Shown here one piece after another: positions 1-64,000 of a stretch of DNA of 64,000 nt. How positions within the stretch are numbered: the stretch's first letter is position 1; every line of letters starts with the position of its first letter. Under the pieces are notes generated by a model. The model ran no database searches. It was not told the DNA's origin and saw nothing but the letters and a program-made list of their open reading frames with translations. The position numbers were made by a program, and so were the translations under genes. The DNA comes from Streptomyces aurantiacus. Lineage in GTDB: Bacteria; Actinomycetota; Actinomycetes; Streptomycetales; Streptomycetaceae. The stretch spans positions 3,038,001 through 3,102,000 of the forward strand of contig NZ_CP114283.1 in the NCBI RefSeq assembly GCF_027107535.1, written 5' to 3'.

Positions 1-2
1 AC

Positions 3-743
3 GAGTCGCGGCCCACGGAGACAGCGGACGCCCGCCGTTCGGGAATGGTGCGGCTCGGAGAGATCGTGGCCTCCGCACGGGCCGCGTTCGGGGTGCGGTT
101 CGACCCGGTGGGCGAGCGGCTGTCGCTCGTCGACGAGAAGGGCCGGATCATCGAGGACGACCGGGCGCTGCTCGTCATGCTCGACCTGGTGGCCGCCGAA
201 CGGCGCAGCGGGCGTGTGGCGTTGCCGGTGACCACCACGAGGATCGCCGAGCAGGTGGCGGCGTACCACGGGACGCAGGTCGACTGGACGACGACGTCTC
301 CGGACGATCTGACGCGCGTCGGGCGCGAGGAGTCGACGATCTTCGGTGGCGACGGGCGCGGTGGTTACATCGTGCCGGAGTTCAGCTCCGTGTTCGACGG
401 CGCCGCGGCCTTCGTCCGGCTCATCGGACTGGTGGCGCGGACGCAGCTCACTCTCAGCCAGATCGACGCACGGATTCCGCGGGCGCACGTCATCAAGCGG
501 GATCTCGCGACTCCCTGGGCGGTCAAGGGGCTTGTGATGCGGCGCGTCGTGGAAGCGGCCGGTGACAGGTTCGTCGACACGACCGACGGCGTTCGCGTCG
601 TGGAGACCGACGGACGCTGGGTGATGGTCCTTCCCGATCCCGCGGAGGCCGTCACCCACCTGTGGGCCGAAGGCCCGGACGACGCGTCGGCGCAGGCGTT
701 GCTCGACGAGTGGTCGTCCGTGGTGGACAGCGCCGGTCGCTGA
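3..743 (+). CDS. Mannose-1-phosphate guanylyltransferase/phosphomannomutase-like fusion protein, C-terminal part (5' end outside window)
   Basis: The reading frame is open to the left edge, so only about 247 C-terminal residues are seen. They look like the last domains of the alpha-D-phosphohexomutase fold: the stretch FGGDGRGGYIVPEF followed by a DG pair resembles the sugar-binding loop (GExSGH...DG) of phosphomannomutases, with the usual Glu and His replaced (GDGRG). In Streptomyces such C-terminal domains are normally fused to an NDP-sugar pyrophosphorylase domain in a protein of about 830 residues; that part is not visible here. The likely role is GDP-mannose supply for glycans, but the degenerate loop makes mutase activity doubtful. 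A strong hairpin follows the stop. Family assignment is from memory of homologues; the exact reaction is inference. Confidence 0.7.
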   Translation, partial: ESRPTETADARRSGMVRLGEIVASARAAFGVRFDPVGERLSLVDEKGRIIEDDRALLVMLDLVAAERRSGRVALPVTTTRIAEQVAAYHGTQVDWTTTSPDDLTRVGREESTIFGGDGRGGYIVPEFSSVFDGAAAFVRLIGLVARTQLTLSQIDARIPRAHVIKRDLATPWAVKGLVMRRVVEAAGDRFVDTTDGVRVVETDGRWVMVLPDPAEAVTHLWAEGPDDASAQALLDEWSSVVDSAGR

Positions 744-756
744 GCAGCACGCGCGC

Positions 757-792
757 GTGCCGGACGGGCCCTTTTGGGGGCCCGTCCGGCAC
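757..792 (+). terminator. Intrinsic-type hairpin terminator
   Basis: A 15-bp perfect inverted repeat, GTGCCGGACGGGCCC (757-771) and its complement (778-792), encloses a 6-nt loop TTTTGG, 13 nt after the stop of the preceding gene. There is no long T run, which is normal for Streptomyces terminators. Confidence 0.85.
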
Positions 793-834
793 GTCGGTGG
801 GGCCATTCGGAGGTACTGGCCGCGACGTGCGACG

Positions 835-1737
835 ATGTGCGGCATGCCGCAGCAGCCCCCCGTTCGGAGCACCCCCACGCGCCCCTCGCGCCCGGACGCC
901 TCCATGTCGCTGCTCACCAACGTCATGGACCACAGTCTCGACGACGGGTACGCCGAGGCGGCTGAGCGCAAGAAGGCCGACGGCACGGGTGGTATGCCCA
1001 AGACGCTGCGGGCGAAGCTCGGTCTAGCGGCCGGTCTGGTGCTCGCGGCCCTCGTGGTGACCGTGGGCGCGGCTCAGGCGCGGATAGCGGCTCCTGGCGT
1101 CGCCAAGGAGCGCGAGGAACTCATCGACCGCATCGACCGCGAGACGTCGGCGGCCGAAGACCTCGAAGACGGCATCGACAAGCTCCGCGACGACGTGGGC
1201 GCCCGGCAGCGCGAGGCGTTGAAGAAACACGGTGGTGACCAGGGCGAGCTGGTGGGCATCCTGGCGGGCGCGGTCGAAGTGCACGGCCCCGGCGTCAAAC
1301 TCGTCGTGGACGATGCCAAGGAAGCCGACCAGAGCGGGGACGGGGACGCCCGCGAGACATCGGGCTTCTCCGACACCGGACGCGTACGCGACCGTGACAT
1401 GCAGCGCGTCATCAACGGGCTGTGGGCGTCGGGCGCGGAGGCCATCACGATCAACGGTCAGCGGCTCACGGCGCTGTCGGCGATCAGGGCCGCGGGCGAC
1501 GCGATACTGGTCGACAACAAGCCGCTGGTGCCGCCGTACACGGTGCTCGCGGTGGGGGACGGCCGGAGATTGAGCACCAAGTTCCAGAACAGTGGCGACG
1601 GGCAGTATCTGCACGCCCTGGAGAAGAACTTCGGGATCCGGACCAGTATCTCCGTCGAGGACGAGATCCGGCTGCCCGCAGCACCGAGTGTGATCGTACG
1701 AACAGCAGAGCCGAGCACAGAGAAAGGCACATCGTGA
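835..1737 (+). CDS. DUF881 family membrane-anchored protein (first of two)
   Basis: The protein has about 300 residues. A cytoplasmic N-terminus of about 65 residues is followed by one membrane segment (around LGLAAGLVLAALVVTVGAAQ), a short coiled coil rich in E/R/D, and the DUF881 domain with the typical stretches GILAGAVEVHGPGVKLVVDD and GAEAITINGQRL. DUF881 proteins sit next to sbp and cell-division/glycine-cleavage genes in many actinobacteria and Firmicutes; the molecular function is unknown. ATG 835 and ATG 844 are both possible starts; a GGAGG lies 22-31 nt upstream, too far to decide. The frame continues upstream to a GTG inside the terminator hairpin, which I reject as start. The stop overlaps the sbp start by 4 nt (GTGA), so the two are probably translationally coupled. 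Confidence 0.85.
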   Translation: MCGMPQQPPVRSTPTRPSRPDASMSLLTNVMDHSLDDGYAEAAERKKADGTGGMPKTLRAKLGLAAGLVLAALVVTVGAAQARIAAPGVAKEREELIDRIDRETSAAEDLEDGIDKLRDDVGARQREALKKHGGDQGELVGILAGAVEVHGPGVKLVVDDAKEADQSGDGDARETSGFSDTGRVRDRDMQRVINGLWASGAEAITINGQRLTALSAIRAAGDAILVDNKPLVPPYTVLAVGDGRRLSTKFQNSGDGQYLHALEKNFGIRTSISVEDEIRLPAAPSVIVRTAEPSTEKGTS

Positions 1738-2066
1738 TCGCGGTACTGGGCCTCGTCGTGGGAGTCGTGGCTGGATTGTTGGTCCGGCCCGAGGTTCCGG
1801 CAATGGTCGAGCCCTATCTTCCGATCGCCGTCGTCGCGGCGCTCGACGCCGTGTTCGGAGGCCTGCGGGCGATGCTCGACGGCATCTTCGACGACAAGGT
1901 CTTCGTGGTGTCGTTCCTGTCGAACGTGGTCGTGGCCGCACTGATCGTCTTCCTGGGCGACAAGTTGGGCGTGGGCGCGCAGCTGTCCACCGGCGTCGTG
2001 GTCGTCCTCGGTATCCGCATCTTCTCCAACGCCGCGGCGATCCGTCGGCACGTCTTCCGGGCGTGA
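1734..2066 (+). CDS. sbp: Small basic membrane protein (DUF1290, Sbp family)
   Basis: This 110-residue protein is almost wholly hydrophobic, with about three membrane segments and a basic C-terminus (AAIRRHVFRA). The conserved stretch EPYLPIAVVAALDAVFGGLR and the later FDDKVFVVSFLSN identify the DUF1290/Sbp family. The GTG start at 1734 overlaps the stop of the upstream DUF881 gene and is preceded by AGAAAGG. It is sandwiched between two DUF881 genes, the standard arrangement in actinobacteria and Bacillus. Function is unknown; the context suggests an envelope or division-associated membrane role. Confidence 0.88.
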   Translation: MIAVLGLVVGVVAGLLVRPEVPAMVEPYLPIAVVAALDAVFGGLRAMLDGIFDDKVFVVSFLSNVVVAALIVFLGDKLGVGAQLSTGVVVVLGIRIFSNAAAIRRHVFRA

Positions 2067-2953
2067 GGCCGATGAGCAGCAAGGACGAAACGCCGGGCAC
2101 CCCCGAGAGCCCCCTGCGCAAGGAACTGCCCGAAGAAGTGCCGGCCGAGACCCCGGACACCACGCCTTTGGCCGAGGCGGAGGAGCCCGGGTCGCCGGAG
2201 GTCCAGCCGGAACAGGGTGGACCGGCCGTTGCCACCGGCCGTCAGCGGCTGGTGAAGGGCCTGTGGCCGCCGCGGGTGTCCCGCGCGCAACTCATCGTGG
2301 CCCTCCTGCTGTTCGGTCTGGGCTTCGGCCTCGCCGTCCAGGTCGCGTCCAACAGCGACAGCGACGGCGCCCTGCGCGGCGCACGGCAGGAGGATCTCGT
2401 ACGCATCCTCGATGAACTGGATGACCGTACGCAGCGTCTGGAAGAGGAGAAGCAGGGGCTCGAGGACCAGCGGACCGAGCTGGAGAACAGCTCGGACCAG
2501 GCCGAGGAGGCCCGCAAGCAGACCGTCGAGAAGGAGAAGCAACTCGGCATTCTGGCGGGCACCGTGGCGGCGCAGGGTCCCGGCATCACGCTGACGATCG
2601 ACGACGCGAAGGGGACGGTCGAGGCCGACATGCTGCTCGACGCGGTTCAGGAGCTGCGCGCGGCCGGCGCTGAGGCGATCCAGGTCAATGGCGTACGGGT
2701 CGTCGCCGGCACCTATCTGACGGACGTGAGCGGGGGAGTCGCCGTGGACGGGAACAAGATCAGCTCTCCCTATCGTTTCAAGGTCATCGGCAAGCCGCAG
2801 GACCTCGAACCGGCGCTCAACATCCCTGGCGGAGTGGTGCAGACTTTGGAGAAGGAGCAGGCCACTGTGACGGTGGAGCGCTCGGACAAGATCGTCGTGG
2901 ACGCCTTGCGACCGGCGAAGCGGCCTGACTACGCTCGGTCGTCCTCCCAGTGA
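2063..2953 (+). CDS. DUF881 family membrane-anchored protein (second)
   Basis: The protein has about 296 residues. An acidic, proline-rich N-terminus of some 70 residues is followed by one membrane span (AQLIVALLLFGLGFGLAVQV), a strongly charged coiled coil (about residues 110-160) and a DUF881 domain with GILAGTVAAQGPGITLTIDD and GAEAIQVNGVRV. It is a paralogue of the gene two places upstream and has a longer coiled coil. GTG 2063 overlaps the sbp stop (GTGA), while ATG 2072 is an in-frame alternative; I chose the coupled start. The three genes DUF881-sbp-DUF881 form one operon. A gap of about 190 nt separates it from garA. Confidence 0.87.
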   Translation: MRPMSSKDETPGTPESPLRKELPEEVPAETPDTTPLAEAEEPGSPEVQPEQGGPAVATGRQRLVKGLWPPRVSRAQLIVALLLFGLGFGLAVQVASNSDSDGALRGARQEDLVRILDELDDRTQRLEEEKQGLEDQRTELENSSDQAEEARKQTVEKEKQLGILAGTVAAQGPGITLTIDDAKGTVEADMLLDAVQELRAAGAEAIQVNGVRVVAGTYLTDVSGGVAVDGNKISSPYRFKVIGKPQDLEPALNIPGGVVQTLEKEQATVTVERSDKIVVDALRPAKRPDYARSSSQ

Positions 2954-3143
2954 ACCGGGGGCGCTTGGAGGCCGCTCCGCGAGGGCATGAGGTTGCGGGG
3001 GGTCGACGCACCGAATGGGTGGTGCGTGGTGGAAACTGTCTGGTGGATACGGACGTTGTGAGGGTGTCCGGCTCGACCGGTGTGTGCAATCAGGGTTCGT
3101 CCTGCCCCACGGGCGGGTCTGTTTCGGTCAAGGGGAATCGCCC

Positions 3144-3983
3144 GTGAAGTTGTTTGGGAAGTTGTTCGGCAAGAGCGCACGAGAGGGCAGCGACAACGCC
3201 ACTGCCCGGCACCGTGCACGCCCCTCGGACGCCGAGGAGCAGGGAGACCGCCCGCTGTTCAGGGACCAGGTCGGTGGGCCGGGCGGTGACATTTCCGGTG
3301 GTCAGGGCGCGCCGTCTGTTGACCCTGCCCAGTCGGGACGCATAGGTTTCGGGGACCCGTCAGCCTCGGGTACGGGTGGTGGATTCGGCTCCGACCCGTA
3401 CGCGTCCAATGCCCCGGCGGGGCAGCCGCGGCAGGAGGATCCGTCCATGTCGGCCCTGGTGTGTACGAGGTGCGGTAACCGCAACGCGGAAGCGAGCCGC
3501 TTCTGCTCGAACTGTGGTGCGCCGCTGCGGGCGGGGGCGACCCCGGAGCGTCCGTCGGAGACCACCTCGACGATCTCCATCTCGGGTCTCGAGGCCTACG
3601 ACGCCGAGGTGACCGGCCAGACACAGATGCCGATGCTCTCGCCCGAGGCGCAGGCCGCGGTCGACGCGCTGCCGCTCGGCTCGGCGCTCCTGGTGGTGCG
3701 GCGGGGGCCCAATTCGGGCAGCCGCTTCCTGCTGGACGGCGAGCTGACCACCGCGGGCCGTCATCCGCAGAGCGACATCTTCCTGGACGACGTGACCGTG
3801 TCGCGACGCCATGTGGAGTTCCGCCGTGAGCCCGACGGCTCGTTCACGGTGGCGGACGTCGGCAGCCTCAACGGCACGTACGTCAACCGGGAGCGGATCG
3901 ACCGGGTCCCTCTGTCGAACGGTGACGAGGTGCAGATCGGCAAGTACCGGCTGGTCTTCTACGCGAGCCAGCGGGGCATCTGA
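3144..3983 (+). CDS. garA: FHA domain protein of the GarA/OdhI type
   Basis: The protein has 279 residues. GTG 3144 with AAGGGG upstream is the start. A glycine-rich linker precedes a zinc-ribbon (CTRCG...FCSNCG, around residues 110-130), the phosphorylation motif ETTS (in SETTSTISI, around residue 145) and a C-terminal FHA domain with GRHPQSDIF, SRRHVEF and SLNGTYVN. In mycobacteria and corynebacteria GarA/OdhI is phosphorylated on the ETTS threonines by Ser/Thr kinases and, unphosphorylated, inhibits 2-oxoglutarate dehydrogenase and related enzymes. Its place between DUF881/sbp and ftsR matches the mycobacterial Rv1823-Rv1832 order. The N-terminal 100-residue extension plus zinc-ribbon makes it longer than mycobacterial GarA (about 160 residues). 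Confidence 0.9.
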   Translation: MKLFGKLFGKSAREGSDNATARHRARPSDAEEQGDRPLFRDQVGGPGGDISGGQGAPSVDPAQSGRIGFGDPSASGTGGGFGSDPYASNAPAGQPRQEDPSMSALVCTRCGNRNAEASRFCSNCGAPLRAGATPERPSETTSTISISGLEAYDAEVTGQTQMPMLSPEAQAAVDALPLGSALLVVRRGPNSGSRFLLDGELTTAGRHPQSDIFLDDVTVSRRHVEFRREPDGSFTVADVGSLNGTYVNRERIDRVPLSNGDEVQIGKYRLVFYASQRGI

Positions 3984-4017
3984 CCCTCCCCCAGACTTTG
4001 TCCGGGGAGACCCCCAG
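3984..4017 (+). repeat. 34-bp palindromic repeat element, copy A (between garA and ftsR)
   Basis: The segment starts directly after the garA stop and contains CCCCCAGAC and GTCCGGGG, which can pair. It matches 29 of 34 positions of the reverse complement of 5561-5594. It may act as a hairpin terminator or RNA-stabilising element for garA. Confidence 0.65.
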
Positions 4018-4026
4018 GGAAGGTCC

Positions 4027-4761
4027 ATGCTTCGAACACCGAGCGGCGGTGCCGGAAACGGCGCCGCCGCCACGGACAACGGGCTGATGAGCATCGGCAC
4101 GGTACTGAACGTGCTGCGTGACGAGTTCCCCGAGGTCACCGTCTCCAAGATCCGTTTTCTGGAGTCCGAGGGGCTCATCGAGCCGCAGCGGACACCGTCG
4201 GGGTACCGGAAGTTCAGCCCGGACGACGTCGAGCGTCTTGGCCACGTCCTGAGAATGCAGCGGGACCACTACCTGCCCCTGAAAGTGATCCGCGAGCACC
4301 TGGACGCCATGGAGCGCGGCGAGGCGGTGCCGTTGCCGTCCGTGGGGCGTCAGCGCGACGGTGAGGCCCTGAGCGAGCCCGAGGGGCCCACGGTGGCCCG
4401 GATCGGGCGGGCCGAGCTGCTGGCCGCCGCCGAGATCGACGAGCAGGAGCTCGACGAGTGGGAGTCGTACGGACTCATCACTCCGCTGCTGGACGGCGTG
4501 TACGACGCCGAGGCGGTCACCGTGGCCGGACTGGTCCAGGAACTCGGGAGGTTCGGGATCGAGCCACGGCACCTGCGCGCCGTGAAGGCCGCCGCCGACC
4601 GGGAGGCCGGGCTCGTGGACCAGGTCGTGGCACCCCTGCGGCTCCATCGCAACCCGCAGACCAGGGCACACGCGCAGGAACGCACCAAGGAGCTGGCGGG
4701 CCTCGCGGTGAGGCTGCATGCCGCGCTGGTCCAGTCCGCGCTCGGAGTGCGGCTGCCCTGA
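4027..4761 (+). CDS. ftsR: MerR-family regulator FtsR
   Basis: The protein has 244 residues. ATG 4027 is preceded by AGGGAAGG. The N-terminal winged helix-turn-helix includes SIGTVLNVLRDEFPEVTVSK and FLESEGLIEPQRTPSGYRKF, typical of MerR DNA-binding domains, followed by a long C-terminal region of about 130 residues. The family corresponds to mycobacterial Rv1828 and corynebacterial FtsR, which activates ftsZ in Corynebacterium. The position after garA and before the DUF151 gene is the conserved order. There is no cysteine cluster for metal sensing. Function in this organism is inferred from family and synteny. Confidence 0.86.
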   Translation: MLRTPSGGAGNGAAATDNGLMSIGTVLNVLRDEFPEVTVSKIRFLESEGLIEPQRTPSGYRKFSPDDVERLGHVLRMQRDHYLPLKVIREHLDAMERGEAVPLPSVGRQRDGEALSEPEGPTVARIGRAELLAAAEIDEQELDEWESYGLITPLLDGVYDAEAVTVAGLVQELGRFGIEPRHLRAVKAAADREAGLVDQVVAPLRLHRNPQTRAHAQERTKELAGLAVRLHAALVQSALGVRLP

Positions 4762-4847
4762 ACCGAGGGCCCGCGCGGAACGTGGGATGGGGCACCCATT
4801 CCGTGCCCGACTACCCAAAGGTGCCGGGCACGGCCTAGGGTTGCTGT

Positions 4848-5321
4848 GTGAACGAGCTCGACGTCGTAGGTGTCCGGGTCGAAATGCCCTCCAACCAACC
4901 GATCGTGCTCCTGCGTGAAGTGGGAGGCGACCGTTACCTCCCCATCTGGATCGGGCCGGGGGAGGCGACGGCGATCGCCTTCGCACAGCAGGGCATGGCT
5001 CCCGCGCGACCGCTGACCCACGACCTGTTCAAGGACGTGCTGGACGCCGTCGGCCAGGAGCTGACCGAAGTGCGCATCACGGATCTGCGGGAGGGCGTCT
5101 TCTACGCGGAGCTGGTGTTCGCCAGCGGTGTCGAGGTCAGTGCCCGGCCGTCGGACGCCATAGCTCTCGCTCTGCGCACCGGGACGCCCATCTACGGCAG
5201 CGACGGGGTCCTGGACGACGCCGGCATCGCGATCCCGGACGAGCAGGAGGACGAGGTGGAGAAGTTCCGCGAGTTCCTCGACCAGATCTCGCCCGAGGAC
5301 TTCGGTACCAACAGCCAGTGA
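4848..5321 (+). CDS. DUF151 (bifunctional nuclease-like) protein
   Basis: The protein has 157 residues. The N-terminus (MNELDVVGVRVEMPSNQPIV) and the stretches LPIWIGPGEATAIAF and RPSDAIALALRTGTPIY are hallmarks of the DUF151 family (mycobacterial Rv1829; in plants a family member is reported as a bifunctional nuclease). The acidic C-terminal tail is typical. The start GTG 4848 has no Shine-Dalgarno sequence; TAGGGT lies 6 nt upstream, fitting a -10 box and leaderless translation. It sits between two MerR-family genes as in other actinobacteria. Biochemical role in bacteria is unknown. Confidence 0.87.
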   Translation: MNELDVVGVRVEMPSNQPIVLLREVGGDRYLPIWIGPGEATAIAFAQQGMAPARPLTHDLFKDVLDAVGQELTEVRITDLREGVFYAELVFASGVEVSARPSDAIALALRTGTPIYGSDGVLDDAGIAIPDEQEDEVEKFREFLDQISPEDFGTNSQ

Positions 5322-5439
5322 CCGGCACGGACGCCCGGTGGTGACCCTCCGGGGCGGTCGGACGACAGGCCGTGCGGCGTCCGTTCCGAGCGCATTCGGC
5401 TAGCCTTTCCCCGCGGTGGGGCACGGGAAACCACTCTCA

Positions 5440-5454
5440 GGGTGATTATCACCC
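5440..5454. promoter_or_regulatory. 15-bp perfect palindrome upstream of the second MerR-family gene
   Basis: GGGTGATTATCACCC is a perfect inverted repeat (7-1-7), 23 nt upstream of the -35 box at 5477. Its AT-containing centre stands out in GC-rich surroundings. It could be an operator for the downstream MerR-type protein or another regulator. Confidence 0.5.
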
Positions 5455-5476
5455 GGCGTGCCGAGTGTGGCGATCG

Positions 5477-5505
5477 TTGACGCGCCCCTGGTGACTGCCT
5501 ACCGT
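5477..5505 (+). promoter_or_regulatory. Vegetative-type promoter
   Basis: TTGACG (5477-5482), a 17-nt spacer and TACCGT (5500-5505) match the Streptomyces HrdB consensus. The GTG start of the regulator gene lies about 30 nt downstream. The spacer is the normal 17 nt, not the 19 nt of classical MerR-activated promoters. Confidence 0.6.
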
Positions 5506-5535
5506 CGAGAAGGCAGGTCAAGGACGGAGGTCGGC

Positions 5536-6168
5536 GTGAGAAGCAGCGGCGACGGTACGGCTGGGGGTGCCCCCGGACACGGTCTGGGGGAGAGCGGCCC
5601 GTACCCGCTTTACAGCAGCGCGGCCGATCACGTACAGCGGCCGACCGCGGTGCCGGAGGACGGTGAGGTGGCGTGCGAGGAGATCGGTTATCGCGGCCCC
5701 ACGGCCTGCGCGGCCGCGGGGATCACCTATCGGCAGCTGGACTACTGGGCCAGGACCGGGCTGGTCGAGCCGAGCGTGCGGGCCGCCTACGGGTCGGGGA
5801 CGCAGCGGCTCTACAGCTTCCGGGACGTGGTCGTCCTGAAGATCGTCAAGCGGTTCCTCGACACAGGGGTCTCGCTGCAGAACATCCGCACCACGGTCCA
5901 GCACCTCAGGGAGCGCGGATTTCTCGACCTGGAGCGGATGACGCTGATGAGCGACGGCGCCACGGTCTACGAGTGTTCCTCGCCGGACGAGGTCCACGCG
6001 CTTCTCCAGGGCGGTCAGGGCATCTTCGGCATCGCCGTGGGCGTCGTGTGGCGGGACGTGGAGAGTGCGCTCTCGCAGCTGCACGGGGAGCGTGTGGACA
6101 CGGGCGAGACCCTCGTCGGGACCAATCCCACGGACGAACTGGCGCGGCGCCGGAACCGCGCGGTCTGA
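5536..6168 (+). CDS. MerR-family transcriptional regulator (Rv1830-like)
   Basis: The protein has 210 residues. GTG 5536 with GGAGG 5 nt upstream is the start; the frame is open further upstream but without an RBS. A disordered N-terminus of about 55 residues precedes a MerR helix-turn-helix (GYRGPTACAAAGITYRQLDYW, ARTGLVEPSVR, GSGTQRLYSFRDV). Then comes a dimerisation helix (LKIVKRFLDTGVSLQNIRT) and a conserved C-terminal part (LMSDGATVYECSS). This is the second MerR gene of the garA-ftsR-DUF151-merR block. A 34-bp repeat element lies inside the first codons and encodes GGAPGHGLGES. No effector-binding residues can be recognised. Confidence 0.87.
   Translation: MRSSGDGTAGGAPGHGLGESGPYPLYSSAADHVQRPTAVPEDGEVACEEIGYRGPTACAAAGITYRQLDYWARTGLVEPSVRAAYGSGTQRLYSFRDVVVLKIVKRFLDTGVSLQNIRTTVQHLRERGFLDLERMTLMSDGATVYECSSPDEVHALLQGGQGIFGIAVGVVWRDVESALSQLHGERVDTGETLVGTNPTDELARRRNRAV
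5561..5594 (-). repeat. 34-bp palindromic repeat element, copy B (inside coding sequence)
   Basis: The reverse complement of this segment matches 29 of 34 positions of 3984-4017. Here the element is translated as part of the disordered N-terminus of the MerR-family protein (about residues 9-20). It can form a hairpin near the start of the mRNA. Confidence 0.65.
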
Positions 6169-6257
6169 CCCGGCGGCCCGGCGGGTCGCGGAGGTCCGGC
6201 GCGGCTCCCAAGGCGTGTGCCGGGGCATTGTCAGTGGCGTAGGGCAGCATCGGTGAT

Positions 6258-7652
6258 GTGAGAACCGCGCCCACGATCCTGCATCTCGACATGGATGCCT
6301 TCTTCGCCTCGGCGGAGCAGGCAGCCAAGCCGAGCCTGCGCGGGAAGGCGGTCATCGTGGGCGGCCTCGGGCCTCGCGGCGTGGTCGCCACCTGCTCGTA
6401 CGAGGCACGGGTCTTCGGGGTGCATTCGGCGATGCCCATGGCGCAGGCCCGCCGCCTGGCGCCGAACGCCGCGTACCTCGTACCGCGCTTCGGGCTCTAC
6501 CGGCAGATCAGCGAGCAGGTGATGGGGCTGCTGCGGGAGCTGTCGCCGCTGGTGGAGCCGCTCAGCCTGGACGAGGCGTTCGTGGACCTGGAGGCCGGGC
6601 AGGCGGCCTGGGACGAGGGGTCGGCGCGGCTGGCCGCGGGGAAGCTGCGCGCGGACATCCGGGCCGTCACCGGGCTGACCGGATCGGTGGGGCTCGCCGC
6701 CTCCAAGATGCTCGCGAAGATCGCCTCCGAGCAGGCCAAGCCCGACGGGCTCGTGCTGATCGAGCCGGGCAGCGAGCGGGAACTGCTCGCGCCCATGTCG
6801 GTGCGCATCCTGCCGGGCGTGGGACCCGCCACGGGGGACCACCTGCGGCGGGCCGGGATCACCACGGTCGGGGAGCTCGCGGAGGCGGGCGAGGACGAGC
6901 TCGTACGGCTGCTGGGGAAGGCGCACGGGGTCGGTCTGTACGCGATGGCGCTGGCCCGTGACGAGCGGGCCGTGGTGGCGGAGCGGGACACCAAGTCGGT
7001 GTCCGTCGAGGACACGTACGACGTGGACATCCACGAGAGGGTGCGTGTGCGGACGGAGGTGCAGCGGCTCGCGGACCGGTGTGTCCAGCGGCTGCGGGGC
7101 GCGCACCTGTCGGGGCGGACCATCGTGCTGAAGGTGCGGCGGTACGACTTCTCCACACTCACCCGGTCCGAGACGCTGCGAGGGCCGACGGACGATCCCG
7201 CGGTGGTGCGGGAGGCGGCGGCGCGGCTGCTGGAGTCCGTGGACACCACGGGAGGCGTACGGCTGCTGGGGGTCGGGGTCTCGGGGCTCGCCGACTACAC
7301 GCAGGAGGATCTCTTCGCCCAGGCCGGGGCCGCTGCCGCGGGGGAGCCGGTGGGTTCCGGTGAGGAAGTGGCAGTAGAGCCGGCCGTGGAGCCGGTGCCC
7401 GTAGCCGAGCGGCGGTGGCACGCGGGGCACGATGTGCGCCATGCCGAGTTCGGGCACGGGTGGGTGCAGGGGAGCGGGGTGGGGCGGGTGACTGTGCGGT
7501 TCGAGACGCCGGGGTCCGCGCCGGGGCGGGTACGGACGTTCCGGGTCGACGACCCCGCGTTGGAGGTGGCGGAGCCGTTGCCGTTGGTGGAGCGAAGACC
7601 CGGCGATGCGGGGGTGCCCGCGGGGTCGCCCGCGGCGGCCGGGGAGGGGTGA
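6258..7652 (+). CDS. dinB: DNA polymerase IV (Y-family)
   Basis: The protein has 464 residues. The N-terminal palm motif ILHLDMDAFFAS and the catalytic SLDEAFVDLE (S-x-D-E) give the carboxylates of Y-family polymerases. The HhH region (ILPGVGPATGDHLRRAGITTVGEL) and the little-finger domain follow. After about residue 370 there is a proline/valine-rich linker and a C-terminal module (HDVRHAEFGHGWVQGSGVGRVTVRF), common in actinobacterial DinB proteins but absent from E. coli Pol IV. No beta-clamp-binding motif is obvious at the extreme C-terminus. It performs error-prone translesion synthesis. The gene is an insertion relative to the mycobacterial garA-gcvP order. Confidence 0.93.
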   Translation: MRTAPTILHLDMDAFFASAEQAAKPSLRGKAVIVGGLGPRGVVATCSYEARVFGVHSAMPMAQARRLAPNAAYLVPRFGLYRQISEQVMGLLRELSPLVEPLSLDEAFVDLEAGQAAWDEGSARLAAGKLRADIRAVTGLTGSVGLAASKMLAKIASEQAKPDGLVLIEPGSERELLAPMSVRILPGVGPATGDHLRRAGITTVGELAEAGEDELVRLLGKAHGVGLYAMALARDERAVVAERDTKSVSVEDTYDVDIHERVRVRTEVQRLADRCVQRLRGAHLSGRTIVLKVRRYDFSTLTRSETLRGPTDDPAVVREAAARLLESVDTTGGVRLLGVGVSGLADYTQEDLFAQAGAAAAGEPVGSGEEVAVEPAVEPVPVAERRWHAGHDVRHAEFGHGWVQGSGVGRVTVRFETPGSAPGRVRTFRVDDPALEVAEPLPLVERRPGDAGVPAGSPAAAGEG

Positions 7653-7747
7653 CCGAGGCTCTTTCGAGCGTGCGGGCGGCCTGCGACCGGTCGCGCGGTT
7701 TCCAGCGCCCCGAGGAGCCGCAGTCGCCCGCGCCTGTGAAGGGGTTT

Positions 7748-8122
7748 CTACGGGGCTTCGTCCTTGCCCGCCAGGTGGCCGAAGTCATGGTCCGGGAAGG
7801 GGGGAGGCGGGCCCACGTCCAGGCCGTAGTGGTGGTAGAGCTGCAGTTCCTGTTCCGGGGAGAGATGGCGGCCCACGCCGAAGTCCGGGGCGTCCTTGAT
7901 CAGGGCGCGCTCGAAGGGGATGCGCAGGGATCCGCCGACCAGCTCGCTGGGCTCCAGCGGGACGAAGGCGTCGCGGCTGAACAGGCCGGTGCGTATGGCC
8001 GCCCACTCCGGTACGCCGGTCGCGTCGTCGAGGTAGACCTCGTCGACCGTGCCGATCCTCGTGCCGTTGCGGTCGAACGCCTTGCGGCCTATCAGGTTGC
8101 GCGGATCGATGTCGGTCTGCAC
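7748..8122 (-). CDS. PRC-barrel domain protein
   Basis: The protein has 124 residues from GTG 8122, which has GGAGG 4 nt upstream; an in-frame upstream extension lacks an RBS. The PRC-barrel fold is visible in DPRNLIGRKAFDRNGTRIG, VDEVYLDDATGVPEWAAI and FVPLEPSELVGGSLRIPF. The C-terminus carries SPEQELQLYHHYGLD, seen in many actinobacterial PRC-barrel proteins. Such proteins are often stress-associated small adaptor proteins; no enzyme motif is present. It lies convergent to dinB and divergent from the gcvP riboswitch. Confidence 0.85.
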   Translation of the reverse strand: MQTDIDPRNLIGRKAFDRNGTRIGTVDEVYLDDATGVPEWAAIRTGLFSRDAFVPLEPSELVGGSLRIPFERALIKDAPDFGVGRHLSPEQELQLYHHYGLDVGPPPPFPDHDFGHLAGKDEAP

Positions 8123-8230
8123 GGGCCCTCCAGCTGCTCGCAACTCATCCGTAAGCACTACGAAAGAGCACTTTGAGGAGGGCGGCCACTCGAGGGAACC
8201 CCGCTGGTACGCTGGGCAACGGCTGCTGAC

Positions 8231-8452
8231 CCCGTGCGGGAGAGTCCTCCAGGCTTCATCGGAGGCGCCGAAGGAGCAAATCCTCCCCGGAATCTCTCAG
8301 GCTCACGTACCGCACGGACGAGGTCACTCTGGAAAGCAGAGCGGTGTACGGGTGTTCGACGGGTTCCGCTCTCACCGACGGTGAAAGTCGGCGCGCCCTC
8401 GTGGCGGGCCGGTGAAGCTCTCAGGTTGAGATGACAGAGGGGGAGGCCGTTC
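8231..8452 (+). ncRNA. Tandem glycine riboswitch upstream of gcvP
   Basis: Two aptamers are recognisable. The first (about 8231-8340) has GGGAGAG, GCGCCGAAGGAGCAAA, GGAATCTCTCAGGC and CACTCTGGAAAGCAGAGC. The second (about 8341-8452) has ACCGACGGTGAAAG, CGGTGAAGCTCTCAGG and GATGACAGAGGGGGAGG. These are the conserved blocks of the glycine aptamer family, and the downstream gene is the glycine decarboxylase P protein. Glycine is expected to bind cooperatively and switch on gcvP. I cannot see whether the switch acts on transcription or translation; the gcvP RBS (AGGAGG at 8495) lies about 43 nt after the second aptamer. Confidence 0.93.
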
Positions 8453-8508
8453 GGGCACCCCCACGCCGTGGTGCCCCTCGAAGGTCGTCAGACCAGGAGG
8501 CCTCCGCA

Positions 8509-11394
8509 ATGACCGCCCATCGTATTCCGCTCTCCGAGCTCGAACAGGGAATCCCCTTCGAGCAGCGTCACATCGGGCCCGACACCGAAGCCCGGGCCAA
8601 GATGCTCGCGCAGGTGGGGTACGGCTCGCTCGACGAGCTGACGGCCGCCGCGGTGCCGGACGTGATCAAGAACGCCGACACGCTCGATCTGCCGGGCGCC
8701 CGCTCCGAGGCCGAGGTGCTGGCCGAGCTGCGTTCCCTCGCGGACCGCAACCAGGTGCTGGACTCGATGATCGGGCTCGGCTACTACGGCACGTTCACGC
8801 CGCCCGTCATCCTGCGCAACGTCATGGAGAACCCCGCCTGGTACACGGCGTACACGCCGTACCAGCCGGAGATCTCGCAGGGCCGCCTGGAAGCGCTGCT
8901 CAACTTCCAGACCGTCGTCGCCGACCTGACGGGTCTGCCGACCTCCGGTGCGTCGCTCCTCGACGAAGGCACGGCGGCCGCCGAGGCCATGGCGCTGTCG
9001 CGGCGCATGGGGAAGAACAAGAAGGGCCTCTTCCTCATAGACGCGGACACGATGCCGCAGACCATCGCCGTGATCGAGACCCGCGCCGAGCCCACCGGCG
9101 TCGAGGTCGTCGTCGCCGACCTGAGCGAGGGCATCCCCGCCGAGCTCGCCGAGCGCGAGATCAACGGCGTGCTCCTCCAGTACCCCGGTGCCTCCGGAGC
9201 CGTCCGCGATCTCGGGCCCGTCGTCGAGCAGGCGCACGAGCTGGGAGCGGTCGTCACCGTCGCCGCCGACCTGCTCGCCCTGACGCTGCTCACCCCGCCC
9301 GGTGAACTGGGCGCCGACATCGCCGTCGGCACGACACAGCGTTTCGGCGTGCCGATGGGCTTCGGCGGGCCCCACGCCGGATACATGGCCGTGCGCGAGA
9401 AGTTCGCGCGCAGCCTGCCCGGACGGCTCGTCGGCGTCTCGGTCGACGCGGACGGCGACAAGGCGTACCGGCTCGCCCTGCAGACGCGCGAGCAGCACAT
9501 CCGCCGTGAGAAGGCGACCAGCAACATCTGTACGGCTCAGGTACTGCTCGCCGTGATGGCCGGCATGTACGCCGTCCACCACGGTCCCGAGGGCCTTCGG
9601 GCCATCGCCCGGCGCACCCACCGGTACGCCACGATCCTCGCCGCGGGCCTGGCGGCGGGCGGCGTCGAAGTCGTCCACGAGGCGTACTTCGACACGCTCA
9701 CCGTCCGGGTGCCGGGCCGGGCCGCCGAGGTGCTCGCGGCCGCACGCCAGGGCGGGGTCAACCTTCGCCCGGTCGACGCCGACCACCTGTCCCTCGCCTG
9801 TGACGAGACGACGACGCGGGCCCAGCTGGGCGCCGTCTGGGCGGCGTTCGGAGTCGACGGTGACGTGGCGGCACTGGACGCGACGGCGCAGGACACGCTG
9901 CCGGACCCGCTGCTGCGCACCGACACGTACCTCGCGCACCCGGTCTTCCACCAGTACCGCTCCGAGACCGCGATGCTGCGCTACCTGCGCCGGCTCGCGG
10001 ACCGCGACTACGCGCTCGACCGGGGCATGATCCCGCTCGGTTCGTGCACCATGAAGCTGAACGCGACCACCGAGATGGAGCCGGTCACCTGGCCCGAGTT
10101 CGGGCAGCTGCACCCCTTCGCGCCCGCCGAGCAGGCGCAGGGCTACCTCACGCTCATCGGTGAGCTCGAGGAGCAGCTCGCCGAGGTCACCGGTTACGAC
10201 AAGGTGTCGCTGCAGCCCAACGCGGGCTCGCAGGGCGAGCTGGCCGGTCTGCTGGCCGTCCGCGGATACCACCGGGCCAACGGCGACGAGCAGCGCACCG
10301 TCTGCCTGATCCCGTCCTCCGCGCACGGCACGAACGCGGCCAGCGCGGTGATGGCCGGGATGAAGGTCGTCGTAGTGAAGACCGCCGAGGACGGCGAGAT
10401 CGACGTCGAGGACCTGCGGGCCAAGATCGAGCAGTACCGCGACGAGCTGTCCGTGCTGATGATCACGTACCCCTCGACGCACGGGGTGTTCGAGGAGCAC
10501 GTCGCCGACATCTGCGCGCAGGTGCACGAGGCGGGTGGCCAGGTCTACGTGGACGGCGCCAACCTCAACGCGCTGGTGGGACTGGCCAAGCCGGGTCACT
10601 TCGGCGGCGACGTCTCGCACCTCAACCTGCACAAGACGTTCTGCATCCCGCACGGCGGCGGGGGCCCGGGTGTCGGCCCGGTCGGCGTACGCGCGCACCT
10701 GGCGCCCTACCTGCCGAACCACCCGCTGCAGCCCGCGGCCGGCCCGGAGACGGGCGTGGGACCCATCTCCGCGGCTCCCTGGGGCTCCGCGGGCATCCTG
10801 CCCATCTCGTGGGCCTACGTCCGTCTCATGGGCGGTGAGGGGCTCAAGCGGGCCACACAGGTTGCCGTACTCAGTGCCAACTACGTGGCCAAGCGTCTGG
10901 AGCCGCACTATCCGGTGCTCTACACCGGTCCCGGCGGGCTGGTGGCGCACGAGTGCATCATCGACCTGCGGCCGCTGACCAAGGCGACCGGCGTGAGCGT
11001 CGACGACGTCGCCAAGCGGCTCATCGACTACGGGTTCCACGCGCCGACGATGTCGTTCCCGGTGGCCGGCACGCTGATGATCGAGCCGACCGAGAGCGAG
11101 GACCTGATCGAGCTCGACCGGTTCTGCGAGGCGATGATCGCCATTCGCGCGGAGATCGAGAAGGTCGGCTCGGGGGAGTGGGCCGTGGACGACAACCCGC
11201 TGCGGAACGCGCCGCACACGGCCGCGGCGCTCGGCGGCGCGTGGGAGCACGCGTACAGCCGTGAGGAAGCCGTCTTCCCGGCGGGTGTGTCGGCCGCGGA
11301 CAAGTACTGGCCGCCGGTGCGGCGCATCGACCAGGCGTACGGCGACCGGAACCTGGTCTGTTCCTGCCCGCCGCTGGACGCCTACGAGGAGTAG
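8509..11394 (+). CDS. gcvP: Glycine dehydrogenase (decarboxylating), P protein of the glycine cleavage system
   Basis: The protein has 961 residues, the normal size of a fused P protein. ATG 8509 has AGGAGG 8 nt upstream. The N-terminal half contains FEQRHIGPD and [18 protein letters not shown]; the C-terminal half carries the PLP site [18 protein letters not shown] with the Schiff-base lysine near residue 707. The enzyme decarboxylates glycine and transfers the aminomethyl group to the lipoyl H protein. The in-frame upstream start at 8431 would begin inside the riboswitch and is rejected. The gcvT, gcvH and glyA genes are not in this window, so gcvP is a single-gene unit under its own riboswitch. 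Confidence 0.97.
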
Positions 11395-11413
11395 TCGCTC
11401 CCGCTCATGCGTC

Positions 11414-11454
11414 GGGGCCGGTTCCGGGAGTGCTTCCCGGGCCGGCCCCTTTTT
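11414..11454 (+). terminator. Rho-independent terminator of gcvP
   Basis: GGGGCCGG...CCGGCCCC forms a long GC-rich hairpin with an inner CCGGGAG/CTTCCCGG stem, followed by TTTTT at 11450-11454. Confidence 0.9.
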
Positions 11455-11498
11455 CTGTCCGGGCGGCCTGCCCCGCCGCCCGTGGTGCGCCGTGCCGC

Positions 11499-11702
11499 TC
11501 AGGCGGCGGTCATCACGTCCGTGGCCAGAGGCCGGTGCGGGGCGATGATCCGGCCGTCCGGCAGGAGCTCACCGGTGTCCTCGAAGAGCAGGACGCCGTT
11601 GCACAGCAGGCTCCATCCCTGTTCCGGGTGGTGCGCCGCGAGGAGCGCTGCTTCCCGGTCGGCGGAGTCGGCTGTCGGGCACGGTGGCTGGTGCTGGCAC
11701 AT
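11499..11702 (-). CDS. DUF5999 family small protein
   Basis: The protein has 67 residues beginning MCQHQPPCPTADSADREAAL and contains HPEQGWSLLCNGVLLFEDTG and LPDGRIIAPHRP. This is a small, highly conserved Streptomyces protein family. Two N-terminal cysteines and histidines (CQHQPPC) could bind metal, but no function is known to me. The frame extends upstream to 11777 without an RBS; ATG 11702 is where family members begin. Confidence 0.82.
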   Translation of the reverse strand: MCQHQPPCPTADSADREAALLAAHHPEQGWSLLCNGVLLFEDTGELLPDGRIIAPHRPLATDVMTAA

Positions 11703-12078
11703 TGATGGGATCTTTCGCTGTGGTGTGACGTCGGTGTTCGGTGTCGTGTCTGTCCCGCGGCTCGAACTGATGCTCATTGCCGCCCCCCGTTTGTCAGATG
11801 GTTCAGACCCAGTGTTGCCCTACGGGCGTCAATCCGCAGGGATTTCGCGGCAGCGCTCCTCACAGGTTGAGGACGCATCACCCGTGCGGACGGTTCATTC
11901 CAACTGAGCTGTCACTTCGGGTGGTTCGGAGTGGCTAGATGGGGCTAGTCCGTACGGGCCGGGGGTGCGCTGCGTTCTCCTGACGTCACTCCACGCAATC
12001 CCCTTCCCACCGGTCCCGCGCACAGCGGAGTGCCCCGCGGCCGGGTGGGGCCGCGGGGCACGGAAGCCGGGGGTGTGC
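11703..12078. other. 376-bp non-coding stretch upstream of the DUF5999 gene
   Basis: The segment has lower GC than its surroundings and holds the upstream region of the leftward DUF5999 gene. Near its right end is the hairpin at 12030-12061. I see no credible open reading frame and could not identify promoter boxes with confidence. Confidence 0.5.
12030..12061 (-). terminator. Hairpin terminator downstream of the 12.1-12.7 kb gene
   Basis: A 13-bp perfect inverted repeat GTGCCCCGCGGCC / GGCCGCGGGGCAC with a 6-nt loop lies 18 nt after the stop of the leftward gene. Confidence 0.8.
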
Positions 12079-12669
12079 TCAGGCGGGTGAGCCGAGCAGG
12101 GGGGCGGGCGTCGGTGTGAGCCGATGTGTCAGGACGGGCAGCAGCTCGGCCACGCGGTGCGGTCGGTGCGCGGCGATGCCCGGCGGGGCGGGCGCCAGCG
12201 GTACGAGCAGGTCGGTGGCGGCGGGGCGGCCCTCGGCGCCGTCGGCGCCGCAGTCCCCGTGCAGCCAGAGTGTGAGCATGTAGAGCGCGGGTACGGAGAG
12301 CAGGCGTGGCTGGTACGGCCCGGGCGTCGTCTCCGCCTGGCGCAGAGCGCGTTCGGTGGCGGTGATGTACGGACCTTCGAAGAAGTGGGAGAAGGCCCAT
12401 CCGTCGGGGGTCAGCCTGGTCTCCGCGGCTGCTATGGCCCGATCACCGCAGTGGACGAGGAAACGCCACCCGGCCAGCCGGGTGGTGGAGGCGCCCGTCG
12501 ACGTGATGTGGTCCAGTACGTGGACGGGCAGCGGGTGTTCGGCTGTGAGGGGCCCCTGGGCGCTGCGCAGGGACGGGGTGCGTGCCTCGCGGACCGCGGT
12601 GGGGGAACCGAGGGCCGTGAGGACGGTGCGCAGTGCGGGCGCGGGAGCCAGAGGGACGTGCAGCGGCAT
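12079..12669 (-). CDS. Hypothetical protein, Streptomyces-type
   Basis: The protein has 196 residues. ATG 12669 is preceded by GAGAGG. It has no signal peptide or membrane segment. Visible stretches are HVLDHITSTGASTTRLAGWRF, WAFSHFFEGPYITATERALR and PRLLSVPALYMLTLWLHGDC, suggesting a compact alpha/beta protein. I do not recognise a named domain. Codon use is typical of the host. A strong terminator follows it, so it is probably a single-gene unit. Confidence 0.7.
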   Translation of the reverse strand: MPLHVPLAPAPALRTVLTALGSPTAVREARTPSLRSAQGPLTAEHPLPVHVLDHITSTGASTTRLAGWRFLVHCGDRAIAAAETRLTPDGWAFSHFFEGPYITATERALRQAETTPGPYQPRLLSVPALYMLTLWLHGDCGADGAEGRPAATDLLVPLAPAPPGIAAHRPHRVAELLPVLTHRLTPTPAPLLGSPA

Positions 12670-12728
12670 GGTGGGTCGCCTCTCATTAGACAGGCATGGT
12701 GGCGCGAGGGCGGGGGCGGACGGCGCTG

Positions 12729-12956
12729 TCAGCTCTCGGGGTCAGAGGGGGCTGGGGGCGCGTGGGGCCTGTCGTCGAAGCGACGGCTGCCGCGCGGTGA
12801 CCGGCACGCGTGCTCGCAGAGTTGCCGGAAGGTCTTCGCGGCTTCGCCACGAGATCCCTCCGGCGCCTTTGCGATCGCACGCACCCACACCGCGCGGCCC
12901 GCCCTTCGTGCGAACGACGTCACTTCGACGACAGTCCCCGCGACCGCGAGCGTCAA
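12729..12956 (-). CDS. Possible small basic protein
   Basis: A TTG-started frame of 75 codons has host-like third-position GC and a compact, basic, Arg-rich product (AGRAVWVRAIAKAPEGSRGE). The next in-frame GTG would give about 63 residues. There is only a weak purine run upstream (GAGG/GAGAG). No domain is recognised. It could equally be a chance open frame in GC-rich sequence. Confidence 0.3.
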   Translation of the reverse strand: MTLAVAGTVVEVTSFARRAGRAVWVRAIAKAPEGSRGEAAKTFRQLCEHACRSPRGSRRFDDRPHAPPAPSDPES

Positions 12957-13342
12957 CTCTCTGCCTCGTTCGCGGAGTTTATACGAAACGTGTTCAGACG
13001 ATGTTTCATCTAACCGCTTCGCACATTAAAGGCAAGAGACAATTCGGTCGTCGTTACGTGTGTTTGCTCCTGGTTCTCCAGGGGTACTCGACGATGACCT
13101 CGGGATATGCCACCGAGGTGGTCGGCCGGTTCTCGTCGGTGCTTTTCACGACAGTGCCGATCGCCAAAAACAACGCGATGACTCATGCCTGGTGAATGTG
13201 CCCGGAGAACACCGCGTTCAGACTAGTGCCCGGGGGATCCTTCCGGGGCGTTATCGATCACATTGCCTGGGCATCATCCCCCGTGACCCCGGGACACCAG
13301 CGGCCGGTTCTTCGGGCTGCCCAGTCGAGGAGGGAAGCTTCG
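12957..13342. other. AT-richer intergenic region upstream of the glutamate-cysteine ligase-like gene
   Basis: The 386 bp contain runs unusual for this chromosome (TTTATACGAAACGTG, TTTCATCTAACC, ACATTAAAGG, CCAAAAACAACG). No plausible gene is seen on either strand. The region may carry several promoters or have been acquired or relaxed; it ends with GAGGAGGGA, the RBS of the next gene. Confidence 0.5.
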
Positions 13343-14863
13343 ATGGGGGAGAAGGTCGTGGCGGGGCCGATCGGCCTGTCCGATCGCCGACGGTACCGCG
13401 AAAAGCTCCAGCAGTGCCTGGCGGGGCTGGCGCGCTTGTTGGCGGAGAAGCAGTTCGACCGTCCCAAGAATCTCATGGGACTGGAGATCGAGCTGAATCT
13501 GGCGGGGTCCGACGGCATGCCGAGAATGATGAATGCGCAAGTACTCGAACGCATCGCGAGCCGTGATTTCCAAACAGAACTCGCCATGTTCAACCTGGAA
13601 GTCAACATTGCTCCCCATCGGCTTGAGGGTCGTGTATTCGACCGTCTCGCGGAGGAGCTGCGGACCTCGTTCGCGTATGCCCACCGGAAGGCGAACGAGG
13701 TCGATGCCGGGATTGTGATGATCGGTATTCTGCCGACCCTCGCCCGCGACGACCTGGTCTCCGCGAACCTCTCTGACGTGGACCGCTACACGCTGCTCAA
13801 CGACCAGATCGTGGCGGCCCGCGGCGAGGACTTCACGCTGGACATCGAGGGTGTGGAGCGGCTCAGCTGCACCTCGGCGTCCATCGCGCCCGAAGCGGCC
13901 TGCACCTCGGTGCAGTTGCATCTCCAGGTCACACCCGGACGGTTCGCCGATGTGTGGAACGCGGCGCAGGCCGCCGCCGCGGCCCAGATCGCGGTCGGCG
14001 CCAACTCGCCGTTCCTCTTCGGCCGTGAGCTGTGGCGCGAGTCCCGGCCGCCGCTGTTCCAGCAGTCCACCGACACCCGCCCGCCCGAGCTCCAGGCGCA
14101 GGGGGTGAGGCCGCGGACCTGGTTCGGCGAACGGTGGATCTCCTCGGCGTACGACCTCTTCGAGGAGAACCTGCGCTTCTTTCCTCCGCTGTTGCCCATC
14201 CGCGACGAGGAGGACCCGCTGCGCGTCCTCGACGAGGGAGGCATCCCGAAGCTCGCCGAACTCGTGCTCCACAACGGCACCGTCTACCGCTGGAACCGCC
14301 CGGTGTACGGCATCGCCGACGGTGTCCCGCATCTGCGCGTCGAGAACAGGGTGCTGCCGGCGGGCCCCACCGTGATCGACGTCGTCGCCAACGCGGCCTT
14401 CTACTACGGGCTCGTACGCGCACTGGCCGCCGAGGCACGGCCCGTCTGGACCCGGCTGCCCTTCGAGGCAGCGGCCGCCAACTTCGACCACGCCTGCCGG
14501 TACGGCATCGACGCCCGCATGGAGTGGCCGCGGCGCGGCCGGTACGGCGGGGTCACGCGGGTGCCCGCGGTACAGCTGGTGCTGGACGAGCTGCTGCCGC
14601 TCGCCGCGCAGGGGCTGGACGCGTGGGGCGTCGAGCCGGCCGACCGGGACCTCTACCTCGGTGTGATCGAGGAGCGGTGCAAGCGAGGGGTCAACGGAGC
14701 CTCCTGGCAGTCGCGTACGTTCCACAAGGCGCTGGAGAGCGGCATGGGGCGGGATGCCGCGCTGGCCGCCACGACGCAGCGGTACTGCGAGCTGATGCAC
14801 CTCGGTGAGCCGGTGCACACCTGGCCGGTCGGGTTGCGCGAGCCGGCCGTCCCGCTGGGGTGA
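13343..14863 (+). CDS. Glutamate-cysteine ligase family protein (GCS2-like)
   Basis: The protein has 506 residues. ATG 13343 with GAGGAGGGA upstream is the start; the long in-frame extension to 13196 has no RBS. GCS2-type features are NLMGLEIELNLAG (ATP/Mg-binding start of the carboxylate-amine ligase fold), NLEVNIAPH, NDQIVAARGEDFTLDIEG and VQLHLQVTPG. The fold joins glutamate or a similar acid to an amine using ATP. Many Streptomyces carry such paralogues besides the ergothioneine enzyme EgtA, and their substrate is not known. There are no biosynthetic neighbours to indicate a pathway. Confidence 0.8.
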   Translation: MGEKVVAGPIGLSDRRRYREKLQQCLAGLARLLAEKQFDRPKNLMGLEIELNLAGSDGMPRMMNAQVLERIASRDFQTELAMFNLEVNIAPHRLEGRVFDRLAEELRTSFAYAHRKANEVDAGIVMIGILPTLARDDLVSANLSDVDRYTLLNDQIVAARGEDFTLDIEGVERLSCTSASIAPEAACTSVQLHLQVTPGRFADVWNAAQAAAAAQIAVGANSPFLFGRELWRESRPPLFQQSTDTRPPELQAQGVRPRTWFGERWISSAYDLFEENLRFFPPLLPIRDEEDPLRVLDEGGIPKLAELVLHNGTVYRWNRPVYGIADGVPHLRVENRVLPAGPTVIDVVANAAFYYGLVRALAAEARPVWTRLPFEAAAANFDHACRYGIDARMEWPRRGRYGGVTRVPAVQLVLDELLPLAAQGLDAWGVEPADRDLYLGVIEERCKRGVNGASWQSRTFHKALESGMGRDAALAATTQRYCELMHLGEPVHTWPVGLREPAVPLG

Positions 14864-14867
14864 GGGG

Positions 14868-16637
14868 TCAGTTTCTGTCGCCCGCCCGAACGACGGCCTT
14901 CAGGATCACCGAGTGGATCTGGGACGGGTCGGTGACCAGATGGCCCGACCCGCCGGTCGCCTCGGCGATTTCGCCCAGCTCGTCCTTGTCGGCCTCCGGG
15001 CCCACCGCGATCGCGATCAGAGGCACGGGGCGCTCCGGGTCGGTGATCCTGCGGAGCTCGGCGACGAGGCTGGAGCGCGAGATGCTCCCGGGGTCCTGGT
15101 TCACACCGTCGGTCAGCAGGACCACCGCGTTGAACTTGCCCTTGCGATAGGAGGCCGTGGCCGCCTTGTACGCGGCCAGGGTGGTGTCGTACAGGCCGGT
15201 CGCACCGTCCGGCACCGGCTTGAGGCCACGGAAGGCCGCCGACAGCCGGTCCCGCTGCGTACCGCTGCCCACCTGGTCGCCGAGCCGGTCGGTCGGCACG
15301 AGGACGCGGTAGTCGCGCTTGCCGTCGAGCTTCGTGGAGAACGTCCACAGCCCGACCTCGTCCTCCGGGGTGAAGGTGGTCAGGGCCTGGAGCAGCGCCG
15401 CCCTGGTCACGGCCATCCGGGACTCGCTGGTGCCCGGCACCGGGTCCGACATGGACGAGGAGGCATCGACGACCGTGGTCAGACGGGCGCTCTGCACGGT
15501 GATCGTCCACATGCCGAGGGCCTCCTCGATCTCCTTGTCCGTGATCGGTTCGTCCGGCAGCACCGTGTACGGCTGCGGCGCTCGGCCTCCCGCTCCGGCG
15601 ACCAGGCCGGCCGGGGCCTCGTCGTCGTCCGTACGGAAACCGTGCTTCTCCAGGATTCTGCGCCCCTCGGGCTCGCCGAGGAGTGTCATGAACCGCAGCG
15701 CCGCCCGGCTCTCGTCGGTGGTCAGCGTCGGTTCGTCGACCAGTGCGAACGGGTGGTCGAGGCGGGGCGAGCCGTCCTTCGGATAGAACAGGTCGAGGTC
15801 GTCGCCGCTGTCCGCCGACGCGTTGTACGCGAACGCCGCCTGCTCGGCGAGGATCAGCGCCTGATTGCGCCTCGGGTTGCCCTGCTCGGCGGCGGAGAGG
15901 TCGCGCGGCAGGGTCTCCAGGACCTGGCCGTCGTTGTCGGAGGTGCGCTGCGACAGGGCCTTCGCGGTGGCGGCCGCCTGCGTGTCGCCGTCCTTCGACC
16001 CGCTCGCCGCGTGGTTCAGCTGGGTCAGCGCGAGCAGGCCGGTGGCACTGCGCGAGGGGTCGCCCGCGCCGAGCTTCAGGCGGTCGCTCGTCATGGCCGC
16101 GCCGGTCAGCTCGGTCCAGGAGTACTGCTTCTCGGGCCAGCCGAGGGACTTCGCCGCCGTGGGGATCATGGCGACGGCGATGGGGGACAGGGCGACATTG
16201 CCGGCCGGGGTCACCGGAATCGACCGGTCGTCCGCCAGGACCCGGTTCACCCACACGCCAGAGTCCGGTACCCACGCCTCGAAGTCGGTCGCGCCCTTGC
16301 GCCGCGACCGCAGGTCGTCCATGACCTCGTAGGTGTCCCGGGCGGTCACGCTGATGTCGAGGCAGCTGCCGTCGGACGTCACGTCGTTGTCCCGTGCGTA
16401 GCCGGCCGCGTCCTTGAGAGCGGGCGCGATGCCGGGAGCGGCGACGATCCTGAGGCGGACGGCGCTGTCCCAGCAGGACGAGCCGAAGGAGAGCGGGCCG
16501 CCGTCGACCGCGGCCGCGGTGCCGGCGGCGAGGGCGAGCGCGAGGCCCGCCGCGAGTGCCACGTTGCGGCGCGGAATGCGTGACCGGGGGCCGGTGCGGC
16601 CCCTTCGCGGCCCGTCGGGCAAGCTGTGACGTCCCAT
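14868..16637 (-). CDS. Exported substrate-binding/von Willebrand factor A fusion protein
   Basis: The protein has 589 residues from ATG 16637 (GGGAGGGG 9 nt upstream). The N-terminus has a basic stretch (RSRIPRRNV) and a hydrophobic segment (ALAAGLALALAAGTAAAVDG), a signal peptide or membrane anchor. Residues about 50-380 resemble a type-2 periplasmic-binding domain (VRLRIVAAPGIAPALKDAA, FEAWVPDSGVW). Residues about 400-585 form a VWA domain with the MIDAS-like motif VVDASSSMSD and later TGLYDT and LLTDGVNQD. The gene ends 4 nt from the converging ligase gene. The role could be surface adhesion or metal/solute sensing; this is inference. The frame runs upstream to 17660, but that part is antisense to the CPBP gene. 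Confidence 0.85.
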   Translation of the reverse strand: MGRHSLPDGPRRGRTGPRSRIPRRNVALAAGLALALAAGTAAAVDGGPLSFGSSCWDSAVRLRIVAAPGIAPALKDAAGYARDNDVTSDGSCLDISVTARDTYEVMDDLRSRRKGATDFEAWVPDSGVWVNRVLADDRSIPVTPAGNVALSPIAVAMIPTAAKSLGWPEKQYSWTELTGAAMTSDRLKLGAGDPSRSATGLLALTQLNHAASGSKDGDTQAAATAKALSQRTSDNDGQVLETLPRDLSAAEQGNPRRNQALILAEQAAFAYNASADSGDDLDLFYPKDGSPRLDHPFALVDEPTLTTDESRAALRFMTLLGEPEGRRILEKHGFRTDDDEAPAGLVAGAGGRAPQPYTVLPDEPITDKEIEEALGMWTITVQSARLTTVVDASSSMSDPVPGTSESRMAVTRAALLQALTTFTPEDEVGLWTFSTKLDGKRDYRVLVPTDRLGDQVGSGTQRDRLSAAFRGLKPVPDGATGLYDTTLAAYKAATASYRKGKFNAVVLLTDGVNQDPGSISRSSLVAELRRITDPERPVPLIAIAVGPEADKDELGEIAEATGGSGHLVTDPSQIHSVILKAVVRAGDRN

Positions 16638-16832
16638 GACGGTGTGCCCCTCCCTGATCGAGCCTTGAGCCGTAGAAGCCGGAAACGGCCGAATGGTATG
16701 GCACAAGGGGGATGCGCCCCGCATGACGTCCGTCCACCGACGGCCCGTCGCGCACGATCTTCGCAACTTCTTTCGAGACCCTAGCGGGGCGAAGACGGGG
16801 ATGAGGCGGGGATTACTCAACTGGAGGCATGC

Positions 16833-17633
16833 GTGCAGGTGGGGCAGGGGCCGGTGGCTGATTCCTTTCCCGGGGAACGGCCCACGCGGCGGATCCTCCG
16901 CGACGAGACGTTGCTCGTACTGGGGGTCTCGCTCGGGGCGAGCGGGGTCTCCGCGCTGATCAGCTTTGTCGGGTCGGTCACCAGACCGGGAGGTCTGAAG
17001 GATCAGGCGGCCACGCTCAACGCCTCGGCCGCGCCCGGCCGTCCGTGGCTCGATCTGGCCTGGCAGCTGTTCGGGATCGCGTCCGCGCTGGTGCCGGTCG
17101 CCCTGGTCGCCCACTTCCTGCTCCGCGAGGGCAAGGGGCTGCGCACGCTCGGCTTCGACCGCACCCGTCCGTGGCCCGATCTGGGCCGGGGCGCCGCGAT
17201 CGCCGCGGTGATCGGCAGCTCCGGTATCGCCTTCTACCTGGCGGCGCGCGGTTTCGGCTTCAATCTCACCGTGGTGCCCGAGGCCCTGCCCGACGTGTGG
17301 TGGAAGTTCCCCGTCCTGATCCTCTCCGCGATCCAGAACTCGGTGCTGGAGGAGGTCATCGTCGTCGGGTATCTGTTGCGCCGCCTCGACCAGTTGGGCT
17401 GGACGCCGGTCTCCGCCCTGGTGGCCAGCTCGGTGCTGCGCGGCTCGTACCACCTCTACCAGGGCATCGGCGGGTTCATCGGCAACATGGTGATGGGCGT
17501 GGTCTTCGTCTATCTGTACCGCCGCTGGGGCCGGGTCGGTCCGCTGGTGGTCGCCCACTCGCTCCTCGACATCGGGGCGTTCGTGGGATACGCGCTGCTG
17601 GCGGGCAAGGTGGGGTGGCTGCCCACCGCCTGA
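16833..17633 (+). CDS. CPBP-family intramembrane protease (Abi/CAAX type)
   Basis: The protein has 266 residues with about seven hydrophobic segments. The family motifs are present: EEVIVVGYLLRRL (EExxxR-like, around residue 172), YHLYQGIGGFIGNMVMG (second motif with His) and VAHSLLDIGAF (third motif with His). CPBP proteins are membrane glutamate proteases related to Rce1. In bacteria their substrates are mostly unknown. GTG 16833 is the likely start with GGCATGCGTGCAG upstream, so the RBS is weak. It is divergent from the VWA protein gene. Confidence 0.85.
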   Translation: MQVGQGPVADSFPGERPTRRILRDETLLVLGVSLGASGVSALISFVGSVTRPGGLKDQAATLNASAAPGRPWLDLAWQLFGIASALVPVALVAHFLLREGKGLRTLGFDRTRPWPDLGRGAAIAAVIGSSGIAFYLAARGFGFNLTVVPEALPDVWWKFPVLILSAIQNSVLEEVIVVGYLLRRLDQLGWTPVSALVASSVLRGSYHLYQGIGGFIGNMVMGVVFVYLYRRWGRVGPLVVAHSLLDIGAFVGYALLAGKVGWLPTA

Positions 17634-17680
17634 GCGGAGCGGCCGGCACCTGCGCGGCATGTCGGGGGCGTGAGGAGTGA

Positions 17681-17710
17681 GGGGCGTACGAGCCGGTCGT
17701 ACGCCCCTTT
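17681..17710. terminator. Bidirectional hairpin terminator
   Basis: GGGGCGTACGA and TCGTACGCCCC form an 11-bp perfect stem with a 5-nt loop followed by TTT, between convergent genes. Confidence 0.85.
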
Positions 17711-17737
17711 GTGCTGTTCACGGCCTGCTCGTGCCGG

Positions 17738-18556
17738 TCACACGAGCAGGTCGCCCTCGATCACGGTGACCGCACGGCCGGAGAGGAACGTGCGCTCGCC
17801 CCTGAGCTCCGTGCGGACCCGTCCGGAGCGGGACGAGGCCTGGAGGCCGGTGAGTTCGGCCCGGCCGAGGCGCTCGGACCAGAACGGGGCGAGGGCCGTG
17901 TGGGCGCTGCCGGTGACCGGGTCCTCGTCGATGCCGATGTTCGGGAAGAAGCAGCGGGAGACGAAGTCGTAGCCCCTGGAGGGATCTTCGGCGCGGGCCG
18001 TCGCGATGATGCCTCGTTCCGAGTGGCGGCCGAGGGCCACGAGGTCGGGGGCCAGGCCCAGGACCGTCTTCTCGTCGGCGAGTTCGACGAGCAGGTCGCC
18101 GATGTCCGGGCCGGTGTCGTGCGTGGTGAGCGGCTCGGCGCCCAGGGCCTCGGCGACGCCCGGCGGGTTCGCGACGGCGGTGAGCGGGGCGGTCGGGAAG
18201 TCCATCGTGATGGAGCCGTCGTCGAGCGCGGTCGCGACGAGCACACCGCTCCTGGTCGCGAACCGTACGGGGCCCCGCGCCGCCCCCGTGGTGGCCAGCA
18301 CGTGAGCGGTGGCGAGTGTCGCGTGGCCGCACATCGCGACCTCGGCGGCGGGGGTGAACCAGCGAAGTGCCCAGTCGGCGTCACCGCCCTCCGGGAGGGG
18401 GTGGGCGAAGGCCGTCTCGGCGTGGTTGACCTCCAGTGCCACGTTCTGCAGCCAGGTGTCGTCCGGGAAGGACGTCGAGGCGTCGAGGAGGAGGACCCCG
18501 GCCGGGTTGCCGGCGAAGGGGCGGTCGGTGAAGGCGTCGACGATACGAATCCGCAT
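17738..18556 (-). CDS. PhzF-family isomerase-like protein
   Basis: The protein has 272 residues. It shows the PhzF/diaminopimelate-epimerase-like fold: MRIRIVDAFTDRPFAGNPAG at the N-terminus with VNHAETAFAHP (E near residue 44, the usual catalytic glutamate) and the later FFPNIGIDEDPVTGSAHTAL. AAEVAMCGHATLATAHVL is the second half-site signature. PhzF isomerises a phenazine precursor, but most family members have unknown substrates and there are no phenazine genes here. GTG 18562 is an alternative start two codons upstream. Confidence 0.9.
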   Translation of the reverse strand: MRIRIVDAFTDRPFAGNPAGVLLLDASTSFPDDTWLQNVALEVNHAETAFAHPLPEGGDADWALRWFTPAAEVAMCGHATLATAHVLATTGAARGPVRFATRSGVLVATALDDGSITMDFPTAPLTAVANPPGVAEALGAEPLTTHDTGPDIGDLLVELADEKTVLGLAPDLVALGRHSERGIIATARAEDPSRGYDFVSRCFFPNIGIDEDPVTGSAHTALAPFWSERLGRAELTGLQASSRSGRVRTELRGERTFLSGRAVTVIEGDLLV

Positions 18557-18751
18557 GCGCACGACGTTATGCGCGGATCGGAGGCGTCGGCCAAGGCCAA
18601 TTCGCGACCGGTGGACCGGTGCTGGGTCCTGCCGGTGATCGCGGGCGGTGGACAGGCGGCGGGATCGGGGCGCGGCGCTCCTGACCTGGGCGGCAAGGGG
18701 AGGCTGCGTTCATTTGTCGGCAGAACCTTGTCGCGCGACCTATTCCGATAT

Positions 18752-18781
18752 ATCGTTGACGCATCGCGACAGATCAACGAT
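18752..18781. promoter_or_regulatory. Candidate PadR operator
   Basis: ATCGTTGA (18752-18759) and TCAACGAT (18774-18781) form a perfect inverted repeat around a 14-nt spacer, and CGATATATCG just upstream (overlapping at 18747-18756) is itself a 10-bp palindrome. The site lies immediately before the padR-like gene, which suggests autoregulation. Confidence 0.6.
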
Positions 18782-18798
18782 GGAATGGAGTGATGGCG

Positions 18799-19434
18799 AT
18801 GCGTTCCCATGGAGAGGAATACGGACCGGGCTTCGGCCCCGGTCACGGTCGTGGGCACGGCCACGGCGGGCCCGGTCGGGGCGGCTTCGAAGGGCGGCGT
18901 GCGGCCTTCGGTCCCTTCGGGCCCGGCTTCGGCGGTCCCGGATTCGGTCCGGGCCCCTGGGGCGGGCGCGGAGGCCGGGGCGGACCGCGCGGCAGGGCGC
19001 GGCGCGGCGACGTACGCGCATCGATCCTGGCGCTGCTCAAGGACCGGCCCATGCATGGTTACGAGATGATCCAGGAGATCGCCGAGCGCAGCGGAGGGGC
19101 GTGGAAGCCGAGCCCCGGCTCGGTGTACCCCACCCTTCAGCTGCTGGAGGACGAGGGCCTGATCAGCAATGCGACCGAGGGCGGCAAAAAGCTGTTCTCG
19201 CTGACCGAGGAGGGTCGCGTCGCCGCCGACGAGGGAGCGGAAGCGCCCTGGGAGGACGCGGGGCGCGGGGTCGACTGGGAGGCGCTGAGCGACATCCGGC
19301 AGGCCGGCTTCGGCCTGATGGAGGCGTTCGGGCAGGTCTGGAAGACCGGCAGCAAGGAGCAGCGCGAGAAGGCGCTGGCCGTCATCAACGACTCGCGCAA
19401 GAAGCTGTACCTGATCCTCGCCGACGAGGACTGA
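18799..19434 (+). CDS. PadR-family transcriptional regulator
   Basis: The protein has 211 residues. A glycine/histidine/proline-rich N-terminus of about 70 residues (GHGRGHGHGG repeats) precedes the PadR winged helix: RASILALLKDRPMHGYEMIQEI, WKPSPGSVYPTLQLLEDEGLI and GKKLFSLTEEGR. A C-terminal helical segment mediates dimerisation in the family. The His/Gly-rich head could bind metal. ATG 18799 fits best with GGAG 8 nt upstream; GTG 18790 and ATG 18793 are alternatives. PadR regulators usually repress exporters or detoxification genes, but no such gene is downstream; the palindromes upstream suggest it controls itself. Confidence 0.88.
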   Translation: MRSHGEEYGPGFGPGHGRGHGHGGPGRGGFEGRRAAFGPFGPGFGGPGFGPGPWGGRGGRGGPRGRARRGDVRASILALLKDRPMHGYEMIQEIAERSGGAWKPSPGSVYPTLQLLEDEGLISNATEGGKKLFSLTEEGRVAADEGAEAPWEDAGRGVDWEALSDIRQAGFGLMEAFGQVWKTGSKEQREKALAVINDSRKKLYLILADED

Positions 19435-19467
19435 TGGCCCGGTTCACCCGGCCGAACAGGCCGCGTC

Positions 19468-19497
19468 CAGGGGTGCCTCGGCTTCGAGGTACCCCTG
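19468..19497. terminator. Bidirectional hairpin terminator
   Basis: CAGGGGTGCCTCG pairs with CGAGGTACCCCTG (one G-T pair) around a GCTT tetraloop between two convergent genes. Confidence 0.75.
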
Positions 19498-19531
19498 ACG
19501 TGTGTGCCGGAGGGGGGTGTGGTGGAGGCCT

Positions 19532-19960
19532 CTAGGCAACCAGCCCGCCCAGTTTGCGCAGGGACTCGTTGAGGGCCGCCGTCGCCGAGTCCTTCAGCTT
19601 GCCCGCCATCAGCGAGACGGCGGCGCCCGTGAACTCGCCGTCGATACGGACCGTGGTGGCCTCGCCCTCGGGGGCCAGCGTGTAGCGGGTCGCGACGATC
19701 ACGGACATCGGCCCCTTGCCGCGGATCGCGAACGTCCGGGCCGTCTCCAGCTCCTCGATGGTCCAGTTGACCTCGGCGGGGAAGCCCATGAGCTTCATGT
19801 TCTCCTCGAAGGTGCCGCCCACTTCCAGGACCTGGGGGCCGCCCTTCGGGAAGCTGGTGTGCGTGGAGTTCCACTCCCCGTACGAGGAGAAGTCCGTGAG
19901 CTGCGCCCAGACCTTCTCGGGGGGCGCCTCGATCCGTGCTTCCGCGCTGACTTCGGCCAT
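19532..19960 (-). CDS. SRPBCC (polyketide cyclase/dehydrase-like) protein
   Basis: The protein has 142 residues and the START/Bet v1-like pattern: EARIEAPPEKVWAQLTDFSSY at the N-terminus, GEWNSTHTSFP, then an alternating strand region and the long C-terminal helix (KLKDSATAALNESLRKLG). These proteins bind hydrophobic ligands in a deep pocket. ATG 19960 with GGGGTGG upstream is the start. There is no partner gene to suggest the ligand. A CTGATGAACCGTCAG near-palindrome lies about 90 nt upstream. Confidence 0.87.
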   Translation of the reverse strand: MAEVSAEARIEAPPEKVWAQLTDFSSYGEWNSTHTSFPKGGPQVLEVGGTFEENMKLMGFPAEVNWTIEELETARTFAIRGKGPMSVIVATRYTLAPEGEATTVRIDGEFTGAAVSLMAGKLKDSATAALNESLRKLGGLVA

Positions 19961-20048
19961 GCGGCCACCCCTTCGTCTCGGGCGCTGCGCCGGGCGCAGC
20001 TGCCTACGGTGTCGCGGAACGTAGCCGCAGGGGCCTGAACATTCAATA

Positions 20049-20063
20049 CTGATGAACCGTCAG
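20049..20063. promoter_or_regulatory. Near-palindrome CTGATGAACCGTCAG
   Basis: The site lies upstream of the leftward SRPBCC gene. It matches 11 of 15 positions of the perfect palindrome at 29201-29215, so both may bind the same TetR-like regulator. Confidence 0.35.
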
Positions 20064-20113
20064 GAAATGGGGAGGCCGTTGCCGCCGCGAGCGGTGACGC
20101 GCGGCGACTCCGC

Positions 20114-20395
20114 TCAGCCGACGCGCCGTATCACCGCCGCGTCGAACAGGTCCCACGCGCGCGGGAAGGGGCCTTCGTCGTGGCAGTGCCACGCCTCCCA
20201 GAACAGGTCGGCGAGCAGTGCGTCCTCAGGGGCGTAGACCCGGTACACGTACTGTCTGCCGTCGACCGACGGCAGGGCCACCAGCCAGCACCTGCTCTCC
20301 ATGTCCCTGTGGACGAGCGCCCGAGCGACGTGGTTGCGCTGGGGGCGCGGGCCCGAGTGGCGCACGCCCCCGAGGCGGAAGCGGCGCGGTGTCAT
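20114..20395 (-). CDS. Hypothetical protein, 93 residues
   Basis: The protein has a basic N-terminus (TPRRFRLGGVRHSGPRPQRN) and an aromatic-rich remainder with CWLVALPSVDGRQYVYRVYA and LFWEAWHCHDEGPFPRAWD. There is no signal peptide or membrane span. I do not recognise a named domain. Host-like codon use and an isolated position between two rightward/leftward units support a real gene. Starts downstream of 20395 are possible. Confidence 0.6.
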   Translation of the reverse strand: MTPRRFRLGGVRHSGPRPQRNHVARALVHRDMESRCWLVALPSVDGRQYVYRVYAPEDALLADLFWEAWHCHDEGPFPRAWDLFDAAVIRRVG

Positions 20396-20499
20396 CCGTA
20401 AGGAGGAGGGAGCGGCTACCGGCGCACACCCTGCGCCGGACGCGAAAATGCTTCCTCACGAGGATGACCGGACGCCGGGCAGCTGATGAGGTGGGGGAT

Positions 20500-21033
20500 G
20501 TGCAACACCGTACCCCCCATCAGCAGGCCACCGAGCGAGGCTCGGTCGGCGTGGACGCGGACGCCCGGATCGGCGCGGCGCTGGCAGCCGTGGTCGCCGG
20601 AGCGCGCAGACGGGCGCTGCGGGACGGGGACCGGCAGATCGACACGGCTCATCTGCTGCACACGCTCCTGGAGTCGGACCCCGAAGTGCGCGAGCTCTTC
20701 GGAGGCGGCCCGCAGATCGCCCGCCTGCTCGGCTACCTCGTGCAGCGCAGCATCGGGTACGGCCTCCGCTGGCAGGGCTCCGTCGAGGACTCGGGAGCCG
20801 TGCCGACGGTGACCGGCGACGGGTGGTCGCCGGTGGCGGCCGCGGTCATGACGGCCGCGTACGAGCGCGCCACGCGGCGGGGTGACCTGCTCGCGGAAGG
20901 AGTCGACCTGCTCGCCGCGCTCATCACCGAACCTGAGTCGCGGGCCGTGGAGGTGCTGGGGCGCGCGGGGGTCGACGTGCGGGAACTGCTGGCGCGCCTG
21001 GACGGTGCGGCCGGTCGGGGCGTCGAGGCCTGA
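20500..21033 (+). CDS. Clp N-terminal-domain protein (ClpA/ClpC N-domain, no ATPase)
   Basis: The protein has 177 residues. It contains two Clp-N repeats: ARIGAALAAVVAGARRRAL with IDTAHLLHTLLESDPEVREL, and SPVAAAVMTAAYERATRRGD with EGVDLLAALITEPESRAVEVL. There are no Walker motifs, so it is a stand-alone N-domain, as found several times in Streptomyces. It might bind ClpC-type adaptors or substrates or act as a sensor. GTG 20500 with GGGGG upstream is the start; the longer frame from 20218 overlaps the opposite gene. Confidence 0.82.
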   Translation: MQHRTPHQQATERGSVGVDADARIGAALAAVVAGARRRALRDGDRQIDTAHLLHTLLESDPEVRELFGGGPQIARLLGYLVQRSIGYGLRWQGSVEDSGAVPTVTGDGWSPVAAAVMTAAYERATRRGDLLAEGVDLLAALITEPESRAVEVLGRAGVDVRELLARLDGAAGRGVEA

Positions 21034-21272
21034 GGTTCTCCGGCCCGAGAACTCCGAACCGGCCCACGTGCTCGCCGGGGCGCGCCCCGGGCACCGGCGC
21101 TCAGAGCCGGGTGGGGCCGGTCCCGATGCGCCCGTACGGCATGCCCGCTTGGAACACCCAGTCCTGGAACGCCCACTCCGGTGCTTCGACGTGCCGGGAG
21201 CCGGCCCGTCCAGTCGATGAGACAGGTGTCAATGGGGGTGACGCTCATGTCGTCGCCTGTCATCATGTGCCG

Positions 21273-22334
21273 GTGCATACGTCAGAGAGCAGTCAGGGCA
21301 ACCGCGGCAGGGGCGTCGGGCTGGGGCTCGCGCTCGGGTCCGCGGTGGCGTTCGGTGGATCCGGTGTCGCCGCCAAGCCGTTGATCGAGGCGGGCCTCGA
21401 CCCCCTGCATGTGGTGTGGCTGCGCGTCGCGGGCGCCGCGCTGGTCATGCTGCCGTTGGCCGTGCGCCACCGGCGGCTGGTGCGCGAACACCCCGCGCTG
21501 CTCGCCGGATTCGGCCTGCTGGCCGTCGCCGGCGTCCAGGCCTTCTACTTCGCCTCGATCTCCCGGATACCCGTCGGGGTCGCGCTGCTCGTCGAGTACC
21601 TCGCGCCGGCGCTGGTCCTCGGCTGGGTGCGGTTCGTGCAACGCCGGCCCGTCACCCGTGCCGCCGCCCTCGGGGTGGTCCTCGCCGTCGGCGGTCTCGC
21701 CTGCGTCGTGGAAGTGTGGGCGGGGCTGAGCTTCGATGTCCTCGGACTGCTGCTCGCACTCGGCGCCGCATGCTGCCAGGTCGGCTACTTCGTCCTGTCC
21801 GACCAGGGCAGCGACGCGGGCGAGGAGGCGCCGGCCCCGCTCGGCGTCATCGCGTACGGACTGCTCGTCGGTGCGCTGGTCCTGACGGTCGTCGCGCGGC
21901 CGTGGGGCATGGACTGGTCGGTCCTCGCGGGCCGTGCGGACATGGACGGAACGGCCGTCGCGGCCTCGTTGCTGCTGGGCTGGATCGTGCTGATCGCGAC
22001 CGTCGTCGCCTACGTGACCGGCGTCCTGTCGGTGCGCAGGCTCTCGCCCCAGGTGGCGGGAGTCGTGGCGTGCCTGGAGGCGGTCGTCGCGACCGTGCTC
22101 GCCTGGGTCCTGCTCGGCGAGCACCTCTCGGCGCCCCAGATCATCGGCGGCGCGGTCGTGCTGTGCGGCGCCTTCATCGCGCAGACCTCCACGCAGGCCA
22201 AGACCTCGCAGACACCGGCGGAGGCTTCGCGGACACCGCAGGAACCGGGGGCGGGGAAGGGCTCGCAGGAACCCGGGGCGCGTGCCGCGGGGGACACCGA
22301 AAGGGAGTTGTCGGGACGGGGAACCGCGCTCTAG
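21273..22334 (+). CDS. EamA-family transporter (DMT superfamily)
   Basis: The protein has 353 residues with two EamA repeats and ten predicted membrane segments, e.g. LALGSAVAFGGSGVAAKPLI, AALVMLPLAVR, FGLLAVAGVQAFYFASISR and the second repeat ending LEAVVATVLAWVLLGEHLSAPQIIG. Family members export amino acids or metabolites. A hydrophilic tail of about 50 residues rich in T, Q, P and G follows the last helix and looks unstructured. GTG 21273 is chosen because the family start LALGSAV follows shortly; the frame from 21111 contains unrelated sequence. Confidence 0.87.
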   Translation: MHTSESSQGNRGRGVGLGLALGSAVAFGGSGVAAKPLIEAGLDPLHVVWLRVAGAALVMLPLAVRHRRLVREHPALLAGFGLLAVAGVQAFYFASISRIPVGVALLVEYLAPALVLGWVRFVQRRPVTRAAALGVVLAVGGLACVVEVWAGLSFDVLGLLLALGAACCQVGYFVLSDQGSDAGEEAPAPLGVIAYGLLVGALVLTVVARPWGMDWSVLAGRADMDGTAVAASLLLGWIVLIATVVAYVTGVLSVRRLSPQVAGVVACLEAVVATVLAWVLLGEHLSAPQIIGGAVVLCGAFIAQTSTQAKTSQTPAEASRTPQEPGAGKGSQEPGARAAGDTERELSGRGTAL

Positions 22335-22337
22335 GGT
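22308..22337 (+). promoter_or_regulatory. Promoter of the leader peptide and the downstream EamA gene
   Basis: TTGTCG (22308-22313), an 18-nt spacer and TAGGGT (22332-22337) end 7 nt before ATG 22345. Transcription would start at or next to the ATG. The -35 region lies inside the end of the preceding transporter gene. Confidence 0.5.
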
Positions 22338-22344
22338 GCTGATC

Positions 22345-22386
22345 ATGCATTCGAACGCTCTCGTTCTTCCGCCTCCGGCCGCCTGA
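22345..22386 (+). CDS. Putative 13-residue leader peptide
   Basis: ATG 22345 to TGA 22386 encodes MHSNALVLPPPAA. It sits 7 nt after a TAGGGT box, so it would be translated from a leaderless transcript. A hairpin GCCCGGCC/GGCCGGGC (22405-22423) follows, and about 300 nt of untranslated sequence separates it from the EamA gene at 22688. The run L-P-P-P is a known type of ribosome-slowing sequence. This fits an attenuation leader. It is inference; no leader family is identified by me. Confidence 0.5.
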   Translation: MHSNALVLPPPAA

Positions 22387-22404
22387 GCGGGCCGTCCGGA
22401 ACCC

Positions 22405-22423
22405 TCGCCCGGCCACCGGCCGG
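22405..22423 (+). promoter_or_regulatory. Hairpin after the leader peptide
   Basis: GCCCGGCC-ACC-GGCCGGGC is a perfect 8-bp stem 18 nt after the leader peptide stop. No T run follows. It could be part of an attenuator or anti-attenuator fold. Confidence 0.5.
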
Positions 22424-22687
22424 GCGCGCCGGTGCTGCCCGCGGACGAAGTCCGAGGACCCTCCGTGCCGAAGCGACAGCCGTGCTCTCGGCGACGTCGC
22501 GTTCACATCGACTGCCATCTCCGTGGCTACCGCCGTGCTCGTGGTGATCGCCGTGTTCGTGCCGCCTGCCGCGCGTGACGTCCGCCCGTTTCGCGGCGGC
22601 GCACGCCGCCGACGTGGCTGACGTGCTGTCCGTACGGCGCGGGACGTGGTCCTTTCCCGAACTTCTGCGGATCTGCGGAGAGAACAC

Positions 22688-23707
22688 GTGTCGAATGCCG
22701 TCTCCGGCCTGCCCCTCGGGCGAGGCCTCCTCTACCTGACCGTCGCGGGCGCCGCCTGGGGCACCGCGGGCGCGGTCGCCGCGCTCGTCTACCGCTCGAG
22801 CGACATGGGTCCCGTCGCTTTGTCCTTCTGGCGCTGCGCGGGCGGCCTGGCCCTGCTGCTCGCCGTCCGGTCGCTGCGACGCCGGGCATGCCCTCGCGTA
22901 CGGCCCCGGCTGCGTACGCGCCTGCTGCGGACCGGCGCCACGGGCGTCGGGCTGGCGGTCTTCCAGACCGCGTACTTCGCCGCCGTCGAGGCCACCGGAC
23001 TGGCGGTGGCCACCGTCGTCACCCTCGGCGCCGGGCCTGTGCTCATCGCGCTCGGAGCGCGGCTGACCATGGGAGAGCGGCTCGGACGGGCCGGATACGC
23101 CGCCGTCGCCGGGGCCCTCGCCGGGCTCGCGGTGCTGGTGCTCGGCGGCGGGGGCGCGACGGTCCGGCCGTGGGGGATCGCGCTCGCGGTCGTCTCCGCC
23201 GTCGGCTACTCCGTCATGACGTTGCTGACCCGCTGGTGGGGGCGTGGCGGTGGGGTCGACGCGTCGGCCGGCACCGTGGGGGCGTTCGCCGTCACGACCT
23301 TGTGCCTGCTGCCGTTCGCCCTCGTCGAGGGACTGGTACCGCACACCGCCGAACCTGTCAGGGTCGTCGCGCTGCTGGCGTTCGTCGCGGCTGTCCCGAC
23401 CGCCCTCGCCTACGCCCTGTACTTCGCCGGCGCGGCCGTCGTCCGCTCGGCCACCGTCTCCGTGATCATGCTCCTCGAACCCGTGAGCGCGGCGGTGCTC
23501 GCCGTCGGGCTGCTCGGCGAGCGGATCACCGCGCCGACCGTCGCGGGCACGCTGCTGATGCTCGGATCGGTCGCGGGGCTCGCGGTCGCCGAAGCGCGGG
23601 GCACGGGGACCGCCGGGACAGTGCCCGAGCAGGCACCGGCGCCGCTCCGTCCGCGTCTCCACGATGCCCGCGGGTCGCAGGACCCCGGACTCGGCGAGCG
23701 CGTATGA
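22688..23707 (+). CDS. EamA-family transporter (DMT superfamily) behind the leader region
   Basis: The protein has 339 residues. GTG 22688 has GCGGAGAGA upstream. Ten hydrophobic segments are arranged as two EamA repeats, starting [19 protein letters not shown] and ending with [23 protein letters not shown] and [18 protein letters not shown]. The hydrophilic C-terminus is short. It has a 350-nt 5' region with a leader peptide and hairpins, so its expression may respond to translation of that peptide. It is adjacent to another EamA transporter, but sequence identity between the two is low outside the family motifs. Confidence 0.88.
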
Positions 23708-23771
23708 CCAGCCGCGCGGGCCCACCCCTGTAGGGCCCGCGCGGCACGGTCATTCACGGGGAGACCCGGTG

Positions 23772-24404
23772 TCAGGCCCGGCGCCGCCTCAGCAGATGCG
23801 CTCGCGCCGCCGCGTCCCCGGGACCGTCCCTCTCGGACAGTTCGTCCGCGACACGGTTCTGGATTTCCTCCGACCGGTGGCTGGCGTACTTGAACTTCGC
23901 CCGTACGTCGGTCACTTCGAGCCGCAGGCCGCGAATCCCGGACAGCAGCCGGCCGTACGGGTCCTCCCCGACGGCCACGCCGGCCGAGCCGCCCTCCGGC
24001 TGGAAGTGGCCGACCTGGCGGTTGAGGAGCTCGGCCTTCTCCGCGGGGTCGTCCACCACGTGGGCGGTGCAGCGGAGCTGGACGGCGGCGTAGAAGCTCG
24101 TCGGGGTGCCGTGGTCCGACGGGGCGTCGGGCGGAGCCTGCCAGGGGCCCGGCACGAACACGTAGTCGTCGACCACGCTCAGCGTCACGAGCGGATCGGC
24201 CCGGAGCGCGGGCCACAGCGGGCTCGGGCGGGCCAGGTGGGCGAGGACCTCACCGCGCTCGGCGTCGTGGACGAAGTGGACGGGCTGGACGTGCGGCGGC
24301 TCACCGGGCAGGCCGTTCACCGCGAGCTGGCCGAAGTCGTGGACGGCCAGCCACTGCTGCCACTCGGCGTCGTCGAGGGACGCGTCCCAGGGATGAATGA
24401 GCAT
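23772..24404 (-). CDS. FMN-binding PaiB-family protein
   Basis: The protein has 210 residues. The N-terminus MLIHPWDASLDDAEWQQWL, then HVQPVHFVHD, GEVLAHLARPSPLW and QLRCTAHVVDDPAEKAELLN correspond to the PaiB/FMN_bind_2 family, a split-barrel FMN fold. The central part around SGIRGLRLEVTDVRAKFKYA is the conserved signature of the family, ending in KYASHRSEEIQNRV. Bacillus PaiB is described as a negative regulator of sporulation and protease genes; catalytic function is unclear. Its ATG overlaps the stop of the upstream PNPOx gene by one base (TGATG), so both are one operon. Confidence 0.88.
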   Translation of the reverse strand: MLIHPWDASLDDAEWQQWLAVHDFGQLAVNGLPGEPPHVQPVHFVHDAERGEVLAHLARPSPLWPALRADPLVTLSVVDDYVFVPGPWQAPPDAPSDHGTPTSFYAAVQLRCTAHVVDDPAEKAELLNRQVGHFQPEGGSAGVAVGEDPYGRLLSGIRGLRLEVTDVRAKFKYASHRSEEIQNRVADELSERDGPGDAAARAHLLRRRRA

Positions 24405-25081
24405 CAGAGCGTCGTCAGGTAGTCGGGCACCTCGATGCCGGGCGCCAGGTCGTCGGCCGCCACGGGAGCTCCGTAGCTCGTGCGGACCGGGAGGACGCCG
24501 GTCCAGTGGCGCAGCCCGAGGTCCTCGGGTTCGTCGTTCGGCCCGCCGGTGCGCAGCTTGGCGGAGACCTCGGCGAGGTCCAGGCGCAGTACGGCGGTGG
24601 CGGCCAGCTCCTTGGCGTTGGCGGGCCGGGAGTCGTACGAGCGGCCGGGCACCACGTGGTCGACCAGCGCGTCCAACGCCTCCCGCTTCTCGTCCGGGTC
24701 CGTCACCTGGTGCGCCACGCCGTGCACCACCACCGAGCGGTAGTTGATCGAGTGGTGGAACGCCGAGCGGGCCAGCACCAGCCCGTCGACGTGCGTGACC
24801 GTGAGGCAGACCGGCAGCCCCGGGTCGGCCTGTCCCGCCATCCGCAGCGGACGCGAACCCGTCGAGCCGTGCACGTAGAGCCGCTCGCCGACCCGTCCGT
24901 ACAGCGTGGGAAGCACGACCGGCGCCCCGTCCCGGACGAAGCCGAGATGGCCCACGTACCCCTCGTCGAGTATCGAGTGCACCATCTCGTGGTCGTACGC
25001 GGCGCGGTCCCGGGAGCGGGTGGGGACGGTGCGGTCGGTCGGGGTGTAGGTGGCGGGGTGCGGGGCGGCCGTCTCCGTCAT
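24404..25081 (-). CDS. Pyridoxamine 5'-phosphate oxidase-related FMN-binding protein
   Basis: The protein has 225 residues. After a disordered N-terminus, the split-barrel flavin fold is seen in YDHEMVHSILDEGYVGHLGFV, APVVLPTLYGRVGERLYVHG and HHSINYRSVVVHGVAHQV. The stretch YVHGSTGSRPLRM is typical of the PNPOx-related family near nitroimidazole/FMN binding proteins. It is the first gene of an operon with PaiB and lies divergent from a MocR-type PLP-dependent regulator, a frequent partnership that suggests control by the vitamin B6 state. Confidence 0.88.
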   Translation of the reverse strand: MTETAAPHPATYTPTDRTVPTRSRDRAAYDHEMVHSILDEGYVGHLGFVRDGAPVVLPTLYGRVGERLYVHGSTGSRPLRMAGQADPGLPVCLTVTHVDGLVLARSAFHHSINYRSVVVHGVAHQVTDPDEKREALDALVDHVVPGRSYDSRPANAKELAATAVLRLDLAEVSAKLRTGGPNDEPEDLGLRHWTGVLPVRTSYGAPVAADDLAPGIEVPDYLTTL

Positions 25082-25165
25082 GGTGCTCTCCAGGTCAGCG
25101 TCGTCATCTGTTCTCGCAGGTGCGCGGTGGGCTCGGGCGCGCCGTGCTCGCCTTGCGCCCCGTAT

Positions 25166-25177
25166 TGCACTAGTGCA
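25166..25177. promoter_or_regulatory. 12-bp perfect palindrome between MocR regulator and PNPOx gene
   Basis: TGCACTAGTGCA is self-complementary. It ends one base before the TACTCT box (25178-25183) that fits a -10 element for the MocR gene, 5 nt before its GTG. It is a good candidate operator for the divergent pair. Confidence 0.6.
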
Positions 25178-25188
25178 TACTCTGCTTT

Positions 25189-26520
25189 GTGCTAGGAGAG
25201 TATCGGATCGAAGGAAGACGCGCAGTCGAGATTGCGGCCAGTGTCGAGCGAGCGGTGGGGTCGGGGGAGCTGGAGCCCGGTCAAGTGCTGCCGCCCATGC
25301 GGGAGTTGGCGGACCGGCTGGGTGTGAATCCCAACACCGTCGCGGCCGCCTACCGCACGCTGCGGGAGCGGGGGGTCATCGAGACCGCGGGCCGGCGCGG
25401 CAGCCGTGTGCGCCCCAAGCCGGTGACGACCGCTCGTGAGCTGGCCCGTCCGGACGTACCGCCCGGGGCGCGCAACCTGTCCGACGGCAACCCGGACCCT
25501 GCCCTGCTGCCCTCGCTCGCCAAGGCGTTGGCGGCCGCCGCGGAACTCTCCGACCGCAGGCCCGTGCTGTACGGAGAGGCGGGCGTGGACCCGGAGCTGG
25601 CGCGGGCGGCCCGCGCCGACATGGACGCGGACGGGGTCCCGGAGGGGCCGGTCGTCGTCACCTCGGGATCGCTCGACGCCATCGAGCGGGTGCTGAGCGC
25701 CCACCTCAGGCCCGGGGACGCGGTCGCGGTCGAGGATCCGGGCTGGCACAGCGTGCTCGACCTGGTCCCGGCCCTCGGGCTGCGGGCCGTGCCGGTCGGC
25801 GTCGACGACGAAGGGCCGCTGACCGACGACGTACGAGCCGTCCTGGCGGGCGGTGCGCGGGCCCTGATCGTCACCGACCGGGCGCAGAACCCGACGGGCG
25901 CAGCGGTGAGCGCCACGCGCGCGCGTGCCCTCCGTGCCGTCCTCGAGGAGTACCCGGAGACCCTGCTCATCGAGGACGACCACGGGCACCGCATCGTCGA
26001 CCTGCCGCTGCATCCGCTGGCCGGGGTGACCCGGCACTGGGTGCTGCTGCGCTCGGTCGCCAAGGCGTACGGGCCCGACCTGCGGCTGGCCGTGGTCACC
26101 GGCGACACCGAGACCCTGGACCGGGTCCAGGGGCGGCAGCGGCTGGGGCCGGGCTGGGTGAGCCGACTGCTGCAGAGGGCCGTCGTGCACCTGTGGGAGG
26201 GCGGCGAGGTGGACAGCCGGGCCGTGGCCGTGGCCTACGGGCGGCGCCGGGACGCGCTGATCGGCGCGCTCGCGGAGCGTGGGATCGAGGCGCGCGGGCG
26301 CAGTGGCATGAACGTGTGGGTGCCCGTACCGGACGAGACCGGTGCCGTCGCGCGGCTGTTGCACTCCGGCTGGGCCGTGGCGCCTGGGGCCCGCTTCCGG
26401 ACGGGCGCGCCGCCCGGGCTGCGGATCACCGTGTCGACACTCGGAGTGGACGAGGCCGGGTCGATGGCGGACGCGATCGCCGCCGCGGTGGGGCCCGCGC
26501 CCGCACGGCGGTACGTCTGA
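25189..26520 (+). CDS. MocR/PdxR-type transcriptional regulator (GntR helix-turn-helix plus aminotransferase-like domain)
   Basis: The protein has 443 residues. Residues 1-75 form a GntR winged helix (LEPGQVLPPMRELADRLGVNP, NTVAAAYRTLRERGVIET). The remainder is a fold-type I aminotransferase-like domain with VVVTSGSLDAIERVL, VEDPGWHSVLD, IVTDRAQNPTGAAVS, LIEDDHGHRIVD and the PLP lysine in LLRSVAKAYGPDLRL (K near residue 291). The GTG start has no Shine-Dalgarno; a TACTCT box 5 nt upstream suggests leaderless translation. MocR proteins use PLP as effector, which fits the divergent flavin/B6-type genes. Confidence 0.93.
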   Translation: MLGEYRIEGRRAVEIAASVERAVGSGELEPGQVLPPMRELADRLGVNPNTVAAAYRTLRERGVIETAGRRGSRVRPKPVTTARELARPDVPPGARNLSDGNPDPALLPSLAKALAAAAELSDRRPVLYGEAGVDPELARAARADMDADGVPEGPVVVTSGSLDAIERVLSAHLRPGDAVAVEDPGWHSVLDLVPALGLRAVPVGVDDEGPLTDDVRAVLAGGARALIVTDRAQNPTGAAVSATRARALRAVLEEYPETLLIEDDHGHRIVDLPLHPLAGVTRHWVLLRSVAKAYGPDLRLAVVTGDTETLDRVQGRQRLGPGWVSRLLQRAVVHLWEGGEVDSRAVAVAYGRRRDALIGALAERGIEARGRSGMNVWVPVPDETGAVARLLHSGWAVAPGARFRTGAPPGLRITVSTLGVDEAGSMADAIAAAVGPAPARRYV

Positions 26521-26624
26521 CCGGCGCCCGCCTCCGCCCCCGACCTGCGGCCCTCGACCTCTGGCCGTCGGCTTGGGGCGTCCGGCGGCGAGGGTCCGGC
26601 ACGGAGCCGGGCGAGGTCCCGGAC

Positions 26625-27596
26625 CTACGGCGAGGTCCTGGGCCCGGACTGGGTGAGTGCCGCGCCCGCCAGCACGATGACGGCACCCACCGGCGTCGAC
26701 CAGGTCAGTGATTCGCCGAGGATCGCGACACCGGCGGCGGTGGCGATGACCGGGATGAAGTACGTGACCATCTGGGCCGTGGTCGGGCCGATCTCGGCGA
26801 CCAGGCCGTACTGGATGAGGACCGCCAGGCCCGTGCCGAGGGCGCCCAGCGCGATCACCGCGAGCAGCGGTACGAGCGCGAACCGGGTCGGCACTTCGGT
26901 GAACAGCGGTGTCACGACGGCCAGTTGGACCGTCGCGATCAGCAACTGGGCTCCTGTCAACGACAGGTTGGACTCACGGGAGCCGGCCAGCGTGCGGCGG
27001 ACGTAGATCCAGCCGATCGGGTAACTGAGCGAGGCCAGCAACGCCATCGTGGTGCCGGCGGCGTCCAGGCCCTGGAAACCCTGCCAGGCGCCGAGCACCG
27101 TCAGCACGCCGACGAACCCGATGCCGAGGCCCGCCACGCGGCGGCGGGTGGGCCGGTCCTCGGAGAGGGCGACCATCGACAGGGCCATGCCCCACAGGGG
27201 CGAGGTCGCGTTGCAGATCCCCGCCAGCGTGGACGGGATCGTGAGTTCGGAGTACGCGAACAGGGAGAACGGCAGCGCGTTGAGGAGCAGGGCCGCGACC
27301 GCCAGATGTCCCCAGGTGCGTGCACCGCGCGGCAGGCGCTCGCGCTTCCAGGCCATCGCGGCGGCGAGCACCATCGTCCCGAACAGCAACCGGCCGAGCG
27401 TCACCTGGAACGGCGCGTACCCATCCGTACCCACCTTGATCAGAAGGAAGCTGAAACCCCAGACGAGGGAGAGCGCGCCGAACCGCAGGCGCCAGTCGAG
27501 GGCCGGGCGGAGGTGGAACGCGGTGTCCCGGGACGACACCGCAGGGGCGTCGGGGGAGGTGGGAAGGGGGGTCCGGGGCTCGGTCGGGGCGCTCAT
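26625..27596 (-). CDS. EamA-family transporter divergent from LysR regulator
   Basis: The protein has about 323 residues from ATG 27596; the frame continues to 27632 without better support. Ten membrane segments in two EamA repeats are visible (RFGALSLVWGFSFLLIKVG, FGTMVLAAAMAW, LALVPLLAVIALGALGTGLAV-like region, FIPVIATAAGVAILGESL). It is divergent from a LysR gene with repeats in the 75-bp gap, so it is probably regulated by that protein. The substrate is unknown. Confidence 0.87.
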   Translation of the reverse strand: MSAPTEPRTPLPTSPDAPAVSSRDTAFHLRPALDWRLRFGALSLVWGFSFLLIKVGTDGYAPFQVTLGRLLFGTMVLAAAMAWKRERLPRGARTWGHLAVAALLLNALPFSLFAYSELTIPSTLAGICNATSPLWGMALSMVALSEDRPTRRRVAGLGIGFVGVLTVLGAWQGFQGLDAAGTTMALLASLSYPIGWIYVRRTLAGSRESNLSLTGAQLLIATVQLAVVTPLFTEVPTRFALVPLLAVIALGALGTGLAVLIQYGLVAEIGPTTAQMVTYFIPVIATAAGVAILGESLTWSTPVGAVIVLAGAALTQSGPRTSP

Positions 27597-27618
27597 GCGT
27601 TTCACGATGACGGAGACG

Positions 27619-27660
27619 ATCTCGTAGAACAAGCGAGATTTCTCGGACGGTATCTCGTAG
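27619..27660. promoter_or_regulatory. Divergent LysR-type operator region
   Basis: ATCTCG (27619-27624) and CGAGAT (27634-27639) are inverted around 9 nt, and ATCTCGTAG occurs twice in direct orientation (27619-27627 and 27652-27660). The layout fits LysR binding between the two divergent starts. Confidence 0.6.
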
Positions 27661-27670
27661 TCTTGCTTAC

Positions 27671-28573
27671 ATGTTGAATCTGGAGCGCCTGCGCACGCTC
27701 GACGCCCTCGCCCGGCACGGCTCGGTGAGCGGCGCGGCCGACGGGTTGCACGTGACGACCTCCGCGGTCTCCCAGCAGATGTCCAAGCTGGAGCGGGAGG
27801 TCGGGCAGCAACTGCTCGCGAAGAACGGGCGGGGGGTGAGGCTCACCGACGCCGGGCGGCTGCTCGCCGACCACGCCGCGCGCATCCTGTCCCAGGTCGA
27901 GCTCGCCCAGTCCGACCTGGAGGCACAGCGCGGGCAGGTGGTGGGTGAGCTGCGGATGTCCGCGTTCCCGACGGCGGCGCGCGGGCTGTTCCCCGCCGCG
28001 CTGGCCGCGCTGCGGTCCGAGCATCCCGGACTGCGGGTGCGCTCCCGCGAGCTGGAGCCGGAGGGCGGGGTCGCCGGGGTACTGCGCGGCGACATCGACC
28101 TGGCCGTCGTGCTCGACTGGTACAACAAGCCGTTGCCCATGCCCGAAGGGCTGGTCAAGGCCTCTCTCCTCGACGACCCCACCGATGTGGCGATGCCCGC
28201 GGGGCACCCCCTCGCCGACCGTTCCGAGGTGGACCTCGAGGACCTGGCCGACGACGAGTGGATCGCCTGGGAGGAGGGCGAGTTCTGCCACGAGTGGCTG
28301 CTCTTCACCCTGCGCGGCAAGGGGATCGAGCCGGTGATCGCGCACCGCGCGGAGGAGCATCACACGCAGCTCGCGCTGGTCGCGGCGGGGCTCGGGGTGT
28401 GCGTCGCGCCCCGGCTCGGGCGCGGCCCGGTGCCGGCGGGCGTACGGACGGTCCCGGTGCGGCACCGGGTCACCAGGCACGTCTACGCGGTGTGGCGGGC
28501 GGACGCCGACCGCCGCCCGTCGATCCGGGCGGTCGCGGACGCGCTGCGGAAGGCGGGCTCGGCGGTCGGGTGA
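27671..28573 (+). CDS. LysR-family transcriptional regulator
   Basis: The protein has 300 residues. The N-terminal helix-turn-helix is typical: LERLRTLDALARHGSVSGAA, ADGLHVTTSAVSQQMSKLER, EVGQQLLAKNGRGVRLTDAG. The effector domain follows from about residue 90. ATG 27671 has no Shine-Dalgarno; TAGTCT lies 7 nt upstream, suggesting a leaderless message. It probably controls the divergent EamA transporter and itself. The inducer is unknown. Confidence 0.93.
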   Translation: MLNLERLRTLDALARHGSVSGAADGLHVTTSAVSQQMSKLEREVGQQLLAKNGRGVRLTDAGRLLADHAARILSQVELAQSDLEAQRGQVVGELRMSAFPTAARGLFPAALAALRSEHPGLRVRSRELEPEGGVAGVLRGDIDLAVVLDWYNKPLPMPEGLVKASLLDDPTDVAMPAGHPLADRSEVDLEDLADDEWIAWEEGEFCHEWLLFTLRGKGIEPVIAHRAEEHHTQLALVAAGLGVCVAPRLGRGPVPAGVRTVPVRHRVTRHVYAVWRADADRRPSIRAVADALRKAGSAVG

Positions 28574-28705
28574 GCCGGCCCGCCGCCACCGGTGAGTGGC
28601 ACGCGCGCACACCCGGCGACGCGGCGCGCCGCAGATCGCGGGCCGGGGATGCGGGCCGGGGCGCGGGGAGAGCGGGCGACGCCAGTGCCGCCCGCGCCCC
28701 TCCCG

Positions 28706-29173
28706 TCACGGCGAGGCGAGCTTGCGGAAGTCCCATGAGGCCGTCGCCTCCGGCGTCAGCCGCATCCAGGCGTGTCTGCCGTCGTGCGGCATCTCGTCCA
28801 GGCCGAAGTTCTTACGGGCGAACAACCGCTCCACGGCGTCGAGTTCGGGGAACGGCTCGCCGGTGCGCGGCACCTCGCCGACGAACTCCACCGAGCCCGA
28901 CAGCTCGACGCCCCGCAGCTCGTCGTACTCCTCACCCGTGTCGACGACGACGGCCACCCGGGGATCGCGTCGCAGGTCGGCCCATCGCTTGCTCCGGGTG
29001 ATCGAGTACAGCCAGAGCGACTTGCCGTCCCAGGCGAACCACAGCGTGCTGACGTGCGGAGCGCCGTCGGCGGTGACGGTCGCGACGCGACAGGTGCGCT
29101 GGGCGGTGAGGAACTCGTCCAGCTCCTCGGGAGTCATCATGATCCTTCGGCCCCGGCGCTGAGTGGCGGCCAT
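28706..29173 (-). CDS. Pyridoxamine 5'-phosphate oxidase family (flavin/F420-binding) protein
   Basis: The protein has 155 residues of the split-barrel fold: TPEELDEFLTAQRTCRVATV, GAPHVSTLWFAWDGKSLWLY, RSKRWADLRRDPRVAVVVDTG and a C-terminal RHAWMRLTPEATASWDFRK. This arrangement is close to actinobacterial PPOX-class F420- or FMN-dependent proteins. ATG 29173 lies about 28 nt from a perfect palindrome (29201-29215). The cofactor and substrate cannot be told from the sequence alone. Confidence 0.87.
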   Translation of the reverse strand: MAATQRRGRRIMMTPEELDEFLTAQRTCRVATVTADGAPHVSTLWFAWDGKSLWLYSITRSKRWADLRRDPRVAVVVDTGEEYDELRGVELSGSVEFVGEVPRTGEPFPELDAVERLFARKNFGLDEMPHDGRHAWMRLTPEATASWDFRKLASP

Positions 29174-29200
29174 ACGGTTCCCTCTTCCCCGACATCATGT

Positions 29201-29215
29201 CTGACGCTTCGTCAG
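29201..29215. promoter_or_regulatory. 15-bp perfect palindrome CTGACGCTTCGTCAG
   Basis: The site lies between the leftward PNPOx gene and the rightward hydrolase gene. It is a TetR-type operator shape and resembles the near-palindrome at 20049-20063. Confidence 0.5.
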
Positions 29216-29328
29216 GAAAGCATGGTCCGTCTTCCGTCCGTACGCAATGGTGGCTACGCTCGCCCGCCACCGCCGGTCGGGCGGCGCGGTTCCGGCCGAC
29301 CCGAAGACCGCTTGCGACAGGGGAGCCC

Positions 29329-29979
29329 ATGCCGTCGTACGAAGAACTCCGCGAACTCCTCGATCCCGCGACCACGGCCCTGCTGACCGTCGAGTGCCAG
29401 CAGGGTGTCGTCGGCCCGGACAGCGCGCTGCCGGAACTCGCCGAGGCGGCCCGCGCCTCGGGCGCGCTGACCCGCGTCGCCCGCCTCGTGGACGCGGCCC
29501 ACGAGAGCGGCGTACAGGTGGTGCACGCGATCGCCGAGCGCCGTCCCGACGGCCGCGGCGCTAACCACAACGCCCGGCTGTTCCGCGCGGCCGGACGTCT
29601 GCCGGTCCAGCAGCTGAGGGGCACCACCGCGGTCCGGGTCGCGCCACCGGTCGAGGTGGCCGAGGAGGACCTCGTCGTACGCCGCCTGCACGGCCTGTCG
29701 CCCCTCGCAGGTACCGACCTCGACGCACTGCTGCGCAACCTGGGCTGTCGCACCCTCGTCGTGACCGGGGTCTCCGCCAACGTGGCCGTGCCCAACACGG
29801 TGTTCGACGCCGTGAACCGCGGCTACACCGCCGTGGTCCCCGGGGACGCCATCGCGGGCGTGCCGGCGGACTACACCCCCGTGATGATCCGCAACACGCT
29901 CGCCCTGGTGGCCACCATCACCACCACGGACGAGGTGCTGGCCTGCCTCGAGCAGACCCGCCCGGTCAGGCGAGCGTGA
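29329..29979 (+). CDS. Isochorismatase-like cysteine hydrolase family protein lacking the catalytic cysteine
   Basis: The protein has 216 residues. The isochorismatase fold is visible in TALLTVECQQGVVGPDSALP, VQVVHAIAERRPDG, LVVRRLHGLSPLAGTDLDAL and LVVTGVSANVAVPNTVFDAVN. In active family members the loop after the TG pair holds a nucleophilic cysteine, and the first strand ends with an aspartate. Here the loop reads SANVAVPN with no cysteine, and the strand carries E (VECQ). The protein is therefore probably inactive or uses another mechanism. ATG 29329 has GGGGAG upstream. Its end overlaps the converging Rieske gene by 14 bp. Confidence 0.85.
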   Translation: MPSYEELRELLDPATTALLTVECQQGVVGPDSALPELAEAARASGALTRVARLVDAAHESGVQVVHAIAERRPDGRGANHNARLFRAAGRLPVQQLRGTTAVRVAPPVEVAEEDLVVRRLHGLSPLAGTDLDALLRNLGCRTLVVTGVSANVAVPNTVFDAVNRGYTAVVPGDAIAGVPADYTPVMIRNTLALVATITTTDEVLACLEQTRPVRRA

Positions 29980-30445
29980 TCGAGTCCCCGGACACGGTGA
30001 TCTTGGCCGCGGTCAGCCCGCTGGTCGCGGGGCCCTTCTCGACGCTGCCGTCCGTGACGCTGAACTGGCTGCCGTGGGCGGGGCAGGTGATGAGGCCGTT
30101 GTCCACACTGTTCACGCGCTGCTTCTGGTGCGGGCACACCGTCGAGAAGGCCTTGAACTCCCCGGCCGTCGGCTGGGTGACGACCACCGACTGATCGGCG
30201 AACACCTTGCCGCCGCCCTCCGGGATGTCGCTGGTCTTGGCGAGCGCCGCACCCCCCGCGGATCCGGTGGATCCGGACGAGCCGGTGGATCCGGACGAGC
30301 CGGTCGACGTGTCGGAGGAGCCCGACGAACTGTCGTCGGAGCCTCCGCAGGCGGTCAGCGTGGCGGCGATACCGGCCCCGCCCAGCGCCGCCAGGAGGGT
30401 GCGACGACAGACTGCGGGAGCAGGCTGAAGCGATTCGCTGGACAT
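29966..30445 (-). CDS. Rieske [2Fe-2S] lipoprotein
   Basis: The protein has 159 residues from ATG 30445 (GAAGGGA upstream). The N-terminus has a twin-arginine signal with lipobox: CRRTLLAALGGAGIAATL followed by TACGG, so the protein is exported folded and anchored by lipid at Cys (about residue 34). A Ser/Gly/Thr linker (SSGSTGSSGSTGS) precedes the Rieske domain with STVCPHQKQ and TCPAHGSQF, giving the CxH...CxxH cluster ligands. It may act as an extracellular electron-transfer partner. It is not next to an oxidoreductase partner; its nearest neighbour is an S9 peptidase gene. Confidence 0.92.
   Translation of the reverse strand: MSSESLQPAPAVCRRTLLAALGGAGIAATLTACGGSDDSSSGSSDTSTGSSGSTGSSGSTGSAGGAALAKTSDIPEGGGKVFADQSVVVTQPTAGEFKAFSTVCPHQKQRVNSVDNGLITCPAHGSQFSVTDGSVEKGPATSGLTAAKITVSGDSITLA
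30269..30304 (-). repeat. Two tandem 18-bp repeats encoding the linker of the Rieske lipoprotein
   Basis: GGATCCGGACGAGCCGGT is repeated exactly (30269-30286 and 30287-30304), with a partial copy before it. The repeats encode the SSGSTG linker units, a place where length variation between strains is likely. Confidence 0.8.
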
Positions 30446-30543
30446 AGTGGCGGTCCCTTCCACAGATGTGCAGATGTTCAGATGCGCGTGTGTGCGGATG
30501 TGCCTTGATCCGACTAGAGGTACGGGAAGGTCATCCACATGGT

Positions 30544-32655
30544 TCAGACGGTCCGGTGATCGAGCGACTTCTTGATGAAATCGAGATCGAGCCGGAGCAG
30601 GGTGTCTATCACGCCTTCCTGTGCGACCAGGTGCGTCTCCCCTGCCAGCGGGAGCACGGTGTGCGGTCGGCCCGCCGCGAGCAGCGCCGCCGAGAACCGC
30701 AGCATGTGTGCGGGCGCCACGTTGTCGTCGGCCATACCGTGGACGAGCATCAGGGGGCGCGTGAGCTTGTGGGCGTGCGCCACCAGGGAGCAGCGTTCGT
30801 AGTGGTCCGGCTGTACGTCCGGATGCCCCAGGAACCGTTCTTTCCAGTGCGTGTCGTACAGCCGCAGATCGGTCGGCGCCGCGCCCGCGACGGCCGCGTG
30901 GAACACGTCGGGCCGGTGCAGTACGGCCCCCGCCGCGAGATAGCCGCCGAAGGACCAGCCGCGGATGGCCACACGGCCGGTGTCCAGCTCCGGGAAGAGC
31001 TCCGCGGCGGCGCGTACGGCGTCCGCCTGGTCCTCGATCACCGGCATCAGCTGGTCGCCGTGGATGGCGGTCTCCCAGGCCCGGTCACGCCCCGGGGTGC
31101 CGCGCCCGTCGACCGCCAGCACCGCGAACCCCTGGTCGGCGAACCACTGGTTCACGGGGTGGTGCCACATGGCCGCCTTCACGACCTTCTGCGCGCCCGG
31201 CCCGGAGTACGAGTGCACGATGACGGGGAGCCGGCGCGCACCCGGTTCGTACGACTCCGGCAGGTACAGCGCCGCGCGCAGCTCCCGCTCGCCGAGCGTC
31301 AGGAAGCGGGGGCGCGGCCGGGTCACGGGCCGCTCGGCCAGCACCTGGATCCGTCCGGCCGGGACGCCGTCCCGCAGCACCGTGACCGTTCGGCCGTCGG
31401 GCGTGAGACTGTCCAGCACGACGGTGCCGCCCCCGACGGCGGCGTGGTGCACGCCCGGCTCGTCGGTCAGGCGCGCGAAGCCGCTGCCCGGGTCGTACGA
31501 CCAGACGTGCGCCTCGGTCGGTTCCTCGGCGGCCATGAAGTAGAGCCGGCCGCCCGCCGTGCCGAGCAGCTCGTGGACGTACATGCCCTCCGGTGTGCGC
31601 ACCCCGGTCGCGGTCATCAGCAGCCCGCGGGTGCCCTCCTGCGTGGTGAGGACGAGACCGGTGGCGGTGGTGGAGGCGGGTGTTCCGGGGACGAACTCCA
31701 GCCAGGCGGCGTCCTTGAGATGGTGCAGTGTCGTGGTCGCGCCGGTCGCCGGATCGACGCGCAGCAGGTACGCCGAGCGCTGGTCCCGGGTCTGTACGAC
31801 GGTGAGGGGGGCGGCCTCGCTCCAGCCCGCGTGCACGACGTACTCGAAGGCCGGGTCCGTCCACTCCCCGTCCGGATGCGACTCGGCCTTCTCGGGGAGC
31901 GCCACGTCGACACGGCCCCCGTCGAGGCCCACGACATGCAGGGAGAGCCGCGCGTTGGCCGTGCCCGCGGCCGGATACCTGACCGCGCGCGGAGGACGCT
32001 CGGGATGCGCCGGATCGCTGATGTACCACTGCTGGACGGGCGTGTTGTCGACCCGCACCACCAGCAGCGCGCTCCCGTCCGGCGACCACCAGAACGACCG
32101 CGTACGTTCCAGGGACTCGGACGACACGTGGTCCGAGAGCCCGTACGTGATCTCCGGGCCCTCCGGCTCGGCCAGCGCGCGGTCACCGGTGCCGTCGGCG
32201 CGTACGACCCACAGGGCACCCTCGCTCACGTACGCGATGTGCGTGCCGTCGGGGCTGGGGCGCGGGGCGACGACCGGGCCCCGCGTGGGGATCGGGCGCG
32301 GGACGCCCTCGTCCGTGCGCACGGTCCACAGGGCGCCCGCGAGAGCGAACGCAACCAGACGGACGGCCGTGTCCGTGGCGTACGAGACGATTCCGCCGCT
32401 CGTCTCGCGGGCCCGCTCGCGGCGGATCCGCTCGGCCTCGGGGACCTCGCCGTCGGCGCCCAGCGCGAGCGGGTCGGCGAGCAGCCGCTCCCCGCCGTTC
32501 TCGTGCAGCCACAGCAGGCCCGTCGTGGAGCGGCCGCTCGCGGTGCGCACGAAGAGCACGCGCTCGCCGTCGGGCGAGACGGTGAAGCCGCGCGGCACAC
32601 CCAGGGAGAAACGCTTCGTGCGGGCGAACTGCAGGGGCAGGTCCTCTGCGGTCAC
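30544..32655 (-). CDS. S9 family prolyl-oligopeptidase/dipeptidyl-peptidase-like hydrolase
   Basis: The protein has 703 residues from GTG 32655 (GAAGGGA upstream). The N-terminal part is a beta-propeller with repeated SPDG motifs (FTVSPDGERVLFVR, PSPDGTHIAYVSE, WWSPDGSALLVVRVD). The C-terminal alpha/beta hydrolase carries RGWSFGGYLAAG (Ser near residue 566), HGMADDNV (Asp near residue 640) and AGETHLV (His near residue 672). There is no signal peptide, so it is probably cytoplasmic and cleaves small proline-containing peptides. It is divergent from the HipA-like gene. Confidence 0.92.
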   Translation of the reverse strand: MTAEDLPLQFARTKRFSLGVPRGFTVSPDGERVLFVRTASGRSTTGLLWLHENGGERLLADPLALGADGEVPEAERIRRERARETSGGIVSYATDTAVRLVAFALAGALWTVRTDEGVPRPIPTRGPVVAPRPSPDGTHIAYVSEGALWVVRADGTGDRALAEPEGPEITYGLSDHVSSESLERTRSFWWSPDGSALLVVRVDNTPVQQWYISDPAHPERPPRAVRYPAAGTANARLSLHVVGLDGGRVDVALPEKAESHPDGEWTDPAFEYVVHAGWSEAAPLTVVQTRDQRSAYLLRVDPATGATTTLHHLKDAAWLEFVPGTPASTTATGLVLTTQEGTRGLLMTATGVRTPEGMYVHELLGTAGGRLYFMAAEEPTEAHVWSYDPGSGFARLTDEPGVHHAAVGGGTVVLDSLTPDGRTVTVLRDGVPAGRIQVLAERPVTRPRPRFLTLGERELRAALYLPESYEPGARRLPVIVHSYSGPGAQKVVKAAMWHHPVNQWFADQGFAVLAVDGRGTPGRDRAWETAIHGDQLMPVIEDQADAVRAAAELFPELDTGRVAIRGWSFGGYLAAGAVLHRPDVFHAAVAGAAPTDLRLYDTHWKERFLGHPDVQPDHYERCSLVAHAHKLTRPLMLVHGMADDNVAPAHMLRFSAALLAAGRPHTVLPLAGETHLVAQEGVIDTLLRLDLDFIKKSLDHRTV

Positions 32656-32728
32656 GGATGGTCCCTTCGTGCGGACGGACGCAGAACGTCGCGTGGGCGG
32701 ACGGGGAACGCCCCAGTAACCTGGGGCG

Positions 32729-33496
32729 ATGCTCAAGGAAGTCAGTGCGACCCGCTACATCACGCCCATGCGTGAGGGCGGATCGCTGCCCGGACTCGTC
32801 GAGGCCGATGATCTGGAAACGTACGTCATGAAGTTCACCGGCGCGGGACAGGGCCGCAAGACCCTCGTCGCGGAGGTCGTCTGCGGTGAACTCGCCCGGC
32901 GGCTGGGCCTGCGCGTGCCGGGACTGGTCGCGATCGGACTCGATCCGGTCATCGGACTGGGCGAACCGGACCAGGAGGTGCAGGAGTTGCTCAAGTCGAG
33001 CGGCGGACTGAACCTCGGGATGGACTTCCTCTCCCGGGCGATCGGCTTCGACGCCCTCGCCCACCGGGTGAGCCGGGAGGAGGCCGGGAAGGTCGTCTGG
33101 TTCGACGCGCTCGTCAACAACGTCGACCGGTCGTGGCGCAACCCCAACATGCTGGTCCGTGACGGAGATCTGTGGCTCATCGACCACGGCGCCACCATGA
33201 TCTGGCACCACAACTGGCCGGGCGCACAGGCCTCCGCTGCCAGGCACTACGACGCCTCCGAGCACGCACTCGCCCCCTTCGACCCCGACATCGCGGCTGC
33301 CGCAAGGGAGTTGGGGTCGCGGGTCACGCCGGAACTGCTCGCCGAGGTGACCGCCGCGATCCCCGACGCATGGCTCAGGGACGAGCCCGGGTTCGAGTCG
33401 GCCGACGCGCTCCGGCAGGCGTACGCGGAGCCGCTCCTCGCCCGCGCCGCCACCGTTCACGAGCGCATCCGCACCGGCCGGGAGGGCACGAAGTGA
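32729..33496 (+). CDS. HipA-like kinase family protein
   Basis: The protein has 255 residues. It has the compact HipA-type kinase pattern seen in the HipA_2 family: ETYVMKFTGAGQGRKTLVAEV (ATP lysine region), DALVNNVDRSWRNPNML (catalytic loop with D near residue 131) and WLIDHGATMIW (metal-binding aspartate). It lacks the full length of E. coli HipA (about 440 residues) and no HipB-type antitoxin gene is nearby. Instead the next gene, overlapping by 4 nt, is DUF3037. TAACCT lies 6 nt before ATG 32729, suggesting leaderless translation. Toxin, regulatory or other kinase function is not known. Confidence 0.85.
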   Translation: MLKEVSATRYITPMREGGSLPGLVEADDLETYVMKFTGAGQGRKTLVAEVVCGELARRLGLRVPGLVAIGLDPVIGLGEPDQEVQELLKSSGGLNLGMDFLSRAIGFDALAHRVSREEAGKVVWFDALVNNVDRSWRNPNMLVRDGDLWLIDHGATMIWHHNWPGAQASAARHYDASEHALAPFDPDIAAAARELGSRVTPELLAEVTAAIPDAWLRDEPGFESADALRQAYAEPLLARAATVHERIRTGREGTK

Positions 33497-33885
33497 GCGA
33501 GCGCGACGACCGCGTCGTCTACGAGTACGCGCTGCTGCGCGTCGTACCGCGCGTCGAACGAGGGGAGTACTTCAACGCGGGCGTGCTCGTCTACTGCCGC
33601 GCGAAGTCCTTCGTGGCCGCCCACACCCACCTCGACGAGACCAAACTGCGCGCCCTCGACCCGAAGGCGGACGTGGCGGGAGTACAGGCCGCCCTGCGGG
33701 CCGTAGAGGGCGTCTGCGCCGGGGGCGAGGCGGCGGGACAGGCCGCGGGCGACGACCCCGGGCGGCGCTTTCGCTGGCTGATCGCGCCCCGCTCCACAGT
33801 CGTGCAGCCGGGGCCCGTCCACACCGGTCTCACGGCCGATCCCGCGGCCGAGGCGCGGCGGCTGCTCGACCTGCTGGTCAGGTAA
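33493..33885 (+). CDS. DUF3037 family protein, partner of the HipA-like kinase
   Basis: The protein has 130 residues. GTG 33493 overlaps the kinase stop (GTGA) and has GGAGGG 6 nt upstream. The family pattern is VVYEYALLRVVPRVERGEYF, NAGVLVYCRAKSFVAA and FRWLIAPRSTVVQPGPVHTG. DUF3037 genes regularly follow HipA_2-type kinases, suggesting a substrate, inhibitor or antitoxin-like role. No function is established to my knowledge. Confidence 0.85.
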   Translation: MSERDDRVVYEYALLRVVPRVERGEYFNAGVLVYCRAKSFVAAHTHLDETKLRALDPKADVAGVQAALRAVEGVCAGGEAAGQAAGDDPGRRFRWLIAPRSTVVQPGPVHTGLTADPAAEARRLLDLLVR

Positions 33886-33910
33886 TGGATCACATGGGCG
33901 CGGTCGGCCG

Positions 33911-33939
33911 TTGACACTGGGTGCCAAGGCTTCTAGCGT
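33911..33939 (+). promoter_or_regulatory. Strong vegetative promoter of the fabG-SDR operon
   Basis: TTGACA (33911-33916), a 17-nt spacer and TAGCGT (33934-33939) are close to the HrdB consensus. The start codon of fabG is about 105 nt downstream. Confidence 0.75.
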
Positions 33940-33957
33940 CACGTCTGCTGAAGGTAC

Positions 33958-33971
33958 TAAGCGGTCGCTCA
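33958..33971. promoter_or_regulatory. TetR-type operator over the transcription start region
   Basis: TAAGCGGTCGCTCA has the inverted form TnAGCGnnCGCTnA, with the inner AGCG-GT-CGCT palindrome at 33960-33969. It lies 18 nt after the -10 box, so a bound repressor would block transcription. Confidence 0.6.
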
Positions 33972-34044
33972 CCAGAGGGGCGTACCGTGAGAGCCGCAGG
34001 CTTCGGCCTGTCAGAGGGCTTCCCAAGGGCGAGGAGAACCAGCA

Positions 34045-34806
34045 ATGTCCACCACTGAGCAGCGCGTCGCCGTAGTCACCGGTGCCGCGCGCGGCATCGG
34101 CGCCGCGACCGCCGTACGACTGGCCGCCGAGGGCCGCGCCGTCGCGGTGATCGACCTCGACGAGGCCGCGTGCAAGGACACCGTCGAGAAGATCACCGCC
34201 GCCGGCGGCAAGGCGATCGCGGTGGGCTGCGACGTCTCCGACGAGGCGCAGGTCGAGGCCGCCGTGATCCGTGTCGCCGCCGAGCTCGGGGCGCCGACGA
34301 TCCTGGTGAACAACGCGGGCGTGCTCCGCGACAACCTGCTGTTCAAGATGAGCGCGTCCGACTGGGACACGGTCCTGAACGTGCACCTGCGCGGTTCCTT
34401 CCTGATGACGCGGGCCGTGCAGAAGTACATGGTGGACGCCAAGTTCGGCCGGGTCGTCAACCTCTCCTCGTCCTCGGCGCTCGGCAACCGCGGCCAGGTC
34501 AACTACTCCGCCGCCAAGGCCGGACTGCAGGGCTTCACCAAGACGCTCGCGTTCGAGCTCGGCAAGTTCGGCGTCACCGCGAACGCCGTCGCGCCCGGCT
34601 TCATCGTGACCGACATGACGGCCGCCACCGCCGAGCGGGTCGGCATGGGCTTCGAGGAGTTCCAGGCCGCGGCCGCCACCCAGATCCCCGTCCAGCGCGT
34701 CGGCAACCCGGACGACATCGCCAACGCGATCGCCTTCTTCACGGGCGACGACGCCGGATTCGTCTCCGGCCAGGTGCTGTACGTGGCCGGCGGACCGCTC
34801 AACTAG
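34045..34806 (+). CDS. fabG: 3-oxoacyl-ACP reductase-like short-chain dehydrogenase
   Basis: The protein has 253 residues of classical SDR type: VAVVTGAARGIGAATAVRL (TGxxxGxG cofactor loop), ILVNNAGVLRD, the catalytic serine in NLSSSSALGNRG and YSAAKAG (Y-x-x-x-K). IDLDEAACK at strand 2 indicates an aspartate, so the cofactor may be NAD rather than NADP. ATG 34045 has GAGGAG upstream. It is followed 16 nt later by a second SDR, so the pair is an operon. It may take part in fatty-acid or beta-oxidation-like reduction. Confidence 0.88.
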   Translation: MSTTEQRVAVVTGAARGIGAATAVRLAAEGRAVAVIDLDEAACKDTVEKITAAGGKAIAVGCDVSDEAQVEAAVIRVAAELGAPTILVNNAGVLRDNLLFKMSASDWDTVLNVHLRGSFLMTRAVQKYMVDAKFGRVVNLSSSSALGNRGQVNYSAAKAGLQGFTKTLAFELGKFGVTANAVAPGFIVTDMTAATAERVGMGFEEFQAAAATQIPVQRVGNPDDIANAIAFFTGDDAGFVSGQVLYVAGGPLN

Positions 34807-34822
34807 GACTGGGGACAGCGAC

Positions 34823-35581
34823 ATGACCACTGTGGAACTCTCGGGCAAGGTCGCCCTCGTCACCGGCGCCAGCCGAGGCATCGGCTACGGCGTCGCCGAG
34901 GCGCTGCTCGCCCGCGGCGACCGGGTGTGCATCACCGGCCGCAACGAGGACGCCCTCAAGGAGGCCGTCGAGAAGCTCGGCGCCGACCGCGTCATCGGTG
35001 TCGCGGGCAAGGCCCACGACGTCGCCCACCAGGCCCACGCCGTCGAGCGCACCATGGAGGCGTTCGGCCGCGTCGACTTCCTGGTCAACAACGCCGGTAC
35101 GAACCCGGTGTTCGGGCCGATCGCCGACCTCGACCTCGACGTGGCCCGCAAGGTGTTCGAGACCAACGTCGTCTCCGCGCTCGGGTTCGCCCAGCAGACG
35201 TGGAAGGCGTGGCAGAGCGCGAACGGCGGCGCGATCGTCAACATCGCCTCCCTCGCGGGCGTCTCGGCCTCCCCGTTCATCGGGGCGTACGGCATCAGCA
35301 AGGCCGCCATGATCAACCTGACCCTGCAGCTGGCGCACGAGTTCGCGCCCCAGGTGCGGGTCAACGCGATCGCTCCCGCCGTGGTCAAGACCAAGTTCGC
35401 GCAGGCGCTGTACGAGGGCCGGGAGGCGGAGGCCGCCGCGGCCTACCCGCTCGGCAGGCTCGGTGTGCCGTCGGACATCGGCGGCACCGCCGCGTTCCTC
35501 ACCTCGGAGCAGTCCGACTGGATCACCGGGCAGACCCTCGTGGTCGACGGCGGCATCCTCCTCAACGCCGGCGTGTCCTGA
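34823..35581 (+). CDS. Short-chain dehydrogenase/reductase, second of the pair
   Basis: The protein has 252 residues: KVALVTGASRGIGYGVAEAL, FLVNNAGTNPVF, IVNIASLAGVSASPF (Ser) and YGISKAAM (Y-x-x-x-K). CITGRNEDALKEAV at strand 2 carries Arg, favouring NADPH. It has FabG-like length and shares roughly a third of its residues with the upstream gene, so it is not a recent duplicate. It has no recognised substrate. Confidence 0.87.
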   Translation: MTTVELSGKVALVTGASRGIGYGVAEALLARGDRVCITGRNEDALKEAVEKLGADRVIGVAGKAHDVAHQAHAVERTMEAFGRVDFLVNNAGTNPVFGPIADLDLDVARKVFETNVVSALGFAQQTWKAWQSANGGAIVNIASLAGVSASPFIGAYGISKAAMINLTLQLAHEFAPQVRVNAIAPAVVKTKFAQALYEGREAEAAAAYPLGRLGVPSDIGGTAAFLTSEQSDWITGQTLVVDGGILLNAGVS

Positions 35582-35828
35582 ACCGGCCGCTCCGGCGAGG
35601 AGTTCGGTGATTTCTCCGCGGCGTCTCACGGAGTGCGGCGACTGGGAAAATTCATACAGTTGACGGATTTGTTCCGCACACTTTCCAAACAAGTGCCGCA
35701 GAGCCGAAAAAAATCGCACAAATGATGTTCGTGCACGTCAGGTGCCCCGCCATCGGATCCGGTTGACCGGGCGGGGCACTGCGATATGGTCCTGCCCACC
35801 TTGGCAGGGCACATCGAGGAGCGTGCGC

Positions 35829-37409
35829 GTGTTCAACCGGAATCGGTCTCTACGGCACTTGTCGGCGATCGCGTCCATATCCCTGGTGACGGGATGTGGG
35901 GTGTTCTCCTCGGACGCGTCCGAGGACGAGGGTCCGATCGTCGTGGGCACGACCAGCGCGCCCAGCACCCTGGACCCCGCCGCGTCCTGGGACGGCTCCT
36001 GGGAGCTGTTCCGCAACATCTACCAGACGCTCCTCAGCTACCCCGCCGGGGCGGCCGCGCCCGAGCCGGACGCCGCCCAGAGCTGCCGCTTCACCGACGA
36101 CTCCAACCGCGTGTACAGCTGCACGCTGCGGGAGGGTCTCTCCTTCTCCGACGGGCACGGACTCGACGCCAAGGCCGTGAAGCACTCCATCGACCGCATC
36201 CGGAAGATCGCCGTGGACGGCGGCCCCGCGGGGCTGCTCGGCAGCCTGGAGCGGGTCGACACGAAGGGCGACCGCGAGGTCGTCTTCCGCCTCAACAAGC
36301 CCGACGCCACCTTCCCGTTCGTGCTCGCGACGCCGGCCATGTCGATCGTCGACCCCGAGGAGTACCCGGCCGACGCCCTGCGCGAGGACGGCAAGGTCAC
36401 CGGATCGGGACCGTACGGCCTGGACGGCTACGAAGAGGGGCAGGAGGCCCGGCTCGTCCGCAACGACAACTACAAGGGCTTCGCCGACCGGAAGAACGGC
36501 GCCACCACCATCCGGTACTTCCAGGACTCGGGCGAGATGGTCGCCGCGCTGGAGGACGGGCAGATCGACGTGACCCTCCGCGGACTCGCCGCCAAGGACG
36601 TCGTCGACCTCCAGGACCGGCGGGCCAAGGACGAGATCCAGCTGCTGGAGGGGGCGGGCACCGAGATCAGTTACCTGGTGTTCAACCCGAAGGACCCGTG
36701 GGCCAAGAAGGCCGCTGTCCGCAAGGCCGTCGCGCAGGTCATCGACCGTCCGGCCATCGCCCACAACATCTACAAGGACACCGTCGAGCCGCTGTACTCC
36801 ATGGTCCCGCGCGGGCTGGCCGGTCACACCACCGGCTTCTTCGACGACTACGGCAAACCCAGCACCGCCAAGGCCCGGCAGATGCTCCTGGAGGCCGGGA
36901 TCGCCGAACGCGTCCCGCTCACCCTCTGGTACACGACCGACCGGTACGGCTCGACGACCAAGCCGGAGTTCGAGGAGCTCAGACGCCAGCTCAACGCGTC
37001 CGGCCTGTTCAGCGTCACCGTCAAGGGCCGCCCCTGGAAGACGTACGAGGCGGGCTACCGCAAGGGCGAGTACCCGGTGTTCGGCCGCGGCTGGTTCCCC
37101 GACTTCCCGGACGCGGAGAACTTCATCGCGCCGTTCGTGGGCGAGCAGAACGCGCTCGGTACGCCGTACAAGTCCCCCGAGATCACGGACGTGCTGCTGC
37201 CCGAGTCGCGCCGTCAGAGCGACCGCGGGGCCGTCGTCGCGCAGTTCAGGAGGGCCCAGGACATCCTCGTGGACGACGCGCGGCTGCTGCCGCTGTGGCA
37301 GGGCAAGCAGTACGTCGCCGCCAGCGAGGAGATCTCCGGCGTCGAGCGCTCCATCGACCCGTCGACGATCATGATGATGTGGGAGCTGGACCGCAAGACC
37401 AGCTGGTAG
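35829..37409 (+). CDS. Solute-binding lipoprotein of the peptide/nickel ABC family (SBP_bac_5)
   Basis: The protein has 526 residues. GTG 35829 has GAGGAG 7 nt upstream. The signal peptide ends in a lipobox (SLVTGCGVF, Cys near residue 23). Family motifs include GTTSAPSTLDPAASWDGSWE, TLREGLSFSDGHGLDAKAV, GSGPYGLDGYEEG and NPKDPWAKKAAVRKAVAQV. Members bind oligopeptides or related solutes and deliver them to an ABC importer. No permease or ATPase gene is nearby, so it is an orphan that may serve a transporter elsewhere. Lower GC and an oligo-A run occur about 120 nt upstream. Confidence 0.9.
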   Translation: MFNRNRSLRHLSAIASISLVTGCGVFSSDASEDEGPIVVGTTSAPSTLDPAASWDGSWELFRNIYQTLLSYPAGAAAPEPDAAQSCRFTDDSNRVYSCTLREGLSFSDGHGLDAKAVKHSIDRIRKIAVDGGPAGLLGSLERVDTKGDREVVFRLNKPDATFPFVLATPAMSIVDPEEYPADALREDGKVTGSGPYGLDGYEEGQEARLVRNDNYKGFADRKNGATTIRYFQDSGEMVAALEDGQIDVTLRGLAAKDVVDLQDRRAKDEIQLLEGAGTEISYLVFNPKDPWAKKAAVRKAVAQVIDRPAIAHNIYKDTVEPLYSMVPRGLAGHTTGFFDDYGKPSTAKARQMLLEAGIAERVPLTLWYTTDRYGSTTKPEFEELRRQLNASGLFSVTVKGRPWKTYEAGYRKGEYPVFGRGWFPDFPDAENFIAPFVGEQNALGTPYKSPEITDVLLPESRRQSDRGAVVAQFRRAQDILVDDARLLPLWQGKQYVAASEEISGVERSIDPSTIMMMWELDRKTSW

Positions 37410-37499
37410 CGGCGGAGTCGGCCGGAGCCCGGCCGGTTGTCAGTGGGCGGCGGTAGGTTCTGGTGCACCGGAAACGACCGCACATCTAAGGAAGTTCAC

Positions 37500-38183
37500 G
37501 TGACCGACACCGCCATGCTGCCCGAGTCCTGGCGCGGCGTCCTGGGCGAAGAGCTGCAGAAGCCCTACTTCAAGGAGCTCACCGAGTTCGTCGAGGAGGA
37601 GCGCGACAGGGGCCCTGTCTACCCGCCTCGCGACGAGGTCTTCGCCGCGCTCGCCGCGACGCCGTACGAGCGCGTGAAGGTGCTCGTCCTCGGCCAGGAC
37701 CCGTACCACGGCGAGGGCCAGGGCCACGGCCTGTGCTTCTCGGTCCGCCCCGGTGTGAAGACCCCGCCTTCCCTGCGCAACATCTACAAGGAGATGAAGG
37801 AGGAGCTCGGCCACCCCGTGCCGGACAACGGCTATCTGATGCCGTGGGCCGAGCAGGGTGTCCTGCTGCTCAACGCGGTGCTGACCGTCCGTGCCGGTGA
37901 GGCCAACTCGCACAAGGGCAAGGGCTGGGAGAAGTTCACGGACGCGGTGATCCGGGCCGTGACCGACCGGCCCGACCCGGCGGTCTTCGTCCTGTGGGGC
38001 AACTACGCGCAGAAGAAGCTCCCGCTCATCGACGAGGAGCGCCACATCGTGGTGAAGGGCGCCCATCCCTCGCCGCTGTCCGCGAAGAAGTTCTTCGGCT
38101 CCCGGCCCTTCACCCGGATCGACGAGGCGGTCGCCGAGCAGGGCCACGACCCGATCGACTGGCGGATCCCCGACCTCGGCTGA
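37500..38183 (+). CDS. ung: Uracil-DNA glycosylase
   Basis: The protein has 227 residues, normal for family 1. The catalytic motif VLVLGQDPYHGEGQGHGL (Asp near residue 68) and the HPSPLSAKKFFG motif are intact, as are NIYKEMKEEL and MPWAEQGVLLLN. It excises uracil from DNA. GTG 37500 has AAGGAAG upstream. It is a single gene followed by a hairpin. Confidence 0.97.
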   Translation: MTDTAMLPESWRGVLGEELQKPYFKELTEFVEEERDRGPVYPPRDEVFAALAATPYERVKVLVLGQDPYHGEGQGHGLCFSVRPGVKTPPSLRNIYKEMKEELGHPVPDNGYLMPWAEQGVLLLNAVLTVRAGEANSHKGKGWEKFTDAVIRAVTDRPDPAVFVLWGNYAQKKLPLIDEERHIVVKGAHPSPLSAKKFFGSRPFTRIDEAVAEQGHDPIDWRIPDLG

Positions 38184-38199
38184 CGTGAGGTGACGTCAC

Positions 38200-38224
38200 C
38201 AGGTCCTCACCGGCGCCGGACCTG
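38200..38224 (+). terminator. Hairpin terminator after ung
   Basis: CAGGTCC and GGACCTG form a 7-bp stem with an 11-nt loop 17 nt after the ung stop. No T run is present. Confidence 0.5.
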
Positions 38225-38403
38225 AGAACCGGCCGGGCGCCTCGTGCGCCGAGCCTGCCGGCCCGGCCCCGTCACCGGGCTGGCCCAGCGGTGCACGGGG
38301 CCGCCTGAGCTCGATTGTCAGTGCCTGCCGTTAGCGTCGGGAGAGGTGGCAACGGCAGGCGCGGGTGCGCCGGCCGGCGGACGATCGGGTGGAGGGTGAC
38401 GCG

Positions 38404-38964
38404 GTGGCGGAGCGACAGGAACAGGCGGCGGCGGACGCGATGATGACCAGGATCGGACAGGTCGTCATGCTTCTCCACGGCGGCGACCGTGAGGAGGCCC
38501 GGAGCCGTTTCCTGGACCTGTGGGCCGAGATCGGCGAGGAGGGCGACCCGCTCCACCGCTGCACGCTCGCGCACTACATGGCCGACGCGCAGGACGATCC
38601 CTCGGACGAGCTCGCCTGGGACCTGCGGGCTTTGTCGGCGGCGGACGAGCTCACCGACGCGCGGGTCGCGGAGCATCACCAGTCCCTCGCGGTACGGGCT
38701 TTCTACCCGTCCCTGCATCTGAACCTCGCCGCCGACTACGTGAAGCTCGGCCGCTCCGAGGCGGCCCGCAGCCACCTGGGTGTGGCGCGCAGCCGTGTGG
38801 ACGTCCTCGGCGACGACGCCTACGGCGACGGGATCCGGGCCGGCATCGGCCGCCTGGAGTCGAGACTGGACCGGGCAGGTCCGGCCGAGGCGCCCGAACC
38901 CACGCCGAGGCAGGGGAGAGGGCCGGGCGGGGAGACGCTGGGACCGCCACGCCAAAGGCCCTAG
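38404..38964 (+). CDS. Tetratricopeptide-like helical protein
   Basis: The protein has 186 residues, mostly helical. GTG 38404 has GGAGGG 7 nt upstream. GDREEARSRFLDLWAEIGEEG and LNLAADYVKLGRSEAARSHL look like TPR helices. It has a hydrophilic, Pro/Gly/Arg-rich tail of about 30 residues. Such proteins are common in Streptomyces and mediate protein contacts; the partner is unknown. Confidence 0.75.
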   Translation: MAERQEQAAADAMMTRIGQVVMLLHGGDREEARSRFLDLWAEIGEEGDPLHRCTLAHYMADAQDDPSDELAWDLRALSAADELTDARVAEHHQSLAVRAFYPSLHLNLAADYVKLGRSEAARSHLGVARSRVDVLGDDAYGDGIRAGIGRLESRLDRAGPAEAPEPTPRQGRGPGGETLGPPRQRP

Positions 38965-39040
38965 CAATCGAAGGCCGGGGTGCGGGGCCGGGCACGGGCC
39001 GGTCGTCGCCCGGCCGACGTCCTCGGAGCGGCCCCGGCGG

Positions 39041-39505
39041 TCAACGGCCGTACATGTCCTTGCAGATGGCCGCCTGTGGACTGTCCGCCTTCCACCCGCC
39101 GTACGCCCGGCCCAGGGCACAGACGTCCGTGTTCGCCGACGGCACGGACGTGGGCAGGGGCGGGACTGCGCGGTGGTCGGGTCGCCGCGGCCGCTGCTGC
39201 CCGGGCGGCTCGGCGGGGACGTGGCGCGGCGCGTCCGCCGGGGCCGCGGCGGGACCCTCGGGGGCCGTACGGCCAGGGGTGGACGCGGCTGCCGGAGGCC
39301 GGGACGGGCCGATGAGCTCCAGGGCCTCGCGGGCCGGGGCCTGCACGATCTGCGGTTCGGCCCGGCCGCCCGGCCGGGGCTCCGCCACCGGGGGCGGTAC
39401 GGGCGGTGGGCCGGGCGGGGCTGTCCGCTGGATGGTCACACAGCCGGAGACGGCCGAGACGGCCACGGTGACCAGGAGCGTTGCGGTGGTCGCGGTTCGA
39501 TGCAC
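39041..39505 (-). CDS. Hypothetical proline-rich lipoprotein
   Basis: The protein has 154 residues. The signal peptide (TATTATLLVTVAVSAVSGCV) ends in the lipobox VSGC with Cys near residue 22. A proline/alanine-rich low-complexity region covers most of the protein, and the C-terminus has two cysteines (TDVCALGRAYGGW and AAICKDMYGR) that may form a disulfide. The function is unknown. GTG 39505 is the likely start. Confidence 0.72.
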   Translation of the reverse strand: MHRTATTATLLVTVAVSAVSGCVTIQRTAPPGPPPVPPPVAEPRPGGRAEPQIVQAPAREALELIGPSRPPAAASTPGRTAPEGPAAAPADAPRHVPAEPPGQQRPRRPDHRAVPPLPTSVPSANTDVCALGRAYGGWKADSPQAAICKDMYGR

Positions 39506-39592
39506 CCGCGCAACTCTGCTGCGTCGGCCCGGGTTTGGGGAGCCGACGACGGGAGTATGCCCCGCATGGGTGAACGCCCGGCGGCCTGTGCC

Positions 39593-40105
39593 TCAGTCAC
39601 CGGTGACCCCGTCGATGCTCTCGCGGAGCAGGTCGGCGTGGCCGTTGTGCCGTGCGTACTCCTCGATCATGTGGGTGTAGATCCACCGCAGGTTGTAGCG
39701 CTCACCGGTGTGCCTGTTCCCGCCCTCCGACAGGTCGTCCAGGCCGAAGCGCGCCGAGTTGCGGCGGGCGATGGCGATCTCGCCCTGCCAGGTGGCGTGG
39801 GCCTCCTCCCAGGTGTCCGCCTCGGTGAGGTGAAACTCGCCGTCCCGGTCCTCGTCGCTGTAGTAGATCGGCCCGGGGTCGTCATTCGTGAGGACCCTGC
39901 GGAACCAGCCGCGCTCCACGTCCGCCATGTGCCGGACGAGACCGAGCAGGGACAGTTCGGAGGGCGGGACCGACGCGGTCCTGAGCTGAGCGTCGTCCAG
40001 CCCCGCGCACTTCCGGGCGAGGGTCTCCCGGTGGTAGTCCAGCCAGCCCTCCAGCATGGCCCGTTCGCCGGCGTCCTGCGCGGGTTCACTGCGTTCGATC
40101 GTCAT
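39593..40105 (-). CDS. DinB-family (DUF664) metal-dependent helical-bundle protein
   Basis: The protein has 170 residues from ATG 40105. It begins with MTIERSEPAQDAGERAMLEG and contains the DinB/DUF664 pattern LGLVRHMADVERGWFRRVL and WIYTHMIEEYARHNGHADLL, with histidines typical of the metal site. Its relative at 56564-57121 shares these segments nearly word for word. Members may act as thiol S-transferases with mycothiol or bacillithiol. It is not DNA polymerase IV, despite the family name. Confidence 0.88.
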   Translation of the reverse strand: MTIERSEPAQDAGERAMLEGWLDYHRETLARKCAGLDDAQLRTASVPPSELSLLGLVRHMADVERGWFRRVLTNDDPGPIYYSDEDRDGEFHLTEADTWEEAHATWQGEIAIARRNSARFGLDDLSEGGNRHTGERYNLRWIYTHMIEEYARHNGHADLLRESIDGVTGD

Positions 40106-40269
40106 GGCCGCATCATCGCGGACCGTCGCGGGCCCGGCCCACCACTTTCCGTGCCCGGGCCACCGCTGCACCGGCCGCCGCTGCACGGGACCGCCCGGCC
40201 ACCGGGTCCCTGGGGCATCGGTCTCGGCAGGCGCCCACGCCCGCGGACCGTCTCGTCAGTCGTGCCTCG

Positions 40270-40860
40270 TCAGTCGCGCAGCATCCCGTCCAGCAGCTCC
40301 CGCAGCCCGGCCCGTACCTCGCCGAGGGACGGCACGTCCGCGTGGTACGCACCCGCGGCGCACGAGAACATCAGCCCGTCCGCCCAGGCCACCAGGGACA
40401 GCACGTGCCGTGCGGGGTCCGGTGAGCCCGCCGCCGTCAGCAGCCCGGTGAGGGCGTCCCGGAACTGCCGCCCCGTGGCGTCGAAGAACTCGCGCAGTTC
40501 CGGACGCCGGGTCGCCTCCAGCGCCAGCTCGTACCGTGCGATCAGCAGGTGGCGGTTGCCCGTCAGCGAGCGGTGCACCCCGAGGGCCATGCCCTCCGCG
40601 ATCGAGTCGAGGCCGCCCCGCGGATCCGGCATCTCGTCGAGGCCGAGCACCCGCGCCTCGCGCTCCGCGAGACGCCGCACCGCCGCCTCCAGCAGCGCGA
40701 GCCTCGTCCGCGCGAGATTGGACGTGGACCCGGGCGGGAGCCCGGCCGCCGCGTCGACGGCGCGGTGGGTGAGCCCGCGCATGCCGCGCTCGGCGAGCAG
40801 GTCGAGGGCGGAGTCGGCGATGAGTTCGGCGCGGGTCGCGCCGGTGCTGCTGGGGGCCAT
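40270..40860 (-). CDS. TetR-family transcriptional regulator, divergent from FAD monooxygenase
   Basis: The protein has 196 residues from ATG 40860. The N-terminal helix-turn-helix is ELIADSALDLLAERGMRGLT and HRAVDAAAGLPPGSTSNLA, then TRLALLEAAVRRLA. The C-terminus is helical. It is divergent from a flavin monooxygenase gene; the gap contains two exact inverted 16-bp copies of one site, so it probably represses both genes until an inducer binds. Confidence 0.9.
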   Translation of the reverse strand: MAPSSTGATRAELIADSALDLLAERGMRGLTHRAVDAAAGLPPGSTSNLARTRLALLEAAVRRLAEREARVLGLDEMPDPRGGLDSIAEGMALGVHRSLTGNRHLLIARYELALEATRRPELREFFDATGRQFRDALTGLLTAAGSPDPARHVLSLVAWADGLMFSCAAGAYHADVPSLGEVRAGLRELLDGMLRD

Positions 40861-40880
40861 GGGGACCAACCTACCTTTCG

Positions 40881-40929
40881 CACTACATCTGTAGTACGGT
40901 CGACGTGTTCGGATACTACAGATGTAGTG
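40881..40929. promoter_or_regulatory. Double TetR operator (two inverted 16-bp copies)
   Basis: CACTACATCTGTAGTA (40881-40896) and its exact reverse complement TACTACAGATGTAGTG (40914-40929) are separated by 17 bp. Each copy is itself a near-palindrome. They lie between the divergent TetR and monooxygenase starts. Confidence 0.85.
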
Positions 40930-40944
40930 GACGCTGGAGGGGCC

Positions 40945-42153
40945 ATGGCACAGTCACCACGCGCGCTGATCGTGGGCGGCGGCATCGGAGGTCTCACCGC
41001 GGCGGTGGCGCTGCACCGGCGCGGCTGGCGGGTCACGGTCCTGGAGCGGGCGCGTTTCCTCGAACCGGTCGGCGCGGGCATCTCCCTCGCGCCCAACTCG
41101 CTGCGGGCCCTCGACGTGATCGGGCTCGGCGACGAGATCCGCGGCCTCGCCGCCTGGCAGGGCGACGGCGGACTGCGCACCCCCGGCGGCCACTGGCTCT
41201 CGCGGAGCAACGCCGCCGTGATGGCCGAGCGCTTCGGCGGACCGCTCGTCCTCCTGCACCGCGCCACGCTCATCGACAGCCTGGCCGCACGGCTGCCCGG
41301 GGGCGTCGTGCGGACGGCGTCCGCGGCGGTCCTGGTGGATCCCGGTGGTGAGGGCCGGCCCGCACGCGTGAGCACCCCCGCCGGTGAACTGGAGGCCGAG
41401 CTGGTCGTCGGCGCGGACGGTATCCGGTCAGCCGTACGCGGGACGCTGTTCCCGGGGCATCCGGGGCCCGTCTACTCCGGTTTCACCACCTGGCGGACCG
41501 TCATCCCGCTGCCCGGGGTGGCCTTCGCCTCGCACGAGACCTGGGGACGGGGCCGTATCTGGGGCACGCACCCGCTCGACGACGGCCGGGTGTACGCGTA
41601 CGCCGCCGCCCGTGTACCTGCCGGAGGGCGGGCGGCCGACGACGAACGGGCCGAGCTGGTACGGCTCTTCGGCGACTGGCACGACCCGGTCCCCGCCGTG
41701 CTCGCCGCCGCCCGCCCCGAGGACGTCCTGCGCCACGACGTTCACCACATCGCCGAGCCCCTGCCCGCCTTCCACGCCGGCCGGGTCGCCCTGCTCGGGG
41801 ACGCGGCGCACGCCATGCCGCCGACACTGGGCCAGGGCGGCAACCAGGCGATCGAGGACGCGGTCGTGCTCGCCCATCACGCCGACCCGCGTGACGGCCG
41901 GACCGTCGAGGGCCTCGCCGGGTACACGGCGGCCCGCAAACCGCGTACGACCGGAATCAGCCGCAAGGCCGTCGGGGTGGCCCGCCTCAACATGATGCGA
42001 AGCCGTCCCGGGATCATGCTGCGGGACGCGGCGATCACCATGGTCTCCAAGGCCGGGCCCGCCCTCTTCCTGCGGAGTTTCGACGGAATCGCCGACTGGC
42101 GGCCGCCGCGCTCGCCGTATGCTTCCGACGAGACGGGCGTACGTGTCCCCTAG
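40945..42153 (+). CDS. FAD-dependent monooxygenase (aromatic hydroxylase type)
   Basis: The protein has 402 residues. ATG 40945 has GGAGG upstream. The FAD motifs are present: ALIVGGGIGGLTAAVALHRR (GxGxxG), VVGADGIRSAVRG (DG motif) and ALLGDAAHAMPPTLGQGGNQ (GD motif). This is the group-A flavoprotein hydroxylase fold, using NAD(P)H and O2. The substrate is unknown; the TetR control suggests induction by a phenolic or similar compound. A Gfo/Idh/MocA gene follows after 27 nt and may be in the same operon. Confidence 0.92.
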   Translation: MAQSPRALIVGGGIGGLTAAVALHRRGWRVTVLERARFLEPVGAGISLAPNSLRALDVIGLGDEIRGLAAWQGDGGLRTPGGHWLSRSNAAVMAERFGGPLVLLHRATLIDSLAARLPGGVVRTASAAVLVDPGGEGRPARVSTPAGELEAELVVGADGIRSAVRGTLFPGHPGPVYSGFTTWRTVIPLPGVAFASHETWGRGRIWGTHPLDDGRVYAYAAARVPAGGRAADDERAELVRLFGDWHDPVPAVLAAARPEDVLRHDVHHIAEPLPAFHAGRVALLGDAAHAMPPTLGQGGNQAIEDAVVLAHHADPRDGRTVEGLAGYTAARKPRTTGISRKAVGVARLNMMRSRPGIMLRDAAITMVSKAGPALFLRSFDGIADWRPPRSPYASDETGVRVP

Positions 42154-42180
42154 CCCGCCAAAGCGTTGGAGGAGATCCCC

Positions 42181-43086
42181 GTGAAGGTCGGCTGCATCGG
42201 ACTCGGCGACATCGCGGTGAAGGCGTACCTGCCGGTGCTCGCCACCCGCCCGGGGCTCGAACTGCACCTGCACACACGGACGCCCGCGACCCTCGCCACG
42301 GTCGCCGACAGCCTGCACGTGCCGGCCGAGCGGCGGCACACGGACCTCTCCGCGCTGCTCGCCCAAGACCTCGACGCGGCGTTCGTGCACGCGCCCACCC
42401 ACGCGCATCCCGAGATCGTGACGCGGCTGCTCGAAGCGGGCGTCGCCACGTATGTCGACAAGCCGATCGCGTACGAACTCGCCGACTCGGAGCGCCTGGT
42501 GCGGCTCGCGGAGGAGCGCAACACCAGCCTGGCGGTCGGCTTCAACCGGCGCTACGCGCCCGGGTACGCGCAGTGCGCCGACCATCCGCGTGACCTGATC
42601 CTGATGCAGAAGAACCGCGTCGGCCTGCCGGAACAGCCCCGCACGATGATCCTCGACGACTTCATCCACGTCGTGGACACCCTGCGGTTCCTGGTGCCGG
42701 GGCAGGTCGACGACGTGAGCGTACGGGCGCGCGTCGAGGACGGGCTGCTGCACCACGTCGTGCTGCAGCTGGCCGGGGAGGGATTCACGGCGCTCGGTGT
42801 GATGAACCGGCTGAGCGGCTCGAACGAGGAGATCCTGGAGGTGTCCGGACAGGACACCAAGCGTCAGGTGCTCAACCTCGCCGAGGTCGTCGACCACAAG
42901 GGGCAGCCGACGACGCGGCGGCGCGGCGACTGGGTCCCGGTGGCCCGGCAGCGCGGTATCGAGCAGGTCGTGCTCGCCTTCCTCGACGCGGTGGGCGCGG
43001 GCAAGGTCGTCAGCGCCCGGGACGCGTTGGCGACTCACGAACTGTGCGAGCGAGTGGTGCAGGCGGTGGCGGAGCGCTCCGCCTGA
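42181..43086 (+). CDS. Gfo/Idh/MocA-family oxidoreductase
   Basis: The protein has 301 residues. GTG 42181 has GGAGGAG upstream. The Rossmann start VKVGCIGLGDIAVKAYLPVL and the motif THAHPEIVTRLLEAGVATYV followed by DKPIAYELADSE (with the EKP-type lysine as DKP) are typical. FNRRYAPGYAQCAD and DDFIHVVDTLRFL (His in the catalytic region) follow. Substrate is likely a sugar or polyol derivative. The end overlaps the converging lnt gene by 77 bp. Confidence 0.88.
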   Translation: MKVGCIGLGDIAVKAYLPVLATRPGLELHLHTRTPATLATVADSLHVPAERRHTDLSALLAQDLDAAFVHAPTHAHPEIVTRLLEAGVATYVDKPIAYELADSERLVRLAEERNTSLAVGFNRRYAPGYAQCADHPRDLILMQKNRVGLPEQPRTMILDDFIHVVDTLRFLVPGQVDDVSVRARVEDGLLHHVVLQLAGEGFTALGVMNRLSGSNEEILEVSGQDTKRQVLNLAEVVDHKGQPTTRRRGDWVPVARQRGIEQVVLAFLDAVGAGKVVSARDALATHELCERVVQAVAERSA

Positions 43087-44596
43087 GGCGCAGCGCCCGC
43101 GTGACCTCGGCGCCGCCCAGAGCGGCCAGGATCAGCAGGGCCGCGTGGACCGGCCACGCGCCGAACCGTGCGTACGGGGTGACACCGTCGGCCAGCGGCA
43201 CCTCGTACACGGCGGACGTACTCGCGTCGGTGCCGAGCCAGGGGCCGACGCGCTCGCCGCTCGGGCCGTGGACCGCCGACACACCGGTGAGGGTCGCGTG
43301 GACCATCGGCCGGCCCGTCTCGGCGGCCCGCAGCGCAGCGAGCGACGCGTGCTGCTCGGGCGCCCAACTGCTCTGGAACGAGGAGGTCGCCGACTGCGCG
43401 AGCAGTACCTGGGCCCCGTCCCGCGCGAGGTGCCGGCTGATGTCGGGGAACGCCGATTCGAAACAGACCATCGGGCCGACCCGCAGTCCGTCGCCGACGT
43501 TCATCACGACCTGCTCGGTGCCGCGCCTGCGGTCCTCGCCCGCCGCCTTGCCCACGGAGGTGGCCCAGCCGAGAAGGGACCGGGCCGGGACGTACTCGCC
43601 GAAGGGGACGAGCCGCATCTTGTCGTAGCGGTCGCCCGTCGGGCCCTGCGGCCCCACGAGCACGGAACTCTTGTATATGCCCGGCCGGTCGGAGCGGCGG
43701 GCGTCCACGTTGACCATGATGTCGGCGTCGACATCGCGGGACAGCGCGGCGAGCCGGTCCGCCAGGTCCGGGCGGCCGACGAGGTCGAAGCCGACACTGC
43801 TCTCGCCCCACACGACGAGGTCCACGTCCTGACCGGCCAGTTCCCGGGTGAGCTCCTCCTCGCGCGCGAACCGCCTCTCCGGGCCGTCGACACCGTCGAT
43901 CATGCCGGGCTGCACGACGGCGATCCGGGTCCGGCCGTCCGTCTCCGGGCGCGGCGACCAGAACCAGACCGCCGAGGTGACCGCGGCCGTCGCGACGAGT
44001 CCGGCGACCGCGGGGACGCGGGAGCGCCGTACCGCGACGAGGACGGCGACCGCGACGTTCACGGCGACGAGCAGGAAGCTGAGCAGCCACACACCGCCGA
44101 CCGAGGCGAGCCGCAGCGCGGGCTCCACGTCCCACTGGCTCGACCCGAGCAGGCCCCAGGGGCCGCCCAGCCCCTCCCAGGAACGCACGAGTTCGACCAT
44201 CAGCCAGCCCGAGGGCAGGACGAACAAGGCGGCCACCACCCGGCCGGGCGACGGCACACCGGCCAGGAACCGGCGTACCAGCCAGCCCCACGGAGCCCAG
44301 AGCGCGCCCAGCAGGGCCGCTATCACGAAGGTGAAGACATGCAGGCTCGGCAGTAGCCAGTGGTGCACGGCCAGCATGAAGCCGAGCCCGCCGAGCCAGC
44401 CGTCGTACGCGGCCCGCCGCCCGGTCGGGGCCGAGCGCACGAGCAGGATCCACGGCACCAGGGCGACGTAGGCGAACCACCACAGGGACGGCGCGGGGAA
44501 GCTCAGCATCGGGAGCGCTCCGGCGAGCGCGGCCGCCGCACCACGCCACCAGGGAGAGGCGAGACGTCGGCGCCAGTCAGTGGCGGACAGGTTCAT
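43010..44596 (-). CDS. lnt: Apolipoprotein N-acyltransferase
   Basis: The protein has 528 residues from ATG 44596 (GGGAGG upstream). An N-terminal multi-span domain (ALAGALPMLSFPAPSLWWFA, ALVPWILLVRS, LAVHHWLLPSLHVFTFVI) is followed by the nitrilase-like domain. There the catalytic parts are GMIDGVDGPERRFAREEELT (Glu), YDKMRLVPFGEYVPA (Lys) and GPMVCFESAFPDISR (Cys). It adds the third acyl chain to lipoproteins after signal cleavage. Streptomyces carry one or two copies. The window has at least three lipoproteins that would need it, but it is not linked to them. Confidence 0.93.
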   Translation of the reverse strand: MNLSATDWRRRLASPWWRGAAAALAGALPMLSFPAPSLWWFAYVALVPWILLVRSAPTGRRAAYDGWLGGLGFMLAVHHWLLPSLHVFTFVIAALLGALWAPWGWLVRRFLAGVPSPGRVVAALFVLPSGWLMVELVRSWEGLGGPWGLLGSSQWDVEPALRLASVGGVWLLSFLLVAVNVAVAVLVAVRRSRVPAVAGLVATAAVTSAVWFWSPRPETDGRTRIAVVQPGMIDGVDGPERRFAREEELTRELAGQDVDLVVWGESSVGFDLVGRPDLADRLAALSRDVDADIMVNVDARRSDRPGIYKSSVLVGPQGPTGDRYDKMRLVPFGEYVPARSLLGWATSVGKAAGEDRRRGTEQVVMNVGDGLRVGPMVCFESAFPDISRHLARDGAQVLLAQSATSSFQSSWAPEQHASLAALRAAETGRPMVHATLTGVSAVHGPSGERVGPWLGTDASTSAVYEVPLADGVTPYARFGAWPVHAALLILAALGGAEVTRALRLRRSAPPPPAPLARTVRESPTRPGR

Positions 44597-44759
44597 CCAA
44601 CGCCTCCCTCGACCCCCGAAGCCCGGTGCGTGACTCCAGTGTGCGCGCACCGGAACGATCTCCGTAAGGGTGCCCAGAGTCGCGCGGGTCAGGCCAGTCG
44701 GCAGGTGTCGTCGGGGTGGGTTGGGCCCGCGAGGACGTGTCGGACGAGGTCGGCCCGCC

Positions 44760-45245
44760 TCAGCGGGCGGCGGGCTCCTGGCGCGGCTGGGTGGCCCGGC
44801 GCCACTTCTCGTGCACGACCACCTCGCGCAGCCGCCAGCCGGTGTGTGTACGCAGCAGGCCGAAGTCGTACCGGCCGCCGCACACGAAGTCGGGTTCGGT
44901 GGATCCGTCCCCGTGTCCCGAGAAGCGCATCGGGTTGACGTAGTCGGCCCGCACCCGGGCCGTGTCGCCCGTGTCCTGCTCCAGCAGCCCGAACGTCACC
45001 TGCCGGTTGACGATCAGATGCTGCCGCATGGGGAACAGCTCCATGGTCTGCGAGAGCCACCCGGCGATCTGGACGGCGTCCCCCTCGATACCGCCCGCGG
45101 ACCGGTAGTCCGCCCGCCCGTCCGGCGCGAACAGCCGCCGGTACGCCTCCCAGTCCCCGTCGTCGACCGCCACCGCGTACTCGGTGACCACCCCGTCGAC
45201 CGCGAGCCGGTCCATCACCGCTGCCAGTTCCACGCGCTGCGTCAT
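44760..45245 (-). CDS. SnoaL-like/NTF2-fold protein (probable)
   Basis: The protein has 161 residues from ATG 45245. The stretch VMDRLAVDGVVTEYAVAVDD with WEAYRRLFAPDGRADYRSAG and PMRQHLIVNRQVTFGLLEQD matches nuclear-transport-factor-2/SnoaL-like folds that bind or isomerise small molecules. It lies 126 nt downstream of a TetR gene on the same strand and may share its control. No catalytic residues are clear. Confidence 0.8.
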   Translation of the reverse strand: MTQRVELAAVMDRLAVDGVVTEYAVAVDDGDWEAYRRLFAPDGRADYRSAGGIEGDAVQIAGWLSQTMELFPMRQHLIVNRQVTFGLLEQDTGDTARVRADYVNPMRFSGHGDGSTEPDFVCGGRYDFGLLRTHTGWRLREVVVHEKWRRATQPRQEPAAR

Positions 45246-45371
45246 CGGCTCAGTGTTGGCCACGAGGGGGGCCGAGCCAAGGGGCGTGCAGGGACATTCA
45301 CCGGGCGTGGGCCGTACGGACGCCCGGACGCGCCCCGGGACGGATGCCCGCTGCACGGAAGGGAGTTGCCC

Positions 45372-45977
45372 CTACGGGGCGGCCGGCCCGCTCGGGTACG
45401 GGCCGTTCAGGACCTTTGCGACGAAGGCGGCCAGCTCCGCCCGCAGTCGCTCTCGGAGCGCGTCCTGACGGTCGGCCAGGTGGTCGACGAGGTCGGCGCG
45501 GACCGCGGCGAGCAGTGCGTGGGCGGTGAAGTCGCTGCCGTCGAAACCGGGAATCTCCTCCAGGACGCCCCGCAGCGTGCCGTGCCACCAGTCGTAGTGC
45601 CCGGCGCCGTAAGGGCTGCCGCTCCCCGCCTCCTCCAGGGCCAGCGAGAGGTGCCGGTGGTCGAGCTTGAAGCACAGGACGGCGTCCAGCAGGGCCGGCG
45701 CGCGCTCCAGGGGCGGGGTGTCGGGGCCGAGAGGGCTCGAGCCCTCCGTGACGGCCCGGCGGACCGGTTCCAGCCGGGTCTCGTACAGGGCCTGGATCAG
45801 ACCGGTGCGGTCGCCGAAGCCGCGGAAGAGCGTCCCTTTGCCCACGCCGGCCTCGGCCGCGATGTCGGCCATGGTCACCTGCTCCGGACGGTCGCTGCGG
45901 GCGAAGAGCCGGTCGGCCGCGGCGAGCACCGCTTCCTGGTTGCGTACGGCGTCCGCACGGGGCTTGCGCTCGGGCAC
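45372..45977 (-). CDS. TetR-family regulator, divergent from SnoaL/NmrA genes
   Basis: The protein has 201 residues. GTG 45977 has GGAGG 6 nt upstream; ATG 46007 is an alternative without RBS. The helix-turn-helix is RNQEAVLAAADRLFARS and VTMADIAAEAGVGKGTLFRG followed by FGDRTGLIQALYETR. Two similar 17-bp palindromes lie upstream. It probably represses itself, the downstream SnoaL-like gene and the divergent SnoaL-NmrA pair. Confidence 0.9.
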   Translation of the reverse strand: MPERKPRADAVRNQEAVLAAADRLFARSDRPEQVTMADIAAEAGVGKGTLFRGFGDRTGLIQALYETRLEPVRRAVTEGSSPLGPDTPPLERAPALLDAVLCFKLDHRHLSLALEEAGSGSPYGAGHYDWWHGTLRGVLEEIPGFDGSDFTAHALLAAVRADLVDHLADRQDALRERLRAELAAFVAKVLNGPYPSGPAAP

Positions 45978-46009
45978 GGGGTTCCTCCGGGGTTCCCAGG
46001 GTTGCATAA

Positions 46010-46057
46010 ACGGACCCGCGGTCCGTATTGTTGCGGTCAAGCGGACCGCTGGTCCGC
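46010..46057. promoter_or_regulatory. Double TetR operator (two 17-bp palindromes)
   Basis: ACGGACC-CGC-GGTCCGT (46010-46026) and GCGGACC-GCT-GGTCCGC (46041-46057) are perfect inverted repeats sharing the half-site CGGACC. Their centres are 31 bp apart, nearly three helical turns, between the divergent genes. Confidence 0.85.
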
Positions 46058-46077
46058 ATCGTATCGGAGGAGCCCTC

Positions 46078-46506
46078 ATGACCACGACCACGCGACCGGC
46101 GGACCTGTTCCGCCACGGCCTGCGGCTGCTGATCGACAAGGACATCTCCGGCTGGCTCGACCTGTGGGACGAGGACGGCGCCCTCGAGTTCCCCTTCGCG
46201 CCGGAAGGCTGGCCCAAGCGGTTGGAGGGCAGGGGTGCGGTCGCCGACTACATGCGTCACTACCCCGACCACATCGACCTCCACGACTTCCCCGACGTGG
46301 AGGTCCACGAGACCGGCGAACCCGGGACGATCGTGGTGGAGATGCGCGGGGTGGGGAAACTGGTGGAGACCGATGCGCCGTTCGACATGAGGTACGTCGC
46401 CGTGGTGAAGGTGGCCGGCGGTCTCATCACCCGCTACCGCGACTACTGGAACCCGCTCGCCGTCCTCCAGGGCGACGCCGCCGACTTCACGCGGAGGGAC
46501 CGATGA
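46078..46506 (+). CDS. SnoaL-like/nuclear transport factor 2 family protein
   Basis: The protein has 142 residues. ATG 46078 has GGAGGAG upstream. The pattern ADLFRHGLRLLIDKDISGWL, DLWDEDGALEFPFAPEGWPK and ITRYRDYWNPLAVLQ is typical of SnoaL-like proteins that bind or isomerise small substrates. It overlaps the next gene by 4 nt (ATGA), so the two form an operon. Confidence 0.88.
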   Translation: MTTTTRPADLFRHGLRLLIDKDISGWLDLWDEDGALEFPFAPEGWPKRLEGRGAVADYMRHYPDHIDLHDFPDVEVHETGEPGTIVVEMRGVGKLVETDAPFDMRYVAVVKVAGGLITRYRDYWNPLAVLQGDAADFTRRDR

Positions 46507-47369
46507 CCGGGCCCGGCGCCGCGCTGGTCCTCGGGGCCACCGGCACCACCGGCAGTCGCGTGGCCTCCCGCCTCGCGGCGCGGGGGTGCCGGGTCAAGGC
46601 CGCCGGCCGGCGCGCCACCCCCGTCGACGGCGCGGAGGCCGTGCGATTCGACTGGCACGATCCGGCGACGTACGAGGGGGCTCTGCGCGGCGCGGATCGC
46701 GTCTATCTCGTCCCGCCGGTGGACTCACCGACGCCGGCCGACGTCATGCTGCCCTTCCTGGAACAGGCCCGTGCGTCCGGGGTGCGCCGCGCGGTCCTGC
46801 TCAGCTCGTCGGCGATACCCGCGGGAGGCCCGGCCGTCGGGCAGGTGCACCGGGCTCTGCCCGCGCTCTTCGACGAGTGGGCGGTCCTGCGGCCGTCGTG
46901 GTTCATGCAGAACTTCACCGGCGACCACCTGCACGCGCGGAGCATCCGGGAGGAGGGAGTGATCCTCACCGCGGCGGGCGGGGGCCGGGTGGCCTTTGTC
47001 GACGCCGACGACATCGCGGCCGTCGCCGAGCACGCGCTGACCGATGTCCGGGCGCCCGGCACCGACCTGGTCGTCACCGGACCCGAGGCGCTGAGTCACA
47101 CCGACGTCGCGACCGTCCTCGCCGAGGTGACCGGGCGCACGGTCGTCCACCGGCCGCTGGCGTACGAGCGGATGCGGGACCACCTGGCCGCCTCGATGCC
47201 CCTGGAGTACGCCGCGATGCTGGCAGGCATGGACCGTGCGAACGCGGAAGGGGCCGAGGACCGCGTCACCGACACCGTCCGACGCCTCACCGGCCGCGAG
47301 CCGCGCACCTTCCGTGCCCACGTGCTGCGAGCGACGCGAGAGGCCTCCGCGCTCGGGGCGACGGGCTGA
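46503..47369 (+). CDS. NmrA-like NAD(P)-binding reductase
   Basis: The protein has 288 residues. The Rossmann start ALVLGATGTTGSRVASRLAA and strand-two Arg residues (KAAGRRAT) suggest NADP. The later VLRPSWFMQNFTGDHLHARS and FVDADDIAAVAEHALTD are typical of atypical SDRs of the NmrA/QOR2 type. ATG 46503 overlaps the SnoaL stop. The pair probably handles one small-molecule substrate under TetR control. Confidence 0.9.
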   Translation: MTGPGAALVLGATGTTGSRVASRLAARGCRVKAAGRRATPVDGAEAVRFDWHDPATYEGALRGADRVYLVPPVDSPTPADVMLPFLEQARASGVRRAVLLSSSAIPAGGPAVGQVHRALPALFDEWAVLRPSWFMQNFTGDHLHARSIREEGVILTAAGGGRVAFVDADDIAAVAEHALTDVRAPGTDLVVTGPEALSHTDVATVLAEVTGRTVVHRPLAYERMRDHLAASMPLEYAAMLAGMDRANAEGAEDRVTDTVRRLTGREPRTFRAHVLRATREASALGATG

Positions 47370-47373
47370 GGTC

Positions 47374-47400
47374 GCCGCACGCGCCGCACGCGCCGCACGC
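47374..47400. repeat. Three tandem copies of a 9-bp repeat
   Basis: GCCGCACGC is repeated three times without change directly after the NmrA-like gene, followed by a degenerate fourth copy. Confidence 0.8.
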
Positions 47401-47456
47401 GCCGTGCGGGGCGCGAGGCGGGGGTGCCGCTCCGGGCGGAGGGCCCGGGAGGGGGA

Positions 47457-47484
47457 GCGCGGGGCGCCGTGACGGGCCCCGCGC
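47457..47484. terminator. Hairpin terminator between convergent genes
   Basis: GCGCGGGGC and GCCCCGCGC form a perfect 9-bp stem with a 10-nt loop. Confidence 0.6.
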
Positions 47485-47494
47485 GCCCCGGACG

Positions 47495-47674
47495 TCATGC
47501 CGCTTCGATGATCTCTTTCCGTACGGCGGCGGCCCACTTCACGACCAGAAGCTCGTACTCGGCCCGCTCCTGGGCGGACAGGGAACCGCCCGCGCGTATC
47601 CATAACGCTCGGATCTGCTCGTTCAGTGCGGCAGCAGACCGCACGGAACCAGGGGTCAGGGAATCGGGGGACAT
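47495..47674 (-). CDS. Small hypothetical protein, 59 residues
   Basis: The protein runs MSPDSLTPGSVRSAAALNEQ, then IRALWIRAGGSLSAQERAEY and a C-terminal helix ending KEIIEAA. It is helical and has no signal peptide. GTG 47680 is an alternative start two codons upstream. Small proteins of this kind are widespread in Streptomyces. I do not recognise a function. Confidence 0.6.
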   Translation of the reverse strand: MSPDSLTPGSVRSAAALNEQIRALWIRAGGSLSAQERAEYELLVVKWAAAVRKEIIEAA

Positions 47675-47801
47675 GGGCACCAGCCTAGGGCCAGGGACTG
47701 ACCGTGCGCTACCGGATGACTACCCATTCCGTATGTGGTTGGTCACGCCATAAACCTGCGGGAGCCATCGAATTGAGGATCCGGCGCGGCGGGCCCGGGC
47801 C

Positions 47802-48137
47802 TCACTGCCGCTCCGCCCACGTGTGCGACCAGGCGAGCAGGGGACCCATCGCCGTCACGAGCTCGTCGCCGAGGGGGGTCAGACGCCAGGTGGACTCGTC
47901 GGTGGGAGCGGCGATCCCCGCCTCGCGAAGCTCGGTGAGCCGGGCGGACAGCACGCTGGAGGACATGGCGTCGCAGCGCCGCTGGAGATCGCGGAACCCC
48001 ACCGGCGCACCGCCCTGGTGGAGCTCCCAGATCACCCGGAGCGTCCAGCGGCGGCCGAGGAGGTCGAGTGCGGCCATCACGGGGCGGCCGGTGTCCGAGC
48101 CACGCACGGGCCGGCCGGGACGGGGTGTCGTGCTCAC
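47802..48137 (-). CDS. HxlR-family transcriptional regulator
   Basis: The protein has 111 residues. After a basic N-terminus, ALDLLGRRWTLRVIWELHQG is the HxlR signature and GFRDLQRRCDAMSSSVLSAR with LTELREAGI gives the recognition helix. One cysteine (Cys in QRRCDA) lies in the recognition region; it could be a redox or aldehyde sensor as in HypR/HxlR relatives, but this is inference. It is divergent from an AhpD-like gene and a long palindrome lies between. Confidence 0.92.
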   Translation of the reverse strand: MSTTPRPGRPVRGSDTGRPVMAALDLLGRRWTLRVIWELHQGGAPVGFRDLQRRCDAMSSSVLSARLTELREAGIAAPTDESTWRLTPLGDELVTAMGPLLAWSHTWAERQ

Positions 48138-48208
48138 GCAATGGCTCCCTTCCCTGTCGGCTGCCTCACTGAACGAACAACTCTCCGAGTGGTCCGCCGC
48201 GTTCCGAG

Positions 48209-48237
48209 TCTTGCGCTTCTGAATCAGAAGCGCAAGA
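48209..48237. promoter_or_regulatory. Long perfect palindrome in the HxlR/AhpD-like intergenic region
   Basis: Fourteen bases on each side of an unpaired A at 48223 are fully complementary (TCTTGCGCTTCTGA and TCAGAAGCGCAAGA), so 29 bp in all. It ends 10 nt before ATG 48248 and is about 70 nt from the HxlR start. It is a likely operator; in RNA it would be a strong hairpin at the ribosome-binding region. Confidence 0.85.
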
Positions 48238-48247
48238 GTCGACAGGC

Positions 48248-48808
48248 ATGAAGCAGCGCATCGACGGCATCACGCCGCCCTACGACCCCGAATCCGAGCG
48301 CGCCCTGCGCCGCTGGATGCCGCCCGGCGTCACCCGGGAACCCCTGATGCTCTTCAAGGTCCTGCAGCGCCACCCGGACCTCGCCTCCCGGATGCGCGCG
48401 CTCGGCGCGGGCCTCCTAGTCCACGGCCTGCTCTCCGACGCGGACCGTGAGCTGGTCGTCGCACGGGTGACGGCCCGCTGCGGCTGCGCCTACGAGTGGG
48501 GGGTCCATGCGGCCGCGTACACGCAGGCCGCCGACCTGACCCCGGAGCAGGTGCTCCTGACCGTGACCGGCGCTCCCGGCGACCCGGCGTGGACGCCCCG
48601 CCAGAAGGCCCTGCTCGCGGCCGTCGACCAACTCCACGACACGGCCCGACTCGGTGACGAGGCCTGGACCGGCCTGCGCGAGCACCTCGGCGAACGCGAG
48701 GCCCTGGAGTTCCTGGTCCTCGCGGGCTGGTACCGCACCATCGCGTACGTGGCAGGCGGCCTGGAGATCGAGCAGGAGCCGTGGGCGCAGGCGTTCCCGC
48801 AGGAATGA
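48248..48808 (+). CDS. Carboxymuconolactone decarboxylase/AhpD-like protein
   Basis: The protein has 186 residues. The central segment LVVARVTARCGCAYEWGVHA corresponds to the CMD/AhpD core with a CxC pair (CGC near residue 78) and the following histidine. In AhpD two cysteines act as CxxC; here the pair is CxC, so peroxidase activity is uncertain. Family members detoxify peroxides or act on lactones. Transcription is probably controlled by the divergent HxlR regulator through the palindrome at its start. Confidence 0.88.
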   Translation: MKQRIDGITPPYDPESERALRRWMPPGVTREPLMLFKVLQRHPDLASRMRALGAGLLVHGLLSDADRELVVARVTARCGCAYEWGVHAAAYTQAADLTPEQVLLTVTGAPGDPAWTPRQKALLAAVDQLHDTARLGDEAWTGLREHLGEREALEFLVLAGWYRTIAYVAGGLEIEQEPWAQAFPQE

Positions 48809-48901
48809 ACGCCCCGGCCGTGCCGGACGCGAGGTCCGCTTCTCGGCAGGGCCGCTTTTATTCGCGTGCCCGCGAGCGCCGGGCCCGCTACCGTCGTGGA
48901 C

Positions 48902-48974
48902 GTCCGGGTGCGAAGGCAGCGGCTACTTCTCCTCATAAGAGGGAAACGCGGGTTCGAATCCCGCCTCCGGCGCA
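48902..48974 (+). tRNA. tRNA-like sequence, possibly degenerate, with CAT in the anticodon position
   Basis: The T-arm is perfect: stem GCGGG (48948-48952), loop TTCGAAT, stem CCCGC (48960-48964). Upstream an anticodon-like arm TTCTC / CTCATAA / GAGGG (48927-48943) has 5-7-5 geometry with CAT at positions 34-36, as in tRNA-Met or tRNA-Ile2. A 3' acceptor CTCCGGC and GCA follow. The 5' acceptor GTCCGGG (48902-48908) pairs at 6 of 7 positions, two of them G-U, but the D-arm is poor (GAAG/CTTC would overlap the anticodon stem). It may be a pseudogene, a remnant or half of a rearranged gene. Confidence 0.35.
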
Positions 48975-48975
48975 G

Positions 48976-49006
48976 GCCGGTGTCGTCCAGTGGCCCAGGA
49001 CGCCTC
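48976..49006 (+). other. tRNA 5'-half-like sequence (tRNA-Glu type D-arm)
   Basis: GCCGGTG-TC-GTCC-AGTGGCCCA-GGAC-G has the layout of a tRNA acceptor strand plus a perfect D-arm and closely resembles bacterial tRNA-Glu 5' halves. No T-arm follows downstream. The acceptor strand GCCGGTG pairs with CTCCGGC (48965-48971) of the preceding 3' half at 6 of 7 positions, and CCTC (49003-49006) could pair with GAGG (48939-48942). Confidence 0.45.
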
Positions 49007-49111
49007 GTCGCCGCCGCCGAGTCAGACCTCCGGACATCGAGCACGGGCCGCCCGCCACGGGGGAATCAGGCGGGCGGCTCCGTCATGTTCGCGATCCCCG
49101 GCGGGCGGGCG

Positions 49112-49987
49112 TCAGCCCGACGACTCCGCCGCGTGCGGGCTCAGTACGCCCGTGCTGACCAGCACGATGATCAGGATGCCGAGCAGGATGCGGTAGTAGA
49201 CGAACGGCATGAAACTCTTGGTCGTGATGAACTTCATGAACCACGCGATCACCGCGTAACCCACCAGGAAAGCGATGATCGTCGCGAAGACCGTCGGTCC
49301 CCAGGAGACATGACCGCTCTCGCTCGCGTCCTTCAGCTCGAACGCGCCGGAGGCGAGCACGGCCGGGATGGCGAGCAGGAACGAGTAGCGGGCCGCGGCC
49401 TCGCGGGTGTAGCCCATGAGGAGGCCGCCGCTGATGGTGGCGCCCGACCGGGAGACGCCGGGGACGAGGGCCATCGCCTGGCAGACGCCGTAGATCAGGC
49501 CGTCCTTCACGCTCAGGTCCTGGAGCGACTTGCGCTCCTTCGCGGCCCGGTGCTTCCCGCCGGTCTCGTCACGCGCCGCGAGCCGGTCCGCGATGCCCAG
49601 GACGATGCCCATCACGATCAGGGTGGTCGCCGTGATGCGCAGATCGCGGAAGGGCCCCTCGATCTGGTCCTTGAGGGTGACGCCCAGCACGCCGATCGGA
49701 ATCGAGCCGATGATCACCAGCCAGCCCATCTGGGCGTCGTGGTCGCGCCGCATCGCCTTGTTCGTGAGCGAGCGGGACCATGCCGAGATGATCCGCGCGA
49801 TGTCCTTGCGGAAGTAGATCAGCACCGCCGTCTCCGTGCCGATCTGGGTGATCGCCGTGAAGGCCGCTCCCGGGTCCTCCCAGCCCGCGAACGCCGCGGT
49901 CAGCCGCAGGTGCGCGCTGGAGGAGACGGGCAGGAACTCGGTCAGCCCCTGGACGAGTCCGAGGATGAGGGATTCAAACCAAGACAT
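49112..49987 (-). CDS. uppP: Undecaprenyl-diphosphatase
   Basis: The protein has 291 residues and about eight membrane segments. The active-site regions are LILGLVQGLTEFLPVSSSAH (Glu and SSS motif) and ALVPGVSRSGATISGGLLMG (Arg of the PGxSRSG motif). It recycles undecaprenyl pyrophosphate to the monophosphate carrier for peptidoglycan and other glycans; overproduction in other bacteria gives bacitracin resistance. ATG 49987 is the start. Confidence 0.96.
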   Translation of the reverse strand: MSWFESLILGLVQGLTEFLPVSSSAHLRLTAAFAGWEDPGAAFTAITQIGTETAVLIYFRKDIARIISAWSRSLTNKAMRRDHDAQMGWLVIIGSIPIGVLGVTLKDQIEGPFRDLRITATTLIVMGIVLGIADRLAARDETGGKHRAAKERKSLQDLSVKDGLIYGVCQAMALVPGVSRSGATISGGLLMGYTREAAARYSFLLAIPAVLASGAFELKDASESGHVSWGPTVFATIIAFLVGYAVIAWFMKFITTKSFMPFVYYRILLGILIIVLVSTGVLSPHAAESSG

Positions 49988-50154
49988 GAATTACGTGATC
50001 CAAGTGCTGATGGCGGGAGCGCGGTGAATGGGCGGGCGGACGTGCCGTGTTGTCGCCTTCGGTGATCAGGCGCGCCCGGGGCAGCGTAGCGCCCCCGGGT
50101 GACCGGGCGACCACAGGGCCTCCCCGGCGGAGATCCCACGAGGTGGCCAGGGTG

Positions 50155-50184
50155 TTGACCCGCGACGATGCCGCCGCTTACGTT
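50155..50184 (+). promoter_or_regulatory. Promoter of the oxidoreductase-DUF6807-cupin operon
   Basis: TTGACC (50155-50160), an 18-nt spacer and TACGTT (50179-50184) match a vegetative promoter. The 307-bp gap between uppP and this operon contains only this promoter and the LacI site; I see no gene in it. Confidence 0.6.
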
Positions 50185-50195
50185 TCCGCGAGGAG

Positions 50196-50209
50196 TGAAA
50201 GCGCTTGCT
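50196..50209. promoter_or_regulatory. LacI-family operator
   Basis: TGAAAGCGCTTGCT fits the LacI/GalR consensus TGnAAnCGnTTnCA around the palindrome AAGCGCTT. It lies 11 nt after the -10 box, over the transcription start region, where a repressor would block initiation. Confidence 0.7.
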
Positions 50210-50294
50210 CCCGTCGGGACGCCCCAGTGGTCATCGTGACGGTCGGGCGTCTGCCAGATCCGTTGTTTCGTCCGATGGAGTGCTGATCCCGTCC

Positions 50295-51542
50295 ATGCGT
50301 ACTTCCCGCGACGCCACCACCAGCCAGACGACCGAGCACGAGGACATCGCACACGAGAGCACGGAACCCCCGGACCCCGAGAGCCCCGAGCCCGAGAGGC
50401 GGCGCCCGGCCCCGCTCGAAGGCCGCCGGATCCGGGCCGCCGTCATCGGCACCGGAGCCATCGCCTCCGGCAGCCACCTGCCCGCCCTCGCGGCACTCGC
50501 CGCCGAGGGCGAGGTGGAGGTCGTCGCCGCGGTCGACATCGACGCCGAGGCGGTGAAGCGCTTCTGCGCGGACGGCGGTGTCCCGCACGGCTACACCGAC
50601 CTCGACCGGATGCTGGCCGAGCAGCGCCCGGACCTCGTCACCATCTGCACCCCGCCGACCCTGCACCGCGACCAGACCGTCGCCGCGCTGCGTGCCGGCG
50701 CCTGGGTGTGGTGCGAGAAGCCGCCGGTGCCGACGCTCGCCGACTTCGACGCCGTGGAGGCGGCGGAGGGAACCGGGGGCGGGCCGTACGCCTCCATCGT
50801 CTTCCAGCACCGCTTCGGCTCCGGCGCGCAGCACGTACGCCGCCTGCTCGCCGAGGAAGCCATGGGACGGCCCCTCGTGGCGCACTGCCAGACCACCTGG
50901 TACCGCAACGCCGCCTACTACGCGGTGCCCTGGCGGGGCAAGTGGGAGACCGAGGGCGGCGGTCCCGCCATGGGGCACGGCATCCACCAGATGGATCTGC
51001 TGCTGGACCTGCTCGGTCCGTGGAGCGAGGTACGGGCCATGGCCGGGCGCCTTGTGCACGACGTGCAGACGGAGGACGTCTCGACCGCGCTCGTACGCTT
51101 CGGGAGCGGAGCGCTCGCGACCGTGGTCAACAGCGTGCTCAGCCCGGACGAGGTCAGCCGCATACGCGTCGACTGCGAGCGCGCGACGGTCGAACTCACC
51201 CATCTCTACGGCCACAGCAACGACAACTGGCGGATCACCCCGGTGCCGGACGCGCCGGCCGAGGACGTGGCGGCCTGGCGGGACTTCGGCGCCGACGTGC
51301 CCAGTTCGCACCTGGCCCAGCTGCGTGACCTCGTCGCGAGCATGCGCGCGGGCGAGCGGCCGCGCAGCAGCGGCGCCGACGGGCGCACCAGCCTCGAACT
51401 GATCACCGCGCTCTACAAGTCGGCGTTCACGGACACGACCGTCCGGGCCGGCGAGATCCGCCCCGGCGACCCCTACTACACGGCCCTGCACGGTGGCGCG
51501 CCCGGCTGGGCACCCGCGACGCACGAGGAGGCATCGGCATGA
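50295..51542 (+). CDS. Gfo/Idh/MocA-family oxidoreductase of a sugar catabolic operon
   Basis: The protein has 415 residues. After a disordered N-terminus of about 50 residues, the Rossmann start IRAAVIGTGAIASGSHLPAL and CTPPTLHRDQTVAALRAGAW with CEKPP (EKP motif) are typical. GPAMGHGIHQMDLLLDLLGP carries the His of the active site. ATG 50295 is the first strong candidate; GTG 50280 is in frame. It overlaps the next gene by 4 nt (ATGA). With DUF6807 and cupin genes downstream, it fits a glycoside or rare-sugar pathway under LacI control. The substrate is unknown. Confidence 0.85.
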   Translation: MRTSRDATTSQTTEHEDIAHESTEPPDPESPEPERRRPAPLEGRRIRAAVIGTGAIASGSHLPALAALAAEGEVEVVAAVDIDAEAVKRFCADGGVPHGYTDLDRMLAEQRPDLVTICTPPTLHRDQTVAALRAGAWVWCEKPPVPTLADFDAVEAAEGTGGGPYASIVFQHRFGSGAQHVRRLLAEEAMGRPLVAHCQTTWYRNAAYYAVPWRGKWETEGGGPAMGHGIHQMDLLLDLLGPWSEVRAMAGRLVHDVQTEDVSTALVRFGSGALATVVNSVLSPDEVSRIRVDCERATVELTHLYGHSNDNWRITPVPDAPAEDVAAWRDFGADVPSSHLAQLRDLVASMRAGERPRSSGADGRTSLELITALYKSAFTDTTVRAGEIRPGDPYYTALHGGAPGWAPATHEEASA

Positions 51543-52483
51543 CCGCACGAGGCGGCCTGCGCATCGTCCACGCCCATGGCGACCGCATCACGGTCACCGA
51601 ACCCACCACGGGCGTGGAGCTGTTCAGCTATGTCTACGGCCCGGAGGCGGCCTGGGAGGCTCCGAAGCCGTACCTGCACCCGCTCAGGACGCTCGCGGGC
51701 AACGTTGTCACGGACTACCGGCCCAACGACCACCGCTGGCACAAGGGTCTGCAGATGACCGCCTCGCATCTGTCGGGGGCGAATCTGTGGGGCGGCAACA
51801 CATACGTTCACGGGGAGGGGTATCTCGAACTCCCCGAACGCGTCGGGTCGATGGATCACGTCGCGTTCGACCGGGTCGAGGCGGACAGCACGGGCGAGGG
51901 CGGCGCGGTCATCGCCGAGCGGCTCACCTGGCGTCCGTACGACGGCTCGCTGTGGGCGGAGGAGGAGCGCCGCGTCGAGGTGCACGACGTGGACCCGGCG
52001 TCCGGCTCGTGGGCGCTGACCTGGACGACCTCCGTCACCAACCGCCGGGACGAGCCCCTGAGGTTCGGCAGCCCGACGACGGCCGGGCGGGAGATGGCCG
52101 GCTACACGGGCCTGTTCTGGCGCGGACCCCGCGGCTTCCGGGACGGCCGGATCATCGGTCCCGACAGCGAGGGACCGGACCTGATGGGGCAGCAGGCGCC
52201 GTGGCTCGCGTACTGCGCGGAGCACGACGTCACCGACGGGTACGCGACGCTCGTCTTCGCACACGCACCCGAGAACGACCACACGGGCGACGGCGGCGAA
52301 CACCCGGCCCACTGGTTCGTCCGCAACGAGCCCTTCGCGGCCGTCGCGCCCTCCTTCGCGTTCTTCGACGAACTGGAGCTCGCGCCCGGCGCCACGCTCA
52401 CCCGCCGCTACCGCGTGGTCGTCGCCGACGGAGCCTGGGAGCGCGAGGAGATCGCCAAGTACCTGGAGGAGCACCCGTGGTGA
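51539..52483 (+). CDS. DUF6807 (PmoA-like) protein
   Basis: The protein has 314 residues. The family pattern includes YGPEAAWEAPKPYLHPLRTL, NDHRWHKGLQMTASHLSGAN (His-rich, HRWHKG) and GLFWRGPRGFRDGRII. DUF6807 proteins are encoded beside Gfo/Idh/MocA oxidoreductases in sugar-catabolic operons of soil bacteria and are probable carbohydrate-active or binding proteins; activity is not established. The two-histidine HRWH stretch could be catalytic or metal-binding. It is coupled to both neighbours by 4-nt overlaps. Confidence 0.87.
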   Translation: MTARGGLRIVHAHGDRITVTEPTTGVELFSYVYGPEAAWEAPKPYLHPLRTLAGNVVTDYRPNDHRWHKGLQMTASHLSGANLWGGNTYVHGEGYLELPERVGSMDHVAFDRVEADSTGEGGAVIAERLTWRPYDGSLWAEEERRVEVHDVDPASGSWALTWTTSVTNRRDEPLRFGSPTTAGREMAGYTGLFWRGPRGFRDGRIIGPDSEGPDLMGQQAPWLAYCAEHDVTDGYATLVFAHAPENDHTGDGGEHPAHWFVRNEPFAAVAPSFAFFDELELAPGATLTRRYRVVVADGAWEREEIAKYLEEHPW

Positions 52484-53241
52484 GCGCCGCCGAAGGGTCC
52501 ACCGGCCCGTCCGAAGCCCTCACCGGCCCGCCGGGAGGCTTCGCCGGCCTTCCCGGCGGCGTCGCCGTCTCGCATCTCTCGGTCTACGACTGGCCCGCCG
52601 ACGACGGGGTGTGCGGGGGAACTCCCCATCTGCACCTGACCTGTTCGGAGGCGTACGTCGTCACCGGCGGGCGCGGCTCCGTGCAGACCCTGACGGCCTC
52701 CGGGTACGAGGTCACGCCGCTCGCGCCGGGCACGGTCGCCTGGTTCACGCCCGGCACGATCCACCGGCTGGTCAACGACGACGACCTGCGCATCACCGTC
52801 CTCATGCAGAACAGCGGCCTTCCGGAGGCGGGAGACGCGGTCCTGACGCTGCCGCCGAAGTACCTGACCGACCCGGAGACGTACGCCGCCGCCACCGTCA
52901 TTCCGGCGGACGCGCCCGAGGAGGAGAAGGAGCGCATCGCCCGCGCCCGCCGCGACCTCGCCCTGGAGGGATACCGGCTGCTGCGGGAGGCGGACGGGCC
53001 CGAGCCCCTCGCCGCGTTCCACCGGGCCGCCGCGGCCCTCGTACGGCCCCGGCTCGCCGACTGGCGGGATCGGTGGCGGCGCGGAGCCGAGGCCGCCGCC
53101 GCGGCGACGGGCACACAGCTCGACCGGCTGGAGCGGGGCGACGTGTCCCACCTCGCCGACGCCGCGGTGCGGGCCGAGCAGCCGTCGGCGTACGGGAAGT
53201 TCGGGATGTGCGGGCGGCTCGACGTGTACCGGGGGACGTGA
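52480..53241 (+). CDS. Cupin-domain protein
   Basis: The protein has 253 residues. GTG 52480 overlaps the DUF6807 stop (GTGA). The cupin barrel includes TPHLHLTCSEAYVVTGGRGS (two His and one Glu of the metal site: HLHx...E) and PGTVAWFTPGTIHRLVND (second cupin motif with His). The C-terminal 100 residues are helical and acidic/basic. It may be an isomerase, dioxygenase or sensor of the same sugar pathway. Confidence 0.88.
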   Translation: MSAAEGSTGPSEALTGPPGGFAGLPGGVAVSHLSVYDWPADDGVCGGTPHLHLTCSEAYVVTGGRGSVQTLTASGYEVTPLAPGTVAWFTPGTIHRLVNDDDLRITVLMQNSGLPEAGDAVLTLPPKYLTDPETYAAATVIPADAPEEEKERIARARRDLALEGYRLLREADGPEPLAAFHRAAAALVRPRLADWRDRWRRGAEAAAAATGTQLDRLERGDVSHLADAAVRAEQPSAYGKFGMCGRLDVYRGT

Positions 53242-53280
53242 ACCGCTCCCTGTGTGTCCCGTCGTGGGCGCTCCGGGCGT

Positions 53281-53322
53281 CCGCCCCGGGGCCCGTGCCG
53301 CGGAGCCCCCGGGGCCGGGCGG
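53281..53322. terminator. GC-rich hairpin region between convergent genes
   Basis: CCGCCCCGGGGCC and its near complement around GGGGCCGGGCGG can form an imperfect long stem. It lies 39 nt after the cupin stop and 18 nt before the end of the converging membrane-protein gene. Confidence 0.4.
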
Positions 53323-53340
53323 CCGCTTGCGGGACCGGCC

Positions 53341-54114
53341 TCAGCGGGACCGGAAGTGGTGGCGTTTGCGCCAGGCGACGATCGCGCCCGCCAGAGCGGG
53401 GAGCGCGATGAAACCCATGGCGATCAGGAAGGCCGGGGAGGTCGGCGTGGAGGCGCGGGCCCCCGCGACGGCGTAGGCGGCGGTGTTGGGGATCGAGCCG
53501 AGCCCGGTGGCCAGCAGGAACGGGAACCAGCCCATGCGGGACACGGACGCGCAGTAGTTCGCGGCCCAGAACGGCACCCCGGGGAAGAGGCGCGCGGCCA
53601 TCATCGAACGGAAGCCGTGCCGGCTGAGCTGCCCGTCGGCCGCCGTCAGCCAGCGGCCGCGCAGCAGGGGCCGCAGCGCGTCCTGCCCGAGTATCCGGCC
53701 GAGCCCGAAGGCCAGCCCGGCGCCGAGCACCGTGCCGGAGAGCGCGGCCCCGAGCCCCAGCTGCGAGCCGAAGAGGGCGCCCGCCGCGAGGTTGAGGATC
53801 GGACGGGGCACGAACGCGACCGTGCACAACCCGTACGCGACCGCGAAGACCAGCGCCGCCGCGGCGCCGTTCAGCTGGGGCGGCCAGCCGTCGGACAGCA
53901 GTCTCTGCGGCTCGAACAGCAGCACCGTCCCGGCGGCCGACAGCAGCAGCGCGATCAGGAGCGAGAGCCGGGACCACGGAGAGAGCAGTGCTCTCGTGCA
54001 GCGGGCGGCCAGGCCTCTCGGCGCGGCGGAGAACTCGACGGGGACGAGTTCCGTTGCGGGGAGTGGGGGAGTGACCGTGGCGGTGCCCCCAGAGCGGGTG
54101 GTGGCATCGAGCAT
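53341..54114 (-). CDS. TVP38/TMEM64-family (DedA-like VTT domain) membrane protein
   Basis: The protein has 257 residues with about five to six membrane segments. The VTT-domain signature is seen in VPRPILNLAAGALFGSQLGL, GLAFGLGRILGQDALRPLLR and MMAARLFPGVPFWAANYCAS. DedA/VTT proteins move or flip lipid carriers and support envelope integrity; which lipid is unknown here. It ends in basic residues (WRKRHHFRSR). It is divergent from the AlkD-like gene. Confidence 0.9.
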   Translation of the reverse strand: MLDATTRSGGTATVTPPLPATELVPVEFSAAPRGLAARCTRALLSPWSRLSLLIALLLSAAGTVLLFEPQRLLSDGWPPQLNGAAAALVFAVAYGLCTVAFVPRPILNLAAGALFGSQLGLGAALSGTVLGAGLAFGLGRILGQDALRPLLRGRWLTAADGQLSRHGFRSMMAARLFPGVPFWAANYCASVSRMGWFPFLLATGLGSIPNTAAYAVAGARASTPTSPAFLIAMGFIALPALAGAIVAWRKRHHFRSR

Positions 54115-54163
54115 CCGGTGACACTAACTGACCCATGTGTGTGATCGCCGTATGGTTCGTCTC

Positions 54164-54898
54164 ATGGGCGTCACAGCTTCCGGAATGTCAGGTGACCGTT
54201 CGGAGCCGCCGCACAGCGCTCTCGCGGACACGGTGCTGGAGCGCCTGACCGCCGCGTACGCCGGCGGCGCCGACCCGCAGCGGGCCCGGTCGGCGCGCGC
54301 GTACATGAAGGACATCGCCCCCTTCCTCGGCCTGACCACGCCTGATCGCCGCGCGCTCTCCCGTACGGTCCTCGCGGGAACGCCCCGTCCGGACGAGACC
54401 GACTGCACGGCGGTGGCCCTGCGCTGCTGGCGGTTGCCGGAGCGCGAGTACCAGTACTTCGCCGTCGACTACCTGCGCCGCAATGTGAGGTGTCTCTCGT
54501 CCCGCTTCCTGCCCGTGGCACGTCATCTCGTCTCCACGGTCCCCTGGTGGGACACCGTCGATCTGCTCGCCTGCCATGTGGTGGGAGGCCTCGTGGCCGC
54601 CGACCCGCGCCTGCGGGCCGACATGGACAGGTGGATCGAGGACGACGACCTGTGGATCGCCCGTACGGCGCTCCTCCACCAACTCCGGTACAAGGAGGCC
54701 ACCGACACCGAACGGCTCTTCGCGTACTGCGTCCGCCGGTCCGGACACCCCGACTTCTTCGTCCGCAAGGCGATCGGCTGGTGTCTGCGGGAGTACGCCA
54801 AGACGGATCCGGCGGCCGTCCGGGAGTTCGTCGCCCGCGAGCGGGACCGGCTCTCGCCGCTCTCCGTGCGCGAGGCGCTCAAGAACATCGGCCCCTGA
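54164..54898 (+). CDS. DNA alkylation repair (AlkD/AlkC HEAT-like) protein
   Basis: The protein has about 244 residues. HEAT-like helical repeats include YMKDIAPFLGLTTPDRRALS, FAVDYLRRNVRC, TVPWWDTVDLLACHVVGGLV and FVRKAIGWCLREYAKTDPAA. The W-D pair in WWDTVDLL and the R in FVRKAIGWCLREY match catalytic/positioning residues of AlkD glycosylases (Asp and Arg). It probably excises 3-methyladenine and bulky N-alkyl lesions. ATG 54152 and ATG 54185 are other possible starts. Confidence 0.87.
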   Translation: MGVTASGMSGDRSEPPHSALADTVLERLTAAYAGGADPQRARSARAYMKDIAPFLGLTTPDRRALSRTVLAGTPRPDETDCTAVALRCWRLPEREYQYFAVDYLRRNVRCLSSRFLPVARHLVSTVPWWDTVDLLACHVVGGLVAADPRLRADMDRWIEDDDLWIARTALLHQLRYKEATDTERLFAYCVRRSGHPDFFVRKAIGWCLREYAKTDPAAVREFVARERDRLSPLSVREALKNIGP

Positions 54899-55218
54899 CG
54901 CACCAGCAGAAACACCCGGATCACGGCGGTCCGCGCCCGCGGAAAACCATTCGACGCGGCCGGACGCGTCGGCGATGATCGCCTCATGTTCCGGTACGCC
55001 TTCCCTCTCGCAGCGTCCGCAGTCGCGGATGCCCCGAAGGCTGCCGTCGTGACCACAGCGGCTGCCGCAGAAGGCGCCCGAAGCTGACCCTTCCCGGATA
55101 GTCCGGCGGACCCCGCAGGGGGAGGGTCGGCAAGTCCTTGGGGTCCCTGTCCCGGCCGCTGAGACGCCGGGGCCATCACTCAGCTCCGCTGACACTGAAG
55201 AGGCTTCGAGGTTCTGCC
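54899..55218. other. Intergenic region before tuf3
   Basis: The 320 bp hold a small possible ORF (54986-55087) and an inverted repeat GGACCCC/GGGGTCC (55108-55114 and 55140-55146) that could fold in the tuf3 leader. No clear -35/-10 pair stood out to me. Confidence 0.45.
54986..55087 (+). CDS. Possible 33-residue peptide
   Basis: ATG 54986 to TGA 55087 encodes an alanine-rich peptide starting MFRYAFPLAASAVADAPKAA. There is no Shine-Dalgarno sequence and the third-position GC is only moderate. It could be a leader ORF for tuf3 or simply a chance frame. Confidence 0.2.
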   Translation: MFRYAFPLAASAVADAPKAAVVTTAAAAEGARS

Positions 55219-56400
55219 ATGCCCAAGACGGCTTACGTGCGCACCAAACCGCATCTGAACATCGGCACCATGGGTCATGTCGACCACGGCAAGACCACCC
55301 TGACCGCCGCCATCACCAAGGTCCTCGCCGAGCGCGGCTCCGGCACCTTCGTACCGTTCGACCGGATCGACCGGGCGCCGGAGGAGGCCGCGCGCGGCAT
55401 CACCATCAACATCGCGCACGTCGAGTACGAGACCGACACCCGGCACTACGCGCACGTGGACATGCCGGGCCACGCCGACTACGTCAAGAACATGGTCACG
55501 GGCGCGGCCCAGCTCGACGGCGCGATCCTCGTCGTCTCCGCGCTCGACGGGATCATGCCGCAGACCGCCGAACACGTGCTGCTCGCCCGGCAGGTGGGCG
55601 TCGACCACATCGTCGTCGCCCTGAACAAGGCCGACGCCGTCGACGACGGCGAGGACACCGTGCTGGCGGACCTCGTGGAGCTGGAGGTCCGTGAGCTGCT
55701 GACCGCGCACGGCTACGGGGGCGACTCCGTACCGGTCGTCCGGGTCTCCGGGCTCCGGGCGCTGGAGGGCGACCCGCGGTGGACCGAGGCGATCGGTGCG
55801 CTGCTCGACGCCGTGGACACGTATGTGCCCATGCCCGAGCGGTACGTGGACGCGCCGTTCCTGATGCCGGTGGAGAACGTGCTGACCATCACCGGCCGCG
55901 GCACGGTCGTCACGGGCGCGGTCGAGCGCGGCACGATCAGGGTGGGCGACCGCGTCGAGGTGCTCGGCGCCACCGTGGACACGGTGGTCACCGGGCTGGA
56001 GACGTTCGGCAAGCCCATGGACGAGGCGCAGGCCGGCGACAACGTGGCGCTGCTCCTGCGCGGCGTCCCGCGCGATGCCGTGCGCCGCGGACACATCGTC
56101 GCGGCGCCCGGCAGTGTCGTCCCCGGCCGCCGCTTCTCCGCGCAGGTCTACGTCCTGTCGGCGCGCGAGGGCGGCCGGACGACGCCGGTGTCCACCGGCT
56201 ACCGGCCGCAGTTCTACATCCGCACCGCGGACGTGGTCGGCGACGTCGACCTCGGTGAGAGCGCGGTCGCGCGGCCCGGTGACACCGTCACGATGACGGT
56301 CGAGCTCGGTCGCGACGTGCCGCTGGAGCCGGGGCTCGGCTTCGCGATCCGTGAGGGCGGCCGCACGGTCGGCGCAGGCACGGTGACCGCCGTCGGCTGA
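55219..56400 (+). CDS. tuf3: Divergent elongation factor Tu (EF-Tu3)
   Basis: The protein has 393 residues. GTPase motifs: GHVDHGKTT (G1), [20 protein letters not shown] (effector region; canonical EF-Tu has IDKAPEERQRGIT), VDMPGHADY (G3; Cys to Met of DCPGH), LNKADAV (G4; NKCD to NKAD) and SGLRALEG (G5). Domains II and III are complete with [16 protein letters not shown] and [14 protein letters not shown]. It is therefore a full-length but divergent EF-Tu. In S. coelicolor a divergent tuf3 is reported to be transcribed under stringent control. Linked rpsL/rpsG/fus genes are absent, so this is not the main tuf1. ATG 55219 has only GAGG upstream. Confidence 0.93.
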
Positions 56401-56418
56401 ACCGGCGCTGCCGGACCG

Positions 56419-56454
56419 GTGCCCGTCTCCTGTATCCGTACGGGAGGCGGGCAC
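56419..56454 (+). terminator. Hairpin terminator of tuf3
   Basis: GTGCCCGTCTCC and GGAGGCGGGCAC form a 12-bp stem with one G-T pair around a 12-nt loop, 18 nt after the tuf3 stop. Confidence 0.75.
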
Positions 56455-56563
56455 TCGCGCGTCGCCGTCCGCCGTCCGCCGGGTCCGGGAGCACGGGCGC
56501 CGGACACCGCCCGCCCGGAAAACACGGGTGCGCGTGCCGACGGCTCCGGCCGAGGATGGGGGC

Positions 56564-57121
56564 ATGACGAGCCAGCGACCACACCGAAGAGCCGGGATTT
56601 TCGCCGCAGCCGGGGAGGACCGCCGATTCAGCACGTCCGCCACCGCCGACGAGCGCAGCATGCTCGTCGACATCCTGGGCGCCCAGCGGGCGACGCTGGA
56701 GATGAAGTGCGCGGGTCTGGCGGGTGAGTTGGCCCTTCGGTCCGTGGAGCCCTCCACGCTCTCGCTGCTCGGGCTGGTACGGCATCTCGCCGACGTGGAG
56801 CGCCGCTGGTTCAGGCGGGTGCTGGCCGGGCAGGACGCGCCCGCGCTCTTCACCTCGGCGGCGCACCCGGACGGCGACTTCGACGGCGCGGTCGCGGACC
56901 CCGCGGTGATCGCCGAGGCCTGGGCGGCCTGGCGGGCAGAGGTGGCGTTCTCCGAGGCCTTTGTGGCCGAAGCGCCCGATCTGGCCGTCGCGGGCGAGGA
57001 CTCCTGGCGAGGGCCGGTGTCGCTGCGCTGGGTCCTCATCCACATGATCGAGGAGTACGCCCGGCACAACGGCCACGCCGACCTGCTCCGCGAGCGCGTC
57101 GACGGGGCCGTCGGCGTGTGA
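56564..57121 (+). CDS. DinB-family (DUF664) protein, paralogue
   Basis: The protein has 185 residues. Starting from ATG 56564 it has an N-terminal arm (MTSQRPHRRAGIFAAAGEDR) and then the DinB bundle with LLGLVRHLADVERRWFRRVL and VLIHMIEEYARHNGHADLL. These match the protein at 39593-40105 almost exactly. The N-terminal 30 residues differ between the two. It is probably a metal-dependent thiol-transferase-like protein, not a polymerase. Confidence 0.87.
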   Translation: MTSQRPHRRAGIFAAAGEDRRFSTSATADERSMLVDILGAQRATLEMKCAGLAGELALRSVEPSTLSLLGLVRHLADVERRWFRRVLAGQDAPALFTSAAHPDGDFDGAVADPAVIAEAWAAWRAEVAFSEAFVAEAPDLAVAGEDSWRGPVSLRWVLIHMIEEYARHNGHADLLRERVDGAVGV

Positions 57122-57233
57122 GGTGCGGGCACGGGACCGCGTGCGGCTCGGCGGACACGGGGCGGGAGGGCCACGAGAGCCGGGATCGGAGGAGAACCGG
57201 GTCCGGTCATGCCCGTACGGGCACAATGGCCCC

Positions 57234-58079
57234 GTGGACGAGCCGATACCCGTGACCAGGACCGTGGATCACGGGACCGCCAAGCTGATGCCGGACGTCG
57301 ACCGGAAGCGGGCCTGGCTCCTGACGGTCGACGGGGCGCCCCAGTCGTACGTCGATCTGGACGAGCCGACGCACCTGGAGTTCGAGTACGCCCGACGGCT
57401 CGGGCACGTCCTCGACGCGGTCGGGGAGCCGGGGCGGGCGCTGGACGTCCTGCACCTCGGCGGTGGCGCGCTCACGCTGCCCCGGTACGTCGCCGCGACG
57501 CGGCCCGGGTCGCGGCAGGACGTGGTCGAGGCCGACGGCGGCCTCCTGGACCTCGTCGTCGAGCATCTGCCCCTTCCCGAGGACGCCGGAATCGCGCTGC
57601 ACGGCGCGGACGCCCGGGCCTGGCTCGAAAGCGCCCCCGCGGCCTCCGCCGACGTCCTGGTCGCCGACGTCTTCGGCGGCTCCCGGGTACCGGCGCATCT
57701 GACCTCGCAGGCGTACGCGCGGGAGACCGCGCGCGTCCTGCGGAGCGACGGCGTGTACCTGGCCAACCTCGCCGATGCTACGCCCTTCGCCTTCCTGCGC
57801 TCCCAGCTCGCCACGTTCTCCACGGTGTTCGAAGAGCTCGCGCTGATCGCCGAGCCCGGCGTGCTGCGCGGCCGCCGCTTCGGGAACGCCGTACTCGTCG
57901 CCTCGCACCGGCCGCTCGACACCGCCACCCTCATGCGCCGCACGGCCGCCGACGCCTTCCCGGCCCGGGTCGAGCACGGGGACACGCTGCGGGTCTTCAT
58001 GGGGGACGCGCGGCCCGTACGCGACGAGGACGCGGTGCCGTCGCCGGAGCCGCCGGACGGGGCGTTCGGCATCGGCTGA
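57234..58079 (+). CDS. Spermidine-synthase-like methyltransferase-fold protein
   Basis: The protein has 281 residues. The Rossmann motif VLHLGGGALTLPRYVAATRP corresponds to the G-G-G site of aminopropyl/methyltransferases, and DVLVADVFGGSRVPAHLTSQ carries the acidic D of the polyamine-synthase fold (ADVF, where true spermidine synthases have DxxD). There is no adjacent S-adenosylmethionine decarboxylase gene. The C-terminal part is long and may hold a second subdomain. The spermidine synthase assignment is only family-level. Confidence 0.85.
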   Translation: MDEPIPVTRTVDHGTAKLMPDVDRKRAWLLTVDGAPQSYVDLDEPTHLEFEYARRLGHVLDAVGEPGRALDVLHLGGGALTLPRYVAATRPGSRQDVVEADGGLLDLVVEHLPLPEDAGIALHGADARAWLESAPAASADVLVADVFGGSRVPAHLTSQAYARETARVLRSDGVYLANLADATPFAFLRSQLATFSTVFEELALIAEPGVLRGRRFGNAVLVASHRPLDTATLMRRTAADAFPARVEHGDTLRVFMGDARPVRDEDAVPSPEPPDGAFGIG

Positions 58080-58205
58080 GGGCTTTGGACCCAGGGATGC
58101 CGTGGTGGCCGCCCTCGTCCAGGACGGCGAACGCCGCCGCGATCGACGTACCTCGACTGCTCGGGTTCGTCGCGATCACGGCGGCGGTGCGATGCGCCGG
58201 GGACG

Positions 58206-59237
58206 CTAGCCGTCCGTCGGCGCGTCCTCGGTCAGGCGTACCGTGCCCAGGATCTTCTGGACCGTGGCCTCGGGGATCTCGTCGTCGACACCCTTGGCGC
58301 CGTACAGGTTCCAGGTGACGTAGTCACCCGCGCCGTTCTTGAAGGCGAAGGCGATCGCCTTGCCCTCGCTGTCGCACTTCTTGTTCTGCGGCGTGTTGCT
58401 GGAGTGCGCCGTGGCGATGCTGCCCTTGAGACCCGACTTGGTCGTGTACGGCTTCGCCTTGTCGAACTTCACGCTCTTCTTGTCGGGCTGCGTGTAGCCG
58501 CCGAAGATCCACCACGGCACACGGGTCTCGGCGGCCTCGGCCGAGTCCTTGGCGCCGTTCTCGCCGCGTGTTCCGGCGGTGGCCAGCGCCGTGTCCTCGG
58601 CGCGGCCGTCCTTGTCGCCGTCGCTGGTGCACCACTTGGACTTGAGGTAGGCGGGGGCGGTGACCGTGGTGCGGTCGGTCTTGCCCTTCTCCTCCCACTC
58701 GAAGCCGACACTGGTGTCGGCACTCTCGATCTCCCAATCGGCCGGCACGTCGAACATCGTGCCGAAGCGGGGGTTGATGACGACCTTCCACCCCGCGATC
58801 GTCGGCTTCTCGCCGTCCGCGCCGCGCGGGTTGTCCTCACCGGTGGACGCCGACGCGCTCGGGTCCTTGGCCGCGCTCGACGACGGCGACTGCTTCGCCT
58901 TGCCGCCCTTGTCGCCGCCTGCCTCGTCGTCCTTGTCGCCGCCGAGAACCAGCACGCCCGTGACACCCGCCGCGACGACGACGGCCGTGGCCGCCACGAT
59001 CGCGACGAGCTTCGTCCTGTTCCCGCCACCGCCGCCCTCGGGGGGCTGCGGTGCGCCGGGCGCACTCCAACCGGGCTGCCCCGGCTGCGTGTATGGACTC
59101 TGAGGCTGAGGTCCGGTCTGCTGAAATCCGGGCTGCTGATACGGATTCGGCTGCTGGTACCCCGGCTGCTGATACGGGTTCTGGTTCGGGTCCTGCGGGT
59201 TCTGCTCGCCCCCGGGCGGCTGGTTTCCTGGCCACAT
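58206..59237 (-). CDS. Membrane-anchored protein with proline/glutamine-rich N-terminus (DUF8017-like)
   Basis: The protein has 343 residues from ATG 59237. The first 100 residues are rich in Q, P, N, Y and G (PYQQPGYQQPNPYQQPGFQQ), then one membrane helix (LVAIVAATAVVVAAGVTGVL), a Ser/Asp/Lys linker and an extracytoplasmic domain of about 190 residues. The outside domain has cysteines and aromatic clusters (VPWWIFGGYTQPDKKSV) but no enzyme motif. Upstream, TAGGGT sits 8 nt from the ATG, pointing to leaderless translation. The domain name is a memory-based guess. Confidence 0.8.
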   Translation of the reverse strand: MWPGNQPPGGEQNPQDPNQNPYQQPGYQQPNPYQQPGFQQTGPQPQSPYTQPGQPGWSAPGAPQPPEGGGGGNRTKLVAIVAATAVVVAAGVTGVLVLGGDKDDEAGGDKGGKAKQSPSSSAAKDPSASASTGEDNPRGADGEKPTIAGWKVVINPRFGTMFDVPADWEIESADTSVGFEWEEKGKTDRTTVTAPAYLKSKWCTSDGDKDGRAEDTALATAGTRGENGAKDSAEAAETRVPWWIFGGYTQPDKKSVKFDKAKPYTTKSGLKGSIATAHSSNTPQNKKCDSEGKAIAFAFKNGAGDYVTWNLYGAKGVDDEIPEATVQKILGTVRLTEDAPTDG

Positions 59238-59419
59238 GGCCAGTAACCCTAGTGCTGTCCCGGACACGGTTGGGTCACTGCCCCTCGTCAGGGACGTACC
59301 GGATCGGGAGGCAGATGGGTTCTTATACGGACGCACCGGTACCGAGCCTCCTCCCGCCGGGCCGGGTGGAGAGGGTTCCTTTCTGGCCATGCTTGGCTAC
59401 TCATGGGTAACGTGCGGCC

Positions 59420-59872
59420 ATGAGCGCAGATCAGATGTCGATCGGCGAGATGCTCGCCGCCACGGTGCCGATGGTCCGGACCCTGAAGCTGGAGTATCTC
59501 GAGACCACTCCGGAGAAGGCCGTGCTCGCGCTGCCCGACCAGAGCGAGTACCACAACCACGTGGGCGGACCGCACGCCGGAGCGATGTTCACACTCGGGG
59601 AGTCGGCGAGCGGCGCGGTCGTACTGGCCGCGTTCGGGGACCAGCTCGCGCGGGCCGTACCGCTGCCCGTGACCGCCGAGATCGCGTTCAAGAAGCTGGC
59701 CAGAGGGCCTGTCACGGCCACCGCGACGCTGGGGCGTCCCATCGCCGACGTCGTCGCCGAACTCGACGCGGGGGAGCGCCCGGAGTTCCCGGTGGCGGTC
59801 GCCATCCAGCGCGAGGACGGCGCGGTGACCGGGGAGATGACGGTCCTTTGGACGCTGCGCCCCAACGGCTGA
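59420..59872 (+). CDS. Hotdog-fold thioesterase-like protein (DUF4442 type)
   Basis: The protein has 150 residues. The segment YHNHVGGPHAGAMFTLGESA is the hotdog active-site loop (H and G-rich) and VTAEIAFKKLARGPVTATAT is the conserved strand region. It probably acts on acyl-CoA thioesters. TAACGT lies 6 nt before ATG 59420, again suggesting a leaderless transcript. It ends 12 bp from the converging LacI gene. Confidence 0.9.
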   Translation: MSADQMSIGEMLAATVPMVRTLKLEYLETTPEKAVLALPDQSEYHNHVGGPHAGAMFTLGESASGAVVLAAFGDQLARAVPLPVTAEIAFKKLARGPVTATATLGRPIADVVAELDAGERPEFPVAVAIQREDGAVTGEMTVLWTLRPNG

Positions 59873-59884
59873 GCGATCTCCCTG

Positions 59885-60946
59885 TCACCCCTGGCCGCCG
59901 GTGCGGACGTCCGGCAGGGGTGTCTCGGGCGGCATGTTGTACGGCGTGACGACCTGGATCGCCGACGGGAGCGAGGGCGCCGGGTCGGCGGGCAGGGCGT
60001 CATGGGCCCGTATGACGGCCTGGCAGGCGGTGCGCATGTCCTGGCGCAGGTCGTGGTGGAGCACCGCGGAGAGGCGCCCGGCGCGCAGCAGGCGGGCGTT
60101 GTCGTGGTCCAGGTCGTGGGCGACGAAGACGTCACAGCGCCGGCCGACGGCGTCGAAGGCTTCGAGCGTGGCGTTGTTGCCCCCGCCCATCGAGTAGACG
60201 GCCCGGATCGCGGGGTCGTGCCGGAGCGCGGCCAGCACCAGGTCGTACTGGGTGGCGTCCAGACCGTCGCTGTCGGTGACCTCGACGAGCCGCCGGGCCG
60301 GACGCAGCGTGCGCATCGTGGCCCGGAAGCCCATCTCGCGCTCCTCCTCGCCGCGGAAGAAGCCGCGGCTGATGGTGGTCAGGACGTGCCCCGGGCCGTC
60401 GCCCAGCCACTGGCCCATCAGATATCCGGCGGTGGCGCCCGCCGCCCGGTTGTCTATGCCGACGTAGGCGAGCCGGCCGCTGGCGGGCAGGTCGGTCACC
60501 AGGGTCACCACCGGGATGCCCGCGGTCACCAGCCTGCCGACGGCCGCCGTGATCTCCGGGACGTCCGGGGCCTTGAGGATCACGCCCTGTGAGCCGCGGC
60601 GGGCGATCCGGTCCAGCGTCGCGATCAGGTCGTCCGGCGCACCCGTCTCCCGGAAGTGGAACCGGCAGCGCAGCACGGCCGGGCTCAGCGACGGCAGTTC
60701 GGCCTCCAGCGCCGTGCGCACCGCCGTGGAGAACCGCTCCGGGGTCTGCATGACGATGTCGGTCATGAAGGTGCGGCCCGTCAGCCGGACCTGCGTCCGC
60801 TGCCGGTCCAGGTCCGCGACGGCCTGGTGCACCGAGCGGGACGTGCTCTCGCGGACCCCGCCCCGCCCGTTCAGGACCCGGTCCACGGTCGCCTCGCTCA
60901 GGCCCGCCTGACGAGCGATCTCTCTGATCGCGTACGGGTGGCCCAT
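59885..60946 (-). CDS. LacI-family transcriptional regulator
   Basis: The protein has 353 residues. ATG 60946 has AAGGAG 7 nt upstream. The N-terminal helix-turn-helix is YAIREIARQAGLSEATVDRV and LNGRGGVRESTSRSV; the sugar-binding type-1 periplasmic-like domain follows with GSQGVILKAPDVPEITAAV, VGIDNRAAGATAGYLMG and SMGGGNNATLEAFD. The VDR in place of VSR after SEAT is a small variation in the recognition helix. It is divergent from the phyH-SDR-oxidoreductase genes and probably represses them. The effector is unknown. Confidence 0.93.
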   Translation of the reverse strand: MGHPYAIREIARQAGLSEATVDRVLNGRGGVRESTSRSVHQAVADLDRQRTQVRLTGRTFMTDIVMQTPERFSTAVRTALEAELPSLSPAVLRCRFHFRETGAPDDLIATLDRIARRGSQGVILKAPDVPEITAAVGRLVTAGIPVVTLVTDLPASGRLAYVGIDNRAAGATAGYLMGQWLGDGPGHVLTTISRGFFRGEEEREMGFRATMRTLRPARRLVEVTDSDGLDATQYDLVLAALRHDPAIRAVYSMGGGNNATLEAFDAVGRRCDVFVAHDLDHDNARLLRAGRLSAVLHHDLRQDMRTACQAVIRAHDALPADPAPSLPSAIQVVTPYNMPPETPLPDVRTGGQG

Positions 60947-60956
60947 GCACCGGCTC

Positions 60957-61000
60957 CTTGAGGGGTTTTTGATGGCTCGCTGACGATTGCTTGAGGGGTT
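60957..61000. promoter_or_regulatory. Direct repeats in the LacI/PhyH intergenic region
   Basis: CTTGAGGGGTT occurs at about 60957-60967 and again at about 60990-61000, 33 bp apart (about three helical turns), between divergent starts. They may be regulator-binding half-sites. Confidence 0.5.
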
Positions 61001-61074
61001 CGGCGACACAAGAATGACATCAACGCGTCGCCGCGACACCGGAAGGGGTCGCTGCGATCTCCGAAAGGACGACG

Positions 61075-62253
61075 ATGTCCCGCACCCTTTCAGGCCCCCG
61101 GACGTGGCTGTCCGCGGACGACTGCGACCTCGAAGGCTTCCGCGAACTGGTCGAGCGGGGCACCGACCCGGCCGACCACCCGTACGCCGCCTCCGTCGAG
61201 CGGAACGTGCCGCTGTACGACAGCGAGAGCCTGCGCGCCGAGATCCGGACGCCCGAGGGCCGCCGCCGCGTCCAGGCGGAGCTGGTGCACGCGCTGGCCG
61301 ACGGCCCCGGCATCGTGGTGTTCCGGGGCGCCTTCCCCGACCGCGGGGTCCTCCGCCGCACGAGCGAGGCCTTCGACGCCCTGATCGCCGAGCAGCGTGC
61401 CTCGGGCGCCACCGCGGGCGACCACTTCGCCAAGCCGGGCGCGAACGACCGTGTCTGGAACGCGCTGGAGAAGACGGCCCTGCTGGACCCGGAGGCCTTC
61501 GCCGACTACTACGCCAACGACGTCCTCGCCCTCCTCTCCGGCGCCTGGCTCGGCCCCGGCTACCAGGTCACCTCGCAGGTCAACGTCGTGAACCCGGGCG
61601 GCGCCGCGCAGAGGGTGCACCGGGACTACCACCTCGGATTCCTGAGCAACGAGGCCGCCGCCGCGTATCCCGCGCACGTGCACCGCCTCTCGCCGGCGCT
61701 GACGCTCCAGGGCGCGGTCGCCCACTGCGACATGCCCGTCGAGTCCGGCCCCACGATGTACCTGCCGCACTCGCAGAAGTACGAAAGTGGCTACCTGGCC
61801 TGGCGGCTGCCGGAGTTCCGCGCGTACTTCGAGGCGCACCACGTGCAGCTGCCGCTGGCCGAAGGGGACGCGGTGTTCTTCAACCCCGCCCTCTTCCACG
61901 CCGCCGGGCACAACACGTCGCCGGACATCCGGCGCATGGCCAACCTGCTGCAGGTCTCCTCCGCCTTCGGGCGGGCCATGGAGAGCGTCGACCGGCAGGC
62001 CATGACCAACGCCGTCTATCCGGTGCTGCTCAGGCGCAAGGCGGCGGGCGCGAGCCAGGAGTGGCTGGACACGGTCGTCGCGTCCTGCGCGGAGGGCTAC
62101 CCCTTCCCGACCAACCTGGACTCCGACCCGCCCGTCGACGGCCTGGCCCCACCGTCCCAGGCGGACCTCGTCCGCCGTGCCCTGAGCGAGGACTGGGCCC
62201 CGGACCACCTGCGTGACGCGCTGCGGTCCGCCGCCGGGCGCCGCGAGAGCTGA
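61075..62253 (+). CDS. Phytanoyl-CoA dioxygenase (PhyH)-family 2-oxoglutarate/Fe(II) oxygenase
   Basis: The protein has 392 residues. ATG 61075 has GAAAGGA upstream. The iron-binding HxD motif is VHRDYHLGF (H and D near residues 183-185), and the distal His is ALFHAAGHNTS followed by RRMAN with the 2-oxoglutarate Arg. The N-terminal 60 residues (WLSADDCDLEGFRELVERG) are an extension. It hydroxylates or demethylates an unknown substrate. It leads a cluster with an SDR and a Gfo/Idh/MocA enzyme. Confidence 0.92.
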   Translation: MSRTLSGPRTWLSADDCDLEGFRELVERGTDPADHPYAASVERNVPLYDSESLRAEIRTPEGRRRVQAELVHALADGPGIVVFRGAFPDRGVLRRTSEAFDALIAEQRASGATAGDHFAKPGANDRVWNALEKTALLDPEAFADYYANDVLALLSGAWLGPGYQVTSQVNVVNPGGAAQRVHRDYHLGFLSNEAAAAYPAHVHRLSPALTLQGAVAHCDMPVESGPTMYLPHSQKYESGYLAWRLPEFRAYFEAHHVQLPLAEGDAVFFNPALFHAAGHNTSPDIRRMANLLQVSSAFGRAMESVDRQAMTNAVYPVLLRRKAAGASQEWLDTVVASCAEGYPFPTNLDSDPPVDGLAPPSQADLVRRALSEDWAPDHLRDALRSAAGRRES

Positions 62254-62267
62254 GGAGAGAAGAGAGC

Positions 62268-63044
62268 ATGGGACTTCTCGACGACAAGGTCGTCCTCGTC
62301 AACGGCGGCAGCCAGGGCGTCGGCGCGGCCGTCGCCCGGGCCGCAGCCCGGGAGGGCGCGACCGTCGCCGTCACCGGCCGTCGCCCCGAGCCCGGCGAGG
62401 CGCTGGTCACCGAACTGACCGGGGCCGGCGCCAAGGCCCTGTACGTACGGGCCGACCTCTCCGACGCGCAGCAGGCACGTGGCAGCGTGGCCGAGGTGAT
62501 CGCCGCGTACGGCCGGGTCGACTGCCTGGTCAACTCCGCCGGGCTCACCTCGCGCGGGACGCTCCTGGACACGACCCCCGAGCTGTTCGACGCGCACATC
62601 GCGATCAACCTCAAGGGCCCGTTCTTCGCCATGCAGGCCGCCGTGGCCGACATGGTGGCCCGCAAGGCGCCCGGCACGGTCGTCAACATCATCACCAGCT
62701 CCGAGCACGGCGGACAGTCCTTCCTGGCCCCGTACGTGGCCGCCAAGGCCGGACTCGCGGGACTGACCCGCAACGCCGCGCACGCCCACCGCTGGGACCG
62801 GATCCGGATCAACGGCCTGAACATCGGCTGGACGGCGACCGAGGGCGAGGACACCACCCAGCGCACCTTCCACGACGCGGGCGACGACTGGCGCGAACAG
62901 GCGGCGCGGCGACTGCCGATGGGCAAACTCGGCCAGCCCGACGAGATCGCCGACTTCGTCGTGCTGCTCCTCTCCGACCGCAGCGGTGTCGTCACCGGCT
63001 CGGTCATCGACTGGGACCAGAACGTCCTCGGCGGACTCGACTGA
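62268..63044 (+). CDS. Short-chain dehydrogenase/reductase of the catabolic cluster
   Basis: The protein has 258 residues. NAD(P)-binding VVLVNGGSQGVGAAVARAAA (TG replaced by NG), VDCLVNSAGLTSRG, the Ser region VVNIITSSEHGGQSF and YVAAKAGLAG (Y-x-x-x-K) are present. VTGRRPEPGE at strand 2 carries Arg, favouring NADP. It lies 14 nt after the PhyH gene, with AGGAGAGAAGAGAG as RBS region, so the genes form an operon. Confidence 0.9.
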   Translation: MGLLDDKVVLVNGGSQGVGAAVARAAAREGATVAVTGRRPEPGEALVTELTGAGAKALYVRADLSDAQQARGSVAEVIAAYGRVDCLVNSAGLTSRGTLLDTTPELFDAHIAINLKGPFFAMQAAVADMVARKAPGTVVNIITSSEHGGQSFLAPYVAAKAGLAGLTRNAAHAHRWDRIRINGLNIGWTATEGEDTTQRTFHDAGDDWREQAARRLPMGKLGQPDEIADFVVLLLSDRSGVVTGSVIDWDQNVLGGLD

Positions 63045-63076
63045 GCCTCCGCGCGACGGACTCGGCCGAGCACGTC

Positions 63077-63130
63077 GGCGCAAGCGCGCAGGCAAGCAAG
63101 CGGACAAGCAAGCAGACAAGCACCAAGCAC
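63077..63130. repeat. Simple repeat rich in CAAGCA/ACAAGC
   Basis: A run of about 54 bp repeats CAAGC-type units (CAGGCAAGCAAGCGGACAAG, CAAGCAGACAAGCACCAAGC). It lies between the SDR and the next gene and has lower GC than its surroundings. Slippage could vary its length. Confidence 0.6.
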
Positions 63131-63151
63131 GTGAGCAAGGAGCCCTGAACC

Positions 63152-64000
63152 ATGCGCATCGGCATCCTCGGCCTCGGCCGGATCGGCGCCTTCCACGCCG
63201 AGACCCTCTCCCGGCTCGACGCGGTCGAGTCCCTCGTCGTCGCCGACCCGTACCGGGCCGCGGTCACGGCGGCCGTCGAGCGCTTCGGCGCCGAGGCCAA
63301 GGACTCGCCCGAGGCCGTGCTGGCCGCGGGCGTGGACGGCGTGGTGATCGCCGCCGCGACCGACGCCCACCCGGGCCTGATCCTCGCCGCCGTCGAGGCG
63401 GGCGTGCCGGTCTTCTGCGAGAAGCCCGTCGCCCGCACCATGAAGGAGGGCGTGGAGGTCCTCGACGCCGTGCGCGACAGCGGTGTCCAGATCCAGATCG
63501 GCTACAACCGGCGCTTCGACGCCGGGTTCGTGGCCGCCCGCGCCGCCGTCCTCGGCGGCGAGCTCGGCCCGCTGCACACCGTACGGTCCACCACGCTCGA
63601 CCCCGCGCCGCCCCCGGCCGCGTACATCGCCGCCTCCGGAGGCATCTTCCGCGACTGCTCCGTGCACGACTTCGACATCATCCGCTGGGTCACCGGGCGC
63701 GAGGTCACCGAGGTGTACGCGACCGGCAGCAACCGCGGGGAGCCCTACATCGCCGAGGCCGGTGACGCCGACACCACCGCGGCGATCCTCACCCTCGACG
63801 ACGGCACGCTCGCCGTGGTCTCCAACTCCCGGCACAACGCGCGCGGTTACGACGTCCGCATGGAACTCCACGGCTTCCGGGACAGCATCGCGGTCGGTCT
63901 GGAGGACAAGCTGCCGCTGCGCTCCGTCGAGCCCGGCGTCACCTTCCCCGCGGGCACTCCGCACGACTTCTTCATGGACCGTTTCACCGAGGCGTACCGT
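63152..64000 (+). CDS. Gfo/Idh/MocA-family oxidoreductase (inositol 2-dehydrogenase-like), cut by window end
   Basis: The visible 283 residues begin MRIGILGLGRIGAFHAETLS (Rossmann GxGxxG) with ATG 63152 and CAAGGAG upstream. DAHPGLILAAVEAGVPVFCE with EKPVARTMKEG (EKP motif), IGYNRRFDAGFVAARA and FRDCSVHDFDIIRWVTG (His-Asp of the active site) are characteristic of myo-inositol 2-dehydrogenase-like enzymes. It is probably 2-dehydrogenase of a cyclic polyol or sugar; the C-terminal end is outside the window. Confidence 0.88.
   Translation, partial: MRIGILGLGRIGAFHAETLSRLDAVESLVVADPYRAAVTAAVERFGAEAKDSPEAVLAAGVDGVVIAAATDAHPGLILAAVEAGVPVFCEKPVARTMKEGVEVLDAVRDSGVQIQIGYNRRFDAGFVAARAAVLGGELGPLHTVRSTTLDPAPPPAAYIAASGGIFRDCSVHDFDIIRWVTGREVTEVYATGSNRGEPYIAEAGDADTTAAILTLDDGTLAVVSNSRHNARGYDVRMELHGFRDSIAVGLEDKLPLRSVEPGVTFPAGTPHDFFMDRFTEAYR

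Follow-up and report, generated by a model that had tools for sequence, protein, structure and literature searches.

Why do parts of a tRNA stand in reverse order, the 3' half directly before the 5' half, in a Streptomyces chromosome? In the window, i.e. the whole stretch of 64,000 nucleotides that was analysed, a T arm (48948-48964) runs into CTCCGGC (48965-48971) and GCA (48972-48974), and one base on GCCGGTG (48976-48982) begins, followed by TC and the D arm GTCC...GGAC (48985-49001). These letters, as given in the preliminary description, were confirmed, as was the pairing of the two acceptor strands at 6 of 7 positions, five of them consecutive, with one U-U. The order which it had termed permuted-tRNA-like is real and conserved, but appears to constitute the effector domain of a Y RNA and not a permuted tRNA gene. 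With a probability of roughly 93%, positions 48902-49035 on the forward strand represent, as judged from sequence, a bacterial Y RNA gene, an extra copy dispersed from the rsr locus. Its product is most likely a Y RNA of ~134 nt whose core mimics a whole tRNA, circularly permuted and with the anticodon arm included; a Y RNA is the expected RNA partner of Rsr, the Ro60 orthologue. The predicted parts of the RNA, with the ends 48902 and 49035 inferred from the terminal stem, and of its flanks are:

48857-48894 (+), promoter-like region with a conserved box TTTATTCGCGTGC (48857-48869) and a -10-like TACCGT (48889-48894), 7 nt 5' of the RNA
48902-49035 (+), predicted Y RNA of the four-armed tRNA-mimic type, 134 nt (model R2, 113 bits, E=1.8e-24)
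48902-48907 (+), 5' strand GTCCGG of terminal stem P1, partner CCGGAC at 49030-49035, two-sided changes at 4 of 6 pairs
48915-48923 (+), 5' strand GGCAGCGGC of stem P2, one A.C mismatch, partner GCCGCCGCC at 49010-49018, in the register of RNAalifold on alignment A4
48927-48943 (+), anticodon-like arm TTCTC-CTCATAA-GAGGG, 5 bp, 7-nt loop, triplet CAT
48948-48964 (+), T arm GCGGG-TTCGAAT-CCCGC
48965-48982 (+), acceptor-stem hairpin CTCCGGC, loop GCAG, GCCGGTG, two-sided changes at 6 of 7 pairs in A3 and A4
48983-49002 (+), U8, C9, D arm GTCC-AGTGGCCCA-GGAC and purine 26
49010-49018 (+), 3' strand of stem P2, same RNAalifold register on A4
49030-49035 (+), 3' strand CCGGAC of terminal stem P1
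49047-49078 (+), terminator-like hairpin GCCGCCCGCC-ACGGGGGAATCA-GGCGGGCGGC, without a T run

The 5' stem strand of the RNA reads, from 48902, GTCCGG and then GTGCGAAGGCAGCGGCTAC. A generic sigma-70 promoter scan of the region found nothing, nor did a generic terminator scan, which requires a T run. Lying between the RNA and uppP, which runs towards it, the hairpin at 49047-49078 may terminate transcription from both sides. On the minus strand, the same hairpin gives a weak match to the Rfam 6C RNA (21.2 of 47 bits).

Two covariance models, R1 and R2, with a consensus structure set by hand, were applied to the window. R2, trained on 16 rsr-linked relatives with the window copy and its close kin left out, matches the window copy over its full length at the score given above, a value well outside what chance would give, and this is its only match in the 64 kb at E up to 1. 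R1, trained on 20 relatives, scores the window copy at 126 bits, a value to be read with the window copy being part of the training set. In Rfam, the element remains below threshold as a tRNA (21.9 bits versus 29) and, at 48947-49001, as YrlA (RF02553; 19.3 bits versus a gathering score of 69), so that the RNA is not to be filed as a member of RF02553 but is just of the same kind; the YrlA consensus has the same order of T arm, capped acceptor hairpin and D arm. Also considered and rejected were a Tymovirus-type tRNA-like element (19.5 of 40 bits in Rfam) and a tmRNA, for which ARAGORN makes no call and whose order of parts differs.

The proposed fold is carried by covariation, which is found in all six helices in A3, in A4 and by RNAalifold. 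A3, with 56 sequences fitted to R1, comprises R1 matches at E<=1e-19 only (56 matches from 60 sources), a limit by which three-armed and YrlB-like copies were left out; 99.5% of its cells are paired and two-sided changes occur at 21 of 35 pairs, while none of 500 shuffles scored as high and sliding the structure leaves 30-47% paired. The unfitted A4, a MAFFT alignment of 25 sequences, is 94.7% paired with two-sided changes at 20 of 35 pairs; P2 is just 78.7% paired there in the hand-set register, and RNAalifold gives a better one. Applied to A4 with no structure supplied, RNAalifold returns the same six helices, with two-sided changes at 20 of 37 pairs. A1 (MAFFT, 20 sequences) is 97.6% paired, with two-sided changes at 10 of 35 pairs located in five of the six helices; its D arm is 85% paired and has no two-sided change, probably because MAFFT put two D-arm types out of step. 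P1 is 100% paired in A3 and in A4, and the outer stem consisting of P1 and P2, the kind of stem that carries the Rsr site, shows two-sided changes, with the letters GGTGCG-AGG, TACT and, on the 3' side, CTC invariant or nearly so among the relatives. The window copy itself forms standard pairs at 34 of 35 positions, the exception being the U-U in the acceptor stem. Established for the window RNA are the sequence, a structure supported by covariation, its conservation, co-occurrence with rsr and the rsr linkage of its kin.

The preliminary description had proposed an anticodon stem between GAGG (48939) and CCTC (49003); the letters are present, the pairing is unsupported. GAGGG (48939-48943) instead pairs with TTCTC (48927-48931) around CTCATAA, an arm paired in 25 of 25 sequences of A4, with two-sided changes at three of its five pairs, and at all five positions in 56 of 56 sequences of A3, with exchanges among C-G, U-A and G-C and also among A-U, C-G and U-A. 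Single-sequence folding tells against the fold, the energy of the window RNA being ordinary compared to shuffles (z -0.92 and -1.42). The minimum free energy structure scrambles the acceptor and D arms, both of which the centroid shows, and both predictions shift the anticodon-like hairpin to CCUC-GAGG with a loop AUAA and one bulge in place of the 7-nt loop. This shifted hairpin was rejected, as it is paired in 66.9% of cells over the 25 A4 sequences, no better than shuffles, versus 100% for the tRNA-like form.

ARAGORN calls a tRNA-Met at 48902-48973, and a degenerate tRNA-Met(CAT) followed by the debris of a second tRNA, from a tandem pair or an old integration site, was the second reading offered in the preliminary description. 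Besides agreeing with the call, it can draw on the resemblance of tandem tRNA genes to the module. Genuine tandem tRNAs obtain 45-49 bits from the covariance models, which makes matches below ~50 bits unsafe singly and weak ones no proof; two of three such places, however, match model positions 26 to 104-105 only, and none exceeds 49 bits. Among 24 relatives ARAGORN calls just nine, as five isotypes. Debris predicts unconstrained outer stems, which is contradicted by covariation and by the full-length R2 match; two-sided changes are found in every helix, and the whole unit is kept at unrelated chromosomal sites. In close relatives the locus was found neither absent nor scrambled, the state in which the preliminary description would have regarded it as a remnant. 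Failing on conservation, covariation and order, tRNA debris is thus a most improbable source of the element. It may be added that ARAGORN calls of this sort might inflate tRNA counts in Streptomyces.

Upon reordering of the A3 sequences to acceptor 5', D, 26, anticodon, variable, T and acceptor 3', ARAGORN calls a tRNA in 56 of 56, versus 6 of 56 when the native order is kept and none of 1120 shuffles, and the tRNA-Met call in the window is then an artefact. An ordinary tRNA-Met gene was rejected on the same native-order calls and on the five isotypes among the relatives. The positions of tRNA tertiary contacts are kept, with U8, A14, the D-loop GG, Y48, TTC and A58 in 56 of 56 and R26 in 55 of 56 sequences, and the apical loop starts NCCA-like in 11 of 56. 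All this would suit a permuted tRNA gene that functions like those of red and green algae or Thermofilum, in which a working tRNA is cut from a circularised precursor. Against such a gene, the triplet at the anticodon position takes 16 different forms among the 56 copies and varies even among the window copy and three copies of the same neighbourhood (CAU, CUC, GUC and UGA, one neighbourhood being partly kept), a free variation that leaves no stable decoding identity. Furthermore, the outer stems are likewise conserved, the presence of the element follows rsr, and the known permuted genes listed in a section of PMC3978253 belong to algae and archaea and have other junctions. Production of a working tRNA from this locus is accordingly very hard to believe. 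The variation is confined within a held frame: the loop reads CU-NNN-AA in 49 of 56 copies of A3, with U33 and A38 in 56 of 56, and among 134 scored columns position 34 ranks 9th, position 35 3rd and position 36 22nd in variability.

A stricter automatic test, which 0 of 580 shuffles pass, assigns the four-armed form to 67 of the 116 matches in A2 and to 57 of the 130 viral matches in A6. After reordering, 67 of 67 and 56 of 57 of these four-armed forms, respectively, are called tRNA by ARAGORN; in native order, calls are made for 12 of 116 and 11 of 130 matches. Alignments make the anticodon arm visible in Nonomuraea (L075), in a Gordonia phage (L073) and in the copy at L074 3456-3593 of phage CcrColossus, four-armed by alignment though the automatic test missed its arm. 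The occurrence in Nonomuraea and in phages indicates that the four-armed form is not confined to Streptomyces. A third rsr-linked copy in the own genome (L032 1907-2042) is classed as lacking the anticodon arm, so that this genome appears to hold both types. While a passage on the Salmonella Y RNA in PMC11472068, which treats it as a circular permutation of tRNA, makes the permutation as such already known, the complete covarying cloverleaf including the anticodon arm looks new for Y RNAs; a literature search found no report of a Y RNA anticodon arm, and the earlier main Y RNA papers may show it or Streptomyces members.

If the element is a Y RNA, it should be tied to rsr. The own genome contains one TROVE (Ro60/Rsr domain) match above the family cut-off, in a 534-aa frame, and a DNA search of this genome with the element gave three further copies, all ~0.42 kb or less upstream of the rsr frame. 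Compared with Rfam, these three match YrlA (E=5e-9), YrlA (E=7e-4) and YrlB (E=0.07), all below the gathering scores. The window copy lies ~770 kb from rsr. An RtcB-linked repair operon was rejected, with the one RtcB match (C2:569192) lying 1.7 Mb from rsr and none of the eight scanned rsr-flanking frames being RtcB.

Among 150 congeneric genomes, R1 matches occur in 88 at E<=1e-3 and in 75 with a best E<=1e-7, the value taken as positive, and TROVE in 81. RNA and TROVE are found together in 74 genomes, RNA only in 1, TROVE only in 7 and neither in 68 (Fisher test, p=2.6e-33, with relatedness ignored). The 13 of the 88 genomes with a best E above 1e-7 were scored negative; G082 among them has TROVE and thereby belongs, with G062, G065, G079, G093, G167 and G171, to the genomes with TROVE without a strong Y RNA match. 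These seven possibly possess another TROVE subfamily with a different RNA. The sole RNA-only genome, G149, contains beside the RNA two Rsr-like pieces (query residues 29-150 and 454-518; L088, G149:C2, 3376-3961) which the TROVE search missed, pointing to an rsr that is broken or very divergent.

At the stringent limit of E<=1e-18, 69 copies were found in 60 genomes, 53 of them within 5 kb of TROVE and 16, from 15 genomes, not. Each of the 15 genomes that contain unlinked copies has TROVE at another place (p=5e-5, relatedness ignored); for nine of the 16 copies TROVE is on a different contig, so that a physical distance is undefined, and the flanks fetched for those nine contain no Rsr match. 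In a sample of 296 genomes from the phylum, R1 matches at 1e-6 occur in ten, seven of which belong to the own genus and all have TROVE; the other three are without TROVE, and according to ARAGORN their R1 matches coincide with real tRNA genes. Two TROVE-bearing genomes outside the genus in this sample have no R1 match. Of 417 loci in a scan of named genomes, the 80 retained as best are without exception from Streptomyces and consequently tell nothing about a wider spread. In Nonomuraea gerenzanensis, tandem Y-RNA-like matches (L075 2805-3114 and 3936-4229) are followed by a weak Rsr-like stretch (28.6% identity).

Distance from rsr raises the question whether the window copy derives from the rsr-linked Y RNA by decay and has lost its function. 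Such a pseudogene would also be in line with the U-U mismatch in the acceptor stem and with most unlinked copies residing at differing sites: the thirteen that lie outside the gene neighbourhood of the window copy have <=249 aligned bases in common with any other locus compared. On the other hand, the 34 standard pairs of 35 speak against decay, and the order HxlR, CMD, Y RNA, uppP and Gfo/Idh is complete in two further genomes (L076, L077), placing the RNA at the same site between the CMD and uppP genes. A further locus, L033, keeps ~3 kb of the CMD/uppP neighbourhood. Beside its Y RNA only UppP residues 243-291, the last 49, are encoded (L033 3383-3529), which shows that the conserved uppP neighbour is broken off there. 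The 17 unlinked copies, i.e. the 16 of the linkage count and one plasmid copy, retain structure, promoter-like region and hairpin: TAnnnT stands 6-7 nt 5' of the RNA in 16 of 17 (random rate 0.3%), a loose pattern, devised with the sequences already in view, finds the upstream box in 15 of 17, and a hairpin of at least 8 pairs follows 3' of the RNA in 15 of 17. We consider a pseudogene unlikely. Occurring in 15 of 150 genomes, each with a TROVE match at another place, these units of no more than ~250 bp, which bring along a promoter-like region and a hairpin of their own, suggest that the Y RNA repertoire reaches beyond the rsr locus.

Phages provide an additional view on the association with rsr. 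Window DNA matched 4 of 50,697 phage records, belonging to three phages, Gordonia phage BearBQ, Caulobacter phage CcrColossus (two records) and a Thermus phage, and a Ro-like or TROVE gene is located near the match in both phages looked at, of the three. In BearBQ the match lies ~155 bp 5' of a gene annotated as Ro-like RNA binding protein; in CcrColossus it lies ~0.9 kb 5' of a TROVE-like gene which is preceded by four tandem model matches of 38 to 76 bits. One hundred viral rsr loci, fetched by two Rsr queries and including a few near-identical pairs, gave 130 R1 matches at E<=1e-3, all on the rsr strand and 126 of them upstream. An upstream match is present in 74 of the 100 loci (35/60 and 39/40 per query), the nearest match at a median distance of 105 nt from rsr; 26 of the 100 have no upstream R1 match, with five of the 100 holding <500 nt upstream. 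In CcrColossus (JX100810), an annotated tRNA-Gln (L074 3133-3200) is situated inside one of the four tandem matches (67.3 bits). ARAGORN calls no tRNA at these positions, and the location within a Y-RNA-like match upstream of a TROVE-like gene makes it probably a Y RNA.

Plasmids carry related sequences as well. The 678-kb plasmid NZ_CP109366 of Streptomyces sp. NBC_01558 contains a copy (L072 8002-8135) with 87% identity over 84% of the query, unannotated and with no rsr annotated within 8 kb. Eleven records of Azospirillum plasmids (e.g. NZ_CP022366 483786-483850) show a 65-nt, 82% identical match to a part of the rsr-linked cluster; these matches, at which no feature is annotated, may be Y RNA or tRNA genes.

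How might such an RNA work? We infer its transcription, Rsr binding and an effector partner as follows. Transcribed from a promoter of its own, the RNA would pair its 5' end with its 3' end to form a stem with bulges, and this stem would bind Rsr, a ring protein and the single TROVE match of the genome, as passages of published work describe Rsr binding to the outer stem of Y RNA. Its other end would present a complete permuted tRNA of anticodon, T, acceptor and D arms, with the tRNA chain opened between positions 26 and 27 and a short loop closing the acceptor stem. If Salmonella and Deinococcus are a guide, tRNA-handling proteins would recognise this module, and the RNA would act as a gate on Rsr and link the protein to a partner, for instance PNPase. 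Excerpts of the literature relate that the Deinococcus Y RNA tethers Rsr to PNPase, favouring the decay of structured RNA, and that DusA and TruB modify the YrlA module; in a further excerpt, Salmonella YrlA is not cut by the tRNA-cutting activity studied, with a role as competitive inhibitor offered as one possibility.

With its triplet varying, the complete anticodon arm is more in keeping with a decoy than with a decoder, while a relaxed loop with a triplet without role explains the variability equally well. That the Y RNAs of actinobacteria and phages imitate the whole of a tRNA, with the triplet diversifying in a held CU-NNN-AA frame, and act on whatever reads the anticodon arm, is a tentative and on balance doubtful proposal. 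Should it hold true, the mimic could serve e.g. as a decoy for anticodon nucleases or as their sensor, under stress or in conflict with phages, and Rsr with an exonuclease could dispose of the cut RNA; a part of PMC10264068 reports phage tRNAs that evade tRNA-cutting defences. A full-cloverleaf Y RNA widens the range of proteins possibly deceived to anticodon nucleases, modification enzymes and synthetases, and makes the function of bacterial Y RNA testable in Streptomyces. As to annotation, neither the window copy nor its rsr-linked sisters attain the cut-offs of the Rfam models, and some of these RNAs are wrongly labelled by a tRNA finder as tRNAs of changing isotype.

Among RNAs of bacteria, tmRNA is a non-decoding tRNA mimic. 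Chen et al. are said to have stated in 2014 that at least one Y RNA per species carries a tRNA-like module, and the window RNA carries one, as seen from covariation in A3 and from ARAGORN on reordered sequences. With YrlB (RF02565) a relation is seen through the second rsr-linked copy (L032 1815-1892; E=0.07, below cut-off), which has outer-stem sequence in common with the window copy; in contrast to the window RNA, YrlB is without a tRNA module. The permuted tRNA genes of algae and archaea likewise have the 3' half first and a cloverleaf that is complete on reordering. As listed in a section of PMC3978253, their junctions are 20/21, 37/38, 50/51 and 59/60, whereas the window RNA is permuted at 26/27, enclosed by a long stem, unconserved in its triplet, bacterial and tied to rsr. 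Closest is YrlA (RF02553; e.g. Salmonella YrlA, PDB 6CU1), with which the window RNA has in common an outer stem of the Rsr-binding type, the genomic link to rsr and, as described in a part of PMC11472068, T arm, capped acceptor hairpin and D arm in permuted order, and which two rsr-linked sister copies match in Rfam below the cut-off. In a passage of PMC8394870, YrlA is described as a mimic of the D, T and acceptor arms, and its Rfam consensus is without an anticodon arm. The window RNA, with an arm order otherwise as in YrlA, has such an arm between outer stem and T arm, complete, covarying and with a loop of the U-turn type.
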